Of a stretch of 64,000 nt of DNA, positions 1-64,000 are shown one piece after another. Within the stretch, counting starts at the first letter, position 1, and each line of letters starts with the position of its first letter. The notes beneath the pieces are model-generated. The model was not told the DNA's origin. It worked only from the letters and a program-made list of their open reading frames with translations, and searched no databases. Both the position numbers and the translations under genes were made by a program. The stretch comes from Palaeococcus ferrophilus DSM 13482. Lineage in GTDB: Archaea > Methanobacteriota_B > Thermococci > Thermococcales > Thermococcaceae. The DNA is taken from positions 186,001 through 250,000 of the forward strand of contig NZ_LANF01000011.1 in assembly GCF_000966265.1 (NCBI RefSeq), given 5' to 3'.

Positions 1-2
1 AG

Positions 3-506
3 TGGCTCGTTGGAGGACAGTACGGCTCGGGCGGGGCCCTCGACTGGGCGAACTTCGTGGCGAGTAACTTTGAGAAGGTCGGTGACACGGTTAAGCTGAA
101 GGGAACGGAGACGGTTAAGATGCTCAGGACACCCGTCAACGTTTTCCTCGTCGCCCAAGATGCAAGGGCGCTCATGAAGCAGGCGGAGGAGCTCAAGAAG
201 ATGAACCTGCCCGAGAACACGAAGGTTTCGATAATAGTTCTCGACGGGGCTACCAAGATAGGGAAGCTCCTCGATCCGACCGGCTACTTTGGGAACATGG
301 CCGATGCAACGATAGGCTCCCTCGTGAACCTCCGCAAGAAGATAGAGGAAAGGAACCAGGGCTGGTTCACCTGGAACGGCTACGTTCTCCACGAGACTGC
401 GAAGCCCGGCATCTACGAGGACTACGAGACGGGCAGGAAGTTCAAGCGTATCTCAGGCGGATGGCTCAGCCCTCCAACCTTCGTGGAGGTGAAGGAAAAT
501 GGGTAA
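3..506 (+). CDS. Conserved hypothetical protein, 5' end outside window
   Basis: The reading frame is open to the window edge, so the true start lies upstream; the GTG at 57 is only an internal valine codon. The visible 167 residues have no membrane segment. They contain a glycine-rich stretch (GGQYGSGG) at the left edge, a helical region with RALMKQAEELKK, and the motif VSIIVLDGATKIGKLLDP, which looks like a strand-loop-helix of an alpha/beta fold. I do not recognise the family. The stop codon overlaps the start of the next gene (499), and that gene's ribosome site GGAGGTG lies inside this frame, so the two are probably co-transcribed and coupled. Confidence 0.75.
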   Translation, partial: WLVGGQYGSGGALDWANFVASNFEKVGDTVKLKGTETVKMLRTPVNVFLVAQDARALMKQAEELKKMNLPENTKVSIIVLDGATKIGKLLDPTGYFGNMADATIGSLVNLRKKIEERNQGWFTWNGYVLHETAKPGIYEDYETGRKFKRISGGWLSPPTFVEVKENG

Positions 507-1761
507 GTTCACAGCATTTTTCTTGATACTCATACTCCTAGGGGCGGCTTACATCTACTACACGAATCCCCACATAATAGACGACCTCACGAAGGGAAGG
601 GACAACTTCCCCAATGGCTTTGATTCCGGTGGAGATACCTCCACAACGTCCACTTCCTCCCCCTGGGAAAGCACCTCCACGGGGGGACCTTCCGGGACCT
701 CCAGCGAACCATTCTCCGGTGAGAATGGGTGGGTTGACTCGGACGACGATGGAAGTAAAGACGTTTACATCGGGGGCGACTATGCGGAGGTTCCCACCAC
801 GAACGGCTCGGTGCTCTTCCTTGACAGGAACAAGGACGGGAGGATAGACGCGATACACCTCGACACGACCGGCGACGGGAACTACGACACCGCCTACCTC
901 GACGAAGACTACAACGGAAAGACCGACACGTGGAGGACGACCTTCAACGGCGTGGAGAGCTACGCGTGGGACATAACCGGTGACGGGATTCCGGATGTCT
1001 ACGATTCCAACGGGGACGGAAAGGTTGACGCCTGGGACATAAACTCCGATGGAATAATAGACGAGCGCGACGTTGATTTCGATGGGACCCCCGACCTTCA
1101 CGACTACGACTTCGACGGGGTCTTTGACGAGTTCGAGAAGAACGTTACCCTCTATCCTCCAGAAAGCGCGAACGGGACGTTGGGGACTTTCACCTGCCCG
1201 GATAACAAGGAAGACGCCTACAGGCTCTTCGTCCAGGCCTACAACAACGTCACTTCCCTCCAATCTTCAGGAGCAAGCGATGAGGAGATTCAGGAGGCAT
1301 ATGCCAAGTACCAGGAAGCTAAAGCATGTTACGACTCCTTCTCGAGTACGACGACTTCTGCAACCTCAAGTGGGGAGATGGAAGAACTCAAGACCGCCAC
1401 CCTCGACACCGATGGAGTGATGGCGATAAAGTTCTCCACGGGCGAGCTGAAGGGCTCTGACCAGACCCTGACGTGGGAAGACATTGACATTATGGCAGAA
1501 CCGTGGTGCGTTGACTATCCGGCCTTACTCGGCCACTACATAGACCTCGGCGAGGGGAGCCTCGATAGCTTGGACCCGAGGGCGGTGCCGACCTCCGGCT
1601 ATCCAACGAGTGAGGTTGCCGATGAGATCAAAATGGGGCACGTCTACGTGAACCTCAACTCCGATGGGACGCTTACAGCCTTTGAGCTCGTCTCCCACGA
1701 GAAAACCGGTGACTGCTCCCACAGGATAACGATAAGGTACGCAAACCTCGGAGGGGGCTGA
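499..1761 (+). CDS. Membrane-anchored Asp-rich protein with calcium-binding-type repeats
   Basis: This 420-residue protein begins with one hydrophobic segment (about residues 4-21), followed by a Ser/Thr/Gly-rich linker (about 45-75). A domain of short Asp-rich repeats follows (about 78-215): DSDDDGSKD, DRNKDGRID, DTTGDGNYD, DSNGDGKVD, DINSDGIID and DFDGTPD. Such D-x-[DN]-x-DG loops bind calcium in dockerin, EF-hand and thrombospondin type 3 families. The C-terminal part (about 225-420) is not recognised. The protein is probably displayed outside the membrane, with calcium stiffening the repeats. ATG 499 has a GGAGGTG site just upstream and overlaps the preceding stop. A G5 run and a strong ribosome site lie at its 3' end (see the next feature). 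Confidence 0.8.
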   Translation: MGKFTAFFLILILLGAAYIYYTNPHIIDDLTKGRDNFPNGFDSGGDTSTTSTSSPWESTSTGGPSGTSSEPFSGENGWVDSDDDGSKDVYIGGDYAEVPTTNGSVLFLDRNKDGRIDAIHLDTTGDGNYDTAYLDEDYNGKTDTWRTTFNGVESYAWDITGDGIPDVYDSNGDGKVDAWDINSDGIIDERDVDFDGTPDLHDYDFDGVFDEFEKNVTLYPPESANGTLGTFTCPDNKEDAYRLFVQAYNNVTSLQSSGASDEEIQEAYAKYQEAKACYDSFSSTTTSATSSGEMEELKTATLDTDGVMAIKFSTGELKGSDQTLTWEDIDIMAEPWCVDYPALLGHYIDLGEGSLDSLDPRAVPTSGYPTSEVADEIKMGHVYVNLNSDGTLTAFELVSHEKTGDCSHRITIRYANLGGG

Positions 1762-1762
1762 A

Positions 1763-1888
1763 ACGGAACCCCTAACCGGATTCCACGTCTTCGGTCCTCT
1801 TCTGGGCCTTTTCTTGATTTTGGTAGCGTTAGCTCTCCTCCTTTTGTTTGCAAAGCTTGTCCTAATGCTCATTCGGAGGCTTGTTTGA
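1763..1888 (+). CDS. Possible 41-residue membrane protein with an ACG start
   Basis: Directly after the Asp-rich gene, the +1 frame encodes EPLTGFHVFGPLLGLFLILV followed by a leucine-rich stretch and a basic tail ending LIRRLV. This is a convincing single transmembrane helix with a positive C-terminus. No ATG, GTG or TTG precedes the hydrophobic part. An ACG at 1763 lies 8 bases after a strong GGAGG site (1750-1754), as if ATG had mutated to ACG. Alternatively a one-base slip at the G5 run (1753-1757) would append this segment to the upstream protein as a C-terminal anchor. Composition and position favour real coding; the start is unresolved. Confidence 0.35.
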   Translation, partial: TEPLTGFHVFGPLLGLFLILVALALLLLFAKLVLMLIRRLV

Positions 1889-1921
1889 TGAGACTGAAAA
1901 GAAAATCGGAAGGTGTTTGAT

Positions 1922-2371
1922 ATGGAGAAAGTGGTTTACGTTATACCCAACCTGGAGTACCACAAGGGCTTTCTCAAGAGCGCCCTGGTGAACCTTGTTG
2001 TGACAGACCAGAGGATAATCGTCGCCCACGTGAAGAAAGAGCTGATTCAGAAGGCCAGAGAAGAGGCAAAGGCGCGGGGAGACGGCTTCTTCAAGAGGAT
2101 TTCATCAGGCTGGACGATGCACGAGCGCTACTACAATATGTCCCCTGAGGATGTTCTCAAAGAGGCTCCGGAGAACTTCTCGATTCCTCTGAGGGGGATA
2201 AAGGAAGTCAAGCTCAAGAGCGGCAACGTGGACGAGGGCAAAAATGATGAGCTGGAGATCAAGTGGAAGGAGAAGAGCAAGTTCTCCGGAAACATGAACC
2301 AGCGGGAGATAAAGAAGAAGCTCTCCGACCTCGGTGTTAAGGTCAAGGGAGGGGGTCTCTTCGGGTTTTAA
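1922..2371 (+). CDS. PH-like domain hypothetical protein
   Basis: A 149-residue soluble protein. The pattern VVTDQRIIVAHVKKELI, then SIPLRGIKEVKLKSG, then DELEIKWKEKSKFSG resembles bacterial PH-like domains, where a TDxRI strand and an I-P-L-x-x-I strand are typical; this is inference from pattern only. The C-terminus is glycine-rich (GGGLFGF). A GTG at 1913 would extend it by three codons, but GGAAGGTG (1908-1915) is better read as the ribosome site for ATG 1922. It sits in a same-strand run of membrane and surface genes, so a membrane-peripheral role is possible. Function unknown. Confidence 0.7.
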   Translation: MEKVVYVIPNLEYHKGFLKSALVNLVVTDQRIIVAHVKKELIQKAREEAKARGDGFFKRISSGWTMHERYYNMSPEDVLKEAPENFSIPLRGIKEVKLKSGNVDEGKNDELEIKWKEKSKFSGNMNQREIKKKLSDLGVKVKGGGLFGF

Positions 2372-2391
2372 GGGTAATGGAGGTGAAAAGA

Positions 2392-2781
2392 ATGGGACTC
2401 ATTAAAAAGCTCTTTGTTGGCTTTTTCCTCTTGATTCTGCTTGGAGTAATAGCGGTCTTCGGCATGCAGTACTACTACGATGCATTCTACGACAAGGTTC
2501 CCGTGGAAGTGAAGAGCGATACTGTGAGCGGAGACGTTTTCTACCTCTCGCACACCCTTGAAGCAGGCACGTACAAGATCGAGGCCGGGGGAACGGGCGT
2601 GGTCAAGGGGATTAAAATCCTTGATCCAGAAACAAACGAGGTTATTTCCTCCTACGAGGACAGCACGAACATGGTTTACGGCTCAGCGAAGCCCTTTGTG
2701 GTGAGGGTGGACTACTCTCCGCCGAACCCGGATGAGAGCTACACCGCAACGGTGGGCATATACAGACTTGTGAAGAAGTGA
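2392..2781 (+). CDS. Single-pass membrane protein with external beta domain
   Basis: The 129-residue product has a basic N-terminus (MGLIKKLF), one transmembrane helix at about residues 8-25, and a roughly 95-residue beta-rich domain (LEAGTYKIEAGGTGVVKGI, then AKPFVVRVDYSPP) that should face outside. ATG 2392 is chosen over ATG 2377 because GGAGGTG at 2379-2385 lies six bases before it. The family is not recognised. Its stop overlaps the ribosome site of the following lipoprotein gene, so the genes are likely co-transcribed. Confidence 0.75.
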   Translation: MGLIKKLFVGFFLLILLGVIAVFGMQYYYDAFYDKVPVEVKSDTVSGDVFYLSHTLEAGTYKIEAGGTGVVKGIKILDPETNEVISSYEDSTNMVYGSAKPFVVRVDYSPPNPDESYTATVGIYRLVKK

Positions 2782-2792
2782 GGTGTAGGAAA

Positions 2793-3497
2793 ATGAGGAA
2801 GGTTTACGCGATTTCGGCCCTGCTGCTCGTGGTTGTTATGTTCGCCAGCGGCTGCACGGACGGAGGCATTACCACGGAGAAGACCCTCACCGTAAACGGC
2901 ATCACCGTCCACTACTCCGGCGACGTGTCCATGAGCCAGGCCAAAGCCCTTATCAACTTCATCAACGCCGAGCTGAGCCCCGATGAGATGGACGTTTACG
3001 TGAAGAAGGAGAACGGCTACGTCGTTGGATTGACGAGCACCTACGGGAGCGCCGACGAGATGGAGGAGTCTCTAAAGTTCTACCTCGTCTTTTTGGCGTC
3101 AAAGATGTCGCAGGACGTTTTCAACGGTGAACACGTGCTCCTCCAGATTCTTGACGACGGGAAGAACGTCCTCTACCAAGTGGAGAGCAAGTACCGCTAC
3201 GTTTCTTCGAACGGCATCAACGTCTGGTACACGGGGACGAGCGAAGAAGACGCCCAGAAAGCACTGAACTACCTGCTTGACTTCGCAGGAAGCGGACCGT
3301 GGGACGTAATCCTTGAGAAGAGCGGCTCCACATACCACGTGAGGGCAATGAGCTCCTTCAGGAGCGAAGAAGAAGTCAACTCCGTCAAGGACACTTACAT
3401 GGAAATGGTATCGGGCCTTGAAAACGCTCTGAACGGTAGCGTCGTTCTCCACGTCCTTGACCCGGACGGGAAAGAGGTGGCCGTTTTCGGGAGTTAG
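2793..3497 (+). CDS. Putative lipoprotein, two-repeat
   Basis: The 234-residue protein starts with a signal peptide ending in a lipobox-like FASGC (Cys about residue 22), expected to be lipid-anchored outside the membrane. Two similar halves are visible: TVNGITVHYSGDVSMSQAKA with LLQILDDGKNVL, and SSNGINVWYTGTSEEDAQKA with VVLHVLDPDGKEV. This suggests an internal duplication of a domain of about 100 residues. ATG 2793 follows a GAGGTG site (2780-2785) that overlaps the previous stop; the upstream GTG at 2778 would spoil the signal peptide. It is last in the plus-strand run and converges with the next gene. Function unknown. Confidence 0.75.
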   Translation: MRKVYAISALLLVVVMFASGCTDGGITTEKTLTVNGITVHYSGDVSMSQAKALINFINAELSPDEMDVYVKKENGYVVGLTSTYGSADEMEESLKFYLVFLASKMSQDVFNGEHVLLQILDDGKNVLYQVESKYRYVSSNGINVWYTGTSEEDAQKALNYLLDFAGSGPWDVILEKSGSTYHVRAMSSFRSEEEVNSVKDTYMEMVSGLENALNGSVVLHVLDPDGKEVAVFGS

Positions 3498-3931
3498 TCA
3501 TTTACCCCCTCTCTCTCCTTTGTATTGTCGCTTTGCCCTTCTCCTTCCGTATTTATCCTCCTTGCCAGTCTGTTTAGCCTTTCCTCCTCGCTCTCCCTTC
3601 CGCGGTAGCCAAAGTAGAAGCCGATGACGGTGGATAGCACGCCGAGGAAGTAGTCCCTCAGCTCCGCGGGGACGTTGAGGTATTTGTTTCCAACCACCAG
3701 CACCATAAAAGCGGCAACGAAGATGGCCGCTATTGCCCTCCTCATCTCCCCCTTGTCGAGGGAGCGGTTGCTGCTCCACCCCATGAAGAGAACCACGAGG
3801 AACACCAGGAAGGGCAGCGAGATTAGGGTTATCGCCACGTCGAAGTAGAGGCCGGCGAAGGTCAGTACCCCAACGGTCAGGACGGAGAAGAGTATCGCCC
3901 CCTTAACGTACGCATCCTCCACCGCTATCAC
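3494..3931 (-). CDS. Polytopic membrane protein, unknown
   Basis: About four hydrophobic helices (for example AILFSVLTVGVLTFAGLYF and LISLPFLVFLVVLFMGW) are followed by a charged C-terminal tail of about 35 residues. The frame is open to a GTG at 3973, but that would put the start 13 bases from the divergent gene and inside its promoter. GTG 3931 or GTG 3922 is more likely; I used 3931 (145 residues). The 3' end overlaps the convergent lipoprotein gene by four bases. I do not recognise the family. Confidence 0.6.
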   Translation of the reverse strand: MIAVEDAYVKGAILFSVLTVGVLTFAGLYFDVAITLISLPFLVFLVVLFMGWSSNRSLDKGEMRRAIAAIFVAAFMVLVVGNKYLNVPAELRDYFLGVLSTVIGFYFGYRGRESEEERLNRLARRINTEGEGQSDNTKEREGVND

Positions 3932-3985
3932 CCAAAGGATTATATTCGCTCCCCGTATATACGCCTTTAGCACGGGGGTGTTGAA

Positions 3986-5335
3986 ATGGGGAAGTACTTC
4001 GGAACCAGCGGAATCAGGGAGGTCTTCAACGAGAAGCTGACGCCGGAGCTTGCGTTGAAGGTTGGCAAAGCCCTTGGAACGTACCTCGGCGGTGGAACGG
4101 TCGTCATAGGGGAGGACACGAGGACCAGCGGCGACGTTATCAAATCTGCAGTTATAAGCGGGCTTCTCTCAACTGGTGTTGACGTGATTGACATCGGTTT
4201 GGCTCCAACGCCCCTCACGGGCTTTGCGATAAAGCTCTACGAGGCTGACGCAGGAGTTACAATCACCGCCTCCCACAACCCACCGGAATACAACGGCATA
4301 AAGGTGTGGCAGGCCAACGGAATGGCCTACACCCCAGAGATGGAGAACGAGCTTGAGGCAATCTTTGAATCCGGGAACTTCAAAAAAGCGCCCTGGAGCG
4401 AGATTGGGACTCTCAGAACTGCCGATCCCCGTGAGGAGTACATAAACGAGGCTTTAAAATTCGTCCAGCTTGAGAACTCCTACACGGTCGTTCTCGATAC
4501 GGGAAACGGAGCGGGTTCCATTCTCAGCCCTTACCTCCAGCGCGAGATGGGAAATAGGGTAATCTCGCTCAACTCCCACCCGAGCGGCTTTTTCGTGAGG
4601 GAGCTCGAGCCGAACGCGGAGAGCCTTTCCGCTCTGGCTAAGGCAGTCAGGGCAATGAAAGCAGATGTAGGAATAGCCCACGACGGCGACGCCGACAGGA
4701 TTGGCGTCGTTGACGACGAAGGGAAATTCGTTGAGTACGAGGTCATGCTCTCGCTCATAGCCGGCTACATGCTGAGGAAGTTCGGGAAGGGAAAAATAGT
4801 AACAACGGTTGATGCGGGCTTCGCTTTGGATGACTACGTTAGGCCCCTCGGTGGCGAGGTTATAAGGACGCGCGTTGGGGACGTTGCAGTCGCCGATGAA
4901 CTCGCCAGACACGGCGGCGTCTTCGGCGGCGAGCCGAGCGGTACGTGGATAATCCCGCAGTGGAACCTCACCCCGGATGGAATCTTTGCCGGAGCGCTCG
5001 TTCTCGAGATGATCGACAGACTCGGCCCGCTCAGCGAGCTCGCGAAGGAAGTTCCGCGCTACGTAACTTTAAGGGCAAAAATCCCCTGCCCGAACGAGAA
5101 GAAAGCGAGGGCGATGGAGATAATCCGGAGAGAGGCCCTGAAGGCCTTTGACTACGAGGGGCTTATTGACATTGATGGTATCAGGATAGAGAACTCCGAC
5201 TGGTGGATCCTCTTCCGCCCGAGCGGGACAGAGCCAATAATGCGCATAACTTTAGAGGCCCATACGGAGGAGAAAGCAAAGAAACTGATGGAGAAGGCTG
5301 AGAGGCTAGTTAAGAGAGCTATTGAGGAGGCCTGA
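3986..5335 (+). CDS. glmM: Phosphohexomutase (phosphoglucosamine mutase-like)
   Basis: A 449-residue enzyme of the alpha-D-phosphohexomutase superfamily, which moves phosphate between C1 and C6 of a sugar phosphate through a phosphoserine. All four loops are present: the phosphoserine loop [13 protein letters not shown] (about residue 92), the metal loop DGDADRIG (about 233), the sugar loop GGEPSGT (about 314) and the phosphate loop [10 protein letters not shown] (about 412). Length is normal for the family. Thermococcales carry several paralogues acting on glucosamine, mannose/glucose or pentose phosphates, so the substrate is not fixed by sequence; the symbol is tentative. A TATA-like GTATATAC (3955-3962) and GGGGGTG lie upstream of ATG 3986. 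Confidence 0.9.
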
Positions 5336-5337
5336 AA

Positions 5338-5760
5338 TTGAGAATCCCCATTTACATAATCTACGCCCTCTTGGCGGCGTTCTTCGCCGCCCTCGTCCCG
5401 ATCTTTGGAAAGCTCGGCCTCAGAGACGTCGATTCAACGGTAGCTACTGTAATCAGGGCCTTCATAATGTTCGCATTTCTCTTCCTAGTTGCCCTTGCCA
5501 CTGGAAAGACGAACACAACCGGCTTTGACCACCGCGCGCTGCTCTTTGTAACCCTTTCAGGCGTTGCCGGGGCACTCTCCTGGCTCTTCTACTTCATGGC
5601 GATAAAGGGAGGGAGAACTACCGCGGTGATAGCGATAGACAAGATGAGCGTGGCACTGGCGATACTCCTCGCCTGGCTCCTCCTTGGGGACAAGATGGAC
5701 TTTAAGACGGCTCTCGGGGCGCTGTTGATAGTCCTGGGCGCGCTGCTGGTGTCACTGTGA
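5338..5760 (+). CDS. EamA-domain half-size transporter
   Basis: A 140-residue membrane protein with about five helices matching one EamA unit of the drug/metabolite transporter superfamily. It includes the characteristic ending VALAILLAWLLLGDKMDFKTA followed by a terminal helix ALLIVLGALLVSL. Full DMT carriers have two such units, so this one probably works as a dimer. The start is TTG 5338, two bases after the mutase stop, with GGAGG in the end of the mutase gene giving good spacing; the two genes therefore look co-transcribed. The substrate cannot be told. Confidence 0.82.
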   Translation: MRIPIYIIYALLAAFFAALVPIFGKLGLRDVDSTVATVIRAFIMFAFLFLVALATGKTNTTGFDHRALLFVTLSGVAGALSWLFYFMAIKGGRTTAVIAIDKMSVALAILLAWLLLGDKMDFKTALGALLIVLGALLVSL

Positions 5761-5867
5761 TCCTCTTAGATGTCTTTGATTAGACTGAGTAAATCCCACA
5801 ACAACTATAATTTTATAAAATGTTAATTAGGAAACTATCGTTGATTATTTATGCGGAGATGATATCA

Positions 5868-6965
5868 ATGAGTGGGGATACTCTCGCTCAAGTTACTAAT
5901 CTCATCAATTTAGTGTATTTGGTTCTTTCTTTAATGTACTTGGTGCCAATACTAAGTTTTTTCTCTGGATTTAAGTCAAAGTCTAAGATTTATAATTACT
6001 CCCTTTTGTTTGGGGGTGTCATGAATTACTTTAAGAAGATCCAGAACATGACAGAGGACATTATGAAAGATGTAAGCTTTAGCAAAGTGTATCGTGCCTA
6101 TGGAGTTTGGTCATTGTTAAAACTGATTTTGGCTCCGCTACTCGTTGTTTTTCTCTTTGCTTTTAATTCCTCAGGATTGAATTTAGAAAATAAGCTCGTT
6201 ATACTTATTTTTGGGTTCTTGATATATAGTGTAGTCTGGTTTTTGATATTCAATCTAATTGTATTGAGTACACTTAAACGATTATCCACGAGCCCAGTTG
6301 GGACTCTAAATCTTGAAAATCTAGGCAAAATATGTAATAGTTCTTATTTCGTGTTTATTCTTTCAGCACTTAATGTGTTGGCAATTATTGTTATTCTTAT
6401 TGCTTCATCATGGATATACAGTCGCTATAACACCAGGGGCATATGGGGAAGTACAATAATACTGGAATCTCTTCTACAATTTTTACTTCCAATGATACTT
6501 TTTAGGGGCAAGATGTATTTAAAGGATATTAAGTCAAAATTTCTATTTTTTGTAACTTTATTTATTATTACTATCGCAAGTATATGGCAAGCAGTATTAT
6601 TTGCATCTTATTTTTTGGAAACAAAGGATACTCCATTAAAACAAATGATTATTTTGTTTGTGTTAATCTTGGAATTTCTCTTTATAGTGAGCTCAATTAT
6701 TCAGGCTGAAAAGAAACTGACAGCTCTCGTCTGGAAGCTGAATCTCATAGAAAAAAGCATCATTCGATTACCTTGGGTTGAGATATCCAAAGATGGAAAT
6801 ACCTATGCCAGAGGCTTCCTTTTTGATCCCTTTGATGATCGCTATTTAGTATTGAAAAAAGGAGAATGCTATATGGCGATCCCTTGGAAGGATTTAAAAA
6901 TGGATATGATAACAGTTTGTGGGGATACCTTGTACGCTCTTCCTGAAAATACTGAAGAGAGATAA
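5868..6965 (+). CDS. AT-rich polytopic membrane protein, probably acquired
   Basis: The base composition and codon use (many AAA, ATT, TTA codons) contrast sharply with GC-rich neighbours on both sides, suggesting recent transfer. The product has about seven to eight hydrophobic helices and a soluble C-terminus of about 60 residues (LPWVEISKDGNTYARGFLFD and later MAIPWKDLKMD). ATG 5820 is in frame, but ATG 5868 follows GGAGATGAT (5855-5863), a near-perfect ribosome site, giving 365 residues. A TATA-like stretch (TATAATTTTATAAAA, about 5808-5822) lies about 45 bases upstream. No family recognised. Confidence 0.7.
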   Translation: MSGDTLAQVTNLINLVYLVLSLMYLVPILSFFSGFKSKSKIYNYSLLFGGVMNYFKKIQNMTEDIMKDVSFSKVYRAYGVWSLLKLILAPLLVVFLFAFNSSGLNLENKLVILIFGFLIYSVVWFLIFNLIVLSTLKRLSTSPVGTLNLENLGKICNSSYFVFILSALNVLAIIVILIASSWIYSRYNTRGIWGSTIILESLLQFLLPMILFRGKMYLKDIKSKFLFFVTLFIITIASIWQAVLFASYFLETKDTPLKQMIILFVLILEFLFIVSSIIQAEKKLTALVWKLNLIEKSIIRLPWVEISKDGNTYARGFLFDPFDDRYLVLKKGECYMAIPWKDLKMDMITVCGDTLYALPENTEER

Positions 6966-6976
6966 GACTCAAATTT

Positions 6977-7035
6977 CAAAGCTTCAGAGCAGGTTCATCT
7001 CAAAACCTCTTTGGCCGGGAGCTCATCAGGCTTTT
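6977..7035 (-). ncRNA. Candidate C/D box sRNA
   Basis: Read on the minus strand, the stretch has a C-like box CTGATGA (7029-7023) and a D box CTGA (6987-6984). These are enclosed by a perfect five-base terminal stem, AAAGC (7034-7030) with GCTTT (6982-6978). An internal GAGATGA could be a degenerate C' box. The D' guide would be about AGCTCCCGGCCAAAG. Archaeal C/D sRNAs guide ribose methylation of rRNA and tRNA. The first C-box base is non-consensus, D' is degenerate and the D guide is short, so confidence is moderate. Confidence 0.4.
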
Positions 7036-7064
7036 CTAAGCCCAAAAAGGCGTCAAACTTAGTT

Positions 7065-7526
7065 CTATCTCGCGAATTTAGCCTTCAGCCCTTCCGCGAA
7101 CTTCCTAGCCCTCCCAATGTCCCTCTCATCTGGATGTCCTTTGTTCAGCCCGCCTATCTTCGCCAGCCAGCCGTTCGTGTCCCAGCCTCTGCAGGAGAAC
7201 TCCCCCACTATCTCGAAGCCCTTCTCCTTGAGGGCCCTTCTGAGCTTCCTGTGGTTGTAGGGGCGAATGTTAAGCCCTGCGGTCGAGAAGATGAAGGCCT
7301 TCTTGCCTCCGACGTTGGGGAGGTTCTCAACGAGCTTGAAGAGCCCCCAGTGGTGCCTCCACCAGTAGATACCCGAGCCGAAGCCGATGAGGTCATAGCT
7401 GAGAAGCTCCTCCGGTTTGACCTTCCATGGTTTGGTCAGCTCCGCTCCCAAAACTTCGGCCATCGCCTTCGCTACCCTCTCCGTGTTCCCGTGGTGGACG
7501 GAGACGTAGACTATGAGGGCCCTCAT
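7065..7526 (-). CDS. Flavodoxin-family protein
   Basis: The 153-residue protein matches the flavodoxin/protoporphyrinogen oxidase-type fold. The N-terminal strand ALIVYVS is followed by the FMN phosphate loop SVHHGNTERVAKAMAE, and later segments YDLIGFGSGIYWW and KAFIFSTAGLN correspond to the flavin-flanking loops. It should bind FMN and carry electrons in the cytoplasm. The start overlaps the stop of the upstream DUF523-like gene by four bases, so the two are translationally coupled and may act together. The partner is unknown. Confidence 0.85.
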   Translation of the reverse strand: MRALIVYVSVHHGNTERVAKAMAEVLGAELTKPWKVKPEELLSYDLIGFGSGIYWWRHHWGLFKLVENLPNVGGKKAFIFSTAGLNIRPYNHRKLRRALKEKGFEIVGEFSCRGWDTNGWLAKIGGLNKGHPDERDIGRARKFAEGLKAKFAR

Positions 7527-8092
7527 AGGGCCTCCTCCAACCGCTTGATACTTCCCTCGATGTCGTCCTTATCAAATTCCACGTAAAACCCCTCCGGAAA
7601 CCTCGCCATGAGGATTTCGAAGAGTATCCCGGGCAGGGGCTTCAGCTCGAAGTTTTGCTCCCTAACGAGCTCCTTTGAGCGCTTTATCCTCTCCCCCTTG
7701 CCCAGGTAGAAGAACTCCCCCATTGCCCGGTAGGGGTACCTATCGGGGTCGCTTGAGCTCGTTGTGAAGACGCCGCAGGTGGGGGAGCCTTTGACGCCGA
7801 CGAAGACCACCTTCTCGGGCTTCTCATCGGTCAGAACCCTGCCGATGAAGTCGGCAATGATTTTGGCCCTCTCCCTCATCCCGAGCCTCTCGTAGACTTC
7901 CCTGCTGGCAGGGGCACGCGGCCAGCCGACCAGCTCGAACTCGGGGCAGGGGTAGGCTAAAACCTCCCACTCGTCGCCGAGCTCACCTATGAACTTCCTG
8001 AGCCTTCTGGAGGTTTCGTACTCCTTTTCCTTCGGCCCACGGTAGACGTAGAAGGGGCTGAGCAGGCAGGGCGCTATGATCAAGAGCTTCAT
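7523..8092 (-). CDS. DUF523/TudS-like three-cysteine protein
   Basis: A 189-residue soluble protein with three well-spaced cysteines in conserved-looking contexts: APCLLSP (about residue 9), YPCPEF (about 49) and GSPTCGV (about 108). The layout resembles the DUF523 family, whose characterised member TudS is a 2-thiouracil desulfurase holding a [4Fe-4S] cluster with three cysteines. That resemblance is my inference from motif order. A role in iron-sulfur chemistry would fit the coupled flavodoxin downstream. It overlaps the upstream helicase gene by four bases, in an ATGA-type junction. Confidence 0.65.
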   Translation of the reverse strand: MKLLIIAPCLLSPFYVYRGPKEKEYETSRRLRKFIGELGDEWEVLAYPCPEFELVGWPRAPASREVYERLGMRERAKIIADFIGRVLTDEKPEKVVFVGVKGSPTCGVFTTSSSDPDRYPYRAMGEFFYLGKGERIKRSKELVREQNFELKPLPGILFEILMARFPEGFYVEFDKDDIEGSIKRLEEAL

Positions 8093-10059
8093 GCTCTCAC
8101 CCCAACGTAGCCGCCTTCGCCCCTAACGTACTCGACGAGGCGGGCGTAGGTTGGGTTGGTGGAGAGGGTTCTCGAATCTCCAACCATCACGAGCTTCCGC
8201 TTTGCCCGCGTTATGGCCACGTTCAACCTCCTCAAGTCCTCAAGGAAGCCAAGTTCCCCCCTATCGTTGGAGCGGACGAAGGAAATCACCACAACCTCCT
8301 TCTCGCGTCCCTGGTAGCCGTCAACCGTCTTCACCTCAACGTCCTCGGGGAGGATGGAAGCGAGGAGGTCAACCTGGTCGTCGTAGGGGCTTATCACGCC
8401 TATCCACTCCTCCCTAACCCCCATTTTAAGGAGTCCCTCAACTATATCCTTCACCACACGCGCCTCGCAGGGGTTTTCCCGCGACGTGGAACCCTGCCTC
8501 TGCCTCTCGGGACATTCCCCAAGTGTATCAACGAAGGCTATCGGCTTCGATGGGGCCAGTGCCCTCATGAGCCACCCCTCACTGGAGGGGAGTGAAACCC
8601 CGAGGTCTTCGAGCGTTATCTTCGCCACGCTCCCGTCCGCGATGAGTAGGCCATCGTAGAACTCCCTGTTGGGAAAGGCCATTATGCGCTCGTTCATTCT
8701 GTACTGGACGCGCAGGAGGGATTTTATTTCATCACCGTAAACGCCGAGCAACCTCTCAAAGAGCGTGAACTCGAGGGGACGGGCCTTCTCGCTCAAAATT
8801 GTCGGCGGGAGTTGCCTGTGGTCGCCGGCCATCACCCACTTCCGCCCCTTGACCATGGGTATCAGGCACGAGGGCTCCACGGACTGGGTCGCCTCGTCAA
8901 TGAAGACCACATCAAAGTTCTTCCCCTGCAGGAGCTCGCTTCCGGCCGTGGAGTTGGTGGTGCAGACGACCTCCGCCCGCTCAAGAACCCGCTCAACGGC
9001 CCTCATCTCAAGGGCCCTCGCCCTCTCCACCAGCTTCGATATCTCCTCCTGAACCTCGAGCCACTTGGCCATGCTCACTATCACGCGCTGGGGGACGCCC
9101 CTAACGCTCCGTCCTTCCTTCGCGGCCCGCTTTATGTCCCCGTCGCTCATCCCCCTCCGCCACTGGGGGGTGGGCTTCTGGTAGGCCGACTGGGCCTCCC
9201 TCAGCTTCTCGACCTCCTTCCAGAGCTTCTCCGCCTCCCTGAACTCCCCCTCGAGGGTAACGAGGTGGTCGAGTGTGTTCTCCCTCAGGGCCTTCGTCAC
9301 CCTCGCGGGGTTCCCAACGCGGACAGCCTTCACCCCCGCCTCCAAAAGCTTCTCCATCAGGTTGTCAACGGCTATGTTCGAATCCGCGGTGGCGAGAACG
9401 CGGTGGCCCCTCCTAACGTGCTGCACTATGGCCTCCACGAGCGTGGTGGTCTTTCCCGTCCCCGGGGGCCCGTGGATGAGGAAGGTATCCCTCGCCTCGA
9501 GGGAGCGCTTCACGGCCTCCTTCTGCGAGGGGTTTAGCGAGGGGTTTGAGAACTCTATCCTGCCCGCGGAGCCAAAGTGAGGCCGAATTTTTCCGAGGAG
9601 GAGGTTGATGAGGCGCTCGTTTCCCCTAAGGGCCTTTAGGGCCGCCAGCATTCTTTGAAAGGTGACGTCGTTGGCGTAGAGGTCAACCCTTATCCCCCGC
9701 CCGTAAACCCAGCGCGGCGGCCTGTTCTGGAAGGCGACCACGAGGAAGCTCCTCCCCTTCTCCACCACCGTGCCCTGGGGATCGTCCTTCCTCGGCTTCC
9801 CTCTGCTCACCAGGACGAGGTCCCCAACGCCTATCTCCGTCTCGGGGAGCTCCCTCCTCCCGAACTTAACGAGGTAGCCCTCTATGCCCCTCCCGAGGTC
9901 TTTTCCGTTCAGGTTGAGGATTGCCCTCCCGAGCTTTTCTCTCTTCTCGCCGCTGAGACGCTTGATTTCTTCCCTGTGGAAGCGCATCTCCTCCTCGCGC
10001 TCGAGCTCAACGAGGCGGGCGAAATAGGAGACGTACTCATCGTACGAGCCGAACCGCAA
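8089..10059 (-). CDS. Superfamily 1 DNA/RNA helicase, UPF1/IGHMBP2-like
   Basis: All SF1 helicase motifs are visible: Walker [11 protein letters not shown] (motif I), [11 protein letters not shown] (Ia), FIDEATQS (II), GDHRQLPPT (III), VQYRMN (IV), [10 protein letters not shown] (V) and VAITRAKRK (VI). The N-terminal 100 residues resemble the SH3-like region of IGHMBP2-type helicases. It is expected to unwind nucleic acid 5' to 3' using ATP. The frame is open to GTG 10068, but TTG 10059 lies six bases after GAGGTG (10072-10067) and is preferred (656 residues). It lies within a tightly packed minus-strand run from 12436 to 7065. Confidence 0.9.
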
Positions 10060-10069
10060 AAGCACCACC

Positions 10070-10870
10070 TCACATCAGGTACACCGCGCCCCCGCTGGTT
10101 ATTATCGCCCTCTTGGCCTCGATGATGTTGAACTCCCTAAGGAGGAGGCGGTATTCCTTCAGTTCGTAGGCGTCGGGGCTTATCTTAACGAGGATCACCC
10201 CTCCCTTGAGAATCGCCTGGTCCTTTATCGCCGTGAGGAACTTGAAGACCGTCTCGAAGCCGTTCTCGAGTATCAAGTACTCGAGTCCGTCCAGGTACAC
10301 GAAGGGACGCTCATGGGAGTCCAGAAACTCCGTTATGTTGTAGGATAGGAACGGAAGCCGGGTGGGGGCTATTACATGGTCTCCCTCGACCTTCGAGAGC
10401 CACCAGAAGGCCACGCCATCGAGGTTCAGTGAGTGCTCCACCTTTGTCCTCGGCTCCCGCGAGATGACCATGGAGGGATGGGTGAGGAGAAGATGGTTGG
10501 CGACCTCATCGCAGCCCTCCTTGCAGAGGTACAGACCTGGGTCGAGGCCGACCTTCCTAACCTCCACGGCGCTCCTCTCCTCGAGCATCTCCCTGTTGAG
10601 TCTAGCCCATGAGTAGGCAACCCACGCGACCCCTGCCGCTATGAAGGCCTCAAGGCCCACCACAGGGGCAGAGTCAAGGGAGGGGAGAAACACAAGCCAC
10701 GCGCCCATTCCCAGAGCTATGAGGATGCCGCCCAGGAGGGTGGCCGGGACCAGCCGCTTTCCCCGCTCCTCGAGGTGCTTCCCCACGCTCAGCAGGAAGC
10801 GGAGGGAATGGCCAACGAGTGCTATGGCCACGATGTTAACTATGAAACTCACGGCGTGAAGCGCATCCAC
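10070..10870 (-). CDS. DUF835-domain membrane protein
   Basis: About three N-terminal membrane helices (for example IVNIVAIALVGHSLRF and GGILIALGMGAWLVFLPSL) precede a cytoplasmic C-terminal DUF835 domain. The core of that domain is PFVYLDGLEYLILENGFETV followed by FLTAIKDQAILKGGVILVK. The same pattern recurs in the protein at 13603-14670, so the window carries two paralogues. DUF835 is a RecA/KaiC-like domain typical of Thermococcales with no firm function. Start GTG 10870 has GAGGTG seven bases upstream, overlapping the preceding stop; ATG 10885 has no such site. Confidence 0.8.
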   Translation of the reverse strand: MDALHAVSFIVNIVAIALVGHSLRFLLSVGKHLEERGKRLVPATLLGGILIALGMGAWLVFLPSLDSAPVVGLEAFIAAGVAWVAYSWARLNREMLEERSAVEVRKVGLDPGLYLCKEGCDEVANHLLLTHPSMVISREPRTKVEHSLNLDGVAFWWLSKVEGDHVIAPTRLPFLSYNITEFLDSHERPFVYLDGLEYLILENGFETVFKFLTAIKDQAILKGGVILVKISPDAYELKEYRLLLREFNIIEAKRAIITSGGAVYLM

Positions 10871-10881
10871 GTGATAACACC

Positions 10882-11460
10882 TCATGGACGTTTGGGGAGG
10901 AGATATAAGAGCTTTTCCACCTCTTCCCTGAGGTCATCGAGGCTCCCCGAGTTGTCAATCACGACATCGGCAATTTCCTTGAGGGTCGTCGTGTGGTAGA
11001 GCTCCTCCTCCGCCTCATCCATCCTCAGGAAGTCCTCGTAGGAGGTGATGACCCTGTCCTTGCCCGCCTTTCTCGCCCTGAGACGCTCGTAGCGCAATTC
11101 CGCGGGGGCGTCAACGTACACCACAAGCCCGCCGCGCTCCTTTATCGCCCTCACTTCTTCTATGGAGCGGACGCCGTCAATTACCACTTTCTCGCAGTCC
11201 CTCTTCTTGTCGAGGGCGAGGCGGATGAGTATGTCCCCCCCGTATGTGGTCTTGAGGTGTCTGCCGTACTCTATGAGGGTGTCCCTCGTGGGCTCCCTCC
11301 TCGCAGGAACTTCCGGTACCCACGAGTATTCCTCAATTTTTCCGGTGAGCAGGTCTATTAAGGGGTCGCTGCAGCTCACTCTGCAAAACCCCCTCCCCTC
11401 GAGTATCTTCGCCACGGTGGTTTTTCCGGCCGCTATCTTACCCACAACTCCGATTATCAT
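10882..11460 (-). CDS. P-loop kinase (dephospho-CoA/nucleotide kinase-like)
   Basis: A 192-residue P-loop protein with Walker A GVVGKIAAGKTTVAKIL at the N-terminus, an acidic patch SCSDPLIDL that resembles nucleotide-kinase acceptor sites, VVIDGVRSIEEVRAIKERGG (Walker B-like strand) and a LID-like arginine run RYERLRARKAGKDR. Automated schemes often call such proteins dephospho-CoA kinase. However, this window also has the archaeal GTP-dependent enzyme of that step (62092-62637), so a nucleotide or deoxynucleotide kinase role is at least as likely. GAGGTGGGAGG precedes ATG 11460. It lies ten bases after the MoeB-like gene. Confidence 0.7.
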   Translation of the reverse strand: MIIGVVGKIAAGKTTVAKILEGRGFCRVSCSDPLIDLLTGKIEEYSWVPEVPARREPTRDTLIEYGRHLKTTYGGDILIRLALDKKRDCEKVVIDGVRSIEEVRAIKERGGLVVYVDAPAELRYERLRARKAGKDRVITSYEDFLRMDEAEEELYHTTTLKEIADVVIDNSGSLDDLREEVEKLLYLLPKRP

Positions 11461-11469
11461 CCTCCCACC

Positions 11470-12165
11470 TCATTCAAGCTCCACAACTTCGAAGACACCA
11501 TTGGAAAGGTCTATTATAAGGAGTCTGTTGGCCAAGGGCTCACCGTAACCCGTTAGGAGCTTAACCACCTCGGCCGCCTGGACGCTTCCAACGACTCCAG
11601 CGGTGGCCCCGAGTATGGGGAACTTCCCCTTGGGGGCGGGTTTCCTCGGGAAGAGCTCCCTCAGGGACTTCGTTCTCCCCGGGATTATGGTGGTAACCTG
11701 GCCGAAAAAGCCCTCCACCGCACCGTGAACAAGGGGTATCCCCCTCTCGTGGGCGTACTCATCGAGCAGGTACCTTGTCTCGAAGTTGTCGAGGCAGTCC
11801 ACTATGACATCAACCCCCTCTAGTACCTCCGCCACGTTGTCCCTGTCCAGCCGCCCGACGAAGGTCTCGATTTCAACGTCAGAATTAAAGCGTTCGAGCT
11901 TCCATCTGGCCGATAGGGGCTTGGGGTTCCTCCCCACGTCCTCCTCCCAGTGCAGTATCTGCCTGTTGAGGTTGCTCAACTCGGGCTCCTGCTCGTCTAT
12001 GAGGAGCAGATTAACCCCTGCGGCGGCCAGATAGTAGGCAACCGGACTTCCGAGACCTCCCACGCCAACTACGGCCACCCTTGACCTCTTCAACTTCTCC
12101 TGCCCCTCGACGCCGAATATGCGTATCTGCCTGTCGTAGCGCTCAAGCTCCCTCTCGCCCAGCAT
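11470..12165 (-). CDS. moeB: MoeB/ThiF/UbaA-like E1 adenylyltransferase
   Basis: A 231-residue E1-like enzyme that adenylates the C-terminal glycine of a ubiquitin-like sulfur carrier. Visible features are the start LGERELERYDRQIRIFG, the nucleotide loop GVGGLGSPVAYYLAAAG (about residues 34-50), SNLNRQILH, and the acidic VDVIVDCLDNFETRYLL. No CxxC zinc pairs are seen, unlike some MoeB proteins. It follows moaD directly (TGAGATG junction), so the MoaD-like protein is the obvious partner, for molybdopterin/tungstopterin synthesis or tRNA thiolation. ATG 12165 is preferred to GTG 12174 because GGTGG fits it better. Confidence 0.88.
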   Translation of the reverse strand: MLGERELERYDRQIRIFGVEGQEKLKRSRVAVVGVGGLGSPVAYYLAAAGVNLLLIDEQEPELSNLNRQILHWEEDVGRNPKPLSARWKLERFNSDVEIETFVGRLDRDNVAEVLEGVDVIVDCLDNFETRYLLDEYAHERGIPLVHGAVEGFFGQVTTIIPGRTKSLRELFPRKPAPKGKFPILGATAGVVGSVQAAEVVKLLTGYGEPLANRLLIIDLSNGVFEVVELE

Positions 12166-12166
12166 C

Positions 12167-12436
12167 TCAACCACCGCTCACGGGCGGGAATATGGCCACC
12201 ACGTCCCCTTCCTCGAGAACCTCGTCAAAGCCCACGTAGCGGCCGTTCCTTGAGACGTTCACATCTGCCTCGTCGTCGTAGTCTTCCCCGAAGCTCTCGC
12301 CCCTGAAGGCAGGGTGTCTATCCACTATGAGTTTCAAAAGGTCCCTTACAGTGCTTCCGGCCGGAAGTTCGAACTCCTCCTCGTCCCTCCCCGCTATAGA
12401 GCGGAAGCGTGCGAAGTACCTCACGCGCACCCTCAT
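12167..12436 (-). CDS. moaD: MoaD/ThiS-family sulfur carrier
   Basis: An 89-residue beta-grasp protein beginning MRVRVRYFARFRSIAG and ending in the diagnostic VSGG. The terminal glycine is adenylated by the E1-like enzyme and converted to a thiocarboxylate for sulfur transfer into the dithiolene of pterin cofactors, or a related thiolation. The core VRDLLKLIVDRHP and DVVAIFPPVSGG match the family. The longer frame back to 12493 is rejected: ATG 12436 has GGTGGTGAC just upstream and a TATA-like TTTTATAC (about 12475-12468) at the right distance. Confidence 0.88.
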   Translation of the reverse strand: MRVRVRYFARFRSIAGRDEEEFELPAGSTVRDLLKLIVDRHPAFRGESFGEDYDDEADVNVSRNGRYVGFDEVLEEGDVVAIFPPVSGG

Positions 12437-12496
12437 CGTCACCACCACCCGGATTAGCCCCGTCAGGTATAAAAGGGGTTCGCTCAATTTCATTCG

Positions 12497-12782
12497 ATGC
12501 CCATAAAGCTCAGGGATTATCTGAACGGCCTGATAGGCAAGATGGCCTTTGAGGAAGAGCTCTACGGGATAAGGCTTAGATACGCCCCCATACTCGTAAA
12601 GGAGGACATTCTGGTCCTCGATAAAAGGGATGGAAAGCTCAAATGGCTGAAGACGAAGAGGCCCCTGGACGAGGGGGGCTGAGGGCCCTCAAGGATGAGA
12701 TAGTCGAGGCCTTAGAGAGAGAATTGAGACTTACCTCACCATGACCTTCGATGAGGACGTTGGGCTGGGGGAGGGCCCATGA
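12497..12782 (+). pseudogene. Small conserved gene with two apparent frameshifts
   Basis: The first frame gives 61 residues (MPIKLRDYLNGLIGKMAFEE to KRPLDEGG) and stops at a G6 run (12674-12682 area). The next frame continues as GLRALKDEIVEALERE, and after a GAGAGA stretch (about 12715-12722) the third frame continues IETYLTMTFDEDVGLGEGP. That frame ends at TGA 12780-12782, overlapping the next start in an ATGA junction. Adding one base at each site gives a smooth 95-residue protein. The overlap typical of coupled genes argues the third segment was coding. It could be decay or two sequencing errors. Product unknown. Confidence 0.5.
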
Positions 12783-13606
12783 AACGCGCTGAACTCGTGC
12801 TCCTCGGGATAACGGCAATATGGGGTTTTACGTTCCCGGCGATGAAGGTTAGCCTGGAGTATGTCTCCCCGATACTCTTCCTCGCCTACCGCTTCGGGAT
12901 AGCGACCCTCCTCATGCTACTCCTCTTCAGGGGGCGGGTTCTCAAAAGGGAAACCCTTTTCGAGGGGCTCGTTCTGGGTGTTACGCTCTTCTTCGGGCAC
13001 GGCTTTCAGATCGTGGGACTCAAGTACACTACGGCGTCAAACTCGGCCTTCATAACATCCCTCTACGTTGTCTTCACGCCCTTCATATCCTACTTCCTCC
13101 TTGGGGATAGGCTCGGGTGGAGGGACGTCTCCTCGCTCGTCCTAGCCATGAGCGGCCTCTTCCTAATCTCGGGGGCGAGCCTGCACTTTAACTACGGCGA
13201 TCTGCTCACAGTCCTCTGCGCCCTTAGCTTCGCCTTCCAGATAGTGCTGGTTCAGAGGTTCGGAGAGAAGGACTACCTTAGCCTAGCGTTCTGGCAGATA
13301 TTCTGGAACTTCGTGCTCTCACTCGCCTACGCGGCCGGGGCCGAGGGGCTAAGCCTACCTGGGAACGTCTACGCATGGGGGGGAATACTCTACACGGGAA
13401 TCTTTGCGACGGTCGTGGCATTCACGCTCCAGGTGAGGTACCAGAGGGAGACCAAGGCCTACAGGGCGGCGCTTATATACTCAGCCGAGCCCGTGTTCGG
13501 CCACGTAAGTGCCTTCATAACGATGGGAGAAGTGCTCTCTCCAAAGGGCTACCTCGGGGCGCTCCTTATACTATCCGGCATGTGGAACGAGGTTAGGAAG
13601 GACTAA
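12779..13606 (+). CDS. DMT/EamA-family transporter
   Basis: A 275-residue membrane protein with about ten helices arranged as two EamA repeats, the normal size for a drug/metabolite transporter. It starts AELVLLGITAIWGFTFPAMK; the first repeat ends FTPFISYFLLGDRLGWRDV and the second ends SAEPVFGHVSAFITMGEVLS, both signature positions. It should export or import small metabolites; the substrate is unknown. ATG 12779 overlaps the stop of the decayed upstream frame and has GGGGGAGG four bases before it. Confidence 0.87.
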   Translation: MKRAELVLLGITAIWGFTFPAMKVSLEYVSPILFLAYRFGIATLLMLLLFRGRVLKRETLFEGLVLGVTLFFGHGFQIVGLKYTTASNSAFITSLYVVFTPFISYFLLGDRLGWRDVSSLVLAMSGLFLISGASLHFNYGDLLTVLCALSFAFQIVLVQRFGEKDYLSLAFWQIFWNFVLSLAYAAGAEGLSLPGNVYAWGGILYTGIFATVVAFTLQVRYQRETKAYRAALIYSAEPVFGHVSAFITMGEVLSPKGYLGALLILSGMWNEVRKD

Positions 13607-14670
13607 CCAACGAGCCTCTGAAGGAGCTTCCAGTCCTTCTCCTCCCACGCATTCTTGTCTGTGACTATTATCACGGTCCCTCCCGTTATGAGCGCCATGT
13701 CCCTGATGGCACTTAGGAGCTTTATAACCGCCTCAACGCCGTTGTAGACGGCGAGGTATTCCACGCAATCAATAATAACAACCCCCTGCTTCCCGGCATC
13801 TCTCATGGAGTGCAGGTAGCGGTTTATTGTCTCCGTGATCCGCGCGAGGTTCGTTGGGGTCACCGCGTTATCCGCCGGGGCCTGGGTAACGAAGTGGAGC
13901 ATCCACTGGGGCGGGGCGTTGATGGCGTCCCTGAGAAACGCCATGACGGGAAAATCTTTGATCTTCGAGAGTAGCGCTCCATACTCCTGGGGTGAGATTA
14001 GGAGCACCCCGGGTTTGAGCTCGATCTCCAGGTTTCCCGAAAAGGGCTTCAACTCCATGAACCTCTCGCTCCTCACGAACCTCACGACCGAGTAGGCCAG
14101 CGCTATCGTGAGAACGGCGCTGAGGGAAAACCCAATTGGAGCAAACCACTCAACGGGCCTCAAAAGGGGGTAGTCCATTTCATGAAGGCCGTAGAGTATG
14201 AAGAGGGCCGACAACGACAGGACATGCTGGGGATAGCTTTCCCGCAGGTTCCAAACGATCAGGCCCGCGAACACCATGAACAGGCCGGATATGGCGTAGG
14301 CAACCCCAATGGTGGCGAGCCAGTTTAAGGGAGAACCAAAGGTCTCCGCCGTGAGCATGTAGAGCGTCACCACGACGGGGGTCACTGACAGGTAGGAGCG
14401 GAAAGATGGGTACCTGTAGAACTCCTCATCAAGGAGCGTAACCGTCGCGTAGAAGAACAACGAGGCGGCGAAAGCCTCCATTAGCGCCGTGAGCTTCTCC
14501 ACACCCCATATATCGCTCATCACCTGCAGTGCCGCGAAGAGAAAGGCCCCCGAGAAAAGCAGGGAGGACCGCCTACCCGACTTGGTGTAGGCAAGGTAGA
14601 GGTGCAGCACGGCGATCAGTTTGGCGATGAGGCTCAGCGAGGAGCCTCCAAGCAAAAGCCAGTGGTTCAC
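13603..14670 (-). CDS. DUF835-domain membrane protein, seven-helix sensor-like
   Basis: This 355-residue protein has about seven N-terminal membrane helices (residues 5-200) and a cytoplasmic DUF835 domain. The domain core GVVIIDCVEYLAVYNGVEAV, LLSAIRDMALITGGTVIIV aligns with the paralogue at 10070-10870 (LDGLEYLILENGFETV, TAIKDQAILKGGVILV). Seven helices plus a RecA/KaiC-like domain without a Walker A motif suggests a sensory or regulatory membrane protein, but that is inference. The start is GTG 14670 with no strong ribosome site, so the exact start is unsure. It converges with the DMT transporter, overlapping four bases. Confidence 0.78.
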   Translation of the reverse strand: MNHWLLLGGSSLSLIAKLIAVLHLYLAYTKSGRRSSLLFSGAFLFAALQVMSDIWGVEKLTALMEAFAASLFFYATVTLLDEEFYRYPSFRSYLSVTPVVVTLYMLTAETFGSPLNWLATIGVAYAISGLFMVFAGLIVWNLRESYPQHVLSLSALFILYGLHEMDYPLLRPVEWFAPIGFSLSAVLTIALAYSVVRFVRSERFMELKPFSGNLEIELKPGVLLISPQEYGALLSKIKDFPVMAFLRDAINAPPQWMLHFVTQAPADNAVTPTNLARITETINRYLHSMRDAGKQGVVIIDCVEYLAVYNGVEAVIKLLSAIRDMALITGGTVIIVTDKNAWEEKDWKLLQRLVG

Positions 14671-14732
14671 GGCAATCTACCATGCACTCTTTACGTTCTA
14701 GGGGTATTAAATATTTACGGCCATCAGGTCGG

Positions 14733-15263
14733 TCACATGTAAAGACCCTCGTTCATCCTGGGCACCATCGCCATCAGCACGGCGAGCTTGTTGAGGTCTT
14801 TCCTCGGGAGCATGCCATGGGTCAGGAAGCCTATCGCCCCGATTTTCCTCTTCAGGCCGCTCTCACCAACGAGCTCGTCCATGGCGACGCCGGCCTCCAC
14901 GCCCTCCTTAATGCGCTCTATGACGTAGGGCGGGTACTCGAAACCGGGGCCGTGCCCTATTGTGAGCCAGCCCTCCCCGTCCACAACGGCGCAGAACTGG
15001 ATGTCGAAGTAGCCCGTGAGTGAGCGGGGCACGGGGTAAATCCCTGCCTCGATTCCAACACCGAGGTCGGCCTTCCCCTTCTCAAGCGCCCTTTTCGCCC
15101 GGTTTATGGCCCCCTCAAGCGTCTCCTCTATCCCAACTGGCTGATGGGAAACTCCGCTCTCAACCTCAACGCCGAAAACCTCCACCTCTCCGTAGAGCTC
15201 CTCCATGACCTCCCTAACCGCGAGGATTTTGGTTGGGTTGGTCGAACCGACCGCTACTCTCAT
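14733..15263 (-). CDS. yjjX: Inosine/xanthosine triphosphatase, YjjX/DUF84 family
   Basis: A 176-residue house-cleaning NTPase that hydrolyses non-canonical purine triphosphates (ITP, XTP) to keep them out of nucleic acids. Family marks include [20 protein letters not shown] (SxNxxK substrate loop), [18 protein letters not shown] and the acidic [12 protein letters not shown], followed by [14 protein letters not shown] 15263 has GGTGG six bases upstream; six further codons upstream to 15281 lack support. It stands alone between a membrane permease and the DUF835 gene. Confidence 0.87.
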
Positions 15264-15305
15264 TCCACCACCCCTCTGCACTCGAAGTTAGGGTTTAAAT
15301 GGTTT

Positions 15306-16496
15306 TCACAGGAACAGGAGGATGTAGGCGACGCCGAGGAAGAACAGCACCAGAGCGGGAATGAGGAGCTCCCTGTAGACCCTCCCCAAATCGGCCCCGT
15401 AGTACTCCGCGGAGAAGACGAGGCAGAGATGGACGGGGCTGAAGAGCATCCCCATGTAGCCGCTCAAGTAGGCGAGCGCTATCCACCTGTAATCCGTGAG
15501 GAAGGGGAGGAGCAGGGGAAAGGTCATCCCCACGTAGGCGAAGCTTATGCCCGTTATGAGGCCCACCACGAAGGGGGTCGCCGTTATTACCGCCACAACC
15601 GGAAAGTTCAGGTTCAGAATGGTGCGCGGAAGCGTCTCAACCGCCCCCGTGACCTCCAGGAGACCCTTGAAGTACATGACGGAGAGGAGAAGGAACACTA
15701 TCTTGGGCTGAAGGGCGTACTTAACAACGTCTCCCTTTGAGACGCGCCCGAAGTGGGGAAGTAGGGCCGAGAGGAGGCCGATGAAAGCGCCGTAAACCAT
15801 ATCGTAGCCCAGAACGATGGAGATGAGTATTATTACGAGTATTGGATAGGTGGTTCTGAGGAACAGCCTAAGCCCCTCCCCCGTGTTCCTGATTCCGTTG
15901 GCCTTGGAGCCCAGGGGGCGCAGAAGAAAGAGATACCCCACGAGTATCATTATCAGCGTGAGGGGAAAGAGGCGTGCGCTCAAATCCCTGACCGAGACAC
16001 TGAGAATGGCCGAAGCTATGATTATTGCCTGGTACATCGGCCACGAGTGCTCCCACACGTGTCTGAACCAGTAGTTCACGAGCGTCCTCCTTTCGGGAGG
16101 GATTCCGAACTCGTCCGCCACGCCCTCTATCATGGGGGCCGAGACGAGGGCACCCGCCGGCATTGGCATGAGGCCTATCAAAGCCGGGAGGGCAGCGAGG
16201 GAGTACCTCTCGTCCGGAAAGAGGTTCCTGGCGGCATTCTCCATGAGCTTGAGATAGCCCGTCTGGGAGAAAACGTTGGTAAGGCCCATTATTGCGACGA
16301 TTATGAGAACGAGCCGCAGGGTGGCCCACGACGTGGCCGAGGAGTAGAGCGTGTTCACCAGTTCCTGTGGTGCCAGACCGAAGAGGAGGCCCAGCAGGAG
16401 GGAGCCGGCGAATATGGAAACCCCTATGTTTACACGGAGGCGGATGAGGAGCACGATAATGGTGAACGAAACAACCAGGTAGAGGAGCCCGTTCAT
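15306..16496 (-). CDS. DUF401-family membrane permease
   Basis: A 396-residue protein with about eleven hydrophobic segments, matching the DUF401 family of predicted permeases in the ion-transporter superfamily. The long polar loop after helix five contains MPMPAGALVSAPMIEGVADE and WFRHVWEHSWPMYQA. A matching re-entrant-type stretch MLFSPVHLCLVFSAEYYGAD occurs near the end, consistent with a two-fold repeat architecture. The substrate is unknown. ATG 16496 has GGTGAAAAC directly before it. The upstream TATA region lies about 16535-16560 and is AT-rich. Confidence 0.82.
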   Translation of the reverse strand: MNGLLYLVVSFTIIVLLIRLRVNIGVSIFAGSLLLGLLFGLAPQELVNTLYSSATSWATLRLVLIIVAIMGLTNVFSQTGYLKLMENAARNLFPDERYSLAALPALIGLMPMPAGALVSAPMIEGVADEFGIPPERRTLVNYWFRHVWEHSWPMYQAIIIASAILSVSVRDLSARLFPLTLIMILVGYLFLLRPLGSKANGIRNTGEGLRLFLRTTYPILVIILISIVLGYDMVYGAFIGLLSALLPHFGRVSKGDVVKYALQPKIVFLLLSVMYFKGLLEVTGAVETLPRTILNLNFPVVAVITATPFVVGLITGISFAYVGMTFPLLLPFLTDYRWIALAYLSGYMGMLFSPVHLCLVFSAEYYGADLGRVYRELLIPALVLFFLGVAYILLFL

Positions 16497-16626
16497 GTTT
16501 TCACCGTCATGCTAATGTTTAGACTGAAATCATATCGAGCGTTTATAAGGCTACCTTTCTGATGCCCAATTTAAAAACAAAAAGTTAATAAATTTTCGGG
16601 CGTAGTTAATCCCGGGGGTGGTGGCC

Positions 16627-16992
16627 ATGGTCAGGGTGTACATCGAAGGGAAGACCAAGGAGTTCACCAAGGAGGAGAAGGAGAAACGCTACAAGTACCT
16701 CGGCAAAGACGTTATAGACGTTGGTGATCCGGGCCTCGACAGTATCCCGGAGTTCTACGGAATAGCCAACGCCATCTGGAGGGACTGGAAGGATGGCGAG
16801 ATAAGCACCAAGACGGCCCTCGGGAGGCTCGCACTGCTCAAGCTGCTGACCTACAAGAGCAGGAACAGGAAGATTGTAGATATCCCGGAGGAGGACCTCG
16901 AGGAGGTCCGGAGGTTCATAGACTACGTGAGGCAGGTCATCAAGAACGAGAGCAGGAGAAAAGGAGAGCCTGAGGAGGAGCGGCAGGTTTAA
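16627..16992 (+). CDS. Conserved hypothetical soluble protein
   Basis: A 121-residue charged, helical protein without membrane segments. It begins MVRVYIEGKTKEFTKEEKEK, carries a central segment IWRDWKDGEISTKTALGRLA and ends in a Glu/Arg-rich helix. The family is not recognised. ATG 16627 is favoured because GGGGGTGGTGG immediately precedes it, though GTG 16618 is in frame. A TATA-like TTAATAAATT lies about 35 bases upstream. No operon partner is apparent. Confidence 0.68.
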   Translation: MVRVYIEGKTKEFTKEEKEKRYKYLGKDVIDVGDPGLDSIPEFYGIANAIWRDWKDGEISTKTALGRLALLKLLTYKSRNRKIVDIPEEDLEEVRRFIDYVRQVIKNESRRKGEPEEERQV

Positions 16993-17220
16993 ATTCCCCT
17001 CCACCAAATCATGACTATCCTCCCCTCAAACTCCCAGGAACGGTAACCGGAGGCGATCAGGGAGGACACGCATTTCTCAGATTCCGACTCCGTTGAATTG
17101 GCACCTTCCCTGCTCCGAGAGTATAGGATCATCTCTTGAAGCAAACACTCAGCGAGCGATGATTCCAGTCTCAGGTGTTTCCCCTTTTACCAGTGATGTA
17201 AAAAAGTAAAAGGTGCCCTT
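16993..17220. other. Intergenic stretch, nothing recognised
   Basis: These 228 bases between two converging genes have no ORF with coding character, no tRNA fold and no full C/D box set. A GCGATGA followed by CTCA near 17155 only loosely resembles box C. The AT-rich left end of the next gene begins at about 17205. It may be the boundary of an acquired segment. Confidence 0.4.
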
Positions 17221-18406
17221 TCAGTAATAAAGCGTAAACACTATTACAACAGTTCTCTCTTCAGTAAGATGCCACCCTCCTTCGTCCATCACCCATCCTG
17301 CAGTAATCTTCCACTCCTGTTTCCCAGTTGTTTCAGGAGATACGGTAAACTCAAATCCTGGCTCTATTTTGAGGGTTTCTAATGTTCCAGAACTTCCCCA
17401 ACTACAAAAATCATGGTACCAACCTGCTATATCCGTGCTGAAGTCACTGTTATCACTTATGCGACATATATAATCGCCAGGATAACTCCATGAAAGAGTT
17501 GGTGGGGTCCACGAAAGAGTTACACCCACACTTGCTCCAACATTTGAGACTGATGTTGGATCGTAGTCTCTTAATTCGTATATATTTGTATACTCCTTGA
17601 GATAGTACATGTTCTTCAAATAGTCATTCTTAAAATAAGACCATCCTAATTTATATCCTGGAATCATCTGAGTCGCCGCTCTTATTCCCCATAAATCCAT
17701 ATAAGTCCAAGGATCACTGGTATAATAAATTAGTGCATGCTCAATGTTTAATTTACCATATGGTTTCCATGAATCATAAGAGCTCCAGCTTATATAATGA
17801 ACAGTTTCCCAACTCCCTTCAGTAGTCATTGCTTCAAAAGCCGCTGTCTTCAACACATCAGGAGTGACATCCCCCGCATACCCTTTTATATAAACCCCGT
17901 ACTTTCCATTTGGCAATCTTTTTATAACCTTGTAGGCGTAGACCTCAGTTTCAACTAAGTTCCCATTGGTGTCTGAGTAATAAAATTCTACTGAAATTGC
18001 CCTCATCTTCGATAGTATACGCCCCATTTGGTCAAGAGGCTCTTTTCCAACAGTTATAATAATGAATTCATTTTTCAATGCCTTATCAAGTAAGTCAACC
18101 TCGTAATCATTTAACTTTCTGCTTATAATCATAACACCTTTTTCTTTAGGCAACATCCTAATACGGTTTAGAACAGAGACTTTAGTGAATCCCGCTTTTT
18201 GAATGAGTTCTCCAATCTCAGGGGATCCCACATAATATACTGGAACTTTTGTAACATCGTTTAGTCTTTCAGGCTGACTTACAGGCAATACCTCTGACTT
18301 CTCTGTGATGTTTGTTGCCCCAACACTTGAACTACTAGCCATTCCTATTGTCAAGCCGAATAATACAAAAAAAGCCCAGCACAACACTCAACAGCTTCTT
18401 TCGCAT
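17221..18406 (-). pseudogene. Secreted AT-rich protein, frameshifted in the signal peptide
   Basis: The mature part (about 360 residues) is intact and starts MASSSSVGATNITEKSEVLP. It is rich in Trp and Tyr and has a beta-rich C-terminus, as in exported proteins. The ideal start, ATG 18406 with GGAGGTGGAT upstream, reads MRKKLLSVVLGFF and then leaves frame at a T7 run (18373-18367). Removing one T would join it to VLFGLTIGMASSSS, a perfect signal peptide. The only in-frame start for the rest is GTG 18387, which lacks a ribosome site and the basic N-terminus. Possible explanations are slippage, phase variation or sequencing error. AT-rich codon use suggests transfer. Family unknown. Confidence 0.65.
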
Positions 18407-18854
18407 GGTGATCCACCTCCAAAGAGGCATCCATTATGAAATACGTAGAAATAACTAATAAATTTTTCTACTTGATAATTGCAAAACTCCTAAATTCAGC
18501 CAAAATAACTTTTTGTTGAGGTTCAAGAAGAAAGCATAAACGGCCGAAAACGAAAGTTCCAAACCGATGCATCTGTTTCTATGCTAAACTCAGAGGATAC
18601 GAGGGGGAGCTTCCTTGAGTAATAACACCCCCAATCTTCATAAAGGAAATATGTCCTACCAGCATTCCCATAGGGTTTTCGGCCAAATTCTAGAATTTTC
18701 CCTGCCTCCCCACAGAAAACCTTATAAATAAAGTTCCCAATTTTGGGCTGATGCCCATGAGGGGGGAGTGTTTTATCCTTCGCTTCGCCCGTTTCGTGGC
18801 ATGAGGCCCCCTGTTCTGGGTTAGCGATTACTATCACTTCTGGAGGGGTTCTCC
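18407..18854. other. Long ileS leader region, possible dispersed repeat
   Basis: These 448 bases carry no convincing gene. The left part is AT-rich and holds the minus-strand promoter of the secreted protein (a TATA-like stretch near 18460). The right part has a TATA-like CTTATAAATAAAG (18721-18733) and then about 110 GC-rich bases before ileS. They contain GGGCTGATGCCC, GGGGGG, and later GGCATGAGGCCCCC, which could form a pseudoknot (ATGCC with GGCAT, GGGGG with CCCCC). A 104-codon minus-strand frame (18837-18523) looks non-genic, and its sequence reminds me of a repeat in other Thermococcus genomes; that memory needs a search. Confidence 0.35.
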
Positions 18855-21800
18855 ATGATTAAAGAACCAGAGTTTAGAGAATACACCCCGGGTAAGCTTG
18901 AAGAGAAAATAGAGCGCTTTTGGAAGGAAAACGACATCCAGGAGAAGGTAAAGGCCAGCAGGGCCAACGGACCGAACTACTACTTCCTCGACGGGCCACC
19001 CTATGTGAGCGGCGCCATACACCTCGGAACCGCGTGGAACAAGATCATCAAGGACATGGTGATAAGGTTCAGGAGCATGCAGGGCTACAACGTGAGAAGG
19101 CAACCTGGATTCGACATGCACGGCCTCCCGATAGAGGTGAAGGTCGAGCAGGCCCTCGGACTCAAGATAAAGAAGGACATTGAGACCAAGATAGGCGTTG
19201 ACAACTTCATAAGGAAATGTAAGGAGTTCGCCCTCAACAACCTCAAGGTCATGACCGAGCAGTTCAAGCAGCTCGGCGTCTGGATGGACTGGGACAACCC
19301 CTACATGACGATAAAGAACGAGTACATAGAATCCGGCTGGTTCACGCTCAAGAGGGCCTGGGAGAAGGGCCTCCTCGAGAAGGACAAGCGCGTTCTCCAC
19401 TGGTGCCCGCGCTGTGAGACCGCTTTAGCTGAGCACGAGGTTCGCGGCGAGTACAAGGTAAGGAAGGACCCGAGCATATACGTCAAGTTCCCGGTCGAGG
19501 GCAAGGAGAACGAGTACCTGCTCATCTGGACGACCACGCCCTGGACGCTTCCAGCTAACTTAGCGGTTGCCGTTCACCCGGAGTACGAGTACGCGAAGGT
19601 TAGAGTTGAGACCGAGAAGGGTGAGGAGTACTGGGTAATAGCGAAGGCCCTCGTGGAGAGGGTTCTTAACGAGGTCGGCGTCAAGGGTGAAATCGTCGAG
19701 ACGTTCAAGGGCGAGGAGCTCGAGGGGATAAGATACACCCACATCCTCATGGACGAGTACCCGGCGCAGAAGGAGTTCCGCGAGAAGTACGAGTGGGCCC
19801 ACAGGGTTATCCTCGGCGAGCACGTCACCCTCGGGGACGGTACTGGACTGGTTCACACCGCTCCGGGCCACGGTGAGGAGGACTTCGAGGTCGGCCAGCG
19901 CTACGGTTTGCCCGTTTACAGCCCCGTGGATGATGAGGGGCGCTACACGGAGGGCTTCTGGAAGGGAACCTACGTCAAAGAGGCTGACCCCGAGATAATA
20001 GCGCACCTCACCGAGAAGGGCTACCTCGTGAAGGCCGGCGAGATAGAACACAAGTACCCGCACTGCTGGCGCTGTAAGACCCCGCTGATATTCCGCGCCA
20101 CCGACCAGTGGTTCCTCAAGGTGAGCAAGGTCAAGGACAGAATCATAGCCGAGAACGACGAGAAGGTCACGTGGTATCCGGACTGGGTGAAAGTTAGGTA
20201 TGACAACGGCGTCATGAACTCCGGCGACTGGGTCATAAGCAGGCAGCGCTACTGGGGTATCCCTCTCCCGATATGGCAGGCAGAGGATGGCGAGATATAC
20301 GTCGTCGGCTCCTTCAGGGAGCTCGTCGAGAAGAGTGTTGCCCTCGAGATAAACGGCGAGCGGGTTGAACTCCCGAAGGATTACGGGGAGAAGCTTAAGG
20401 TGATAGAGGAGAGGCTCGGCCCGGAAGACCTCCACAGACCCTACGTCGATGCGTTCATCATAGAGGTCAATGGCAAGGAGATGAAGCGCGTTAAGGACGT
20501 CGTGGATGTGTGGTTCGACAGCGGAATAGCGAGCTGGGCCTCCCTTGACTACCCTAGGGAGGAGGAGCTCTTCGAGAAGCTCTGGCCCGCTGATTTCATA
20601 GTCGAGGGTGAGGACCAGGTCACCAAGTGGTTCTACTCCCAGCAGGCGGCTTCGGTTATAGCCTTCGACACCGTTCCCTACAGGCACGTCGCCATGCACG
20701 GCTACGTCCTGGATGAGAAGGGCGACAAGATGAGCAAGAGCCTCGGCAACATCATAAGGCCGGAAGAGGTCGTCCAGAAGGAGGGGAGGGACCCCTTCAG
20801 GTTCTACATGCTCTGGGCGACGAACCCGTGGGAGAACCTCCGCTTCAGCTGGAAGGGCCTTGAGCAGGTCAAGCGCATGTTGAACATACTCTGGAACGTT
20901 TACGTGCTTTCAGCCACCTACATGAGCCTCGACAGCTTCGACCCGACCAAGGTCAAGCCGGAGGAGCTTCCCTTCCGCGAAGAGGACAGGTGGATACTCA
21001 GCAGGGTTAACAGCCTCATAGGAGAGGTAACTGAGGGAATAGAGACCTTCAGGCTCACCAAGGCCACGAGGGCAATCTACAACTTCGTGGTTGAAGACCT
21101 GAGCAGGTGGTACGTGAGGCTCATCAGGAAGCGCATGTGGGTCGAGGGCGACGACCCGGACAAGTTGGCGGCCTACTACACCGTCTGGAAGGTCTTCGAC
21201 GTCCTGCTGAGGCTCATGGCACCGTTCACGCCCTACATCGCCGAGGAGGTATACCAGAACCTCATAAGGCCCTTCACCGGCGTTGAGAGCGTCCACATGC
21301 TCGACTGGCCGAAGGCGGACGAGGGAGCCATAGATGAAGAGCTCGAGCGCGAGATGGAGTACGTCAGGAGGATAGTCGAGGCCGGTTCAAGCGCGAGACA
21401 GAAAGCCAGGATAAAGCTCCGCTACCCGGTGAGGAGGATAGTCGTCGAGACAGAGGACAAAACTGTTGCAAAGGCCGTCGAGAGGCTGAACAGGCTCCTC
21501 AAGGACCAGCTCAACGCCAAGGAAGTTACCGTTGGCAAAGTCGAGCGCGAGCTTATCGTAAAGCCGAACTTCGCCAAAGTCGGCCCTGAGTTCAAGGGCG
21601 ACGCCAAGAAGGTCATAGCCTGGATAAGCGAGCACGGCAGGGAGCTCTACGAGAGGGGTGAGATGGACGTAGAAATAAAGGATAAGACCTTCCACCTCAC
21701 GAGGGAGCACATAGCCGTTGAGGAGAAGCTCCCGGACTTCCTTGTTAGCGAAGAGTTCGAGGGCGGAAGGGTCTTCGTGGACAAGACCTTAACGAGAGAG

Positions 21801-22052
21801 CTCCTCGCCGAGGGACTTGCGAGGGAGTTCGTAAGAAGGATACAGGAGATGCGCAAGAGGCTCGACCTCGATGTCAACGACCGCATTAGGGTCACCATAG
21901 AGACAACCAACGAGAACGTTGACCTCTTAAGGGAGAACCTGGACTACATAATGCGTGAAACGAGGGCAGTGGAGGTTCGCTTTGAAGAAGCGAAGGGCTA
22001 CGTCGTGGAATGGCCAGAGGTTCAGGCAAAGATAGGGATTGAGAGGGTTTAA
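18855..22052 (+). CDS. ileS: Isoleucyl-tRNA synthetase
   Basis: A 1065-residue class I synthetase that charges tRNA-Ile. The ATP-binding HIGH motif appears as GAIHLGTAWNKI (about residue 50) and the KMSKS loop as KGDKMSKSLGN (about 620). The large CP1 editing domain contains WTTTPWTLPANLAVAVHPEY and the GTGLVHTAPGHGEEDF segment that clears mischarged valine. Cys pairs (CPRC and CWRC) can bind zinc. The C-terminus carries the archaeal/eukaryal anticodon-binding extension. ATG 18855 follows GGAGGGG with good spacing. An apparent leader of about 100 bases is unusual for this genome. Confidence 0.97.
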   Translation: MIKEPEFREYTPGKLEEKIERFWKENDIQEKVKASRANGPNYYFLDGPPYVSGAIHLGTAWNKIIKDMVIRFRSMQGYNVRRQPGFDMHGLPIEVKVEQALGLKIKKDIETKIGVDNFIRKCKEFALNNLKVMTEQFKQLGVWMDWDNPYMTIKNEYIESGWFTLKRAWEKGLLEKDKRVLHWCPRCETALAEHEVRGEYKVRKDPSIYVKFPVEGKENEYLLIWTTTPWTLPANLAVAVHPEYEYAKVRVETEKGEEYWVIAKALVERVLNEVGVKGEIVETFKGEELEGIRYTHILMDEYPAQKEFREKYEWAHRVILGEHVTLGDGTGLVHTAPGHGEEDFEVGQRYGLPVYSPVDDEGRYTEGFWKGTYVKEADPEIIAHLTEKGYLVKAGEIEHKYPHCWRCKTPLIFRATDQWFLKVSKVKDRIIAENDEKVTWYPDWVKVRYDNGVMNSGDWVISRQRYWGIPLPIWQAEDGEIYVVGSFRELVEKSVALEINGERVELPKDYGEKLKVIEERLGPEDLHRPYVDAFIIEVNGKEMKRVKDVVDVWFDSGIASWASLDYPREEELFEKLWPADFIVEGEDQVTKWFYSQQAASVIAFDTVPYRHVAMHGYVLDEKGDKMSKSLGNIIRPEEVVQKEGRDPFRFYMLWATNPWENLRFSWKGLEQVKRMLNILWNVYVLSATYMSLDSFDPTKVKPEELPFREEDRWILSRVNSLIGEVTEGIETFRLTKATRAIYNFVVEDLSRWYVRLIRKRMWVEGDDPDKLAAYYTVWKVFDVLLRLMAPFTPYIAEEVYQNLIRPFTGVESVHMLDWPKADEGAIDEELEREMEYVRRIVEAGSSARQKARIKLRYPVRRIVVETEDKTVAKAVERLNRLLKDQLNAKEVTVGKVERELIVKPNFAKVGPEFKGDAKKVIAWISEHGRELYERGEMDVEIKDKTFHLTREHIAVEEKLPDFLVSEEFEGGRVFVDKTLTRELLAEGLAREFVRRIQEMRKRLDLDVNDRIRVTIETTNENVDLLRENLDYIMRETRAVEVRFEEAKGYVVEWPEVQAKIGIERV

Positions 22053-22134
22053 TCCCCCTCATTTTCCAAACTTTTCGTTCCCTGCCAGTAGTGCCGTTAT
22101 ATTGCTATTCTCCAAGGGCCGGGGAAGGGGTGAA

Positions 22135-23342
22135 CTACCCCGTCCTTTCGGGCGGGGCTTCCTGCTTCATAAGGAAGACTTGCCCCGTGATAACAGCCTC
22201 ATAAGACACAACACGGGGTAGAGGTCTTCCCTCCACAGGCAATCCGGGTCGTCCCAACCCTTCATCCAAACCCTTTCTCAAAATGTTGAGCGAAGCGTTC
22301 AAATCCCTATCCATCACCAGCCCACACTTCGGACAGCGAAAAACCCTCTCCGAAAGAGGCATTTTCTCCACAACGAACCCACAGCGGGAGCAAGTCCTCG
22401 AAGTGTAGGCTGGTTCGACGAAAACCACCCTCCGACCAGCTCTCTCAGCCTTGTCGGAGAGTATCCTGATGAAAGCACTGGGAGAGGAATCGAGCAGATG
22501 GCGGTTGAGACTTCTATAACCGTTCCCAACCATATTCTTTGTTTCCAGTTTCTCCACAACAATAAGGTCGTAATTCCTGACGTAGTGAAGGGCGAGCTTA
22601 TGAGAAAATCCGTTCGTTGGTTCGTTAGCTTTTCATAAGCTTTAGCTAATTTTATTCTCTCCTTCTCCCAGTTCTTCGAACCTTTTTGCTTCCTTGAGAC
22701 CCTTCTCTGTATTTTCCTAACCCTTTCAAGGGATTTCTCAAAGAACAGCGGGTTTTCGAAGGCGTTACCGTCGCTATCAACGACGAAATTGGCTACTCCC
22801 AAATCAATCCCGACTGCTCTACCTGTTTTGGGTAGCGGTTCTGGTTCTTCCTCGACCTGAAAAATGGCATACCATTTCCCAGTCTTCGTCCGCTTTATGA
22901 TTACACCCTTAACCTCGCCCTTAATCTTCCTGTGGAGCTTTATGGGGACTTCCCCAACCTTGGAAAGGTGTAGTCTCTTCCCCTCTTCATCGAGCTTGAA
23001 ACCGCTTTGGTTGTAGTTCAGCGACTTCCAGCTATTCGGTGAGGTCTTGTATCTAAGCCTCCCAACTTTATGTCCGTTCTTTTTTAGAACCTTCAGGACG
23101 GTCAGGTTGTTCCAGAGCTGGTGGTTTACCATTTGCAGGACTTTGGAGTAGACTTCCTTGAGTTCTGGGTTTTCCTTCTTCAGCTCAACGATTAGCCTTT
23201 GGGTGTCGGTTCTCCTGAGCGAAGGGTTTTCCCGTATTGCCCTCAACAACTCGTTGTAAAGCCAGCGACAGAGTTCCATATGCCGGAGCATCTTTTCCTG
23301 CTGTGCTTTTGAGGGATAAATTCTGAAGCGGTAGGAACGCAT
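22135..23342 (-). pseudogene. tnpB: TnpB RNA-guided nuclease, frameshifted
   Basis: The N-terminal frame (from ATG 23342) reads MRSYRFRIYPSKAQQEKMLR, then VGIDLGVANFVVD with the RuvC-I aspartate. At about 22601-22606 (TTTTCTCATAAG) one base is missing. The other frame then continues HKLALHYVRNYDLIVVEKLE with the RuvC-II glutamate, a zinc finger (CSRCGF, CPKCGL) and DRDLNASLNI with the RuvC-III aspartate. All catalytic residues survive across the two frames. Family members cut DNA guided by an omega RNA made from the element's right end. The start overlaps the tnpA stop (TGATG). Without recoding, the protein would be truncated and inactive. Confidence 0.85.
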
Positions 23343-23752
23343 CAACTCTTCTCACCTTGGCTCTCAACGTAGGCTTTGAGAACGTCGAGGGTTACCTGCC
23401 CAGAGGTTGCGAGGAAGTATGAGGGCGACCAGAAGGTGTTTCTCCAGAGTTTTTCCTTCACTTCTGGGAAGTTCCTGCGTATTTCCCTTGACGTGATTGT
23501 CTTTAGGGCGTTGATGTATTTTGGTATGTTGAGGGTGGGTTTTGCCTTGAAGAGGATGTGAACGTGGTCTTGGTCTGTCTCGATGGCGAGGACTTCTACC
23601 TCGTGGGTCTCTGATATTTCGTGGATTTTCTGTTTGAGAAAGTCTATTATCTTATCGTTGGTGAAAACTTTTCTGCGGTATTTTACGACTAAAATGAGGT
23701 GGTAGTAGAGCGAATAGACTGAATGTGCTCCCTTGTCGAGTTTGTATTTCAT
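23342..23752 (-). CDS. tnpA: IS200/IS605 transposase TnpA (Y1 HUH)
   Basis: A 136-residue single-strand transposase. The HUH metal-binding motif is DHVHILFKA (about residues 62-70), and the catalytic tyrosine lies in FWSPSYFLATSG (about residue 113). Length is normal. It should cut and join the element ends as single-stranded DNA, with a dimer acting in trans on the subterminal hairpins. The frame is intact, starting MKYKLDKGAHSVYSLYYHLI at ATG 23752. It precedes tnpB with overlapping stop and start. Confidence 0.93.
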   Translation of the reverse strand: MKYKLDKGAHSVYSLYYHLILVVKYRRKVFTNDKIIDFLKQKIHEISETHEVEVLAIETDQDHVHILFKAKPTLNIPKYINALKTITSREIRRNFPEVKEKLWRNTFWSPSYFLATSGQVTLDVLKAYVESQGEKS

Positions 23753-23882
23753 AGTTATCCCAAATTTTGTGTAACTATGAAAGTATTTAAGGGTTTCGGG
23801 CTTTCATTCCTCCCTAAAGGGAGGGAACTTCCCGCCCGAATAGGTTAAATATTTTGGGAGCGTGTATTAACATGGTGGTGGT

Positions 23883-24728
23883 ATGTTCGAAAAGATTCTC
23901 TTCCCCACGGATTTTTCGGAGGTTTCTCTCCTAGCCCTGAGGGAGTGCGTGCCAAAGCTCTTCAACCTCGGAGCCAGGAAGCTTTACCTCGTCCACATCG
24001 TGGACATAACGGCAACGGATATCGAGGCCCTGGAGCTCATGAAGGTGGACGAGGAGGAACTTAACAAACTTGCGGAGGAAATGCACGAGAGGGGTATAGA
24101 TGCCGAAGCAATAGTCAAGCTGGGAATCCCCTCCATAGAGATAGCTGACATGGCCCGCGAGCTCAACGTTGACCTCATAGTTTCACCCTCGAAGGGAGAG
24201 AACATCGTGCGCCAGATGTTCCTGGGCAGCACCGCCTCAAACCTCGTGAGGGCCACCAAGAAACCGGTTCTCCTCATAAAGTACGAGTGGGACGAGGAGG
24301 GCAAGAAGATTGAGTGCACAACGGACTGCTCTTCAATCTTCAAAAAACCGCTCATAGCTCTAGATTTCTCAAAGTGCTCCCTGAAGGTCATGGCGGCGGT
24401 CAAGAAGTTTGAGGAGCTTGTTGAGAAGGGCATACTCCTTCACGTCGTGGACTACGGGGGTGTGGAGGAACTGGAGGAGAACACGGAAAAGGCCAAGGCA
24501 AACCTGGAGAGATACGGGGCCATAGTGAGGTTCCCCACGGAGAAGAGGGTGGGCTTTGGCGTTGCGTCCCAGGAGATACTCGGGATCGGCATAGCGGAGA
24601 GGGCGTCCCTCATAGTCCTCGGCAAGAAGGGAAGGAGCATCCTAAAGGACCTTCTCGTTGGAAGCACGGCGGAAAGAATTGTGAGGGACTCAAAGATTCC
24701 CGTACTCCTCGTTCCGTGCGAGCTGTGA
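23883..24728 (+). CDS. Universal stress protein, two UspA domains
   Basis: A 281-residue tandem UspA protein. Each half shows the fold's strand-helix start (ILFPTDFSEVSLLALRECV; PLIALDFSKCSLKVMAAVKK) and an ATP-type loop: SPSKGENIVRQMFLGSTASN in the first half, then LGKKGRSILKDLLVGSTAER in the second, both close to the G-2x-G-9x-G(S/T) nucleotide motif. Such proteins bind ATP and respond to stress in the cytoplasm; the precise role is unknown. ATG 23883 follows GGTGGT. The promoter lies between the IS element's left end and the gene (AT-rich 23845-23860), so the insertion may affect its expression. Confidence 0.9.
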   Translation: MFEKILFPTDFSEVSLLALRECVPKLFNLGARKLYLVHIVDITATDIEALELMKVDEEELNKLAEEMHERGIDAEAIVKLGIPSIEIADMARELNVDLIVSPSKGENIVRQMFLGSTASNLVRATKKPVLLIKYEWDEEGKKIECTTDCSSIFKKPLIALDFSKCSLKVMAAVKKFEELVEKGILLHVVDYGGVEELEENTEKAKANLERYGAIVRFPTEKRVGFGVASQEILGIGIAERASLIVLGKKGRSILKDLLVGSTAERIVRDSKIPVLLVPCEL

Positions 24729-24792
24729 CCTCAGACTGGAGCGACCTCTTCATCAATATCAGTAGCTACCCTGCAAAGTCATCACAGGTCAG
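24727..24792 (-). ncRNA. C/D box sRNA (2'-O-methylation guide)
   Basis: On the minus strand all four boxes are present in order: C GTGATGA (24785-24779), D' CTGA (24762-24759), C' TGATGA (24755-24750) and D CTGA (24734-24731). The two guides are about 16 and 15 bases, ending GCAGGGTAGCTA before D' and AGAGGTCGCTCCAGT before D. Flanks form a terminal stem, TGACCT (24791-24786) with AGGTCA (24731-24726). A TATA-like CCCTTAAAAG lies about 30 bases upstream. Spacings fit archaeal C/D guides closely. The rRNA or tRNA targets are not identified. The 3' end abuts the end of the usp gene on the other strand. Confidence 0.82.
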
Positions 24793-24837
24793 GTGACCAT
24801 ACGCTTTCCATCTTTTAAGGGTTTCCTCGGAAGCCCC

Positions 24838-25638
24838 TCACTCGCGAACCTCCTTCGCTCTGGAGCGGTAGCGCTCGAAGAGCATGAGACCGAAGCTCAC
24901 GGAATCCTCGTCCCACCCCATGATGTCCGTGTTAAGGTCATAGATGCCCTCCACAGTGAAGCAGCCTAGGGAAAAGTAAGTGTCCGTTACGGTGAACGCC
25001 ACAGAGGGTTTGAAGTCGAGCTTAAAGACCCTCACGTTGGGGTGGGCATCGAGGTACTCCCCGAGGGTCACCCCGAAGGACTCCCTCAGAAGCCCCCTCA
25101 CGTAGTCCAGAACCTCCTCCGAGAGGATGAGCTCGATTTCCACGCCCTTCTCTACGAGCTCAGGGTAAACGTCCATGTAGTCCTTGAGAACCATCCCCGA
25201 GACGCCTTTGAGCCACCTGGCGTTCCTTATCTCATCAACGTATTTAACGTGGGGGTAGTTTATGCCGTCGTAGGCGAAGAGCTCGGTGTTTTTAAGCTTC
25301 CCGAGGTGGAAGATAAGCTCATCGTCAAGCCAGCTCACCTCGTGCTCCAGCCAGAAGTCCTCAAACTTCTCCAGAACGTGGAAAGCCTCCATCGCACTCT
25401 TTAGAACCTTCGCCGCAATGAGCCCCGTGTTGGTTAGCCTCCAGCTCCTCGTGCCCTTCTCCCTCTCCACGAGGTTCTCCTCCTCCAGATAGGAGAGGGC
25501 GTGGGCCAGGACGGAGGGGGAAGCGTTAACGATGCTCTGAAGGTCGCGCAGTGGTTTGGGGGAGTCCATCAGCGAAAACAGTATTTCTCTCCTGTGCGCC
25601 GAGCTCGCAAGGGATTTGATGAGTTCCTCACCGTTCAT
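24838..25638 (-). CDS. FilR1-type winged-helix regulator with DUF1724
   Basis: A 266-residue transcription factor. The N-terminal winged helix (about residues 1-75) reads SSAHRREILFSLMDSPKPLR, LVEREKGTRSWRLTNTGLIA. The C-terminal part (YPHVKYVDEIRNARWLKGVS, IELILSEEVLDYVRGLL, VAFTVTDTYFSLGCF) matches the DUF1724 effector-type domain of archaeal COG4742 regulators such as FilR1. The signal is unknown. ATG 25638 follows GGAGG by only three bases; GTG 25653 is an alternative. The AT-rich upstream stretch (about 25675-25690 on the plus strand) supplies a TATA-like element close to the start. Confidence 0.8.
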   Translation of the reverse strand: MNGEELIKSLASSAHRREILFSLMDSPKPLRDLQSIVNASPSVLAHALSYLEEENLVEREKGTRSWRLTNTGLIAAKVLKSAMEAFHVLEKFEDFWLEHEVSWLDDELIFHLGKLKNTELFAYDGINYPHVKYVDEIRNARWLKGVSGMVLKDYMDVYPELVEKGVEIELILSEEVLDYVRGLLRESFGVTLGEYLDAHPNVRVFKLDFKPSVAFTVTDTYFSLGCFTVEGIYDLNTDIMGWDEDSVSFGLMLFERYRSRAKEVRE

Positions 25639-25727
25639 GCGCCTCCACACCACTGGAAGTGTATTCTCCCCCGCTAATAAAATTTTCCATTTTTAAGTGG
25701 GCTATCAAAATTTACATATAATAACAA

Positions 25728-25812
25728 AATTTATATAGTGGAACAAACACATGGTGTGTGAATCTGCCGTAGCTAAAATCAGAGGGCTCAAATCCCCGCT
25801 CCCTTTTTTTAA
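25728..25812 (+). promoter_or_regulatory. Strong TATA box with short T-run-terminated transcript candidate
   Basis: AAATTTATATAG (about 25729-25740) is an excellent archaeal TATA box. It is followed by ACACATGGTGTGT (a five-base inverted repeat) and 40-odd bases ending GGGCTCAAATCCCCGCTCCC before a T7 run (about 25804-25810). There is no coding frame of merit downstream on this strand because the next gene runs the other way. It may drive a small RNA or an antisense transcript into the phosphoesterase gene. The 3' motif resembles a tRNA T-arm, but no tRNA fold is present. Confidence 0.35.
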
Positions 25813-25825
25813 AAATAGAAAAGAG

Positions 25826-27520
25826 TCAGCCAACCCTAACTGGCTCCACCCTAACCGTCCCGTTGGCCAGCATGTCGAGGCGGACGTAGTGGTAGTAGCC
25901 TCCTTCCTCCTCGGGCACGTAGAGGGGAGCGCCTCCTCCCCCGGTAACCAGCACCTCAACACCGTCCTTTTTCCCGAACCAGAACATGTGGATGTGGCTG
26001 AAGATTCCGAAGGCGTTGTAGGTTTTCATTAGGCTCATTAGCCTCTCACCGTCGGCATCGCGCATGGCATGGTGCTCCCCGGGTCTCGGGTCAAAGGGCG
26101 GGGCGTGCATCACCACAACGGGCCTGAGGCCAAGTTCGCTTGCCCTCTTGAGCTCCTCCTCGAGCCACGCCCACTGGGCGCTTGAGAGGCGATAGCCGCT
26201 CTCCGTGTTGTCAACGAATATGTAGTAGAACCTCCCGAGGGCGAAGGAGTAGTCCGTGGGCCCGAAGAGCTTGTGGTAGATGGCCTTGCCCTCCCCCTGG
26301 TACTCGTGGTTGCCTGATGCCAGGAAAATCGGCCTATTGAAGTCCCAGACCTTCATGAGCGCCGCCCACTCGTTCATCCTTCCGGAGTAGACGAGGTCTC
26401 CGCCGTCTATTATGAAGAGCCCGCTCTCGTTCTTGAGGGCCTCGACTATTTTGAGGAACGGCTTCGGAGGTGCGGTTCCGCCACCGGGTCTGTGGTCTCC
26501 GAAGGCCAGTATCCTGTAATCGCCAATGGGCTTTGCCTTGAGCTCAAAATCGTCCGTAGATGTAAACCGCACCCAGGTGTCTCCCCTCTCGGCACCATCT
26601 GGTAGTTCAAGCACATCGGGGTTGGTGTTCTCCACCACGTATGTTATGGGCTTCCCGGGCTCGTCCACGTCAACGCTCACGTCAAAACCGAGGGCGCGGA
26701 TGTAGACTGTTGAGCCGTTCACCATCCTTATGAAGCCGCCGCTCACTGTCACGTTGGTTCCATCAACCACGCGCCAGTAGAACTGGACGGGCTCCTCGTA
26801 GGCGAAGTCCTTAAGCGTCCAGAATTCGCCCTCGTCCTTCACGCCGTCCCAGTCGTTGTCCCCTATGACCTTCACCATTATCCCCCTGAAGTCCCCGCGC
26901 TTCGCCACGAACATGGGGTTCACGCTTCTCCCTTCCTTAAGCTCCATCGCGTACTCAAGCGCCGCGCCGATGCCAGATGGGCCATTGCCCGTGAAGATCA
27001 GCCTGTCCATGCCGTCCTCCTTGTAGACCACCATCATGCCCACGTTCTCCCCGAAGTACTTGTATCCAGTGCGGTAGGAGACGTAGCCGAAGTAGCTGTC
27101 AACGGTTACGAGCATGGGCTTGCCGCGCAGGAGGGCCCTTCCGTCTTTTGGGCTTAGAATCGCTATTCCGCTCTGGAACTCGTTTATAGGCCTTATCTCC
27201 GAATCGGGGAAGTAGTGCCTTGCCAGCTCAACCAGCTCGGGGCTGGCGTATATCACGCTTGAATCGAAGAGATCGTACCAGTTGGAGAGTATCTCCCCAG
27301 TCTTGGCGGTCTTGAAGTCTATTGGGGCGTAGGTCTTGGTTGGAGTGGTTGTCGTTGTGGTAGTTGTTGTGGTTGGGGTAGTTGAAGATGGGCTCGTGGT
27401 TGTGGTCGCTATGGTGGTGGGCGGTGCTGTAGTTGAGGGCGTTGTGGTGGTATCCTTGGATGTGCATCCGCTTCCAAGCAGAACAATCCCGATAATCAAA
27501 AGCACGATGAGCCTTTTCAT
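25826..27520 (-). CDS. Secreted lipoprotein metallophosphoesterase
   Basis: A 564-residue exported enzyme. The signal peptide ends in the lipobox LLGSGC (Cys about residue 19), followed by a Thr/Pro-rich linker of about 45 residues, likely glycosylated. A domain of about 270 residues of unknown type follows. The C-terminal calcineurin-like domain has the metal-ligand series GDHRP, DGGDLVYSG, SGNHEYQG, VVMHAPPFD and FSHIHMFW, where aspartates, asparagine and histidines hold two metal ions. It probably releases phosphate from extracellular substrates. ATG 27520 has AGGTGA with good spacing; GTG 27529 is less likely. Confidence 0.87.
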   Translation of the reverse strand: MKRLIVLLIIGIVLLGSGCTSKDTTTTPSTTAPPTTIATTTTSPSSTTPTTTTTTTTTTPTKTYAPIDFKTAKTGEILSNWYDLFDSSVIYASPELVELARHYFPDSEIRPINEFQSGIAILSPKDGRALLRGKPMLVTVDSYFGYVSYRTGYKYFGENVGMMVVYKEDGMDRLIFTGNGPSGIGAALEYAMELKEGRSVNPMFVAKRGDFRGIMVKVIGDNDWDGVKDEGEFWTLKDFAYEEPVQFYWRVVDGTNVTVSGGFIRMVNGSTVYIRALGFDVSVDVDEPGKPITYVVENTNPDVLELPDGAERGDTWVRFTSTDDFELKAKPIGDYRILAFGDHRPGGGTAPPKPFLKIVEALKNESGLFIIDGGDLVYSGRMNEWAALMKVWDFNRPIFLASGNHEYQGEGKAIYHKLFGPTDYSFALGRFYYIFVDNTESGYRLSSAQWAWLEEELKRASELGLRPVVVMHAPPFDPRPGEHHAMRDADGERLMSLMKTYNAFGIFSHIHMFWFGKKDGVEVLVTGGGGAPLYVPEEEGGYYHYVRLDMLANGTVRVEPVRVG

Positions 27521-27611
27521 ACGCTTCACCTAGATGGATAAACGCCGGCCGGGTTCAATAGCTTTTCGAATAATTTAAAAGTTCTCGATGGGAGATTTTC
27601 CCGGTGATACC

Positions 27612-27986
27612 ATGTACGCGAACCACTACCTCGATGTTGAGGAGAAGGAGGTCACCCTCGAGGGCGTCGAGAACACCACCATCAGGTGGCTGATAAGCCC
27701 CAAGGTCGGAGCGAAGAACTTCGCCATGCGCTATTTCGTCATAAAGAAGGGCGGAACGATTCCCATACACCAGCACGACTGGGAGCACGAGATATTCGTC
27801 GTCAAGGGCGAGGGCTACCTCACCACGGACGGCAAGAACCTCATAAAAGCCGTTCCGGGAAGCTTCTTCTACGTGCCTCCAAACGAGCCCCACGGCTATA
27901 TAAACGAGGATTCTGAGACCTTCGAGTTCCTATGCATAATCCCCGCCAAGAAGGAGGCCATTCCCGAGAGCGAGTGGGGTGAGTAA
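27612..27986 (+). CDS. Cupin-domain protein
   Basis: A 124-residue single cupin. The two family motifs are clear: GGTIPIHQHDWEHEIFVVKG with the His-His-Glu metal ligands (about residues 50-69), and FFYVPPNEPHGYIN with the third histidine (about 93). It is a small metal-binding beta barrel; whether enzyme or sensor cannot be told. Start ATG 27612 has GGTGAT immediately upstream; ATG 27588 is in frame but closer to the TATA-like AATTTAAAAG (about 27571-27580). It is followed by an Lrp-type regulator 23 bases downstream on the same strand. Confidence 0.85.
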   Translation: MYANHYLDVEEKEVTLEGVENTTIRWLISPKVGAKNFAMRYFVIKKGGTIPIHQHDWEHEIFVVKGEGYLTTDGKNLIKAVPGSFFYVPPNEPHGYINEDSETFEFLCIIPAKKEAIPESEWGE

Positions 27987-28009
27987 CCCCTTTACTTTTT
28001 GGTGGTCCC

Positions 28010-28504
28010 ATGCCCGGCGTTGATGAGGTTGATAGGAAACTTCTGAGGGAGCTCCGGAAGAACGGGCGAATCACCCTGACGGAGTTAGGCCACAAACTCG
28101 GGCTAAGCCCCGCCAGCGTCAGGAGCAGGCTCGGCAAGCTCGAGCGCCTCGGGGCCGTGAAGGGCTACACCACGATAGTTGACCCGGCCTTTCTCGACGA
28201 GTTCGTGCAGGCCATAATAGAGGTTGAGGTCATAAGCGAGGCCAACCTCGACGGCATACTCATCGAGTTGGCGAAGAGGGAGGAGGTTCTCGCGATATAC
28301 CGGAAGACTGGAGAGTACCAGCTCATGATAAGGGCGAGCTTCAAAAGCCCCGCGGAGCTCAAGAAGTTCGTTGAAGAGCTTTCCTACCGCCATTTGAGGG
28401 CTAACATGCGCCGCTACCGCGTTTCTGTGGTTCTGGACGAGATAAAGGAGAACGGCGTGCTTATGAAGGCCGAGAGGAAGGGCCGCAGGGGAAGGCGCCG
28501 CTGA
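28010..28504 (+). CDS. Lrp/AsnC-family transcriptional regulator
   Basis: A 164-residue regulator. The N-terminal helix-turn-helix reads VDEVDRKLLRELRKNGRITL and LSPASVRSRLGKLERLGAVK, the classic Lrp/AsnC start. The RAM ligand-binding domain follows (FVQAIIEVEVISEANLDGIL, VLAIYRKTGEYQLMIRA). The C-terminus is unusually basic (KGRRGRRR), perhaps adding DNA contact. Lrp proteins sense amino acids or related metabolites and form octamers. ATG 28010 has GGTGG just upstream. The cupin directly before it may be a target or co-transcribed partner. Confidence 0.9.
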   Translation: MPGVDEVDRKLLRELRKNGRITLTELGHKLGLSPASVRSRLGKLERLGAVKGYTTIVDPAFLDEFVQAIIEVEVISEANLDGILIELAKREEVLAIYRKTGEYQLMIRASFKSPAELKKFVEELSYRHLRANMRRYRVSVVLDEIKENGVLMKAERKGRRGRRR

Positions 28505-28557
28505 GTACTCAAAAAAGTTAAATAAGATAACCCCCATCATTAGTTGAGGTGGTGGAT

Positions 28558-28947
28558 ATGCCGGCTCCAATGGCTGGATTTTTCGCACTCGGGGGAATGG
28601 CGATAGTGGCCATGCTCGTGGCCCTGGTAATAGCGGGGTTCTTCCTTTACATCGGTGCCAAGTGGGCGGGGATTGAGAACGCCACGCTCGGAAAGGCCAT
28701 GATAGCAGTGCTTGGTGGTGGAATCCTGTCGGCAATAATCACGGGGATTTTCGCCTTCATACCCGTGCTAAGGCTCATAGGGTGGATAGTGGGCATAGTG
28801 GTTTACATCTGGGTCATAAAGGCCGTCTTCAACACCGACTGGGGCAAGGCGGCGATAGCGTGGCTCCTGACCATAATCGTCGAGTTCGTCGTCATGATAA
28901 TCCTCGGCGTTTTGATCGGTGTCTCAATGATGACGGCATTCATGTGA
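28558..28947 (+). CDS. Four-helix membrane protein, unknown
   Basis: A 129-residue, highly hydrophobic protein with about four transmembrane helices and almost no loops (FFALGGMAIVAMLVALVIAG, AVLGGGILSAIITGIFAFIP, LIGWIVGIVVYIWVIKAVF, IIVEFVVMIILGVLIG). The only notable polar stretch is NTDWGKA before the last helix. Family not recognised. ATG 28558 is chosen because GAGGTGGTGG precedes it; GTG 28549 is in frame. A TATA-like AGTTAAATAAG (about 28516-28526) lies upstream, giving a short leader. Confidence 0.72.
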   Translation: MPAPMAGFFALGGMAIVAMLVALVIAGFFLYIGAKWAGIENATLGKAMIAVLGGGILSAIITGIFAFIPVLRLIGWIVGIVVYIWVIKAVFNTDWGKAAIAWLLTIIVEFVVMIILGVLIGVSMMTAFM

Positions 28948-28958
28948 CCCTCTTCTTT

Positions 28959-28976
28959 TTTCCAAAAAAGATAAAT
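28959..28976 (+). terminator. T-rich termination signal after four-helix protein
   Basis: CTTCTTTTTTCC directly after the stop of the four-helix membrane protein is a typical archaeal oligo-T terminator. The next gene has its own AT-rich promoter immediately afterwards. Confidence 0.4.
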
Positions 28977-29005
28977 ATTCCTGGCGAGTAATCTATGTGA
29001 TGGCC

Positions 29006-29641
29006 ATGTTCTTTAAACCAGCGCCGAATAAAGTCACCGTCCCGCTCATGGACGAGCTGACCCCCCTAGCGGGGGAGCTTAGTGAGGGGAGCATAGCGGG
29101 AGTAATAACCACAGACCTCTTCTCCCAGAATTTAATCCAGTACTCCTCCCTCGCCGGCGCCCTTAACGCGGGCGTAAGGGCCTACTACATAGACCCCTCA
29201 AACGGCTTCTCCGTGGAGCTTTTCTCGCGCTTCGGTGAGGGGGAGGTTCTCGTGGGCAAGGTTTACAGTGCCGGGGAGCTGGTTCGGGCCCTCGAGATAG
29301 TGGAGGAGAACTCCTTCGTCTTCGTCTCGAACTTCTCGATTCTCGGGGCGGGCGAGGGGGATGTTGTGGGCCTTAGACGCCTCATTGATGAGAAGGGGCT
29401 TTACGCGGTTTTCTCCCAGAACACGCTTGAACTCAACGAGCTCAACCTCAACGCCGAGTACAGGCGCCTTTTTGTTCTCCCGGAGCTCTACGAGTACCTA
29501 ATCGTGATAAGGAGCTCCTCCTACCGTGGCCACTACCGCCTGAACGTGAGCCTCTCGAAGCTTCCAGCTCTCCATATAAAGAACGTCGGGGAGCACTCAA
29601 TAACGGTGGATGAAAAAGCAAAACTGTTGATGGGGGAGTGA
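29006..29641 (+). CDS. Conserved hypothetical, degenerate RecA-like fold?
   Basis: A 211-residue soluble protein. The order of strands (SIAGVITTDLFSQNLI, AGVRAYYIDPSNGFSVELFS, NSFVFVSNFSILGAG, GLYAVFSQNTLELNEL, YEYLIVIRSSSYRGHYRLNV) recalls RadB/KaiC-like RecA domains in which the Walker A loop has been lost. This is a weak structural guess. Starts at GTG 28997, ATG 29000 and ATG 29006 are all possible; 29006 has GTGATGG before it. A T-run and TATA-like AAGATAAATATTC (about 28968-28980) lie upstream. It converges with purC with no gap. Confidence 0.65.
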   Translation: MFFKPAPNKVTVPLMDELTPLAGELSEGSIAGVITTDLFSQNLIQYSSLAGALNAGVRAYYIDPSNGFSVELFSRFGEGEVLVGKVYSAGELVRALEIVEENSFVFVSNFSILGAGEGDVVGLRRLIDEKGLYAVFSQNTLELNELNLNAEYRRLFVLPELYEYLIVIRSSSYRGHYRLNVSLSKLPALHIKNVGEHSITVDEKAKLLMGE

Positions 29642-30331
29642 TTACCCCGCGAGCCTCCTGTAAAGCTCCTCGTAGGCGCTGACAAGGTCCCCCTTCTCAA
29701 AGCGGAAGACGTCCTTGTCGAGGCTCTCCTTGGTTTCGGCGTCCCAGAAGCGGCAGGTGTCGGGACTTATCTCGTCCGCCAGGACTATCTCACCCCTCGC
29801 GTTCTTCCCGAACTCCAGCTTAAAGTCCACCAGGATTATGCCCCTCTCGTTGAAGTACTCCCTGAGAACCTCGTTCACACTCAGGGCTATGCGCTCCATC
29901 TCATCCAGTTCCTCGGGGCTTACGCCGAGGATTTTGGCGTGGTGGTGGTTGATCATGGGGTCGCCAAGGGCGTCGTCCTTGTAGTAGAGCTCCACTATGG
30001 GCTCGGGAAGCTCCGTGCCCTCCCCGAGGGGGAGGCGCTTCTTCAAACTTCCGGCGACGACGTTTCTGACGACGACCTCGAGCGGGTACATATCGAGCTT
30101 TTCAACTATGAGCCTGTTGTCGCCAGCGATACCTATGAAGTGGGTCTTTATCCCTTTCCCTTCGAGGAGCTTGAAGAGGTGGGCGCTTATCTTGGCGTTG
30201 AGAGTGCCCTTTCCACCAAACTGGGCCTTTTTCTCACCGTTAAAAGCCGTTGCATCGTCCTTAAACTCCATGATGGCTTTGTTGCCGTCGAGGGGGATTA
30301 CCTTCTTTGCCTTCCCTTCGTAGACCTCCAT
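29642..30331 (-). CDS. purC: SAICAR synthetase
   Basis: Phosphoribosylaminoimidazole-succinocarboxamide synthase, which ligates aspartate to CAIR with ATP in purine synthesis. The 229-residue protein begins MEVYEGKAKKVIPLDGNKAI and contains the family signatures PLEVVVRNVVAGSLKKRL and LVDFKLEFGKNARGEIVLAD with DEISPDTCRFWD. ATG 30331 has GGTGAAACCC before it; ATG 30343 is four codons upstream in frame. The gene diverges from purF, and both promoters contain a related palindrome (30340-30351 and 30382-30393). Confidence 0.95.
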   Translation of the reverse strand: MEVYEGKAKKVIPLDGNKAIMEFKDDATAFNGEKKAQFGGKGTLNAKISAHLFKLLEGKGIKTHFIGIAGDNRLIVEKLDMYPLEVVVRNVVAGSLKKRLPLGEGTELPEPIVELYYKDDALGDPMINHHHAKILGVSPEELDEMERIALSVNEVLREYFNERGIILVDFKLEFGKNARGEIVLADEISPDTCRFWDAETKESLDKDVFRFEKGDLVSAYEELYRRLAG

Positions 30332-30339
30332 GGGTTTCA

Positions 30340-30396
30340 CCATTTAAATGTAAAATTTAACCGATATTTAAGCATTTTTTAACATAAATTTGTAAA
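30340..30396. promoter_or_regulatory. Candidate purine operator pair, purC-purF intergenic
   Basis: Two related sites lie in the divergent promoter: CCATTTAAATGT (30340-30351) and ACATAAATTTGT (30382-30393), each followed by AAA. A third, ACATAAAAATGT plus AAA, stands upstream of purP (41517-41531). The shared form on either strand is about ACATWWAWWTGT. The first overlaps the likely purC start region just downstream of the TATA-like stretch, where a repressor would block transcription. The regulator is not in this window. Confidence 0.5.
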
Positions 30397-30487
30397 TCAC
30401 GGGGCAAAGTTTTTAAGCACGGGTGCGTAAATTCAGGCAGATGGATGTATCATTTTAAACATGAAACTGATGAAGCCCGGTGGTACC

Positions 30488-31822
30488 ATGAGGGAAAAGT
30501 GCGGAGTCTTCGCGGCAAAAACCGAAAACGCTCCGAGAAAAGCGTACTACGCGCTCATTGCCCTTCAACATCGCGGTCAGGAGAGTGCTGGAATAAGCGC
30601 GTGGCGCGGTAAAATAAGGACTCTCAAGGGACCCGGCCTCGTTCCCGAGGCCCTTGAGGGGGATGGAATAAGGAGGCTCAAATCAGACATCGCCATAGGG
30701 CACGTCCGCTACTCTACATTCGGGGGGGCGCACCACGCCCAGCCTCTCGAGGTGGAGTGCTGTGGAAGGAGAGCGGCCCTGGCCCATAACGGAACGCTCA
30801 CCAACTACCTACCCCTTAGGAGAACCTACGAGAGGGAGTATAAGTTCAGAACGCCTGTGGATACCGAGCTCCTCGGGGTCTCCTTCCTCCACCATCTGAG
30901 GGAAACAGGGGACGAGTTCGAGGCCATGGCGGAAGTTTTTCGGGAGGTTAAGGGCGCCTACTCCGTCGCTTTTCTCTTCGATGGGAAGATACTCGTAGCG
31001 AGAGACCCCGTGGGCTTCAGACCTCTGAGCTACGGCATCGGAGATGGCCACTACTTCGCCTCGGAGGACTCCGCGCTGGGGATGTTCGTGGACGAGGTGA
31101 GGGACGTTAAACCGGGAGAGGTCTTTCTGGTGGGGGAAGAGGTCGAGAGCCGCATACTCGCGAGGGAGAGGCACCACGGCTGCGTCTTCGAGTACATATA
31201 CTTCGCCCGGCCCGACAGCACAATTGATGGGGTGAACGTCTATCGGGCGAGGATGAGGATGGGAATGGAGCTCGCCAGGGAGAGCCCCGCCGACGGGGAC
31301 GTTGTGATAGCCGTTCCAGATTCTGGAAGGGCGGCCGCGCTGGGCTTTTCCCGGGAGAGTGGAATCCCCTACTCGGAGGGCCTCATAAAGAACCGCTACA
31401 TAGGGCGGACCTTCATAACTCCCGGTCAGTTTTACCGCGAGCTCAAGGTGAGACTCAAGCTCTCGCCCGTTCGAGAGGTCATCAAGGGGCAGAGGATAGT
31501 CCTCGTGGACGATTCGATAGTCAGGGGGACCACGATGAGGCGCATAGTGAACATGCTCAGAAAGGCCGGGGCGAGGGAGGTGCACGTGAGGGTTGCCTCG
31601 CCGCCGATAAGGCACCCCTGCTACATGGGCATTGACATCCCCACGAGGCACGAGCTCATAGCGGCGTGGAGGAACGTGGAGGAGATAAGGAGGAGCATAG
31701 GGGCGGACAGTTTGGCCTACCTGAGCGTTGAGGGCCTTGTGAAGGCCGTGGGCAGGGAAAGCCTGTGTCTCGCCTGCCTCACGGGCGAATACCCCGAGTG
31801 GGCCTTCGACTTCCGCGTTTAG
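30488..31822 (+). CDS. purF: Amidophosphoribosyltransferase
   Basis: Glutamine PRPP amidotransferase, the first committed step of purine synthesis. The 444-residue protein starts [20 protein letters not shown]; Cys5 becomes the catalytic N-terminal nucleophile after removal of the four-residue propeptide. The glutaminase domain shows [10 protein letters not shown] and HNGTLTNY. The phosphoribosyltransferase domain has the PRPP loop [17 protein letters not shown]-terminal cysteines (CLACLTG, and HHGCVFEY earlier) match the iron-sulfur type enzyme. ATG 30488 follows GGTGGTACC; a longer frame to 30461 would hide the nucleophile. Confidence 0.95.
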
Positions 31823-31866
31823 AGAAAAGTTTATACGTTTCTTTCCCAACATCCCCCGGTGAGAGG

Positions 31867-33258
31867 ATGATAGGTGTTATAGGAGGCGGGGTAGCGGGTC
31901 TGACGGCTTCAATCGCCCTCGCGGAGAGGGGCTACGAGGTAACGCTAATTCACAGGGGAATTGAAAACACAAACTCGTATTTGGCGCAGGCCGGTGTGGC
32001 CTTTCCCGTCCTCGAGGGGGACTCCGTAAGGCTCCACGTTATGGACACCCTCCGCGCGGGCCGCTACCTCAACGACGTGGAGGCCGTGTGGAGCGTAATC
32101 TCAAAGGCGAGCGAGGCCTACGATTTTCTGCTTTCCACCGGGGTGGAGTTCGAGTACACGGAGCTGGAGGGCGGCCACAGCTTTCCGCGCGTCTTCACGA
32201 TAAAGAACGAGACCGGCCGGCACATGACGAAGCTCCTGTACATAAGGGCGAGGGAGATGGGTGTCCACACGCTCGAGGGCGAGGTTGAGGCCCTTGCAGT
32301 TGTCAGCGGTCGGGCGGTTGGGGTTTTCATCGGAGGGGAACTCATCAGAATGGACGGCGTGGTTCTTGCCTCCGGCGGCTACACGGGACTCTTCACGTAC
32401 AGCTCGGGCTCGCCCCTAAACACGGGAACGCTCATAGGCGATGCCATTATGAACGGGGCCCCCGCGAGGGATTTGGAGTTCGTACAGTTCCACCCGACGG
32501 GTTTCATAGGAAAGGGAGGCGTTAAGCTCATCAGCGAGGCCGTGAGGGGGCACGGGGCGAAGCTCGTGAACGAGAGGGGAGAGCGCTTCGTGAACGAGCT
32601 CGAACCAAGGGACGTCGTGGCGAGGGCCATATACAGGGAGCTGGAGAAGGGCGAGGTGTACCTCGACGCCACGGGCATAGAGGACTTCAGGGGGAAGTTC
32701 CCCCAGATATACGCTTTTCTCCGCAGGGAGGGAATTGACCCCGAGGGCGAGGCGATTCCCGTGAGACCCATAGCGCACTACGCCATAGGCGGGATTAGCG
32801 TTGACCCATGGTACAGAACGGCCATCAAGGGGCTGTACGCTGTAGGTGAGGCCATGAGCAATGGCTTCCACGGGGCGAACAGGCTGGCGAGCAATTCCCT
32901 CCTTGAATGCCTTGTTTCCGGTCTTGAGGTGGCGAGGACGATAGCGAGGGACGAACCACGGAACAGGGAAAGCGGGGAGCCGGCCTATAGGTACTACGAA
33001 CCGGGCGACGTTGAGGCAATTAAGGAGCTTCTCTGGAGGCACGCGGGGATAGTGAGGAGCGCCGAAGGGCTCAGGGAGGGGGTTAAACTGCTCGAGGGAA
33101 TCGAGGCCGACCCCAGGTTGAAGATTCTCGCGAGGGGAATCCTCGAGAGCGCGCTGTGGAGGGAGGAGAGCAGGGGAGCGCACTACCGCGAGGACTTCCC
33201 ACTCATGCGCAAGGAGTTCGAGAGGCCGAGCTTCTTCGAGGGGAGATCCATGCTATAA
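31867..33258 (+). CDS. nadB: L-aspartate oxidase
   Basis: The FAD enzyme oxidising L-aspartate to iminoaspartate, first step of de novo NAD synthesis. The 463-residue protein opens with the dinucleotide fold MIGVIGGGVAGLTASIALAE. Family marks follow: HRGIENTNSYLAQAGVAFP, VVLASGGYTGLF, FHPTGF (substrate arginine region) and HYAIGGISVD with YAVGEAMSNGFHGANRLASN. It is slightly shorter than bacterial forms (about 530). ATG 31867 has GGTGAGAGG upstream; a TATA-like AAAGTTTATACG (about 31826-31837) gives it its own promoter after purF. nadA follows 63 bases later. Confidence 0.94.
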   Translation: MIGVIGGGVAGLTASIALAERGYEVTLIHRGIENTNSYLAQAGVAFPVLEGDSVRLHVMDTLRAGRYLNDVEAVWSVISKASEAYDFLLSTGVEFEYTELEGGHSFPRVFTIKNETGRHMTKLLYIRAREMGVHTLEGEVEALAVVSGRAVGVFIGGELIRMDGVVLASGGYTGLFTYSSGSPLNTGTLIGDAIMNGAPARDLEFVQFHPTGFIGKGGVKLISEAVRGHGAKLVNERGERFVNELEPRDVVARAIYRELEKGEVYLDATGIEDFRGKFPQIYAFLRREGIDPEGEAIPVRPIAHYAIGGISVDPWYRTAIKGLYAVGEAMSNGFHGANRLASNSLLECLVSGLEVARTIARDEPRNRESGEPAYRYYEPGDVEAIKELLWRHAGIVRSAEGLREGVKLLEGIEADPRLKILARGILESALWREESRGAHYREDFPLMRKEFERPSFFEGRSML

Positions 33259-33321
33259 CCATAGGTGGCCAAAAACCCTTTTAACGCCCTCCATCCATCA
33301 ATCCCTAAAAGAGGTGAGACC

Positions 33322-34230
33322 ATGGAGATGGAGAAGCTGGTTGAGGAAATCATGAGGCTTAAGGAAGAGCGCAACGCCATAATCATGGCCCACAACTACC
33401 AGTTACCTGAGATACAGGACATAGCGGACTTCCTCGGCGACAGCCTTGAGCTCGCGAGGAAGGCCGTGGACATTGAGGCGGACGTGATAGCCTTTGCCGG
33501 CGTTGACTTCATGGCTGAGACCGCGAAAATCCTCAACCCCGAGAAGACCGTTCTCCTCCCCACGAGGAGGGCAACCTGCGCGATGGCCAACATGCTCAGG
33601 CCGGAGCACATAATCGAGCTCAAAAAGCGCTATCCAGAGGCCCCCGTGGTTCTCTACGTCAATACCACAGCCGAGACCAAGGCTCTGGCCGACGTTACGG
33701 TCACATCGGCCAACGCGGTAAAAATCGTGGAGAAGCTCGACTCAGATGTTATAATCTTCGGCCCGGACAAGAACCTCGGAAGCTACGTTGCCAGGCAGAC
33801 CGGAAAGAAGGTAATCCCTGTCCCGGAGCACGGCCACTGCTACGTCCACCGTAAGTTCACGCTGGAAGACGTCGAGCGCGCGAGGAAGCTTTATCCAAAG
33901 GCAAAGCTCATGGTGCACCCCGAGTGCGAGCCGGAGGTTCAGGAACAGGCGGATGTGATAGTCTCCACGGGCGGGATGATAAGGCGCGCAAAGGAATGGG
34001 ACGAGTGGGTGGTCTTCACGGAGAGGGAGATGGTCTACCGCCTGAGCAAGCTCTACCCGAACATCAGGTTCCACCCCGCGCGGGAGGACGCCACCTGCAT
34101 CGGGATGAAGGCGATAACCCTTAACCACATCTACGAGTCGCTGAGGGATATGAAGTACGAGGTGGAAGTGCCGGCGGAGATAGCCGAGAGGGCGAGGAAA
34201 GCGATAGAGAGGATGCTGGAGATGAGCTGA
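33322..34230 (+). CDS. nadA: Quinolinate synthase
   Basis: A [4Fe-4S] enzyme condensing iminoaspartate with dihydroxyacetone phosphate to quinolinate. The 302-residue protein has the three cluster cysteines in their usual contexts: [10 protein letters not shown] (about residue 82), VHPECEPEV (about 197) and DATCIGMK (about 263). Also present are [20 protein letters not shown] and the repeat-domain motifs [16 protein letters not shown] and [16 protein letters not shown] 33322 follows GAGGTGAGACC; ATG 33328 is also possible. Together with nadB upstream and nadC at 36872 it completes the route to nicotinate mononucleotide. Confidence 0.95.
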
Positions 34231-34241
34231 GGGCGCTTTCC

Positions 34242-35438
34242 TTAGCCACTCTCCACTCTGAAGGCCTTTACTTCCTCCTTTCCGTAAGCCGTGCTAAGGG
34301 ACAGGAGCACATAGTTCCCGCTGACTTTCACCGCAGTTGGCCGCAAACTGAGGGGTATGCATGCAACTTCCCTTTTCTCAACGCTGTAGACGCACAGGCC
34401 GTTACTTTCGTTCATGTCGTGGTTTATCTCAACGTACGCCCATGCCAGCAGTGAGCCGCTTCCATCCGCAACGATCTCCCTCATCAGCCCGCCGCACTTT
34501 AGAACCTCCGATGCGGGCGTTTCAATACTTTTCAGGTGCCTGCCGTCATCACTGAAAATGTGGATTATCCCCCTGTAGTCCACCGTGTAAACTTTCCCAT
34601 CGCTCAGCTTGAACGCCCCGGCCGGGGCGTAGCCGCACTGGGAGTACTGTTCAAGCGAGACATTCCAGAGGGGGATCCCACTGGCCTGGAACGCGTAAAC
34701 TCTTCCCGTCCATATGGTGGTTCCGCTCCTTTCCGCACCTCCGGTGGCAACAAGAACAATGCCTTCCGTGGTCGAGATGCTTTTTATCCCCTCCTCAAAG
34801 GTGTAGTTCTCCAGGATATTTCCCTTAGGGTCCAGAAAGACTATTTTTCCGGGGTAAAAAGGCTCCATGCCTTCAGTGCCCACCGCAAAGCCGTGCTCCG
34901 TGTGAACTATAACAGGCTTTGCTTCTCCATCCTCGAAGGAAAAGGAGGTGCGGGAATCTCCACAGACGTGAATCGTTACGTTACCTGGGGCGCGGACTCC
35001 TTGGCTTATGGTTGGGTCCTTCTTCGTGATAAAAAACGTCAGGTTTCCGAGCTTTAGGGCAAGGGAAGCGTTTTTGAAGGGCGCTTCAAGGGATTGGGGC
35101 GCCAGTGTGCTAAGCTCCGTGTAGTAGAGAACCTCCTCTTTCCTGAAGGCCAGCAAATTCGAGAACGTTTCTGCCGCTTCCACGTTCTCCACCGAATACA
35201 GCGTTTCCCATATCCCAATTTCCACGAGTTCAAGCCTCCCCGGGTCTGATAAGAGGGCAAACCTGTCAGCGTCAGCCCCAACAAGACGCCCTTGGCCCTT
35301 CCAGACAATGGTAATGTTGATGCCGTCGGTGAAACTGTCCGAATTTCCATCTGAACTTTTCCGGAGATGCAGGAGTGAGCTCCCAATGAAAAAAGAAATC
35401 AGGAGCAGAATAGCCACCACTTTTACGGCTTTCCCCAT
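34242..35438 (-). CDS. Membrane-anchored beta-propeller-like protein
   Basis: A 398-residue protein with one N-terminal membrane segment (about residues 6-22) and an external domain built of repeated beta blades. Typical blades are GKIVFLDPKGNILENYTF, GRVYAFQASGIPLWNVSL, GKVYTVDYRGIIHIFSDDGR and GLCVYSVEKREVACIPL, resembling PQQ-type or WD-type propellers. Two cysteine pairs could form disulfides. The function is unknown; it may scaffold or sense outside the cell. It sits between the NAD genes on the opposite strand and converges with nadA. No strong ribosome site is seen before ATG 35438. Confidence 0.75.
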   Translation of the reverse strand: MGKAVKVVAILLLISFFIGSSLLHLRKSSDGNSDSFTDGINITIVWKGQGRLVGADADRFALLSDPGRLELVEIGIWETLYSVENVEAAETFSNLLAFRKEEVLYYTELSTLAPQSLEAPFKNASLALKLGNLTFFITKKDPTISQGVRAPGNVTIHVCGDSRTSFSFEDGEAKPVIVHTEHGFAVGTEGMEPFYPGKIVFLDPKGNILENYTFEEGIKSISTTEGIVLVATGGAERSGTTIWTGRVYAFQASGIPLWNVSLEQYSQCGYAPAGAFKLSDGKVYTVDYRGIIHIFSDDGRHLKSIETPASEVLKCGGLMREIVADGSGSLLAWAYVEINHDMNESNGLCVYSVEKREVACIPLSLRPTAVKVSGNYVLLSLSTAYGKEEVKAFRVESG

Positions 35439-35508
35439 TGTTTCATCCCTCAGGGCATACGGTACGTCTCTAAAGCCCCTCCCCGAAGGGAAGAAAGGGA
35501 AGAGGGGT

Positions 35509-36753
35509 TTACCTCTTCGGGACGTTTATGCTCCTCACCGTGTAGTGCTCGAGCGTTGCACCCCTCTCAACGAACTCGTGGGGCCATATCTTGACGTTGT
35601 ACATCCTCACATTGTCGCTTATGACGGCGTTGTCCCCTATGACCGAGTTGACTATCCTAACGTTGTCCCCTATCTCGACGTGCCTTCCTATTATGGAGTT
35701 CATTATCCTGACGTTGCTCCCCATCTTCACCCTGTCCATGACTACGGAGTGTAGCACCTCGCAGCGTTTGCCCAGCATCGAGTAGTTGTCTATCACCGCG
35801 TCCTCGAGGGCCGTGTCCCTTCCAATGGAGATGTGCCTCCCGAGGAGCACCTTCCCCTCCACCAGGAGCTCGCCGCGCTTTATGCGCTCCTTTATCTCCC
35901 GCCGGAGCCCCTCGGACATCTCGGATTTGCCCTGCATGTAGACGTCGTGGGTCACGTTGATGGCGTCCATGTCCTCTGGGGGTAGATGCCGGAGGAGGTA
36001 CATCGCCGCGTTGAGGTAGCGCTCCGGCGTGCCCACGTCGAACCAGTAGCCCTCCATTGGATAACCGTAAACGTCGTAGCCGTGCTCTATTAGCGCGGGG
36101 ATTATCTCGCCGCCGAAGTCAAGGGCCTTTCTATCCCTCATCTCCTTCGCCCACAGCTCGTCAAGGAACTCCCAGAAGTTCTCCGAGAGTATGTAGATGC
36201 CCGTGTTGGCCAGGTTGCTCGGAGCCTCCTCGGGTTTGGGCTTCTCAACGAAGTACTCTATCCTGTAATCGTCGTCTATCTTCGCTACGCCAAAGCCCGT
36301 AACGTCCTCCACGCGTTGGAGCGCTATCGTCATGAAGGCGTTCTTCTCCCTGTGCCAATTGTACATGTCTTGAACGTCCAGCTGGTAGATGTTGTCGCCC
36401 TGGATAACCACCACGGGCTCCTTTATGCCGTAGTAGCGCATGGTGTACCAGACCGCATCCCCGTTGGTCGTGCTCTCGTAGCGCGGCATGTAGCGGATTC
36501 TCACCTCGTGCTCAAGCCCGTACTTCTTTTTGAGCCAGTAGCCCTCGCGGAAGTAGTCGAAAAGTGAGGCGTAGTTCACGTAGCCCTTCACCCCAAGGTA
36601 GACCTCCTCGATGCCGTCGCGCGCGAGGTTCAGAATAGAGTGCTCGAGGATCGGTTTGTTCAGGAGCCTTACGAGGCCCTTCGATGTCTCTATCGTGAGG
36701 GGTCTCAGGCGGGTCGCCTCCCCCCCTATGGGAATCACCGCTTTCTTTATCAT
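35509..36753 (-). CDS. Sugar-1-phosphate nucleotidylyltransferase with hexapeptide repeats
   Basis: A 414-residue enzyme that joins a nucleotide to a sugar-1-phosphate. The N-terminal nucleotidyltransferase has the loop IPIGGEATRLRPLTIETSKG (about residues 8-27), PVVVIQGDNIYQLD and the GTPERYLNA segment. The C-terminal part (about 290-400) is a left-handed beta-helix of hexapeptide repeats (IGRDTALEDAVIDNYSMLG, RHVEIGDNVRIVNSVIGDNA). The activating sugar (mannose, glucose or N-acetylglucosamine) and nucleotide are not decided by motifs. ATG 36753 has GGGGAGCAGC before it. It probably serves glycan synthesis. Confidence 0.88.
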   Translation of the reverse strand: MIKKAVIPIGGEATRLRPLTIETSKGLVRLLNKPILEHSILNLARDGIEEVYLGVKGYVNYASLFDYFREGYWLKKKYGLEHEVRIRYMPRYESTTNGDAVWYTMRYYGIKEPVVVIQGDNIYQLDVQDMYNWHREKNAFMTIALQRVEDVTGFGVAKIDDDYRIEYFVEKPKPEEAPSNLANTGIYILSENFWEFLDELWAKEMRDRKALDFGGEIIPALIEHGYDVYGYPMEGYWFDVGTPERYLNAAMYLLRHLPPEDMDAINVTHDVYMQGKSEMSEGLRREIKERIKRGELLVEGKVLLGRHISIGRDTALEDAVIDNYSMLGKRCEVLHSVVMDRVKMGSNVRIMNSIIGRHVEIGDNVRIVNSVIGDNAVISDNVRMYNVKIWPHEFVERGATLEHYTVRSINVPKR

Positions 36754-36871
36754 GCTGCTCCCCACTTAATTTCGCTCCCGGAGAATAAAAGGCATTCTTT
36801 CACGCGGAGTGGTGCATGAATATGGAAAGCAAAATAAAGGACGAGGGAGAGGAACTTGCGGAGGTGAAGGC

Positions 36872-37705
36872 ATGGTTCCACTCAATTACCTGCTCCGGTT
36901 CATCGAGGAGGATGCGCCCTTCGGTGACGTCACGAGCGAGGCCGTGATTCCCGAGGATACTCGGGCGAAGGCCGTGGTAATCGCGAAGCAGGGGGGCGTT
37001 ATAGCGGGCGTTGAAGAAGCAAAGGCCCTCTTCGAGCACTTCGGGGTTAAGGTTGAGGTCCGGAGGCGGGACGGCGAGGAAGTCGAGAGGGGCGAAGTCA
37101 TCCTTGAGCTCGATGGAAACGCCCGCTCCATCCTCCTCGTCGAGAGAACGGCACTCAACGTCATGGGCAGGATGAGCGGGATTGCCACGGAGGTCAGGGG
37201 GCTCGTGGAGAAAGTCCGCGCGGTCAATCCCAAGGTAAGGGTTGCCGGAACCAGGAAGACCCTCCTCAAACCGATTGACAAGCGCGCTATTCTCATCGGC
37301 GGCGGGGAAACTCACCGCTTTTCCCTGAGCGACGCGATACTCATAAAGGACAACCACCTTACCCTAGTTCCACTGGAGGAGGCCATAAGACGCGCGAAGG
37401 CCTTCAGCGTTTACAAGGTCGTCGAGGTTGAGGTTGAGACCCTTGAGGACGCCCTAAAGGCGGCCAGAGCCGGGGCCGACGTGATAATGCTCGACAACAT
37501 GAGGCCGAAAGAGATTGAGGAGGTTCTTGAGGCACTGAAGCGTGAGGGGCTGAGGGAAAATGTCAAAATTGAGATTTCCGGCGGGATAACGCCGGAGAAC
37601 ATAGCCGAGTACGCGAGGCTCGACGTGGACGTTATCAGCCTCGGCTACCTCACGCACTCCGTCAAGAACTTCGACGTCAGCCTTGATATAATCGGGAGGC
37701 CCTGA
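36872..37705 (+). CDS. nadC: Nicotinate-nucleotide pyrophosphorylase (quinolinate phosphoribosyltransferase)
   Basis: Converts quinolinate and PRPP to nicotinate mononucleotide with loss of carbon dioxide. The 277-residue protein has the expected motifs EDAPFGDVTSEAVIPED near the start, AGTRKTLLKPIDKRAILIGG (the TRKT substrate loop), HRFSLSDAILIKDNH, VEVEVETLEDALKAARAGAD, MLDNMRP and ISGGITPENIAEYA. ATG 36872 follows GGAGGTGAAGGC; the frame is open to 36809 but those codons lack family character. It is separated from nadBA by two minus-strand genes. Confidence 0.95.
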   Translation: MVPLNYLLRFIEEDAPFGDVTSEAVIPEDTRAKAVVIAKQGGVIAGVEEAKALFEHFGVKVEVRRRDGEEVERGEVILELDGNARSILLVERTALNVMGRMSGIATEVRGLVEKVRAVNPKVRVAGTRKTLLKPIDKRAILIGGGETHRFSLSDAILIKDNHLTLVPLEEAIRRAKAFSVYKVVEVEVETLEDALKAARAGADVIMLDNMRPKEIEEVLEALKREGLRENVKIEISGGITPENIAEYARLDVDVISLGYLTHSVKNFDVSLDIIGRP

Positions 37706-37742
37706 GCCCCCAACCAAATTTATAAACTCCCACAACCGAGTA

Positions 37743-39380
37743 ATGGGCATGAGGGTTAGATGGCACCACGCACTGCTCGCGCTCCCACTGGCGTTCCTGC
37801 TCCTCTTTTTCTACTATCCCATAGTTAGTATAGCCAAAACTGGGCTCTGGGATAACGGGCCTACGTTCAGATACCTCCTTGGAGTCCTCTCCAATCCCTA
37901 CTATCGGAGGGTCATCCTCTTCACGATCGGCCAGGCCCTCGCCTCAACGGCTTTAACGCTCCTCCTGGGCCTCCCGGGGGCATACCTCTTCGCCCGCTAC
38001 GACTTCCCGGGAAAGCGCTTCATAAGGGCCCTGTTGACGGTTCCATTTGTCATGCCCAGCGTTATGGTAGCCCTCGGCTTCATCCTCCTCTTCGGGCGCT
38101 CGGGGCTCTTCACCTCCCTGCTCGGCCGCGACCTTGGAATCCTCTACTCCTGGAAGGCGATCCTCCTCGCCCACGCCTTCTACAACTTTCCGGTCGTGGT
38201 GAGGATGGTCTCGTCGCTGTGGCAGCGCATCAACCCCCACTACGAGGAAGCTGCGATGAGTCTCGGGGCAAGGGGATTCACGCTCTTCCGGAAGGTTACC
38301 CTGCCGATGCTCTACCCGGCGATATTCGCCTCCTCCATGCTCACCTTCATCTTCTCCTTCCTGAGCTTCTCCATACCCCTCATAATCGGGGGCTACCGCT
38401 ACGCCACCATGGAGGTTGCCATATTCACGACCATAATGACGCTCCTCGACTTCAAGACAGGGGCGGCACTGGCGATACTGCAGATGGCCATGAGCTTCAC
38501 GTTCATGTACGTCTACCTCAAGAGCCTCGAAACCTACTCACGGGCCGAGGAGCAAAGGGTATTCAGAGAGCCGGTGAAGCTGAGCCTGAAGGAGCTCGCC
38601 GGAATAAGGGGCGTTTTGATAGGCTTTTACTCCCTAATCGTGGCCCTCTTCATAGTCTCGCCCCTTCTGGCGGTTGTTTATCACTCCTTCACCTACGGGG
38701 GAAGCTTCACGCTAAGGTGGTACGAAAGACTCTTCGATCCCTCCTACAACCCCATCTTTGGATCAAACAGCATCAGGGCGATAGGCTACACCTTCCTCTT
38801 CGGCTTCGCCACGGTGCTCCTGTCCACCATAGTGGCCCTGAGCGTGGCCTACGCCTCCCACCGCTGGCGCTTTAAGGGCAAAACGCTCTTCGATGCCCTC
38901 ACCACACTCCCCCTTGGCTCCTCGGCAATAGTCATAGGACTCGGCTACATCAGGGCCTTTCACGCCCCTCCCCTCGAGCTGCTCGGGAGCCCCTTCCTCA
39001 TAGCGGCCGCCCACACGGTGATAGCCTACCCCTTCGCCCTTAGGGCAATCTCCGCATCGCTAAAGAAGATAAAGCCTTCCCTCGGGGAAGCGGCCATGAG
39101 CCTCGGGGCGAGCGACGTCCGGGCGTTTCTTGCTGTAGAGCTCCCCCTGGCCTTCGGAGGAATACTCGTGGGGGCCATATTCGCCTTCGCGATGAGTATA
39201 GCGGAGCTCGGGGCAACGTACATGATATACAAGCCACAGTACACGACGGTCACGATAGCCATCTACCGCTATCTTGGATCAAGGCAGTTCGGGCCCGCGT
39301 CGGCCATGGCCGTCGTTCTGATGCTGGTCAGCTTGGTGGGATTTCTCATTATCGAGAGGACGGGTGAGGAGATATGGTGA
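37743..39380 (+). CDS. thiP: Thiamine-type ABC transporter permease (fused ThiP)
   Basis: A 545-residue permease with two fused units of about six helices each, the same architecture and size as ThiP and ferric-ion permeases. Each half has the EAA loop that meets the ATPase: EEAAMSLGARGFTLFRKVTL (about residue 168) and GEAAMSLGASDVRAFLAVEL (about 450). The convergent substrate-binding protein is strongly ThiB-like, which sets the substrate as thiamine or its phosphates. A TATA box (AATTTATAAA, 37717-37726) lies only about 20 bases before ATG 37743, so the mRNA may be nearly leaderless; ATG 37749 is an alternative. Confidence 0.88.
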   Translation: MGMRVRWHHALLALPLAFLLLFFYYPIVSIAKTGLWDNGPTFRYLLGVLSNPYYRRVILFTIGQALASTALTLLLGLPGAYLFARYDFPGKRFIRALLTVPFVMPSVMVALGFILLFGRSGLFTSLLGRDLGILYSWKAILLAHAFYNFPVVVRMVSSLWQRINPHYEEAAMSLGARGFTLFRKVTLPMLYPAIFASSMLTFIFSFLSFSIPLIIGGYRYATMEVAIFTTIMTLLDFKTGAALAILQMAMSFTFMYVYLKSLETYSRAEEQRVFREPVKLSLKELAGIRGVLIGFYSLIVALFIVSPLLAVVYHSFTYGGSFTLRWYERLFDPSYNPIFGSNSIRAIGYTFLFGFATVLLSTIVALSVAYASHRWRFKGKTLFDALTTLPLGSSAIVIGLGYIRAFHAPPLELLGSPFLIAAAHTVIAYPFALRAISASLKKIKPSLGEAAMSLGASDVRAFLAVELPLAFGGILVGAIFAFAMSIAELGATYMIYKPQYTTVTIAIYRYLGSRQFGPASAMAVVLMLVSLVGFLIIERTGEEIW

Positions 39381-40378
39381 GGCTTAGACTTGAGGGAATA
39401 ACGTTGAAAAGGGAGGGTTTCACGCTCTCAATCCCCCACCTAGAGGTTAGGGAGGGGGAGTTCATGACCCTGCTCGGCCCCAGCGGCTGCGGTAAGACGA
39501 CGACGCTGAGAGTAATAGCGGGCTTTGAGAAGGCCGAGGGGAAGGTTCTCTTCGGGGAGGAGGACGTCACCGATAGGGCTCCCTACGAGCGCAACATAGG
39601 GATAGTCTTCCAGGACTACGCGCTCTTTCCTCACATGACCGTTTTTGAGAACGTGGCCTTCGGGTTAAGGCTCAGGAAGCTTCCGAGGAGAGAAATTGAG
39701 CGCCGTGTGGAGGAGGCACTCTCCCTCGTTGGCCTTGAGGGATTTGAGAAGCGCTACCCCGAGCAGCTTTCGGGCGGTCAGATGCAGAGAGTAGCTCTCG
39801 CGAGGGCGCTTGTGATAAGGCCGAGGGTTCTCCTGCTGGACGAGCCGCTCTCGAACCTCGACGCTAAGATAAGGGAAAGGCTGAGGGGTGAGATAAAGAG
39901 GATCCAGAGGGAGCTGGGCCTTACCACGATATACGTCACCCACGACCAGGAGGAGGCGATGGCTATAAGCGACAGGATAGCGGTCATGAACGAGGGGAGG
40001 ATACTCCAGGTTGGGAAGCCCCTCGAGCTCTACTACCGTCCAAGGGACGAGTTCGTGGCGAAGTTCTTCGGAACGAGCAACATCCTTGATCTAAACTCCG
40101 AGAACGGAAGGGCATGCCTAGGGAGAATCTGCTTCGAAACGAAGGTCGAAGGCAGGGTCAGGGTCTTCTTCAGGCCCGAGAGTGTGTTTATAACGGAGGG
40201 AGATGACGCCCAAGTTGTGGACTACGAGCTCCTGCCCGGGAGAATCAGGTTTTTCCTCGATGTTGAGGATAGAAGAATCGTCGCGGAGCGCTTCATAACG
40301 GAACTCCCCTTTGGCCCCGAGACCGTTCCAAAAAAAGTGGGAATAGAGGTGAGAGCGTACTCTATCCTCTCTCCTTGA
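39374..40378 (+). CDS. thiQ: ABC transporter ATPase (ThiQ-like)
   Basis: The 334-residue ATPase energises the adjacent permease. Walker A is GPSGCGKTTTLRVI (about residue 38), Q-loop GIVFQDYALFPHM, signature LSGGQMQRVALAR, Walker B LLLDEPLSNLD and H-loop VTHDQEEAM. A C-terminal regulatory domain of about 100 residues (about 240-334) resembles TOBE domains of the CUT1/ferric group, so it is longer than bacterial ThiQ (about 230). ATG 39374 overlaps the permease stop (ATGGTGA) with GGTGAGGAG upstream, indicating coupling. Its 3' end overlaps the convergent thiB by 17 bases. Confidence 0.88.
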   Translation: MVRLRLEGITLKREGFTLSIPHLEVREGEFMTLLGPSGCGKTTTLRVIAGFEKAEGKVLFGEEDVTDRAPYERNIGIVFQDYALFPHMTVFENVAFGLRLRKLPRREIERRVEEALSLVGLEGFEKRYPEQLSGGQMQRVALARALVIRPRVLLLDEPLSNLDAKIRERLRGEIKRIQRELGLTTIYVTHDQEEAMAISDRIAVMNEGRILQVGKPLELYYRPRDEFVAKFFGTSNILDLNSENGRACLGRICFETKVEGRVRVFFRPESVFITEGDDAQVVDYELLPGRIRFFLDVEDRRIVAERFITELPFGPETVPKKVGIEVRAYSILSP

Positions 40379-41447
40379 TGATCTCCCCCGGGCTCTTGCC
40401 CTGAACCATGAGCTCCGTCCACTCCCTTATCCAGCGGTCGAAGTTGTTCTTGATGTACTCGGGGTTCGGGGTGGCGGATTTGAGCTCTTCAAGGGGAACC
40501 GCGTAGCTGTAAACCTTGGGGAGCTCCACGTTTTTGTTTACGGGATACATCCACTGGTTGGTGGGTATCTCCCCCTGGAAGTCCTCGCTTAGGAGGAACT
40601 CTATGAACTTCTGGGCGAGCTCCCTGTTCTTGGTGCCCTTAATTATTCCCGCGCCCTCCACCTGGAGGTAGTTACCCTCCTCGAAGGCTACTGCCTTAAC
40701 GTAGGTTATGTTGTCGTAGTAGACGGTAGCGGCTGGAGAGGTCGCGTAGCTGAGCACGAGCGGGAACTCACCGTTCATGAAGGCCCCCCACGCCTCACTC
40801 CATCCCTTGACGATCTGGACGTCGTTGTCCTTGAGGGCCTTCCAGTAGTTGAGGTAACCGTCCTCGCCGTAAACGGCCACCGTCCATATGAGGAAAGCCG
40901 CTCCAGGTGAGCTCGTCCTTGGATCTTCGATTACGAGCTTGCCCTTCCACTCAGGTTTTGTTAGGTCTTCGAGGCTTACCGGCGGGTTTGAAACGTGGCG
41001 GGAGTCGTAGTTGATGGCTATGTACCCGTAGTCGTAGGGGATTAGGTGGTATGTGGGGTCGAGCATGTCTATGAGCTCCTTTGGAACGATGCCAATGTTT
41101 GAGGGCTTGTAGGGTTCAAGTATCCCCGCATCTATGGCCTTGGCGGCGAGGCTGTTGTCAATTCCAACCACAACGTCCGCCCTTGGGTTGTCCTTCTCAA
41201 GTATCAGCCTGTTGAGAACCTCTCCAGCGTCACCTATGAGCTGGAGCTCCACCTTGACGCCGTACTTCTCCTCGAACTTCGGTATGGCGGCCTTCGCGAT
41301 GTACTCAAAGCTGTCGTAGGAGTAGACAACGAGCGTTGGCGTCTCCGTCGTAGTTGGGCTCCTCTTTTCCTGAGAGCTCTGGCTCACGCACCCGAGGGCA
41401 GCCCCCATGATCAGGAAAGCCGCCAGTAAGAGTGCCACCTTCTTCAT
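40362..41447 (-). CDS. thiB: Thiamine-binding lipoprotein of ABC transporter
   Basis: A 361-residue substrate-binding lipoprotein. The signal peptide ends in ALGCVSQ (lipidated Cys about residue 20), followed by a short Thr-rich linker. The mature protein follows bacterial ThiB/TbpA closely: VVYSYDSFEYIAK, NRLILEKDNPRADVVVGIDN, PYDYGYIAINYDS, EDPRTSSPGAAFLIW, KGWSEAWGAFMNGEFPLVLS and PTNQWMYPVNKNVELP. It should deliver thiamine (or its phosphates) to the permease encoded on the facing strand. ATG 41447 has GGAGGTGAGC before it. The promoter carries an inverted repeat (41470-41487). Confidence 0.92.
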   Translation of the reverse strand: MKKVALLLAAFLIMGAALGCVSQSSQEKRSPTTTETPTLVVYSYDSFEYIAKAAIPKFEEKYGVKVELQLIGDAGEVLNRLILEKDNPRADVVVGIDNSLAAKAIDAGILEPYKPSNIGIVPKELIDMLDPTYHLIPYDYGYIAINYDSRHVSNPPVSLEDLTKPEWKGKLVIEDPRTSSPGAAFLIWTVAVYGEDGYLNYWKALKDNDVQIVKGWSEAWGAFMNGEFPLVLSYATSPAATVYYDNITYVKAVAFEEGNYLQVEGAGIIKGTKNRELAQKFIEFLLSEDFQGEIPTNQWMYPVNKNVELPKVYSYAVPLEELKSATPNPEYIKNNFDRWIREWTELMVQGKSPGEIIKERG

Positions 41448-41469
41448 CCAGCTCACCTCCTATTAATCC

Positions 41470-41487
41470 ATTATGGAGTTTCATAAT
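41470..41487. promoter_or_regulatory. Inverted repeat in the thiB promoter
   Basis: ATTATGGAGTTTCATAAT has perfect six-base arms (ATTATG/CATAAT). It lies 23 bases upstream of thiB ATG 41447 and just downstream of a TATA-like GTTTTAAAAG on the minus strand (about 41501-41491). That is where a repressor dimer would block initiation. A partly similar TTATAAACTCC (37720-37730) overlaps the thiP TATA box. The factor is unknown. Confidence 0.45.
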
Positions 41488-41516
41488 CGCCTTTTAAAAC
41501 CTGCCCCCATGTTATG

Positions 41517-42580
<1,064 letters not shown>

Positions 42581-42642
42581 TCGTGATGAAGAAATTTATA
42601 AAGCCTGTCGTGTTAGCCATGAAAAAGTAAAGGGTGAAAAAA

Positions 42643-43566
42643 ATGTGGGAGAAGTTCATCGAGGAGAAGGTTGGGGAGATACGGGAGACGGTCGGCGATG
42701 GAAAGGCCATCATAGCGCTCTCCGGCGGTGTTGACAGCTCAACCGCCGCGATTCTGGCACACAAAGCGATAGGCGAGAGACTTCATGCAGTTTTCGTGAA
42801 CACGGGCTTCATGCGCAAGAATGAGCCAGAGTTCGTTGTCAAGACCTTCCGCGACGAGTTCGGGCTGAACCTCCACTACGTGGATGCCAGCGAGCGCTTC
42901 TTCAGGGAGCTTAAGGGCGTGACAGACCCGGAGGAGAAGAGGAAGATAATCGGAAGAGTATTCATCGAGGTCTTTGAAGAGGTCGCGAGGGAGATAAACG
43001 CCGACTTCCTAATCCAGGGGACTATAGCCCCGGACTGGATAGAGAGCCAGGGCAAGATAAAGAGCCACCACAACGTCGGCGGTTTGCCAGAGAGGCTCAA
43101 CCTCAAGCTGATCGAGCCTTTGAGGGACCTCTACAAGGACGAGGTCAGGGAGCTGGCAAAGGAGCTCGGCCTTCCGGAGAAAATCTACAACCGCATGCCC
43201 TTCCCGGGGCCGGGGTTGGCCGTTAGGGTCCTTGGCGAGGTCACCCCTGAGAAGGTGGCAATCGTTAGAGAAGCCAACGCCATAGTCGAGGAGGAGATTG
43301 AGAAAGCTAATCTAAAGCCCTGGCAGGCCTTCGCAGTTCTGTTGGGCGTTAAGACAGTCGGCGTTCAGGGCGACATAAGGGCCTACAAGGAGACGATAGC
43401 GGTTCGTGTGGTAGAAAGCCTCGACGGCATGACTGCCAACGCGATGAACGTCCCATGGGAAGCCCTTCAGAAGATAGCCTTCAGGATAACGAGCGAGATT
43501 CCAGAAGTAGGGAGGGTGCTCTACGACATCACAAACAAGCCACCGGCGACAATAGAGTTTGAGTGA
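42643..43566 (+). CDS. guaAB: GMP synthase, PP-loop subunit B
   Basis: The ATP-pyrophosphatase subunit of archaeal two-subunit GMP synthetase; it adenylates XMP and aminates it with ammonia from GuaAA. The 307-residue protein has the PP-loop [18 protein letters not shown] (about residues 26-43), [12 protein letters not shown], the [12 protein letters not shown] segment, and the dimerisation domain [20 protein letters not shown] with the C-terminal [16 protein letters not shown] 42643 has GGGTGA upstream. In this genome the partner subunit lies 700 bases downstream, behind a toxin-antitoxin pair. Confidence 0.95.
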
Positions 43567-43608
43567 AAGCCTTATCTACTTTGACAACGAAGTTAGAGCG
43601 GTGGGAGA

Positions 43609-43827
43609 ATGGGTGAAAACGTAGAGGTCGTTGAGGCGGTTTATGAGAACGGTGTGCTGAAGCCGCTTAAGCCGCTGAAGCTCAAGGAAGGGGAACATCT
43701 GGTGATAAAGCTCTACCGGAAGGACATAGTTGAAAGAACGGAAAAGTTCAGGAAAATACTCTCTCCCGAGAACTTCAAAGAAAGCCCTGAAGAGTACCTC
43801 CAGAAGCTCAGGGAGGAGCGACTATGA
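43609..43827 (+). CDS. AF2212/DUF104-family antitoxin
   Basis: A 72-residue antitoxin of the AF2212-like (DUF104, UPF0165) family, starting EVVEAVYENGVLKPLKPLKL and GEHLVIKLYRKD; this is a small beta-domain with a charged tail that should mask the toxin. The stop overlaps the following PIN-toxin start by four bases (ATGA), the usual coupled arrangement. No clear TATA box is seen between guaAB and this gene, so it may be read from the gua promoter. Confidence 0.88.
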   Translation: MGENVEVVEAVYENGVLKPLKPLKLKEGEHLVIKLYRKDIVERTEKFRKILSPENFKESPEEYLQKLREERL

Positions 43828-44273
43828 AAGTCGTCCTCGATACCTCAGTTGTAGTCAATCTTTTTTCTGGTTTTTACCCAGATAGGTCACAAGTCGCCAA
43901 AAAGATCGCCAAGCTCTCGGAAATGGGCATCCTTGAGGTTTATGCTCCACGACTCGGAGAGTTTGAATTCGTATCGGTTTTATCCAGATTTCTTCCCAGA
44001 GAACTTGTGGAAGAAGCCCATGAGATATACCTAGAACTCGTTGCAGACTTTGTAGGGGAGGGGCTTTTATCCGATAAAATTCTCGAACTTGCATTTACGA
44101 CTGGCCATCGCGTTCCTGACCTCTACTTCGTTGCGACTGCACAACATATTAACGCCCTTCTCCTAACCAACGACCGAAAAATGGCCGATATGGCCAGATC
44201 CGTTGGTGTGAAGGCCTTCTACCTCGCTGAAGAGGCCGACGAGTTTTTCAAGCTTGTGGGGGTGGATGGATGA
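43824..44273 (+). CDS. vapC: VapC-type PIN-domain ribonuclease toxin
   Basis: A 149-residue PIN-domain protein. The acidic metal-binding residues lie in [14 protein letters not shown] (Asp6), [12 protein letters not shown] (Glu), [11 protein letters not shown] (Asp) and [10 protein letters not shown] (Asp), the standard four-acid set. VapC toxins cut tRNA or rRNA when freed from their antitoxin. Codon use is somewhat more AT-rich than in the gua genes. The stop overlaps the guaAA start (GGATGATAG), so toxin and GMP synthetase glutaminase should be made from one transcript. Confidence 0.9.
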
Positions 44274-44836
44274 TAGTTATAATGGATAACAGGGGCCAGT
44301 ACGTCCACAGGATTTGGAGAACCCTTCGCTACCTCGGCGTCGAGGCGAAGATAATCCCGAACACTACTCCCCTTGAGGAGATAAAGGGCATGAAGCCGAA
44401 GGGGATAGTATTCTCCGGCGGCCCGGACATCGAGAAGACCGGCAACTGCTCCGCGATTCTGGAGCACTACGACGAGTTCAACGTCCCGATACTCGGGATC
44501 TGCCTCGGCCACCAGCTCATAGCGAAGCACTTCGGCGGAAAGGTCGGGAGGGGAGAGAAGGCAGAGTACAGCCTTGTCGAGATAGAGATACTCGATGAGA
44601 ACGAGGTCTTCAAGGGGCTCCCGAAGAAGCTGAGGGTCTGGGAGAGCCACATGGACGAGGTCAAGGAGCTTCCACCCGGCTTTAAGCTCTTAGCTAAGAG
44701 CGAGACCTGTCCCGTCGAGGCAATGAAGCACGAGAGCCTCCCCATCTACGGCGTCCAGTTCCACCCGGAGGTGGCCCATACCGAGCGAGGTGCGGATATC
44801 TACCGCAACTTCGTGGAGCTCTGCGGGGAGCTCTAG
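44270..44836 (+). CDS. guaAA: GMP synthase, glutaminase subunit A
   Basis: A class I glutamine amidotransferase of 188 residues that supplies ammonia to GuaAB. The nucleophile is in [18 protein letters not shown] (Cys about residue 78) and the His-Glu pair in [15 protein letters not shown]. The start [20 protein letters not shown] and [12 protein letters not shown] match archaeal GuaAA. The start overlaps vapC by four bases. In archaea the two GMP synthase halves are separate genes; here they are separated by toxin and antitoxin. Confidence 0.94.
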
Positions 44837-44922
44837 CCATGGCCGGCACCCGTGTTTACGTATAGACATTGCAAAAACAAAAACTTTTTAAAATTTTATC
44901 CCTTACTTTTTCTGGTGATATC

Positions 44923-45201
44923 TTGGGGCACACCCTCTACTACACCACCCGCGTTGAGAAGTGGGGCGAGTTCAAGGAGTTCCTCCAGAGGGTCTGCGAG
45001 GGAGTAGGTTACTTCTTCGAGGTCAGCGGTGAGTGCGTCACCGTAACCCCCGACTGTCCCCTCGTGGAACCCCTGAGAATACCGAGGGATGGGGAAGGTT
45101 TCGCCAAGACGAACCTTGTGGAGCCCTGTCACTCGATTTATCTCCTCGTGCTTCACTCCGTTTCTTCCTTCGGCTCGGTTGAGGTTTGGGAGGACTCGTA
45201 A
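44923..45201 (+). CDS. Conserved hypothetical small protein
   Basis: A 92-residue soluble protein starting at TTG 44923, with GGTGAT three bases before it and a TATA-like TTTTTAAAATTTTATC (about 44884-44899) upstream. Recognisable stretches are TLYYTTRVEKWGEFKEFLQR, CVTVTPDCPLVEPLRIPRDG and TNLVEPCHSIYLLVLHSV; four cysteines. The family is not recognised. The 3' end overlaps the convergent DUF2101 gene by 49 bases. Confidence 0.65.
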   Translation: MGHTLYYTTRVEKWGEFKEFLQRVCEGVGYFFEVSGECVTVTPDCPLVEPLRIPRDGEGFAKTNLVEPCHSIYLLVLHSVSSFGSVEVWEDS

Positions 45202-45899
45202 ACCTCCAGTACCCTCCTGGGAACGGCACCTTTGAGGGGCCGCTCCTCCACGAGAACCTTCACCACTGCCCCAACTTCAACGCCCTCAGCCCCCTCAACC
45301 CAGTACGTCCCTGGCCTCACGTTGGCGCTCACGTCGTCGTGGGTGCTGATTCTCACAAGGTCGCCCTTGATTTCCTCGATAACGCCGTACGTCCACTCCC
45401 TGCCGTAGCGGGAGCGGAAGACGTGCCGGAAAAGGCCCACCGCAACGAACACCGCCACGAGGTATCCGTAGAAGTAGTAGACCCCCGAAGCGTAGCGCCT
45501 GAGGAGAATGTAGCCCCCGTAGGAAAGCACCGCTATAAGTGATAAGCCGTAGTAGAAGGCCCTGTAGGGCTCGTACTCTATGAAGAAGTTGCAGTTCTGC
45601 ACGAGGATTGAGCGCATGTAGAGGAGGTAGAGCGCGCTGACCACAACGAACAACCCCGAATCCCCCGCGAAAACCGTCGCAAGGCCGACGAGGAGGTACG
45701 CCATGAAAGTGAGCTGGAGTTTGAGGCTTAGGAGCTCGTGTATCGTCACCTTCTTCCTCACGAGCCTCGAGATTATCCGAATTCTGGGCGGTTTTTCCCT
45801 CGGTCTGGGGATAATGAGGGAGTGTATAAACTCAAAAGCATCCCTTCCCGAGCGTTCCACAAGCTCCCCCAGAGAGTAGAGGAATTCATCAACGGCCAT
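45153..45899 (-). CDS. DUF2101-family membrane protein
   Basis: A 248-residue protein with a cytoplasmic N-terminus of about 60 residues (SGRDAFEFIHSLIIPRPREK), about four membrane helices (TFMAYLLVGLATVFAG, FVVVSALYLLYMRSI, YYGLSLIAVLSYGGYIL, YYFYGYLVAVFVAVGLF) and a C-terminal beta domain (EIKGDLVRISTHDDVSANV, KVLVEERPLKG). It matches DUF2101, described in Thermococcales and relatives, function unknown. ATG 45899 follows GAGGTGAAATC and lies just after the preceding stop (45904). It closes the pilin/surface array and may be part of its assembly apparatus. Confidence 0.8.
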   Translation of the reverse strand: MAVDEFLYSLGELVERSGRDAFEFIHSLIIPRPREKPPRIRIISRLVRKKVTIHELLSLKLQLTFMAYLLVGLATVFAGDSGLFVVVSALYLLYMRSILVQNCNFFIEYEPYRAFYYGLSLIAVLSYGGYILLRRYASGVYYFYGYLVAVFVAVGLFRHVFRSRYGREWTYGVIEEIKGDLVRISTHDDVSANVRPGTYWVEGAEGVEVGAVVKVLVEERPLKGAVPRRVLEVYESSQTSTEPKEETE

Positions 45900-45903
45900 G
45901 ATT

Positions 45904-48369
45904 TCACCTCTTCAGCAGGTCGTTCGCACCCTGCTCACCGAGCAGCGCCAGCGCGGTGTCCTCGTCGAGGTAGAAAGGCACCTCATCAAGGTTGCCAAGG
46001 GAATATGTGCCGTAGGAGATGCCCCACACCTTGTACCCCGTTACTTTGTTGCCGCTCCCCGCGTAGTAGTCGAGGAAGTAGTAGTCAGCACTGCTCACGT
46101 CCGTAACCGGGAAACCCAGCGTTAGCATAAGGCTCAACAGCTTATTGTCGTAGTTCGCGTGGGGTATCATGAAGCTGACGAGGCCTATCGGGTAGTACTC
46201 ATCCCCGTACTTGTAGTTCATCTCGTCCTGCATGGCGTGAGCGAGGGCAACGTAAGCGTCGTGGTTCTGGTCGCTTCCCTCGAGGCGCTCGAAGAACGAC
46301 CAGCCGTCCGTTATTCCAAAGTAGCGCTGATCAAGGAGGCAGTCAATGAGGGGCTGGATGTCGTAGGCCCTCGACGGGAGTACGGCCCCGTTTGAAGACA
46401 CGGGTATCTGCTCGACACTCCCCGTTGAGAGGGAGATGCCGCTGAAATATGAAGAGTCCTCCAGGGAGATTCCGTTGCTTTGGGGATATTTCCTGATAAA
46501 GATGTAATCGTAATATGGCCGTCTATTGGAGTTGTCACTATCCGTGACCAGGTACAGGTACCTAAGGGGCTGGACGTATGTGCGGCTGTAAGTATCGTCG
46601 TTCCTTCTGGTTAATACGTTCCCGTTTTCGTCGAGTGCATCTCTAAACGCCGCATCATAGTACGACCCTCCTTCCACCATGATGGCCTCGTATACATGGT
46701 ACGTCTGTACATCGGCCCTGCCGCTGTCCCCCAACGTATAATAACTCCACCACGGTCTGTGAACCGCAAGACCATCACCGCTGCCCGAGTAGTCATCCGT
46801 AAACAGCAGCATGTAGCCACCCGAATCGTAAACCCCAATACCGCTGTCCCAATCCTGGTTTTTGTCGCCCTTCATCCTGAACCTCACGGCGTAGGAGCCA
46901 AAGTATCCAATATCCGTGGCCGTTCTTATTGCTTCCACATTGTTACCGCCATCAAAGTAGAGTTCCCCACTGGAAATCAAGGGGGTTCTCTCAACGCTGG
47001 CCCACTTATCGTCCCACGTCCCGTCCTCAAAGTCGTCGAAGAATATGAAAACGTCATCACCGTTGCCCTTGGTCGGTGCCCCTGAGCCAAAGTAGAGTGA
47101 GTACGTTTTGGATTCCCCGTTTGTTAGTGAGTCTCTGATCCATATAAGCGCCTTCTCGTTGGTCGGATCCCAGTACTCAATCCAGAAAGGAACGGGGTTG
47201 CAGTCCTGGTCATATATCGCAATGCTTGCCCCATTTTTAAATATGTCCGAATTGCCATCATTCCCAGCGTGCTGGAAGAGGAAGTCTACGAGCGACCCGT
47301 TGGCTAATTTGGATGAGGAAATGAGTATGGGAATCTGGTAATCCGAGAGATCAACGCCCATCCCATTGGTGACCGTAAGATTAAAGCGATAGTTCAGAGA
47401 GCTGCACCATCCCAGGCTTCCTAGGGAAGTATTCCCGAAGACGAGGACTCCCATGTCCCCCTCATTAAACACCCTACCGGGATCCACGGAAAGCCCATTA
47501 CGGGTCGTGTTGACGATTATCGGCCTGGTAGTGACGTTGGGGTCACCCTCCTCAAGCACGTACGCGTCGGCACCATCAACGTAAGTGCTCCCGAAGAGTA
47601 TCTTACCTGCCTCGGGTACCTGGGATAGTAGGCCTATGTAGTGATCCGATGAGGAGGAGCCGTTTCCATTGAGCACTTTGAAGGGCGGGGCCAGTTCAGG
47701 GAAGGAATACTCACACGCCCTCACGGAGCGCTGATACCTGCCCCCCGTCATGGCCGAGAACACCGGGTCCTCAAGACCCCTTATGTCTACGGTGGAGTAG
47801 GCGTAACCACCTGAGGAAGGCACCGGGCCGGTGTAAACCACCTTCCCCGAGGCGTCCGCTATGGTCACTTGGGGAATCCTTGCCTTTATTACGACGGTGA
47901 ACGCATCCAGCGGTGCCACCTCAAGTTCAAGCGATGAGAGGATGTCCGAGGTGGAGGAGAGGGTGTACCCCTGATTCTGGAGTAGTGTCGTTACGTTCGA
48001 CAGCCACACCGCTATAGTCTGGTCTTCAATTGTTCTGCTGAGGTCGTACCCGGTGATTGATGAGGAATTGCCAGTGAGGATTAGGTCTGCTATGGTGTTG
48101 TTGACCATGTAGTTCGGGCTTATGAACCTTCCGGTGACGGCGACGTAGTCCACAACGGCCACGACGGCCCTCTTGCCCGAGATTTCCAAGGCCTTTTGAA
48201 AATCGAGGTCGAGGAACGTTACTACATTGTAGGTTCTCTCAACCTGCGTTCTCTCGCTCTGGGCACGGATGATCTGAGAGGAGACGTCCTCATACGTAGC
48301 CAAGAGAAGCAGCATGGGGATTAAAAGGACGAGAACGGCCGAGTTAAGGAGGAATCCTCTCCGCTTCAT
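45904..48369 (-). CDS. Large surface protein with pilin-like N-terminus and DUF2341 domain
   Basis: An 821-residue exported protein. The N-terminus MKRRGFLLNSAVLVLLIPML is basic then hydrophobic, like a class III (type IV pilin-type) leader but without the usual Gln-x-Ser-x-Glu. A middle region (about 330-480) fits DUF2341: IPILISSSKLANGSLVDFLF, IWIRDSLTNGESKTYSLYFG, then a jelly-roll-like domain FDDFEDGTWDDKWASVER. The C-terminal part (about 640-820) is unknown. ATG 48369 overlaps the upstream stop (TGATG) with GGAGGG. It is likely a pilus tip or adhesin component anchored by its N-terminal helix. Confidence 0.8.
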   Translation of the reverse strand: MKRRGFLLNSAVLVLLIPMLLLLATYEDVSSQIIRAQSERTQVERTYNVVTFLDLDFQKALEISGKRAVVAVVDYVAVTGRFISPNYMVNNTIADLILTGNSSSITGYDLSRTIEDQTIAVWLSNVTTLLQNQGYTLSSTSDILSSLELEVAPLDAFTVVIKARIPQVTIADASGKVVYTGPVPSSGGYAYSTVDIRGLEDPVFSAMTGGRYQRSVRACEYSFPELAPPFKVLNGNGSSSSDHYIGLLSQVPEAGKILFGSTYVDGADAYVLEEGDPNVTTRPIIVNTTRNGLSVDPGRVFNEGDMGVLVFGNTSLGSLGWCSSLNYRFNLTVTNGMGVDLSDYQIPILISSSKLANGSLVDFLFQHAGNDGNSDIFKNGASIAIYDQDCNPVPFWIEYWDPTNEKALIWIRDSLTNGESKTYSLYFGSGAPTKGNGDDVFIFFDDFEDGTWDDKWASVERTPLISSGELYFDGGNNVEAIRTATDIGYFGSYAVRFRMKGDKNQDWDSGIGVYDSGGYMLLFTDDYSGSGDGLAVHRPWWSYYTLGDSGRADVQTYHVYEAIMVEGGSYYDAAFRDALDENGNVLTRRNDDTYSRTYVQPLRYLYLVTDSDNSNRRPYYDYIFIRKYPQSNGISLEDSSYFSGISLSTGSVEQIPVSSNGAVLPSRAYDIQPLIDCLLDQRYFGITDGWSFFERLEGSDQNHDAYVALAHAMQDEMNYKYGDEYYPIGLVSFMIPHANYDNKLLSLMLTLGFPVTDVSSADYYFLDYYAGSGNKVTGYKVWGISYGTYSLGNLDEVPFYLDEDTALALLGEQGANDLLKR

Positions 48370-50435
48370 CAGCCCTCCCTCCACACGCGGAGCGTTATTT
48401 GAACAGGCTGGAAGAGACCTGGGATATTACCCATCGAGGCGAAGTCAATCTTCACGGATTCCGGTAGCTGCACGAGTATTGGACTATCCTGGGTTCCATC
48501 ACCACCGAGATTGTTGAAGAGCCTCACGAGGGCATCGTCAACCGCGTAGATATCCCTTCCGTCGAGGAGTTCCTGGGCCGTAACGGGACAGTAGGGCTCG
48601 TCCCCCGCGGTAATGTAGTGCGGGTTATCGTCACCATCCCAGTAGTATGTAATGTTGTATCCACCGCAGCCATCGCGAATGAACTTGGGGAAGACGTCGC
48701 CATAGCCGGCGTAGCCCTGGATGAAGAAGTTTATAACCGCCCTGCTCTCCCCCTCTCTGAAGCCATACTGGTTAACATCCGAGCTCTCCGCCACGTACGT
48801 ATTGGTCTGACCAGGGATCATCATGTCGTCATTAAGCCTCGAGTAGGCCGCCCTTATCATGTAGATGTCCGAGTAATTGTTGTATATCACCTGACCGTTT
48901 TCCGAGAGGGTCGTGTAGGAGGAGGGTGTGTACGTTGTGAACTGGATTGCGGTCCATACGTCCACGTACCACGGATCAGCCACATCGGGGATAACGTAAT
49001 CGAAGCTCATTCTCTGATACCTCACCCCAGAGGATGGCCCGCTGTACTGTATGTCCCCATAGTCTTTGAATATTGAAAGGGGAATCGAGTACCTGGTGGT
49101 CACAGTAGTTGGGATGTAATTGATATCAATGTACGATTCGCCATCACCATAGAGAACCCTGAGGCGGCCAGTAGTGTCATACTCAAAACGCCTAGTGCCC
49201 GGATTCCACCATGAATCCAACGCAATCACAATGCTGAAATATGTCCTGGAGAGCTCGTCAAGGCTGAAGCCGTATGATGCCAGGGCGTTCTCTATTTCCT
49301 CCGCCGTTATATCCGTGGTGACCTTCCCTGTGGTACTGACAGTTTTATGGATAAGCTCGTAGTAGTTTGAACCGAAGGAGTAGTACACCCTCACGTCCTG
49401 AACTCCCTCTGTAACGAGGTGGAGGGCTATTGAGGTTAAATTACCCGGAACAAATAGGGCGTTAAGGTAGTATATCCCTGCATAGCTCTGCACGTGGTAA
49501 AGTTCCCCATAGCGCCTTGCGGGGTCAAATATCGCGGAGTTGGCGGTTCTCGTCCGATACTGAACCGCCATAAGGGAACCGCTACCGTAACCCATCTCCT
49601 GACAGTAATTATTTGATGGAGAAAACACTGCCGTCAGGACGTTGTCCCCTCCCTGGAGGTAATCCTGTATATCCGGGTGGTATCCGGCACTTAAAGGATA
49701 GCCGTTGAGGGTGAACTGGGAGTTCTGGGCCCACGTTCTTTGAACCAACCTTATGTCCGCGGATATTGGCACGGCATCTCCTGGGAGTCTAAAGTGACTA
49801 TTGACCCGTAGCTGGTTTGAGTAACCTCCATTGTAGAAGCACCCTGCCACAACTCTCTGTATGCCGAAGATGTCGAACCGCTCAAACGTAACCTTCGTCA
49901 GATACGCTCTCGCCATGTAGCCCCTCGGCGTCTGGTTGTAGGCGTAGCCGCTCATTATGAGGGTTGCGGGGGAGACATCGAAGGCCCTCGAGTAGTTGCT
50001 CCCCACCTTTCTTAAGTACGGGCTCGTGTAGTTGTTTATCAAAAGCTCGTAATTGTAACCCTCAAGGCTTGTGTTGAGGAGGTATCCAAGGATTATCTCG
50101 GCCTTCCGGGTGAGGTTCTCACTGGGATACACCTCAGCGGTTGCCCAGTAAGTGGCGGCTATATCAAGGGGACTCATCTCCTCCGTTACCAGACCACTCA
50201 CGAGAATCCTCTGGTCCTTCCAATCATCGAGGACCGTCTGAGGGACGAGCTCCTTCAATGAGACGGTTCTCAGAGTTTTTAGAGTATCTTCAGCAAGGTA
50301 CTTCTCCTGGTTCCGCTGGTAAGTTGAGTAGACGGCGCTGTTGCTCTCCACCACAAGGGCGCCGGTGATGAATATCGTGACCAGTAACAGGGAAAGAAGC
50401 GCATCGAGTGTAAACACAAACCCTCTTCTCTTCAT
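48369..50435 (-). CDS. Large surface protein with pilin-like N-terminus
   Basis: A 688-residue protein beginning MKRRGFVFTLDALLSLLLVT, a short basic stretch followed by a hydrophobic helix as in class III signal peptides, with TLDALL in place of the usual SLEF. The rest is a beta-rich exported region with many Asn-x-Ser/Thr sites (for example NYSRAF, NLTSIAL, NYSDIYM), likely glycosylated, and few cysteines. Large size suggests an adhesin or minor pilin. The start overlaps the preceding stop (TCATGA), and its own stop overlaps the next start, so the three large genes are strictly coupled. Family unknown. Confidence 0.8.
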   Translation of the reverse strand: MKRRGFVFTLDALLSLLLVTIFITGALVVESNSAVYSTYQRNQEKYLAEDTLKTLRTVSLKELVPQTVLDDWKDQRILVSGLVTEEMSPLDIAATYWATAEVYPSENLTRKAEIILGYLLNTSLEGYNYELLINNYTSPYLRKVGSNYSRAFDVSPATLIMSGYAYNQTPRGYMARAYLTKVTFERFDIFGIQRVVAGCFYNGGYSNQLRVNSHFRLPGDAVPISADIRLVQRTWAQNSQFTLNGYPLSAGYHPDIQDYLQGGDNVLTAVFSPSNNYCQEMGYGSGSLMAVQYRTRTANSAIFDPARRYGELYHVQSYAGIYYLNALFVPGNLTSIALHLVTEGVQDVRVYYSFGSNYYELIHKTVSTTGKVTTDITAEEIENALASYGFSLDELSRTYFSIVIALDSWWNPGTRRFEYDTTGRLRVLYGDGESYIDINYIPTTVTTRYSIPLSIFKDYGDIQYSGPSSGVRYQRMSFDYVIPDVADPWYVDVWTAIQFTTYTPSSYTTLSENGQVIYNNYSDIYMIRAAYSRLNDDMMIPGQTNTYVAESSDVNQYGFREGESRAVINFFIQGYAGYGDVFPKFIRDGCGGYNITYYWDGDDNPHYITAGDEPYCPVTAQELLDGRDIYAVDDALVRLFNNLGGDGTQDSPILVQLPESVKIDFASMGNIPGLFQPVQITLRVWREG

Positions 50436-51865
50436 GAGTCATCCCACACCCACAGTTTTATCATGAGCGGCTCGAACTTCGGGACGAGGATCGGGCCAAG
50501 AACACCGTGATCCGTCATCGTAAGCGGGGCATCAAAGTTGTTTTCAACGAGCCATACCTCAACGACCTTTGAACCGCTCTCCGTGTCGAACACATCGAAG
50601 ACCGAACTGAGCGGAACCTTAACCGATGTTGAGTTGCCCTCATAGAATGCAGAACGGACCTCATCGTCCTCACGCCACGTGAGTGAGGCTTTGAGCACGT
50701 TGCTTGACTCACCGCGCCACACCATGAGTCCCTTGCTCACGCCCCCGTCCACTACCACGAACGTGGCGTTGCCGTCTCCTGTGGTTGTGAATTCGAAGAA
50801 CCCCTGGGCCGGCACATTTTGGACTAACTTACCCGCTATAATCCTCGTTGTGTTCTGAGGGAGCACTATCGTGGAGTTGTAGCGTCTCAGGGCCAGAGAG
50901 AGAGTTCTCTCCTGATACTGAACCCATGGGGAGCGGGCCCTCGAAGCGTTGACCGTATTTGTATCGGCAACGCTACCGTTGACGAGTATGAGGGACGACG
51001 TTGGGGTGGGAAGAAAGCGAGGGAACGTGACGTTTGAGAAGGCACGGAAGTTGGCCCCGGAGTTGCCCTTCACCGTTAGCTTAACCTGGCCCTGACCTCC
51101 TATGTGGAGCTCGCACACGCCGTTGTCCTCCGTGAAGGAGTAGTGGTAATTGCTCTTCTCATCAACGAGCACTATCTGGACGTACGACCCGCTCGGAACC
51201 GGATCGGCGGGGTTATCGTTGTCGGGTATAACATCAACGCGCTCGTTACCCCCCGTGAGAACCTGGGCAGGGTCAATCGTTATGAACTCAAGGACATCAC
51301 CCGGATCAAGATCCAGCGCCTGACCGTAGGGAGAGGGTTCACCGTTTAGCTTAACGCTGTCGCATTCAACCTCAAAGGCCCTGTTCCCGCTGTTGTCCGT
51401 GGCAAGGGCGAACTTTATGTTGTCAAAATCCCCCGTGAGGTCGGCGTATATCTCCTGCGCAAAGGAGCCGTTTATCGTGACGTTAACCACGGTGAGGTAG
51501 ATGTCCATTTGAAAGTCCTTCCAGCGGCTGAGGTTGTAGAGGGATGCCTGGAGCGCGGAGGAATTGGAGAAGGAGGTGATAAGGGCCTCGATCTTGTCGT
51601 AGTCGAGGGCGTATGAGTAGTTCTCGCTTCTGAGCCCAACGACCTTCACACTTGCCGGGTTCTCCTCCCAGTTGACCGGATTGCCGGGGCTCTTGACGAG
51701 AACGTCGAGCATGCTGTCCGCTATGTTGGCCCTGTCGTACCAGTCAATCACGTTGGTTATTTCAGCCTTTATCATGTCGTTCGTGTTGAGTACGACTCCC
51801 ACGACCATGATGACGAGGACCACGGAGAGGAGCGCGTCCATTGAAAGGAGCTGGGCCCTCCTCAT
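50432..51865 (-). CDS. Surface protein with pilin-like N-terminus
   Basis: A 477-residue protein starting MRRAQLLSMDALLSVVLVIM, a variant class III leader: basic residues, a Gln, then Ser and Asp two residues apart, followed by a hydrophobic helix. The external region has numerous Asn glycosylation sites (NVTINGS, NSGANF, NASRAR, NTTRII) and beta-rich stretches such as YVQIVLVDEKSNYHYSF. ATG 51865 has GGTGAGGGG upstream and overlaps the stop of the small pilin before it by four bases. It is probably incorporated into the same filament or surface complex. Confidence 0.8.
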   Translation of the reverse strand: MRRAQLLSMDALLSVVLVIMVVGVVLNTNDMIKAEITNVIDWYDRANIADSMLDVLVKSPGNPVNWEENPASVKVVGLRSENYSYALDYDKIEALITSFSNSSALQASLYNLSRWKDFQMDIYLTVVNVTINGSFAQEIYADLTGDFDNIKFALATDNSGNRAFEVECDSVKLNGEPSPYGQALDLDPGDVLEFITIDPAQVLTGGNERVDVIPDNDNPADPVPSGSYVQIVLVDEKSNYHYSFTEDNGVCELHIGGQGQVKLTVKGNSGANFRAFSNVTFPRFLPTPTSSLILVNGSVADTNTVNASRARSPWVQYQERTLSLALRRYNSTIVLPQNTTRIIAGKLVQNVPAQGFFEFTTTGDGNATFVVVDGGVSKGLMVWRGESSNVLKASLTWREDDEVRSAFYEGNSTSVKVPLSSVFDVFDTESGSKVVEVWLVENNFDAPLTMTDHGVLGPILVPKFEPLMIKLWVWDDS

Positions 51866-52326
51866 CCCCTCACCACCCGAACGTTAACCACTATCTCGCG
51901 GTTAGAATAGATCAGCTTTGAACCGCTCTTTCCCGCGTTCGTATTCCTCGCAACGTCCTCAACTATAAAGCTCTCCATCAGGTCGGGGGCACTCGACGGC
52001 AGGGCCGTGGAGGATACGAAGGTGAGGGTTATGTTAACCGTCGTGCCGTTGTCGCTCACCGTCATGTTGACGAGGCCGAGGTGGGGGTTCCCGCTGATGT
52101 TCGAGAGGAGGGGGTTTAGGATGGTGTAGGGGCTCTCGTTGTACGCAACCCCCACGTTTATGTAGTCGGCCGCGTGGGAGGCCGAGGCCCTGACGTAGGC
52201 CGCCACTGACACGGTCCTGTTCTCGTTTAAGTAAGCTGGAACGACGACGGCTATCCCCGCCATCACAATGGCCACTATGAAGAGGGTCTCAATGGCCGTC
52301 TGCCCCCTACGGCTCAATCTTAACAT
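51862..52326 (-). CDS. Class III signal-peptide pilin-like protein
   Basis: A 154-residue pilin-like protein. The leader RLSRRGQTAIETLFIVAIVM has the archaeal class III pattern: basic, Gly then Gln, with Glu at +5 and a hydrophobic helix that would form the filament core after cleavage before Gln9 by a prepilin peptidase. The globular part is beta-rich with several Asn-x-Ser/Thr sites (NESPYT, NMTVSDNGTTVNITLT). The start lies within the upstream gene's 3' end (overlap 20 bases), with GGAGGCGAG before ATG 52326. Confidence 0.85.
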   Translation of the reverse strand: MLRLSRRGQTAIETLFIVAIVMAGIAVVVPAYLNENRTVSVAAYVRASASHAADYINVGVAYNESPYTILNPLLSNISGNPHLGLVNMTVSDNGTTVNITLTFVSSTALPSSAPDLMESFIVEDVARNTNAGKSGSKLIYSNREIVVNVRVVRG

Positions 52327-52741
52327 AGAGCTCGCCTCCCGTTACGTTGGCAACCATCCAGAAGTCCCGCTTCGAGTCGTCGAGGGTCACGCTGGAGTCC
52401 ATAAGGGGTACGGTGGAATTCTGGACTATCGAGTAGCCTTTCCCGCCGATGGACGCGTTTATAACTATCCTGTTCCCAGTGGAGTTGAAGGTGACGGTAA
52501 CGCTATCACCGCTCGCTATTGTGAAGGGGAGCGTAACCTTCTTCCTGAAGCCTTCTCCAACGGCGTAGACCTTAGCGGCATGGTCCCTCACGGTTATGGA
52601 GAACGTCTTCACCTTCGCAAGGCTGTCGAGCGTCTCGGCATGGGCCACCTCGCTCGTGGAGAGGTAAACTATGTTGGTGATCGTGAGCATTACAAGGAGC
52701 ATCGCGAATAGAATATCCAGACTGAGCTGGCCCCGACCCAT
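52307..52741 (-). CDS. Class III signal-peptide pilin-like protein
   Basis: A 144-residue pilin-like protein beginning MGRGQLSLDILFAMLLVMLT; cleavage is expected between Gly4 and Gln5, leaving a Gln-Leu-Ser-Leu-Asp start and a hydrophobic core helix. The C-terminal domain has YSIVQNSTVPLMDSSVTL and WMVANVTGGELYVKIEP. ATG 52741 is chosen because GGTGGATGAT precedes it; the frame extends to GTG 52750. It overlaps the preceding pilin's stop region (52743) almost exactly. Confidence 0.85.
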   Translation of the reverse strand: MGRGQLSLDILFAMLLVMLTITNIVYLSTSEVAHAETLDSLAKVKTFSITVRDHAAKVYAVGEGFRKKVTLPFTIASGDSVTVTFNSTGNRIVINASIGGKGYSIVQNSTVPLMDSSVTLDDSKRDFWMVANVTGGELYVKIEP

Positions 52742-52742
52742 A

Positions 52743-53351
52743 TCATCCACCCGGCTTAATGTTTATTCTTATCGTTGCGTTCTGGAAGGTCCAGTTCTCG
52801 GGGGCGCTGGGATTCCACTCCACCACTATCGTTATCATAGAGGGCAGCGAGCCGGGGGAAAGCGAGAGTCCGTAGAGCGTGGTGCCGTTTACCGTTATGC
52901 TATCCGGAAAGACCGTCGAGTTCGTCGTGATGTCTTTTTTGTAGAGTGCCTCACTCCAGAAGACGTTCCTCCTGGTGGTGTTCGTCTCGTTGAGGTTGAG
53001 GGTCGGGTTAGAGGGGTTTATGATATCCACATACGTGCCGTTGAGGTATGAGAGGAATACCACCATGCTGGAATTCGTGCCGTAGGCCTTTTGGAGGGTG
53101 CTCTGGTCGTTGAGGTAGCGGAGGTGAAGGTAGGTGGTGGCCTTTGAGCCGGGCCCCTGAGCGTAAACCTGGGAGATGGTGTTGGAGATGGCGTTTGCCA
53201 TGTGTTTGGCCTCTATACTAACCTGAACCCTCAGGGTATCAACGGATGCAGAGTTCTGGGTGAATGTAACGTTGTTGACCGAATAGACCAGCAGCACAAG
53301 GAATATCGCAAACACGAACATGAACTCCAGCGAAACCTGACCTTTCCTCAT
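52743..53351 (-). CDS. Class III signal-peptide pilin-like protein
   Basis: A 202-residue pilin-like protein with the textbook archaeal class III leader MRKGQVSLEFMFVFAIFLVL (cleavage before Gln5; Gln-x-Ser-x-Glu). The hydrophobic helix spans about residues 6-25. The external domain carries several N-glycosylation sites (NSSMVV, NGTYVD, NETNTTRRN, NSTVFP). Such leaders are cut by prepilin-type peptidases and the helix packs in the filament. ATG 53351 has GAGAGG upstream; ATG-less codons up to 53366 are ignored. It is the first pilin of the array. Confidence 0.88.
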   Translation of the reverse strand: MRKGQVSLEFMFVFAIFLVLLVYSVNNVTFTQNSASVDTLRVQVSIEAKHMANAISNTISQVYAQGPGSKATTYLHLRYLNDQSTLQKAYGTNSSMVVFLSYLNGTYVDIINPSNPTLNLNETNTTRRNVFWSEALYKKDITTNSTVFPDSITVNGTTLYGLSLSPGSLPSMITIVVEWNPSAPENWTFQNATIRINIKPGG

Positions 53352-53384
53352 TCCTCTCACTCCCATACCTAACTCGCCCTCAAA

Positions 53385-54020
53385 TTATTTAACGTTTTCA
53401 CCGGGAGCTTCCTCCGGGAGGACGTATGCCACGGTGCCCTCCTTTCCCCTCTCAACGCTCACCCCGAAGTAGTCGTAGTTGAACACCTTGAAGCCGTAAC
53501 TCCTGGGATCGAGGGCGTACTTTTCAACGAGGCCCCGGAGCTCATCAATGAAGAACTGCCCGAGCTGGTAGTAGCGGAAGTCAAGGCCGTTCTTTCCCAC
53601 GTCCCTCACGAGCAGAAGGAGGGGTATGGAACTCAACCCCACGAGCACCCACGGCTGTCCGTACAGCACGGTCAGTATGAGCGTTACGCCGAAGGTTACG
53701 CCCCACAGGGCATAGGCTATCCTGACAAAGGTTCTCAGCTTCTTCATCTCCCCTACCTTGCGCTCCCAGATGTCGAGGAGCGCTGGATTGTAGAAGTCAA
53801 ACGCCGTGTGCCTCTTTCCCTTGGCAATGCGCTTCCTTATGAGGTCGTCCCAGTCATCGTTGTAATAGATTACCTCCCCCCTGTTCCGGGCGCGCTCGGC
53901 ATCTATGGAGGAGATTATCCTTATCATGTCCTCTGCGCTTTCGTGGGCTATATGGGAATAGACGGACTTCTCATCGAGGTCGAGGGCCACCTCCACAGAA
54001 TCCCTGATGCGCTCACTCAT
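53385..54020 (-). CDS. Two-helix membrane protein, unknown
   Basis: A 211-residue protein with a soluble N-terminal half (EVALDLDEKSVYSHIAHESA, RGEVIYYNDDWDD), a hairpin of two membrane helices (VRIAYALWGVTFGVTLILTV, WVLVGLSSIPLLLLVRDV) and a C-terminal cytoplasmic domain. It overlaps the CetZ gene upstream by eight bases with GGGAGG before ATG 54020, and precedes the pilins by about 30 bases. It could link the tubulin-like protein to the membrane filament base, but that rests on position only. Confidence 0.72.
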   Translation of the reverse strand: MSERIRDSVEVALDLDEKSVYSHIAHESAEDMIRIISSIDAERARNRGEVIYYNDDWDDLIRKRIAKGKRHTAFDFYNPALLDIWERKVGEMKKLRTFVRIAYALWGVTFGVTLILTVLYGQPWVLVGLSSIPLLLLVRDVGKNGLDFRYYQLGQFFIDELRGLVEKYALDPRSYGFKVFNYDYFGVSVERGKEGTVAYVLPEEAPGENVK

Positions 54021-55179
54021 CCTCCCGCCTCCTCAAACGCTTAACAACGCCCTCGACGTCCGCATCAGGGAGGGTTTCCACCGTTCTCTCTCCGGGCATT
54101 CCGGGATAGACATCATCAAAGTCGGGGAGCCCCTTCAAAAGCTCCCTCTGCTTTACCTCCGCCTCCCTCTTCGCCTGCATGAACGAGGAGGCGTACCTCT
54201 TGGCGGTGAGTACTATCTCCTCTATGCTCCTGCTCTCGTAGATGCCGCTGAGCAGGGTAACCACCTCAACCTCCCTCTCCCTCGGGTCGGGGTAGAAGCC
54301 CCTAAAAATCTGCTTGCCCCTTATCTTCTCCGTGAGGTAGTTGAGGGCGTCAAAGATTTCGTTCGCCTTCAGAAGCTCCGGCGGGCCGTGGATCGCCACC
54401 AGACCGTAGAGGGCGGATTCGATGTTCGCCTCAAGGTAGAGGCCCTCGCTCTCAAAGGACTTGAGGATTAGACGCTCGAGGCTCTTGACGCGGGAGGCAT
54501 CCTCCTTGGCGTAGCCCACTGTCGCGAAGCTGCCAAAGGCCTTGAGGACGAACTTGAGGTCGCTGCCGTCGAGGGTCTGCTCGCCCGGCACGTCGATCAG
54601 CGCCAGGAGGGAAGCTATGCGCTCCACTATGGTGTAGTTTATCTTCTCGTAGGCCTGGGTTATATCGTCACCGCTCTCGCGCAGCTTGTTGTTGTCTATC
54701 GCTATTATCGAGTCGGCCACCTTCGAGAGCTTGTCTATGGTTATGGCCGCGTTAATGGTCGGCCTTATGCCCTCCTCCTTCAGAGGGAGCGCTCCTATGG
54801 CCACCACGAGTGAATCCGGATACTCCTCCTTGAGGGCCTCCGCGAGGACGGGCGTTCCTCCCGCCCCTGTGCCCCCTCCAAAACCGAAGGTGAGGAAGAA
54901 TATGTCCACGTCCTCCCGCCCGATTATGGAGTTTATCTTCCTCATCACCATGGGGAGATCGCGCCTCATGGACTCCCTGCCGAGTATGGGGTTGGCGTTG
55001 ACGCCCTTTCCTCCCGTCAGGCTCTCTCCCACGAGGATTCTGCGCTCTGCCGGAACGTGCTTTAGGTACTCAAGGTCTCCCCTCGAGGTGTTTATGGCAA
55101 GAGTCTCAAAGTCAACCAGGGCGAACAGATCAGCTATCTTGGTTCCGCACTGGCCGATTCCAAGTATTAGAGCCCTCAT
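54013..55179 (-). CDS. cetZ: CetZ-type tubulin/FtsZ-superfamily GTPase
   Basis: A 388-residue member of the tubulin superfamily close to archaeal CetZ. It starts MRALILGIGQCGTKIADLFA (GTPase fold strand and Q-C-G loop), has the tubulin signature TFGFGGGTGAGGTPVLAEAL (about residues 97-116), NSIIGREDVDIFFL before it, and NAAITIDKLSKVADSIIAID with the Asn/Asp that contact guanine. CetZ proteins polymerise and govern cell shape and motility-structure placement in haloarchaea; here the gene leads the pilin array. ATG 55179 has GGGTGAT upstream. Division FtsZ genes would be elsewhere. Confidence 0.87.
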   Translation of the reverse strand: MRALILGIGQCGTKIADLFALVDFETLAINTSRGDLEYLKHVPAERRILVGESLTGGKGVNANPILGRESMRRDLPMVMRKINSIIGREDVDIFFLTFGFGGGTGAGGTPVLAEALKEEYPDSLVVAIGALPLKEEGIRPTINAAITIDKLSKVADSIIAIDNNKLRESGDDITQAYEKINYTIVERIASLLALIDVPGEQTLDGSDLKFVLKAFGSFATVGYAKEDASRVKSLERLILKSFESEGLYLEANIESALYGLVAIHGPPELLKANEIFDALNYLTEKIRGKQIFRGFYPDPREREVEVVTLLSGIYESRSIEEIVLTAKRYASSFMQAKREAEVKQRELLKGLPDFDDVYPGMPGERTVETLPDADVEGVVKRLRRREDE

Positions 55180-55187
55180 TTATTTAA

Positions 55188-57434
55188 TCACCCCACGATG
55201 TCCGCGGTGAGTTCCCTCACCTCTGCAACGCCGTCTCCGTTGTCGTGGAACTGGACGACGATGGCGTCGCCCTTCAGGTACTTTATCAGGCCGGAGTCGA
55301 AGAGGGTCCTTACGGCGCTCGAGGTGGCCGGCTCGTAGAGCACGAAGAGGACGTAGCCGTTCTCGTACTTTCCTGGGATGAGGAGTATTGAGTTCTCCGT
55401 GTAGTATGCCCTTCCCTCCACGTTGAGCATACCGTTCTCGATTGAGACGCTCAGGTAGGGGTTGTAATCATCGAGGTTGAAGTCGGAGTAGTCCGCGAGG
55501 ACTATGTAGTTTCCATCCTCAAAGGAGTCGAATGCCTCGACGCTCGCGTTGGCGTCAAAGTAGCGGAGTAAATCGGCGCTAACGGCCTCGGCGTCGGTCT
55601 TCCTTCCGTCGGTGTAGACCACTGTGAACTTCTCCTCGCCGAGGAGGCGGGTGACGTCGTACAGGTTTGTCTTGGGTATGAACTTGAAGTTTGAGAGGTA
55701 AATCGTGGAGAGGGCCAGGTCCGGGACGCTCTCCTTCCTGGACTCCTCCACCAGTTTGAGGGTGTCGTCGTCGAAGTTGTAGCCGAATTCCTTGAGGAGC
55801 TGGGTGACCCTTATGGTCATCTCGAGGCTCTTCACACCCTCGTAGAGCACCACACCGTGGAAGACGTTCTCCTTGATCATGGGCCAGCTGCCGTCCTCGA
55901 GCCTCTGGGCGAGGAGCCACTGGACGTGCCCCTCAAGCTCGTTCTTCGTTGATATCGGGAGGAGCGCCTCCAGAACCTCCAGCGTGGTGGGAACGTTTGA
56001 CGAGAGCATGGACGAGTAGTACTTCGTCCTCACGTAGGTACCCCAGCCGCCGTTGGATATGGAGAGAAGCCAGTTCTTGGCCGCTTTCACGTCCGGGTCG
56101 TCAGGACTCACACCGAGCGCCAGGAGGGCTTTGATGGCCAGGGCGGTGTCGAGGGGCTGTGGGCCGAGGAAGCTTCCCCACTCACCGTCCTTCCTCTTCA
56201 GGGACTTTATGAGCTCAATCTGCTCGGTCTTCTCCTCCTCGGAGAGCTCTCCAAACTCCGCCAGGGCCAGTATCGTGTATATGTGGGGCGGGTAAATCTG
56301 GCCGAGCTCCTTGGAATAGGCGGCATCAACGGGAAGACGACCCTTCATCCATTCAATGCCCCTCTCTATGGACGGGTCGCGGAAGTAGCAGAGCTTGAGG
56401 GCCCTGAGGGCATAGTAGGTCGCCTTCTCGTTTGAGGGGAAGCCCTGCGCGTAGCTCCATCCCCCATCTTCGTTCTGGAGGGAGCGGAGCATCTCACACG
56501 AGCTCCTGAAGGGGTTCTCCTGGGTCTCGCTTATCTTGTCAGCGCCGACGGAGAGCGCGAGGGTGGCGTAGGCGGAGGCCTCAACGATTTTGGTGTCGGA
56601 GTTGAGGAACGTGGGCTCGTCCGCCCAGTAGGTGGGGTCGGTGTGCCTCGCGTCCTCGAGGGATACGAGAATCTTGGCGGTGTCGAAGTTTATGTCCTCG
56701 TAGAGGACGACGAGGTAGGTCAGGAAGGCGCGCTCGCTCGGCTTGAGCTCCCCGCCGAGGAGAAGGCCCTTAATCTCGCCAAGCCTCTCGTCAAGATCGC
56801 TTGGGATGTACCCCACAGCGTGGTAGGCCATGAGCTTGAGGCCCTCAACCATGTAATCTGGAAAGCCGCCGTAGGAATCCACTCCCTCAACGTACTCAAC
56901 GCCCGATGGGACAACGTACGACCCCTCGTAACGGTAGCCCATGCTTCCGAGGGCCCAGATCGCCATGACGCTAGGGTAGAAGGCACTCGCGGTTCCGGGC
57001 ACGTAGCCCCATGCCTCCCCGTTGAAGGCCCCAACGAGGTAGTCAACGCCAGAATCGGCGGCGCTTTCCACGGGCTGGTACATCTCGCTTCCGGAGGGGT
57101 AGTGGCTGAGAGTGTAGGAGAGCGCGATTACAGCGTAGGAGGTGCTTATGACGTCGCTGGCCTGACCCTTCGTTCTCCCCCATCCGCCGTCAGGGTTCTG
57201 AGAGTCGAGGAGGAAGCCCGTGTAGTCATCTATGTACCCCGAGAGGTCCTCCACGGTTTTGCCCTCCGTGCTGACAAGGGCCATCAGCGCAAGGCTTACG
57301 TCCTTAATATCATCAGAAACTCCCTTTGATTCCTTGACAAAGCTGAGTGCATCCTCAAAAACGGGCTTTGCGGCCACGCTCGTGGTGGACACTAAGATAA
57401 TCGCAATGACCATTAAAGACAGTAACCTCTTCAT
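55188..57434 (-). CDS. Secreted alpha/alpha-toroid (prenyltransferase/squalene-cyclase-repeat) protein
   Basis: A 748-residue exported protein. A signal peptide (MKRLLSLMVIAIILVSTTSV) is followed by repeated cyclase-type motifs: QNPDGGWGRTKGQASD (about residue 79), LQNEDGGWSYAQG (about 315), KRKDGEWGSFLGPQPLD (about 417), SISNGGWGTYV and AQRLEDGSWPMIKEN (about 515). These belong to terpenoid cyclase/prenyltransferase toroids, which in secreted proteins often serve binding rather than catalysis. The C-terminal 180 residues are unlike the repeats. It is the first gene of the array, with a TATA-like ACTTATTTATGG (about 57484-57473) and GGGAGGG before ATG 57434. Confidence 0.85.
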   Translation of the reverse strand: MKRLLSLMVIAIILVSTTSVAAKPVFEDALSFVKESKGVSDDIKDVSLALMALVSTEGKTVEDLSGYIDDYTGFLLDSQNPDGGWGRTKGQASDVISTSYAVIALSYTLSHYPSGSEMYQPVESAADSGVDYLVGAFNGEAWGYVPGTASAFYPSVMAIWALGSMGYRYEGSYVVPSGVEYVEGVDSYGGFPDYMVEGLKLMAYHAVGYIPSDLDERLGEIKGLLLGGELKPSERAFLTYLVVLYEDINFDTAKILVSLEDARHTDPTYWADEPTFLNSDTKIVEASAYATLALSVGADKISETQENPFRSSCEMLRSLQNEDGGWSYAQGFPSNEKATYYALRALKLCYFRDPSIERGIEWMKGRLPVDAAYSKELGQIYPPHIYTILALAEFGELSEEEKTEQIELIKSLKRKDGEWGSFLGPQPLDTALAIKALLALGVSPDDPDVKAAKNWLLSISNGGWGTYVRTKYYSSMLSSNVPTTLEVLEALLPISTKNELEGHVQWLLAQRLEDGSWPMIKENVFHGVVLYEGVKSLEMTIRVTQLLKEFGYNFDDDTLKLVEESRKESVPDLALSTIYLSNFKFIPKTNLYDVTRLLGEEKFTVVYTDGRKTDAEAVSADLLRYFDANASVEAFDSFEDGNYIVLADYSDFNLDDYNPYLSVSIENGMLNVEGRAYYTENSILLIPGKYENGYVLFVLYEPATSSAVRTLFDSGLIKYLKGDAIVVQFHDNGDGVAEVRELTADIVG

Positions 57435-57518
57435 TTTTGACCCTCCCTAATTCCTATAATTGTACGCTTGCCATAAATAAGTTTTTCCTAACAATTCAAA
57501 AAGCAGAAAAAGGGAGGG

Positions 57519-58520
57519 TCAGTGTTTTATGAAACGGCCGTTTATGCCGGTTCCGTGGCTGTCGACGTCGTCCCTCATTATGAGAACGACCCTGCTGGGC
57601 TCGTACTCGTCCTCTATGTGATAGCCCGGAAGGTGCTCCACCAGTTCCTCGGCGAAGGCCTTTATCTCCTCGTGGCGAGGCATGTTGTTGATGGTGAGCC
57701 TGTTCCTTGAGAATCCCACGAACATGTAGGCTTTGGCCTCGACGAACATCGGGTTGGCGAGCTTTATCAGTTTGGCGTAGCCCTCTGGATTGTGCATGTT
57801 CTCCCCCTTGACGAGCGTGAGCCTTATCACCGTCCTAGTCTGTGCATCGCGCATGAGCTCGAGCGTCTCCTTTATCCTGTCCCAGCCGTCCGGAATCATG
57901 GGGACGTTAACGCGGTTGTAGGTCTCGACGTCCGGGGCAGTGAGCGAGACGTAGAGCTGGGTCGGGAGCTTGTCCTCGCGCTTCATCTCCTCAAGCCTCT
58001 CCGGAACGGTGCCGTTGGTGACTATGAATGTCGTGAAGCCGCGCTTGTGGAACTCCTCGACGAGGTCTCCCATGTACGGGTAGAGCATCGGCTCGCCGGA
58101 CAGGCTTATGGCCGCGTGCTTGGGGTTCCACGCCTCCTCGAACTTCTTCATGTTTATACCGGGCATGCCCTTGTAGCCCACTATGAGCTTCCTCTGGGCC
58201 TTTATGCTCTCCTCGACTATGAAGGCCGGGTCGTCCCACGGTTCCGGCAGTTCGGTGCCGAGGAAGCCCTCCATGGGTCTCCAGCAGAATATGCAGTTGT
58301 GGGTGCACCAGGCAGTGACCGGCGTCATCTGCAGGCAGCGGTGGGAGTGTATGTTGTAGAACTTCTGCTTGTAGCAGAAGCGGTCGTGCTTTATACTCTC
58401 CTTGAGCCAGTGACAGAGCTTGACCGAGCTGTGCCTGCCCACGAGAGCGTAATGCTGCTTCCTGAAGAGGTTAGCCATCTCCTCGGGCATGTTCGGGTTG
58501 GACTTGAACGTTATCGCCAT
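57519..58520 (-). CDS. taw1: 4-demethylwyosine synthase Taw1 (TYW1)
   Basis: A radical SAM enzyme that builds the tricyclic wyosine base at G37 of tRNA-Phe using pyruvate. The 333-residue protein has the CxxxCxxC cluster AWCTHNCIFCWRPMEGF (about residues 71-87) and an additional set of N-terminal cysteines (KLCHWL, RFCYKQ, HRCLQ) for the second iron-sulfur cluster. Other family features are ISLSGEPMLYPYMGDLVEEF and YVSLTAPDVETYNRVNVP. ATG 58520 has GGTGAGG upstream; the longer frame to 58529 has no site. Stand-alone gene. Confidence 0.95.
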   Translation of the reverse strand: MAITFKSNPNMPEEMANLFRKQHYALVGRHSSVKLCHWLKESIKHDRFCYKQKFYNIHSHRCLQMTPVTAWCTHNCIFCWRPMEGFLGTELPEPWDDPAFIVEESIKAQRKLIVGYKGMPGINMKKFEEAWNPKHAAISLSGEPMLYPYMGDLVEEFHKRGFTTFIVTNGTVPERLEEMKREDKLPTQLYVSLTAPDVETYNRVNVPMIPDGWDRIKETLELMRDAQTRTVIRLTLVKGENMHNPEGYAKLIKLANPMFVEAKAYMFVGFSRNRLTINNMPRHEEIKAFAEELVEHLPGYHIEDEYEPSRVVLIMRDDVDSHGTGINGRFIKH

Positions 58521-58529
58521 TAGCCTCAC

Positions 58530-58744
58530 CTAATCTCTCTCTGGATTGAACTCGAAACAGGCTTTTAAAAAGGTGATGGGTCAGATGTGGTCATCAAACT
58601 CGGATGTACACTCCCGGATTGAGAAAAAATTCCATCTTTGAGTTTTCGCCATCCCCATACACATAACTGCCCCGGTTTTATCGTCGAAAAATAGTTCGGC
58701 AATCGCCAAAAGATTTATATAGCAAAAAGTTCCAATCGCCTCTC
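58530..58744. promoter_or_regulatory. Divergent promoter region with TATA for the 45-residue gene
   Basis: These 215 bases separate taw1 from a tiny plus-strand gene. A clean TATA box, GATTTATATAGC (58711-58722), lies about 25 bases ahead of the expected start site. Another AT-rich stretch (CTTTTAAAAAG, 58562-58572) serves taw1 on the minus strand. TTTGATGA and CTGA occur near 58590 on the minus strand but only six bases apart, too close for a C/D sRNA. Nothing else is recognised. Confidence 0.55.
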
Positions 58745-58882
58745 ATGACCGAGTTAAAACCCACCTTCATGGTCAAAACCAAGGAGCGGGAGTTTGAGAT
58801 TGACCCCTTCGAGTCAGGGGAGAACGCCGAGAGGGTCAAAGTCCGCTTTGTCCAAGAGGTAAGGCGCTACCACCTCGCGTAG
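58745..58882 (+). CDS. 45-residue conserved-looking small protein
   Basis: The ORF MTELKPTFMVKTKEREFEID, PFESGENAERVKVRFVQEV, then RRYHLA is 45 residues, charged and free of hydrophobic stretches. A strong TATA box (58711-58722) stands about 30 bases upstream, and codon use is GC-rich at third positions like real genes here. The leader is only a few bases, so translation may be leaderless. The 3' end overlaps the convergent methyltransferase gene by 16 bases. No family recognised; such small proteins are often missed. Confidence 0.6.
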   Translation: MTELKPTFMVKTKEREFEIDPFESGENAERVKVRFVQEVRRYHLA

Positions 58883-59451
58883 GCGTTTATGAGCACTATT
58901 TCCTCGAAGAAGTACCTCTCACGGGCGGCCACCTTAGGGGTTAAACCTGCAGAATCGAGCTTTTCCAGCGTCTCTTCTACACCGGTTATGGAGCTCTGGA
59001 CTATCTGGACGACTCCCCCGGGTTTTAGATAGTTGGGCACCTCCCCAATGAACCGGTCGAGGACTTCCCTACCCGTTTCACCGCCCACGAGGGCCAGGTC
59101 TATGGGCTCCTCAGGTTCACCCGGCAGGTAGGGCGCGTTGAAGGTTATGACGTCGAATTTTCCATCAACCCTCTCGAAGAGGTCGCTAACTCGAAATTCC
59201 ACGTTACTAATGCCGTTCAGCTTTGCGTTTTCCCTTGCCATCTCCACCGCGATGGGGTTGACATCAACGCCGAGAACGTGGCGGGCCTTCCCCGCCATGA
59301 GGAGGGCTATTATTCCCGTCCCCGTCCCCACGTCGAGGGCCACGTCCCCCTCTCTAACCACCAGGTTCCTCGCGAGGAGGAAAGTGTCCTCGGCCGGCTC
59401 GTACACCTGGGGGTGGAGCTTTATTTTGAGGCCCTCGTACTCGATGAACAT
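58867..59451 (-). CDS. HemK2-like protein/nucleic acid N-methyltransferase
   Basis: A 194-residue SAM methyltransferase. The glycine-rich SAM motif is LDVGTGTGIIALLMAG (about residues 38-53), with the acidic GVDVNPIAVEMARENAKLN after it, and the catalytic NPPY-type loop appears as FNAPYLPGEP (about 103). Family members modify glutamine in release factors or lysine/N-terminal residues. The frame is open to 59511, but ATG 59451 lies about 25 bases after a TATA-like GCTTTAAC (59478-59471), suggesting a leaderless transcript. It is HemK2/TRM112-dependent-like rather than bacterial PrmC, lacking the N-terminal helical domain. Confidence 0.87.
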   Translation of the reverse strand: MFIEYEGLKIKLHPQVYEPAEDTFLLARNLVVREGDVALDVGTGTGIIALLMAGKARHVLGVDVNPIAVEMARENAKLNGISNVEFRVSDLFERVDGKFDVITFNAPYLPGEPEEPIDLALVGGETGREVLDRFIGEVPNYLKPGGVVQIVQSSITGVEETLEKLDSAGLTPKVAARERYFFEEIVLINAYARW

Positions 59452-59473
59452 GGAGGGAAATTGGGGAAGGAAG

Positions 59474-60285
<812 letters not shown>

Positions 60286-61563
60286 ATGAGAAAGTACATT
60301 GCAGTGGCGCTGGCCATCGCGATGTTCGCAGGGCTTTTTGTGGTTCCCACCATGGCCGAGAGGCCCGAGATGGTCAGGGTCGTGGTTCACATAGACAGAT
60401 CCAGCTTTAATCCCGCGGGGGTTTTGAACCTCGGGGGGCACGTCGTGTACCAGTTCCGCCTGATTGACGCCGCCGTGGTTGAGGTTCCCTCCACCGCCGT
60501 AGGGAGGCTCAAGAGGCTGCCCGGCGTTGAGAAAGTCGAGTTCGACCATCAGGCAGTTATCCTCAAGGGCAAGCCTTCGGGGGCTGGGAAGCCCAAGCCA
60601 AGCCAGCCACCCCAAGAGGTTCCATGGGGAATAGAGCGCGTTAAGGCTCCAAGTGTGTGGAGCACAACCGATGGATCAAGCAACGGGGTCATCCAGGTTG
60701 CAATCCTCGACACTGGAATAGACTACGACCACCCGGACCTCGCCGCCAACCTCGCCTGGGGTGTGAGCACGCTTAGGGGTAGGGTTTCTACCAAACCGAA
60801 GGACTACAGAGACCAGAACGGTCACGGAACCCACGTGGCGGGAACAATAGCGGCCCTCAACAACGACATCGGAGTTGTCGGCGTCGCTCCTGGAGTCCAG
60901 ATTTACGCGATTAGGGTTCTCGACGCGAGCGGAAGGGGTTCGTACAGTGACATAGCCATAGGAATTGAGCAGGCCATCCTCGGCCCGGACGGAGTTGCAG
61001 ACAAGGATGGAGATGGAATAATAGCGGGCGATCCCGACGATGACGCGGCAGAGGTAATAAGCATGTCCCTCGGAGGCTCCGCCGACGACAGCTACCTCCA
61101 CGATATGATAATCCAAGCCTACAACGCTGGAATAGTCATCGTAGCCGCCAGCGGCAACGAGGGTGCCTCAAGCCCGAGCTACCCTGCCGCTTACCCGGAG
61201 GTTATTGCCGTCGGCGCGAGTGACATCAACGACAACATCGCGAGCTTCAGCAACCGCCAGCCTGAGGTCAGCGCCCCGGGCGTTGACGTTCTCAGCACCT
61301 ACCCGGACGACACTTACAAGACTCTCAGCGGAACGAGCATGGCCACACCTCACGTGAGCGGCGTCGTGGCACTAATACAAGCGGCTCACTTCAACAAGTA
61401 CGGCACGATCCTTCCGGTTGGAACCTTTGACGACATGAGCAAGAACACCGTGAGGGGAATCCTCCACATCACGGCTGACGACCTTGGAAGCCCAGGATGG
61501 GATGTAGACTACGGCTACGGTATTGTGAGGGCAGACCTCGCCGTCCAGGCCGCGCTCGGATGA
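60286..61563 (+). CDS. Secreted subtilisin-family serine protease (Tk-subtilisin-like)
   Basis: A 425-residue preproprotease. A signal peptide ([20 protein letters not shown]) is followed by a propeptide of about 80 residues that works as chaperone and inhibitor. The mature enzyme has the triad Asp ([12 protein letters not shown]), His ([14 protein letters not shown]) and Ser ([14 protein letters not shown]). The oxyanion Asn lies in ASGNEGAS. The calcium-binding insertion [19 protein letters not shown], unique to the Tk-subtilisin type, is intact and lets the enzyme fold at high temperature. Compared with Tk-subtilisin as I recall it, the sequence is nearly colinear, and the usual mature-domain cysteines are replaced (no Cys visible). 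Confidence 0.95.
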
Positions 61564-61572
61564 AAGCCCTTC

Positions 61573-61588
61573 TTTTAACCTTTTTTAG
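61573..61588. terminator. T-rich convergent termination zone
   Basis: CTTCTTTTAACC and TTTTTTAG stretches follow the subtilisin stop. T-runs are the usual intrinsic termination signal for archaeal RNA polymerase, and the converging S27ae gene stops 60 bases further on. Confidence 0.4.
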
Positions 61589-61621
61589 AAAAGAGACCTT
61601 GAGGAAAGGAAAAAGAGGGAT

Positions 61622-61798
61622 TCACTTCTTCTTCCACTCGGTGTAGCCGCAGCGGCCGCAGCTCCAGCGGTCCTTGTGCTCGGCCATGAAAACTCCGGGA
61701 CCGCAGCGCGGGCAGAACTTCTTCTTCCTCTCGACCTTATCGCCGCTGACGGCGTAGTACTTCCACTTCTGGGAGGTCTTCTTTCCACCCTTGGCCAT
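61622..61798 (-). CDS. rps27ae: 30S ribosomal protein S27ae
   Basis: A 58-residue zinc-ribbon ribosomal protein starting [20 protein letters not shown] and containing KFCPRCGPG and [13 protein letters not shown], the four zinc cysteines. It is too short for usual ORF cut-offs but is a standard archaeal gene. ATG 61798 follows the S24e stop (61803) by four bases with GGAGTGATGGT before it, so it is coupled to rps24e. It converges with the subtilisin gene, with T-rich stretches (61573-61588) that could end both transcripts. Confidence 0.95.
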
Positions 61799-61802
61799 AC
61801 CA

Positions 61803-62102
61803 TCACTCCTCCTGCTCCTCGCTTATGAAACCCTCTCTCCTGAGGACGTACTCGGGTTCAACCTCGAGCATCCTCTCCCTTGTCTCATAGACCTTGGCGT
61901 AGCCCTTGCTGACCCTGCTACCGAAGTTGCTCCTAATGTACTGTATGACGGTGGTGCCGGCGTTGAGGTCGAGCATGGCAACGAGCTTGCCCTTAACCTC
62001 CTGCCTGCTGGGAGTAGGCTCTCCCTCGTGCTCCACCTCGAAGTATATCTCGGTCCTGCCGAGCAGGGGGTTCTCCTTCTTCTCGATAATCCTAATTTCC
62101 AT
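61803..62102 (-). CDS. rps24e: 30S ribosomal protein S24e
   Basis: A 99-residue ribosomal protein of the archaeal/eukaryal S24e family, recognised by [40 protein letters not shown] and [20 protein letters not shown]. It belongs to the small subunit body. ATG 62102 overlaps the dephospho-CoA kinase stop by eleven bases, with GGAGGTGG upstream. The gene order pyrophosphatase, Rpo7, Spt4, kinase, S24e, S27ae is a conserved archaeal run linking transcription and translation. Confidence 0.96.
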
Positions 62103-62637
62103 CGTAAACCACCTCCATTCTCCTGAGCATTTTCGCGAACTTAAGCTTTGTTTCAGGGGTTACCTTTATAAGCACTATGCCCTCGCGGGGCTGCCCGTAG
62201 ACCACGAGCGCTCCCTCGGGAGCGTAGACGACGGCGGGGATGGCGGCCAAATCCTCCTCACCGCACACCTTTATGTGAACCCGCCTCCCGCGCCCGATGA
62301 GCTCAACGGCCTTTCTCATGGCCCTGAGGAGCGCGCCCGTTATCGTGGCGGGTGGATTGTTAACGGTAATTATTACCGCGTCCTCATCAACCTCTGGGGA
62401 ATACCCCCTTCTCTCCGTCTTGTAGTCGTACAGGGCAAGGTGGGGCTTAATCCCGAGCTTTATAATGTTTTCCGTGACAACGTCCCCCACCGTTATGAGG
62501 CAGGGTGATGATTCAAACGCCTCTCGCGATTCCAGATACGGCAGAGGGATCTCCCCTTTAACCAGCCTACCCAGGGGAGCTTTAAGCTCCTCTCGCATCT
62601 CAACGGGAAGTTTAAAGTAAAACTCCTTCATGCTCAT
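62092..62637 (-). CDS. GTP-dependent dephospho-CoA kinase (DUF359)
   Basis: A 181-residue DUF359 protein. The family member from Thermococcus kodakarensis was shown to phosphorylate dephospho-CoA with GTP, the last step of coenzyme A synthesis in archaea. Matching stretches are [40 protein letters not shown] (with conserved Asp), [28 protein letters not shown] and [21 protein letters not shown] 62637 overlaps the Spt4 stop by four bases; ATG 62631 is also possible. Its placement between Spt4 and S24e couples CoA synthesis with the transcription and translation genes. Confidence 0.93.
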
Positions 62638-62819
62638 CTGACCCTTATGGCGTACTTGCCCTCGTACTTAGCTTGCAGAGTCTGGGCTATCCTTGACTCC
62701 TCGGGGTTCAGGATTATGACGAGGTCGAACCACTCGTCGCTGAGGTCCCTGCTGCCGCACTTGGGGCACTGCTCCTCGCGCGTGAGGTAGTGGCAGTGGC
62801 GGCACGCTTTGAGGGCCAT
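62634..62819 (-). CDS. spt4: Transcription elongation factor Spt4 (RpoE'')
   Basis: A 61-residue zinc protein beginning MALKACRHCHYLTREEQCPK, with the four cysteines of the Spt4 ribbon (CRHC, CPKC) and SDEWFDLVIILNPEESRIAQ. Together with Spt5 (not in this window) it clamps RNA polymerase for processive elongation. ATG 62819 overlaps the Rpo7 stop (TGATGG), with GGTGAGG upstream. Confidence 0.96.
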   Translation of the reverse strand: MALKACRHCHYLTREEQCPKCGSRDLSDEWFDLVIILNPEESRIAQTLQAKYEGKYAIRVR

Positions 62820-63385
62820 CACGCCTCACCTTCCTTCTCCTTCCTCTTCTGCTTCGCTATCCAATCGGGCTTTCCAAGGCCCGGCTGGCGCATCGTCAGG
62901 CCAACCTTGTTCTCCCTCACTATCTTGCTCTTTACGCTGACTGCTATAATCCTCGCCCTGACCTCGTCGCCGAGCTGGAGTATCTGGTGGCTCTCCTTAC
63001 CCACGAACTGCTTGTTCTTCTCGTCGAAAACGACGTAGTCGTCCATGAGCTGGCTTATGTGGACCAGACCGTCGAGGGGCCCTATCCTTATGAAGGCACC
63101 GTACTGAGTTACGTCAACGACCTCTCCCTCGACGACCTCGTGGAGCTCGGGGCTCCAGACGAGGACATCAAAGACGGCCTCGTGGTACGTTGCCCCGTCC
63201 CCGGGGACGATTACGCCCTCGCTGAGCTCCCTGACATCGAGAACGCTGAGCACGACGCCCTCGTCCCTATCGTAGATGCCCTCGTAGGCCAGCTTAAGCT
63301 CCTCCCTGGCGGCCTCCTTCGGATCGAGGGTGAACTTCGAGGGCGGAATCCTCACGACGTCCTTAACAGTGATGAGTCTGTACAT
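62819..63385 (-). CDS. rpo7: DNA-directed RNA polymerase subunit Rpo7 (RpoE')
   Basis: The 188-residue stalk subunit of archaeal RNA polymerase (Rpb7 homologue). The N-terminal RNP-like half begins MYRLITVKDVVRIPPSKFTL, and the S1-type RNA-binding half contains VVDVTQYGAFIRIGPLDGLV and ISQLMDDYVVFDEKN. It pairs with Rpo4 and guides nascent RNA. It is followed by Spt4 with overlapping stop and start. ATG 63385 has GGTTAAGG upstream, a weak site. Confidence 0.97.
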   Translation of the reverse strand: MYRLITVKDVVRIPPSKFTLDPKEAAREELKLAYEGIYDRDEGVVLSVLDVRELSEGVIVPGDGATYHEAVFDVLVWSPELHEVVEGEVVDVTQYGAFIRIGPLDGLVHISQLMDDYVVFDEKNKQFVGKESHQILQLGDEVRARIIAVSVKSKIVRENKVGLTMRQPGLGKPDWIAKQKRKEKEGEA

Positions 63386-63420
63386 GCCTTAACCTCCGAA
63401 AGTTATGAAAAGGAAAGAGA

Positions 63421-63957
63421 TCACTCCTTCTTGCCAAACTTCTCCTTGTAGAGCTCGATGGCGCGAAGTATCTCCTTCTTGGCCTCTTCGGCGTTACCCC
63501 ATCCCTCAACGGTGGTGGTCTTGCCCTGGAGCTCCTTGTATCTCTGGAAGAAGTGGGCTATCTCGTCGAGGAAGGCCTTGGGGATGTCGTCAATGTCCTT
63601 CCAGTCCTTGAAGTACGGGTCTTCGGCCGGAACGGCTATGACCTTCCAGTCCTTGTCTCCGCTGTCTTCCATCTTCATTATCCCGAGGGGCCTCGCCTCG
63701 ATTATGGTGAGCGGGTAAACCGGCTCGCGCATGATGACCATGATGTCAAAGGGGTCTCCGTCGTCGTACCAGGTCTGCGGGATTATACCGTAGTCAACCG
63801 GGTAGAAGAACGGGCTGTAAAGGACCCTATCGAGCTTGAGAAGGCCCGTCTTCTTGTCAATCTCGTACTTGTTCCTGCTTCCCTTTGGAATCTCTATGAG
63901 TGCGTTAACAACCTCCGGGACTTCCGGTCCTGGCTCCAACTCGTGGAACGGGTTCAT
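63421..63957 (-). CDS. ppa: Soluble inorganic pyrophosphatase
   Basis: A 178-residue family I pyrophosphatase that hydrolyses PPi made in biosynthesis. The active-site signature is [19 protein letters not shown] (the D-x-D-P-x-D motif, about residues 65-83). Other conserved parts are [20 protein letters not shown] and [15 protein letters not shown]. The start ATG 63957 follows AGGTGAT (63970-63964), and a TATA-like CTTTATATTC (63999-63990) lies just at the window's right edge. It heads the conserved minus-strand run ending with S27ae. Confidence 0.96.
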
Positions 63958-64000
63958 TTATATCACCTCACTGGCTTTTTAAAAACGGAGAATATAAAGT

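Follow-up and report, generated by a model that had tools for sequence, protein, structure and literature searches.

A window of 64,000 nucleotides from the genome of Palaeococcus ferrophilus DSM 13482 (contig NZ_LANF01000011.1, positions 186,001 to 250,000) contains ten open reading frames that follow one another on the minus strand between window positions 45153 and 57434, with neighbor gaps of −20 to +18 bp when the ORF coordinates are checked (Table 1). The original prediction of a ten-gene, same-strand array with overlaps or tiny gaps is borne out at these coordinates, and the gene content is supported by Pfam matches and by comparison across the order. The gene said to lead the array, cetZ, in fact stands second, behind a gene for a toroid protein. 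As predicted, no match to a pilus ATPase, platform protein, or prepilin peptidase occurs inside the array. Elsewhere in the window, a PIN-like toxin ORF and a small antitoxin-like ORF that it overlaps separate the two GMP synthase subunit genes (43609-44273).

Table 1. Genes and predicted promoter-like elements of the cetZ array (window coordinates).
Feature	Position	Strand	Evidence or remark
Toroid protein, alpha/alpha, apparently secreted, 748 aa, squalene-cyclase-like fold	55188..57434	-	Pfam SQHop_cyclase_N E 1e-17, AF2, Foldseek
CetZ, tubulin-superfamily GTPase, 388 aa	54013..55179	-	Pfam Tubulin 1.8e-29, CetZ_C 3e-16
TM2, two-helix membrane protein, 211 aa, overlaps cetZ	53385..54020	-	Candidate CetZ membrane anchor
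Class III pilin, KGQVSLEF leader	52743..53366	-	Pfam Class_IIIsignal above cut-off
Class III pilin-like protein, RGQLSLDI	52307..52750	-	Leader + TM helix
Class III pilin-like protein, RGQTAIETL	51862..52326	-	Leader + TM helix
Large surface protein, 477 aa, leader RAQLLSMD, 12 sequons	50432..51865	-	
Large surface protein, 688 aa, leader RGFVFTLD	48369..50435	-	
Large surface protein, 826 aa, leader RGFLLNS, DUF2341, predicted pilus-tip adhesin	45904..48384	-	DUF2341 E 7e-20
DUF2101 multi-helix membrane protein	45153..45899	-	Pfam DUF2101 E 3e-71
Predicted promoter P1, BRE GGAAAAAC + TATA-like TTATTTAT	57473..57488	-	Upstream of toroid gene
Predicted promoter P2, TTAAATA + upstream AA/purine element	53386..53392	-	TM2-pilin junction

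The first gene encodes a protein that matches the Pfam squalene-cyclase/prenyltransferase toroid models, and its AF2 model (pLDDT 88) was confirmed as an alpha/alpha toroid with Foldseek, the matches being class II terpene cyclases and complement/A2M (alpha-2-macroglobulin) domains. The catalytic DxDD motif is without trace in all but one of 40 orthologues and is lacking in the window protein as well, and an N-terminal signal-like helix indicates secretion. Identification as a squalene cyclase was thus rejected despite the likeness in fold, since a cyclase role is unlikely for an apparently secreted protein missing DxDD; a secreted surface protein is more plausible.

The function of CetZ proteins is known chiefly from Haloferax. 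In haloarchaea, CetZ1 has a role in cell shape and motility (PMC11621097, cited here and below from part of its text). The window protein scores 104 bits against PF00091 (cut-off 33) and 60 bits against PF21011, CetZ_C (cut-off 21.6), while the NCBIfam ftsZ model gives 120 bits, under its cut-off of 295; its PDB matches are led by three CetZ structures, 4b46, 3zid, and 4b45, placing it closer to CetZ than to FtsZ. It is ~31% identical to the other two tubulin-family proteins of the Thermococcales genomes searched. The nucleotide-binding signature FGFGGGTGAGG is present, the catalytic T7 loop LD[AG]SDLKFVL is found in 38 of 41 orthologues, and all 41 end in an acidic C-terminal peptide, GLPDF[DE]DxY.

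The three predicted class III leaders, KGQVSLEF, RGQLSLDI, and RGQTAIETL, were all found in the sequence, and related leaders, likewise proposed, are present in the three large proteins. Pfam Class_IIIsignal exceeds its cut-off in one pilin; the other two were assigned by leader sequence, and these two smaller pilins and the large proteins are recognized by the leader together with a single N-terminal helix. The KGQV leader is kept in relatives, and the sixth codon of this pilin (53351) is the probable translation start, so that the protein would begin MRKGQVSLEF. The description of the large proteins as rich in glycosylation sites holds clearly for the 477-aa protein (12 sequons vs 4.7 in shuffled sequences), while the two largest show a weak signal; among the pilins, KGQV has a clear excess (9 vs 3.8) and RGQL a weaker one (4 vs 1.0). 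Orthologues of the 688-aa protein share 30-64% identity with it, and the DUF2341 domain is present in 19 of 21 orthologues of the 826-aa protein; an adhesin role has been proposed for large DUF2341 proteins (PMC4858521, cited throughout from part of its text). The large proteins vary widely in length between species (the first from 331 to 829 aa and the third from 367 to 1143 aa across loci L019-L058), as expected for fast-evolving adhesins.

Conservation of the array was assessed by searching 94 genomes for CetZ orthologues and retrieving 40 further Thermococcales loci from six genera. Gene order is identical in 40/40 of these loci and neighbor gaps are short throughout. One locus lacks the toroid gene, one lacks DUF2101 (present in 39/40), and four have no recognizable third pilin (RGQTAIETL, found in 36/40), whereas the RGQL pilin is retained in 40/40. 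Because the order is kept in every further locus, the arrangement is not due to chance. Full-length CetZ orthologues of 79-88% identity were recovered from 90 of the 94 genomes and one further orthologue is interrupted by contig ends; the other three genomes are incomplete (73-85%), and there the CetZ search matched only more distant FtsZ proteins. No other protein of the array approaches CetZ in conservation (80-87% identity among 40 orthologues); TM2 comes next (49-62%), while the remaining proteins compared range from 23 to 64%. The anticipated linkage of cetZ to pilin genes across Thermococcales therefore stands: cetZ is always linked, and routine separation was not seen in any of the 40 further loci.

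This linkage was already known. It was reported for the clade 1 type IV pilus locus of Thermococci by Makarova, Koonin, and Albers (2016; PMC4858521), citing Szabo 2007, and Brown and Duggin (2023; PMC9856176) found all 15 Thermococcales cetZ regions examined to be pilus-associated, with conserved organization, and suggested that CetZ may scaffold type IV systems. The clade 1 locus resembles the present one in its arCOG02202 FtsZ-family GTPase, arCOG03396 squalene-cyclase-like protein, minor pilins, large DUF2341 adhesins, and two TadC proteins; it differs in that the ATPase and platform genes are here unlinked to the array. The proposal of a distinct, new CetZ-dependent apparatus is consequently not supported, the locus being the published one. 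Relative to the 2023 study, the sample was enlarged here by 40 loci for gene order and to 91 genomes for cetZ-TM2, the assembly machine was located, and TM2, the CetZ C-terminal peptide, and promoter elements were singled out. The portions of the main texts of PMC4858521 and PMC9856176 consulted yielded no mention of the GLPDF[DE]DxY tail and no description of the cetZ-TM2 pairing or of a two-promoter layout. What is new is accordingly a sequence-based model of CetZ anchoring by TM2 and a predicted two-unit organization.

Of the 94 genomes, 91 carry both cetZ and TM2; neither gene was detected in the other three, which are incomplete. Wherever either gene was found, the two adjoin on the same contig and strand (91/91 genomes), and their reading frames overlap in all 41 loci examined closely. 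The TM2 sequence has neither a signal peptide nor sequons, for which reason both of its ends are presumed to be cytosolic. Of its 49 invariant residues, 41 lie within positions 7-93, ahead of both helices, which are themselves variable, and a basic KGKRH stretch occurs in 41/41 TM2 proteins. The AF2 model has a pLDDT of 80, and no PDB entry matched its fold with E <= 0.001. A genome-wide scan with peptide patterns, which reach close relatives only, returned Thermococcus/Thermococci records exclusively. Weak similarity to the C-terminal half of TM2 was seen in two-helix proteins of other genomes from the class Thermococci (E 1e-4 to 5e-3; L088:6135-6836, L089:6640-7380, L090:5426-6181, L091:6679-7581), and neither cetZ nor recognizable pilin genes were seen alongside when these loci were read in context.

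The invariant pairing with cetZ and the concentration of conserved residues in the presumed cytosolic N-terminus make TM2 the best candidate for a CetZ membrane anchor. The pattern of conserved peptides in the two proteins, together with the analogy to archaeal FtsZ-SepF, further suggests that such an anchor might bind the acidic CetZ tail. In FtsZ-SepF, a tubulin relative is tethered to the membrane by a partner (PMC8187382, PMC8178401, both cited from part of their texts), which is the mechanism proposed here, but TM2 is a two-pass membrane protein that lacks a PDB fold match and is likened to SepF by analogy.

Two promoter-like elements are conserved in the array. The TATA-like sequence of P1, TTATTTAT, is found at −40 to −50 before the toroid gene in 34/40 loci vs 1.6 expected, and a stricter BRE+TATA pattern, the BRE being purine-rich, in 28/40 vs 0.1 expected. 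Where the toroid gene is missing, in a single locus, cetZ itself is immediately preceded by a TATA-like sequence. The TTAAATA of P2 is found at −45 to −19 before the first pilin gene in 38/41 loci vs 0.8 expected, with an upstream AA at −5/−4 that does not vary in any of the 39 sites aligned, as would be expected for a BRE. A motif scan of the loci found both motifs essentially absent before the other array genes, and their spacing agrees with mapped Thermococcus promoters (PMC4247193, PMC5316973). The main text of a Thermococcus kodakarensis transcription-start study, as far as consulted, mentions neither ftsZ nor the pilins. P2 overlaps the last TM2 codons in the window species and lies beyond the TM2 stop in most relatives, a difference in position that favors selection on the DNA. 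Given a conserved element between TM2 and the first pilin gene, the array may comprise two possibly separate transcription units, toroid-cetZ-TM2 and the pilin genes. The original prediction had expected a single transcript and held that a split between 55179 and 53385 would make the cetZ-pilin link coincidental. The predicted element at the TM2-pilin junction weakens the one-operon part of this proposal, while the invariant gene order argues that the link is not coincidental despite the predicted split.

The assembly machine expected to act from elsewhere was located on other contigs. Contig 13 (G000:C13) encodes a pilus ATPase (T2SSE) and two T2SSF platform proteins, contig 18 an Arc_PepC prepilin peptidase and a 57-aa class III protein, and contig 9 two class III pilins of 68-71 aa. 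In 23/23 well-assembled relatives (one or two contigs), the ATPase is present 31-623 kb from cetZ. Assignment to clade 1, which rests on PMC4858521, draws at the genome level on the ATPase, two TadC proteins (T2SSF), and an EppA-type peptidase (Arc_PepC), all found unlinked to the array, and at the locus level on class III-leader minor pilins and a large DUF2341 adhesin-like protein, both found within it. The ATPase gene (L059:5578-8994) carries an intein with a LAGLIDADG homing-endonuclease domain, and similarly long ATPase frames in several relatives suggest inteins there too. Directly upstream (L059:3158-5633) are two genes whose products may be further pilus parts, a DUF515 protein and an unannotated protein of 341 aa with a signal-like helix at its N-terminus.

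The array is best explained as supplying the minor pilins and adhesins of a dispersed system, the clade 1 type IV pilus of Thermococcales, with a small cytoskeletal module of toroid, cetZ, and TM2 alongside. The best reading of this module, held tentatively and with somewhat less than even confidence, is a CetZ-TM2 membrane scaffold associated with the pilus, in which CetZ would position or stabilize the structure and not power it. CetZ would polymerize at the cytoplasmic side of the membrane and be kept in place by TM2: the cytosolic domain of TM2, with its basic KGKRH stretch, may bind the acidic GLPDF[DE]DxY peptide. The assembly would mark or scaffold a membrane site at which the PilB-like ATPase and two TadC-like platform proteins build the pilus, with the minor pilins of the array initiating it and the DUF2341 adhesin forming its tip.

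The main rival holds that only a regulon is shared: CetZ would be a general cell-shape or envelope cytoskeleton, anchored by TM2 for that job, which has its genomic neighborhood and perhaps growth-phase control in common with the pilus genes without acting on pili. This account is appreciably probable, though it falls well short of an even chance. Conservation is far stronger in CetZ than in the pilus proteins, which could reflect a broader role such as cell shape, in line with haloarchaeal CetZ1 (PMC11621097), and the separate conserved element P2 would allow pilin production without CetZ; both points also weigh against the scaffold. Moreover, the pilus association is lineage-specific, since it does not extend to CetZ of Archaeoglobales, Methanomicrobiales, and Methanosarcinales (PMC9856176). 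Against a merely shared regulon, the gene order is unbroken in 40/40 loci whereas the pilus ATPase has moved freely, and Halobacteria show a separate link, cetZ2 lying beside another pilus system, the pilB2/C2 regulon, which differs in having its own ATPase and platform genes inside and in belonging to a different pilus clade (PMC9856176). With both CetZ and the pilus ATPase universal in the sample, co-occurrence cannot separate functional dependence from shared ancestry.

The role of TM2 could also be different, with the protein docking to the ATPase, platform, or minor pilins and its overlap with cetZ being a matter of operon structure. Additional membrane proteins do occur in clade 1 loci (PMC4858521), and the weak C-terminal matches to TM2 sit away from any cetZ. 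These matches are, however, not among pilin genes in the loci read, the pairing with cetZ is without exception, and the predicted promoters place TM2 with cetZ, apart from the pilins; a docking role is on balance unlikely. A distinct CetZ-driven apparatus, with CetZ instead of a pilus ATPase supplying the power or movement, was suggested by the lack of an ATPase gene in the array. With a dedicated ATPase and two platform proteins in the genome, and the ATPase in every well-assembled relative searched, the array is not self-contained and a CetZ motor is not needed. The earlier suggestion that CetZ drives the structure was therefore rejected as highly improbable.

For the scaffold reading, the cetZ-TM2 pair provides a specific candidate for a CetZ membrane anchor. 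A bolder form, possible but rather doubtful, is that TM2 is an unrecognized obligate anchor that reads the acidic CetZ tail, the pair organizing pilus assembly sites in Thermococcales; if true, this would be a cytoskeleton-positioned type IV pilus with an anchor unlike SepF. With one CetZ, an invariant locus, and genetic tools, Thermococcales would allow the positioning of surface filaments by archaeal tubulin relatives to be tested cleanly.
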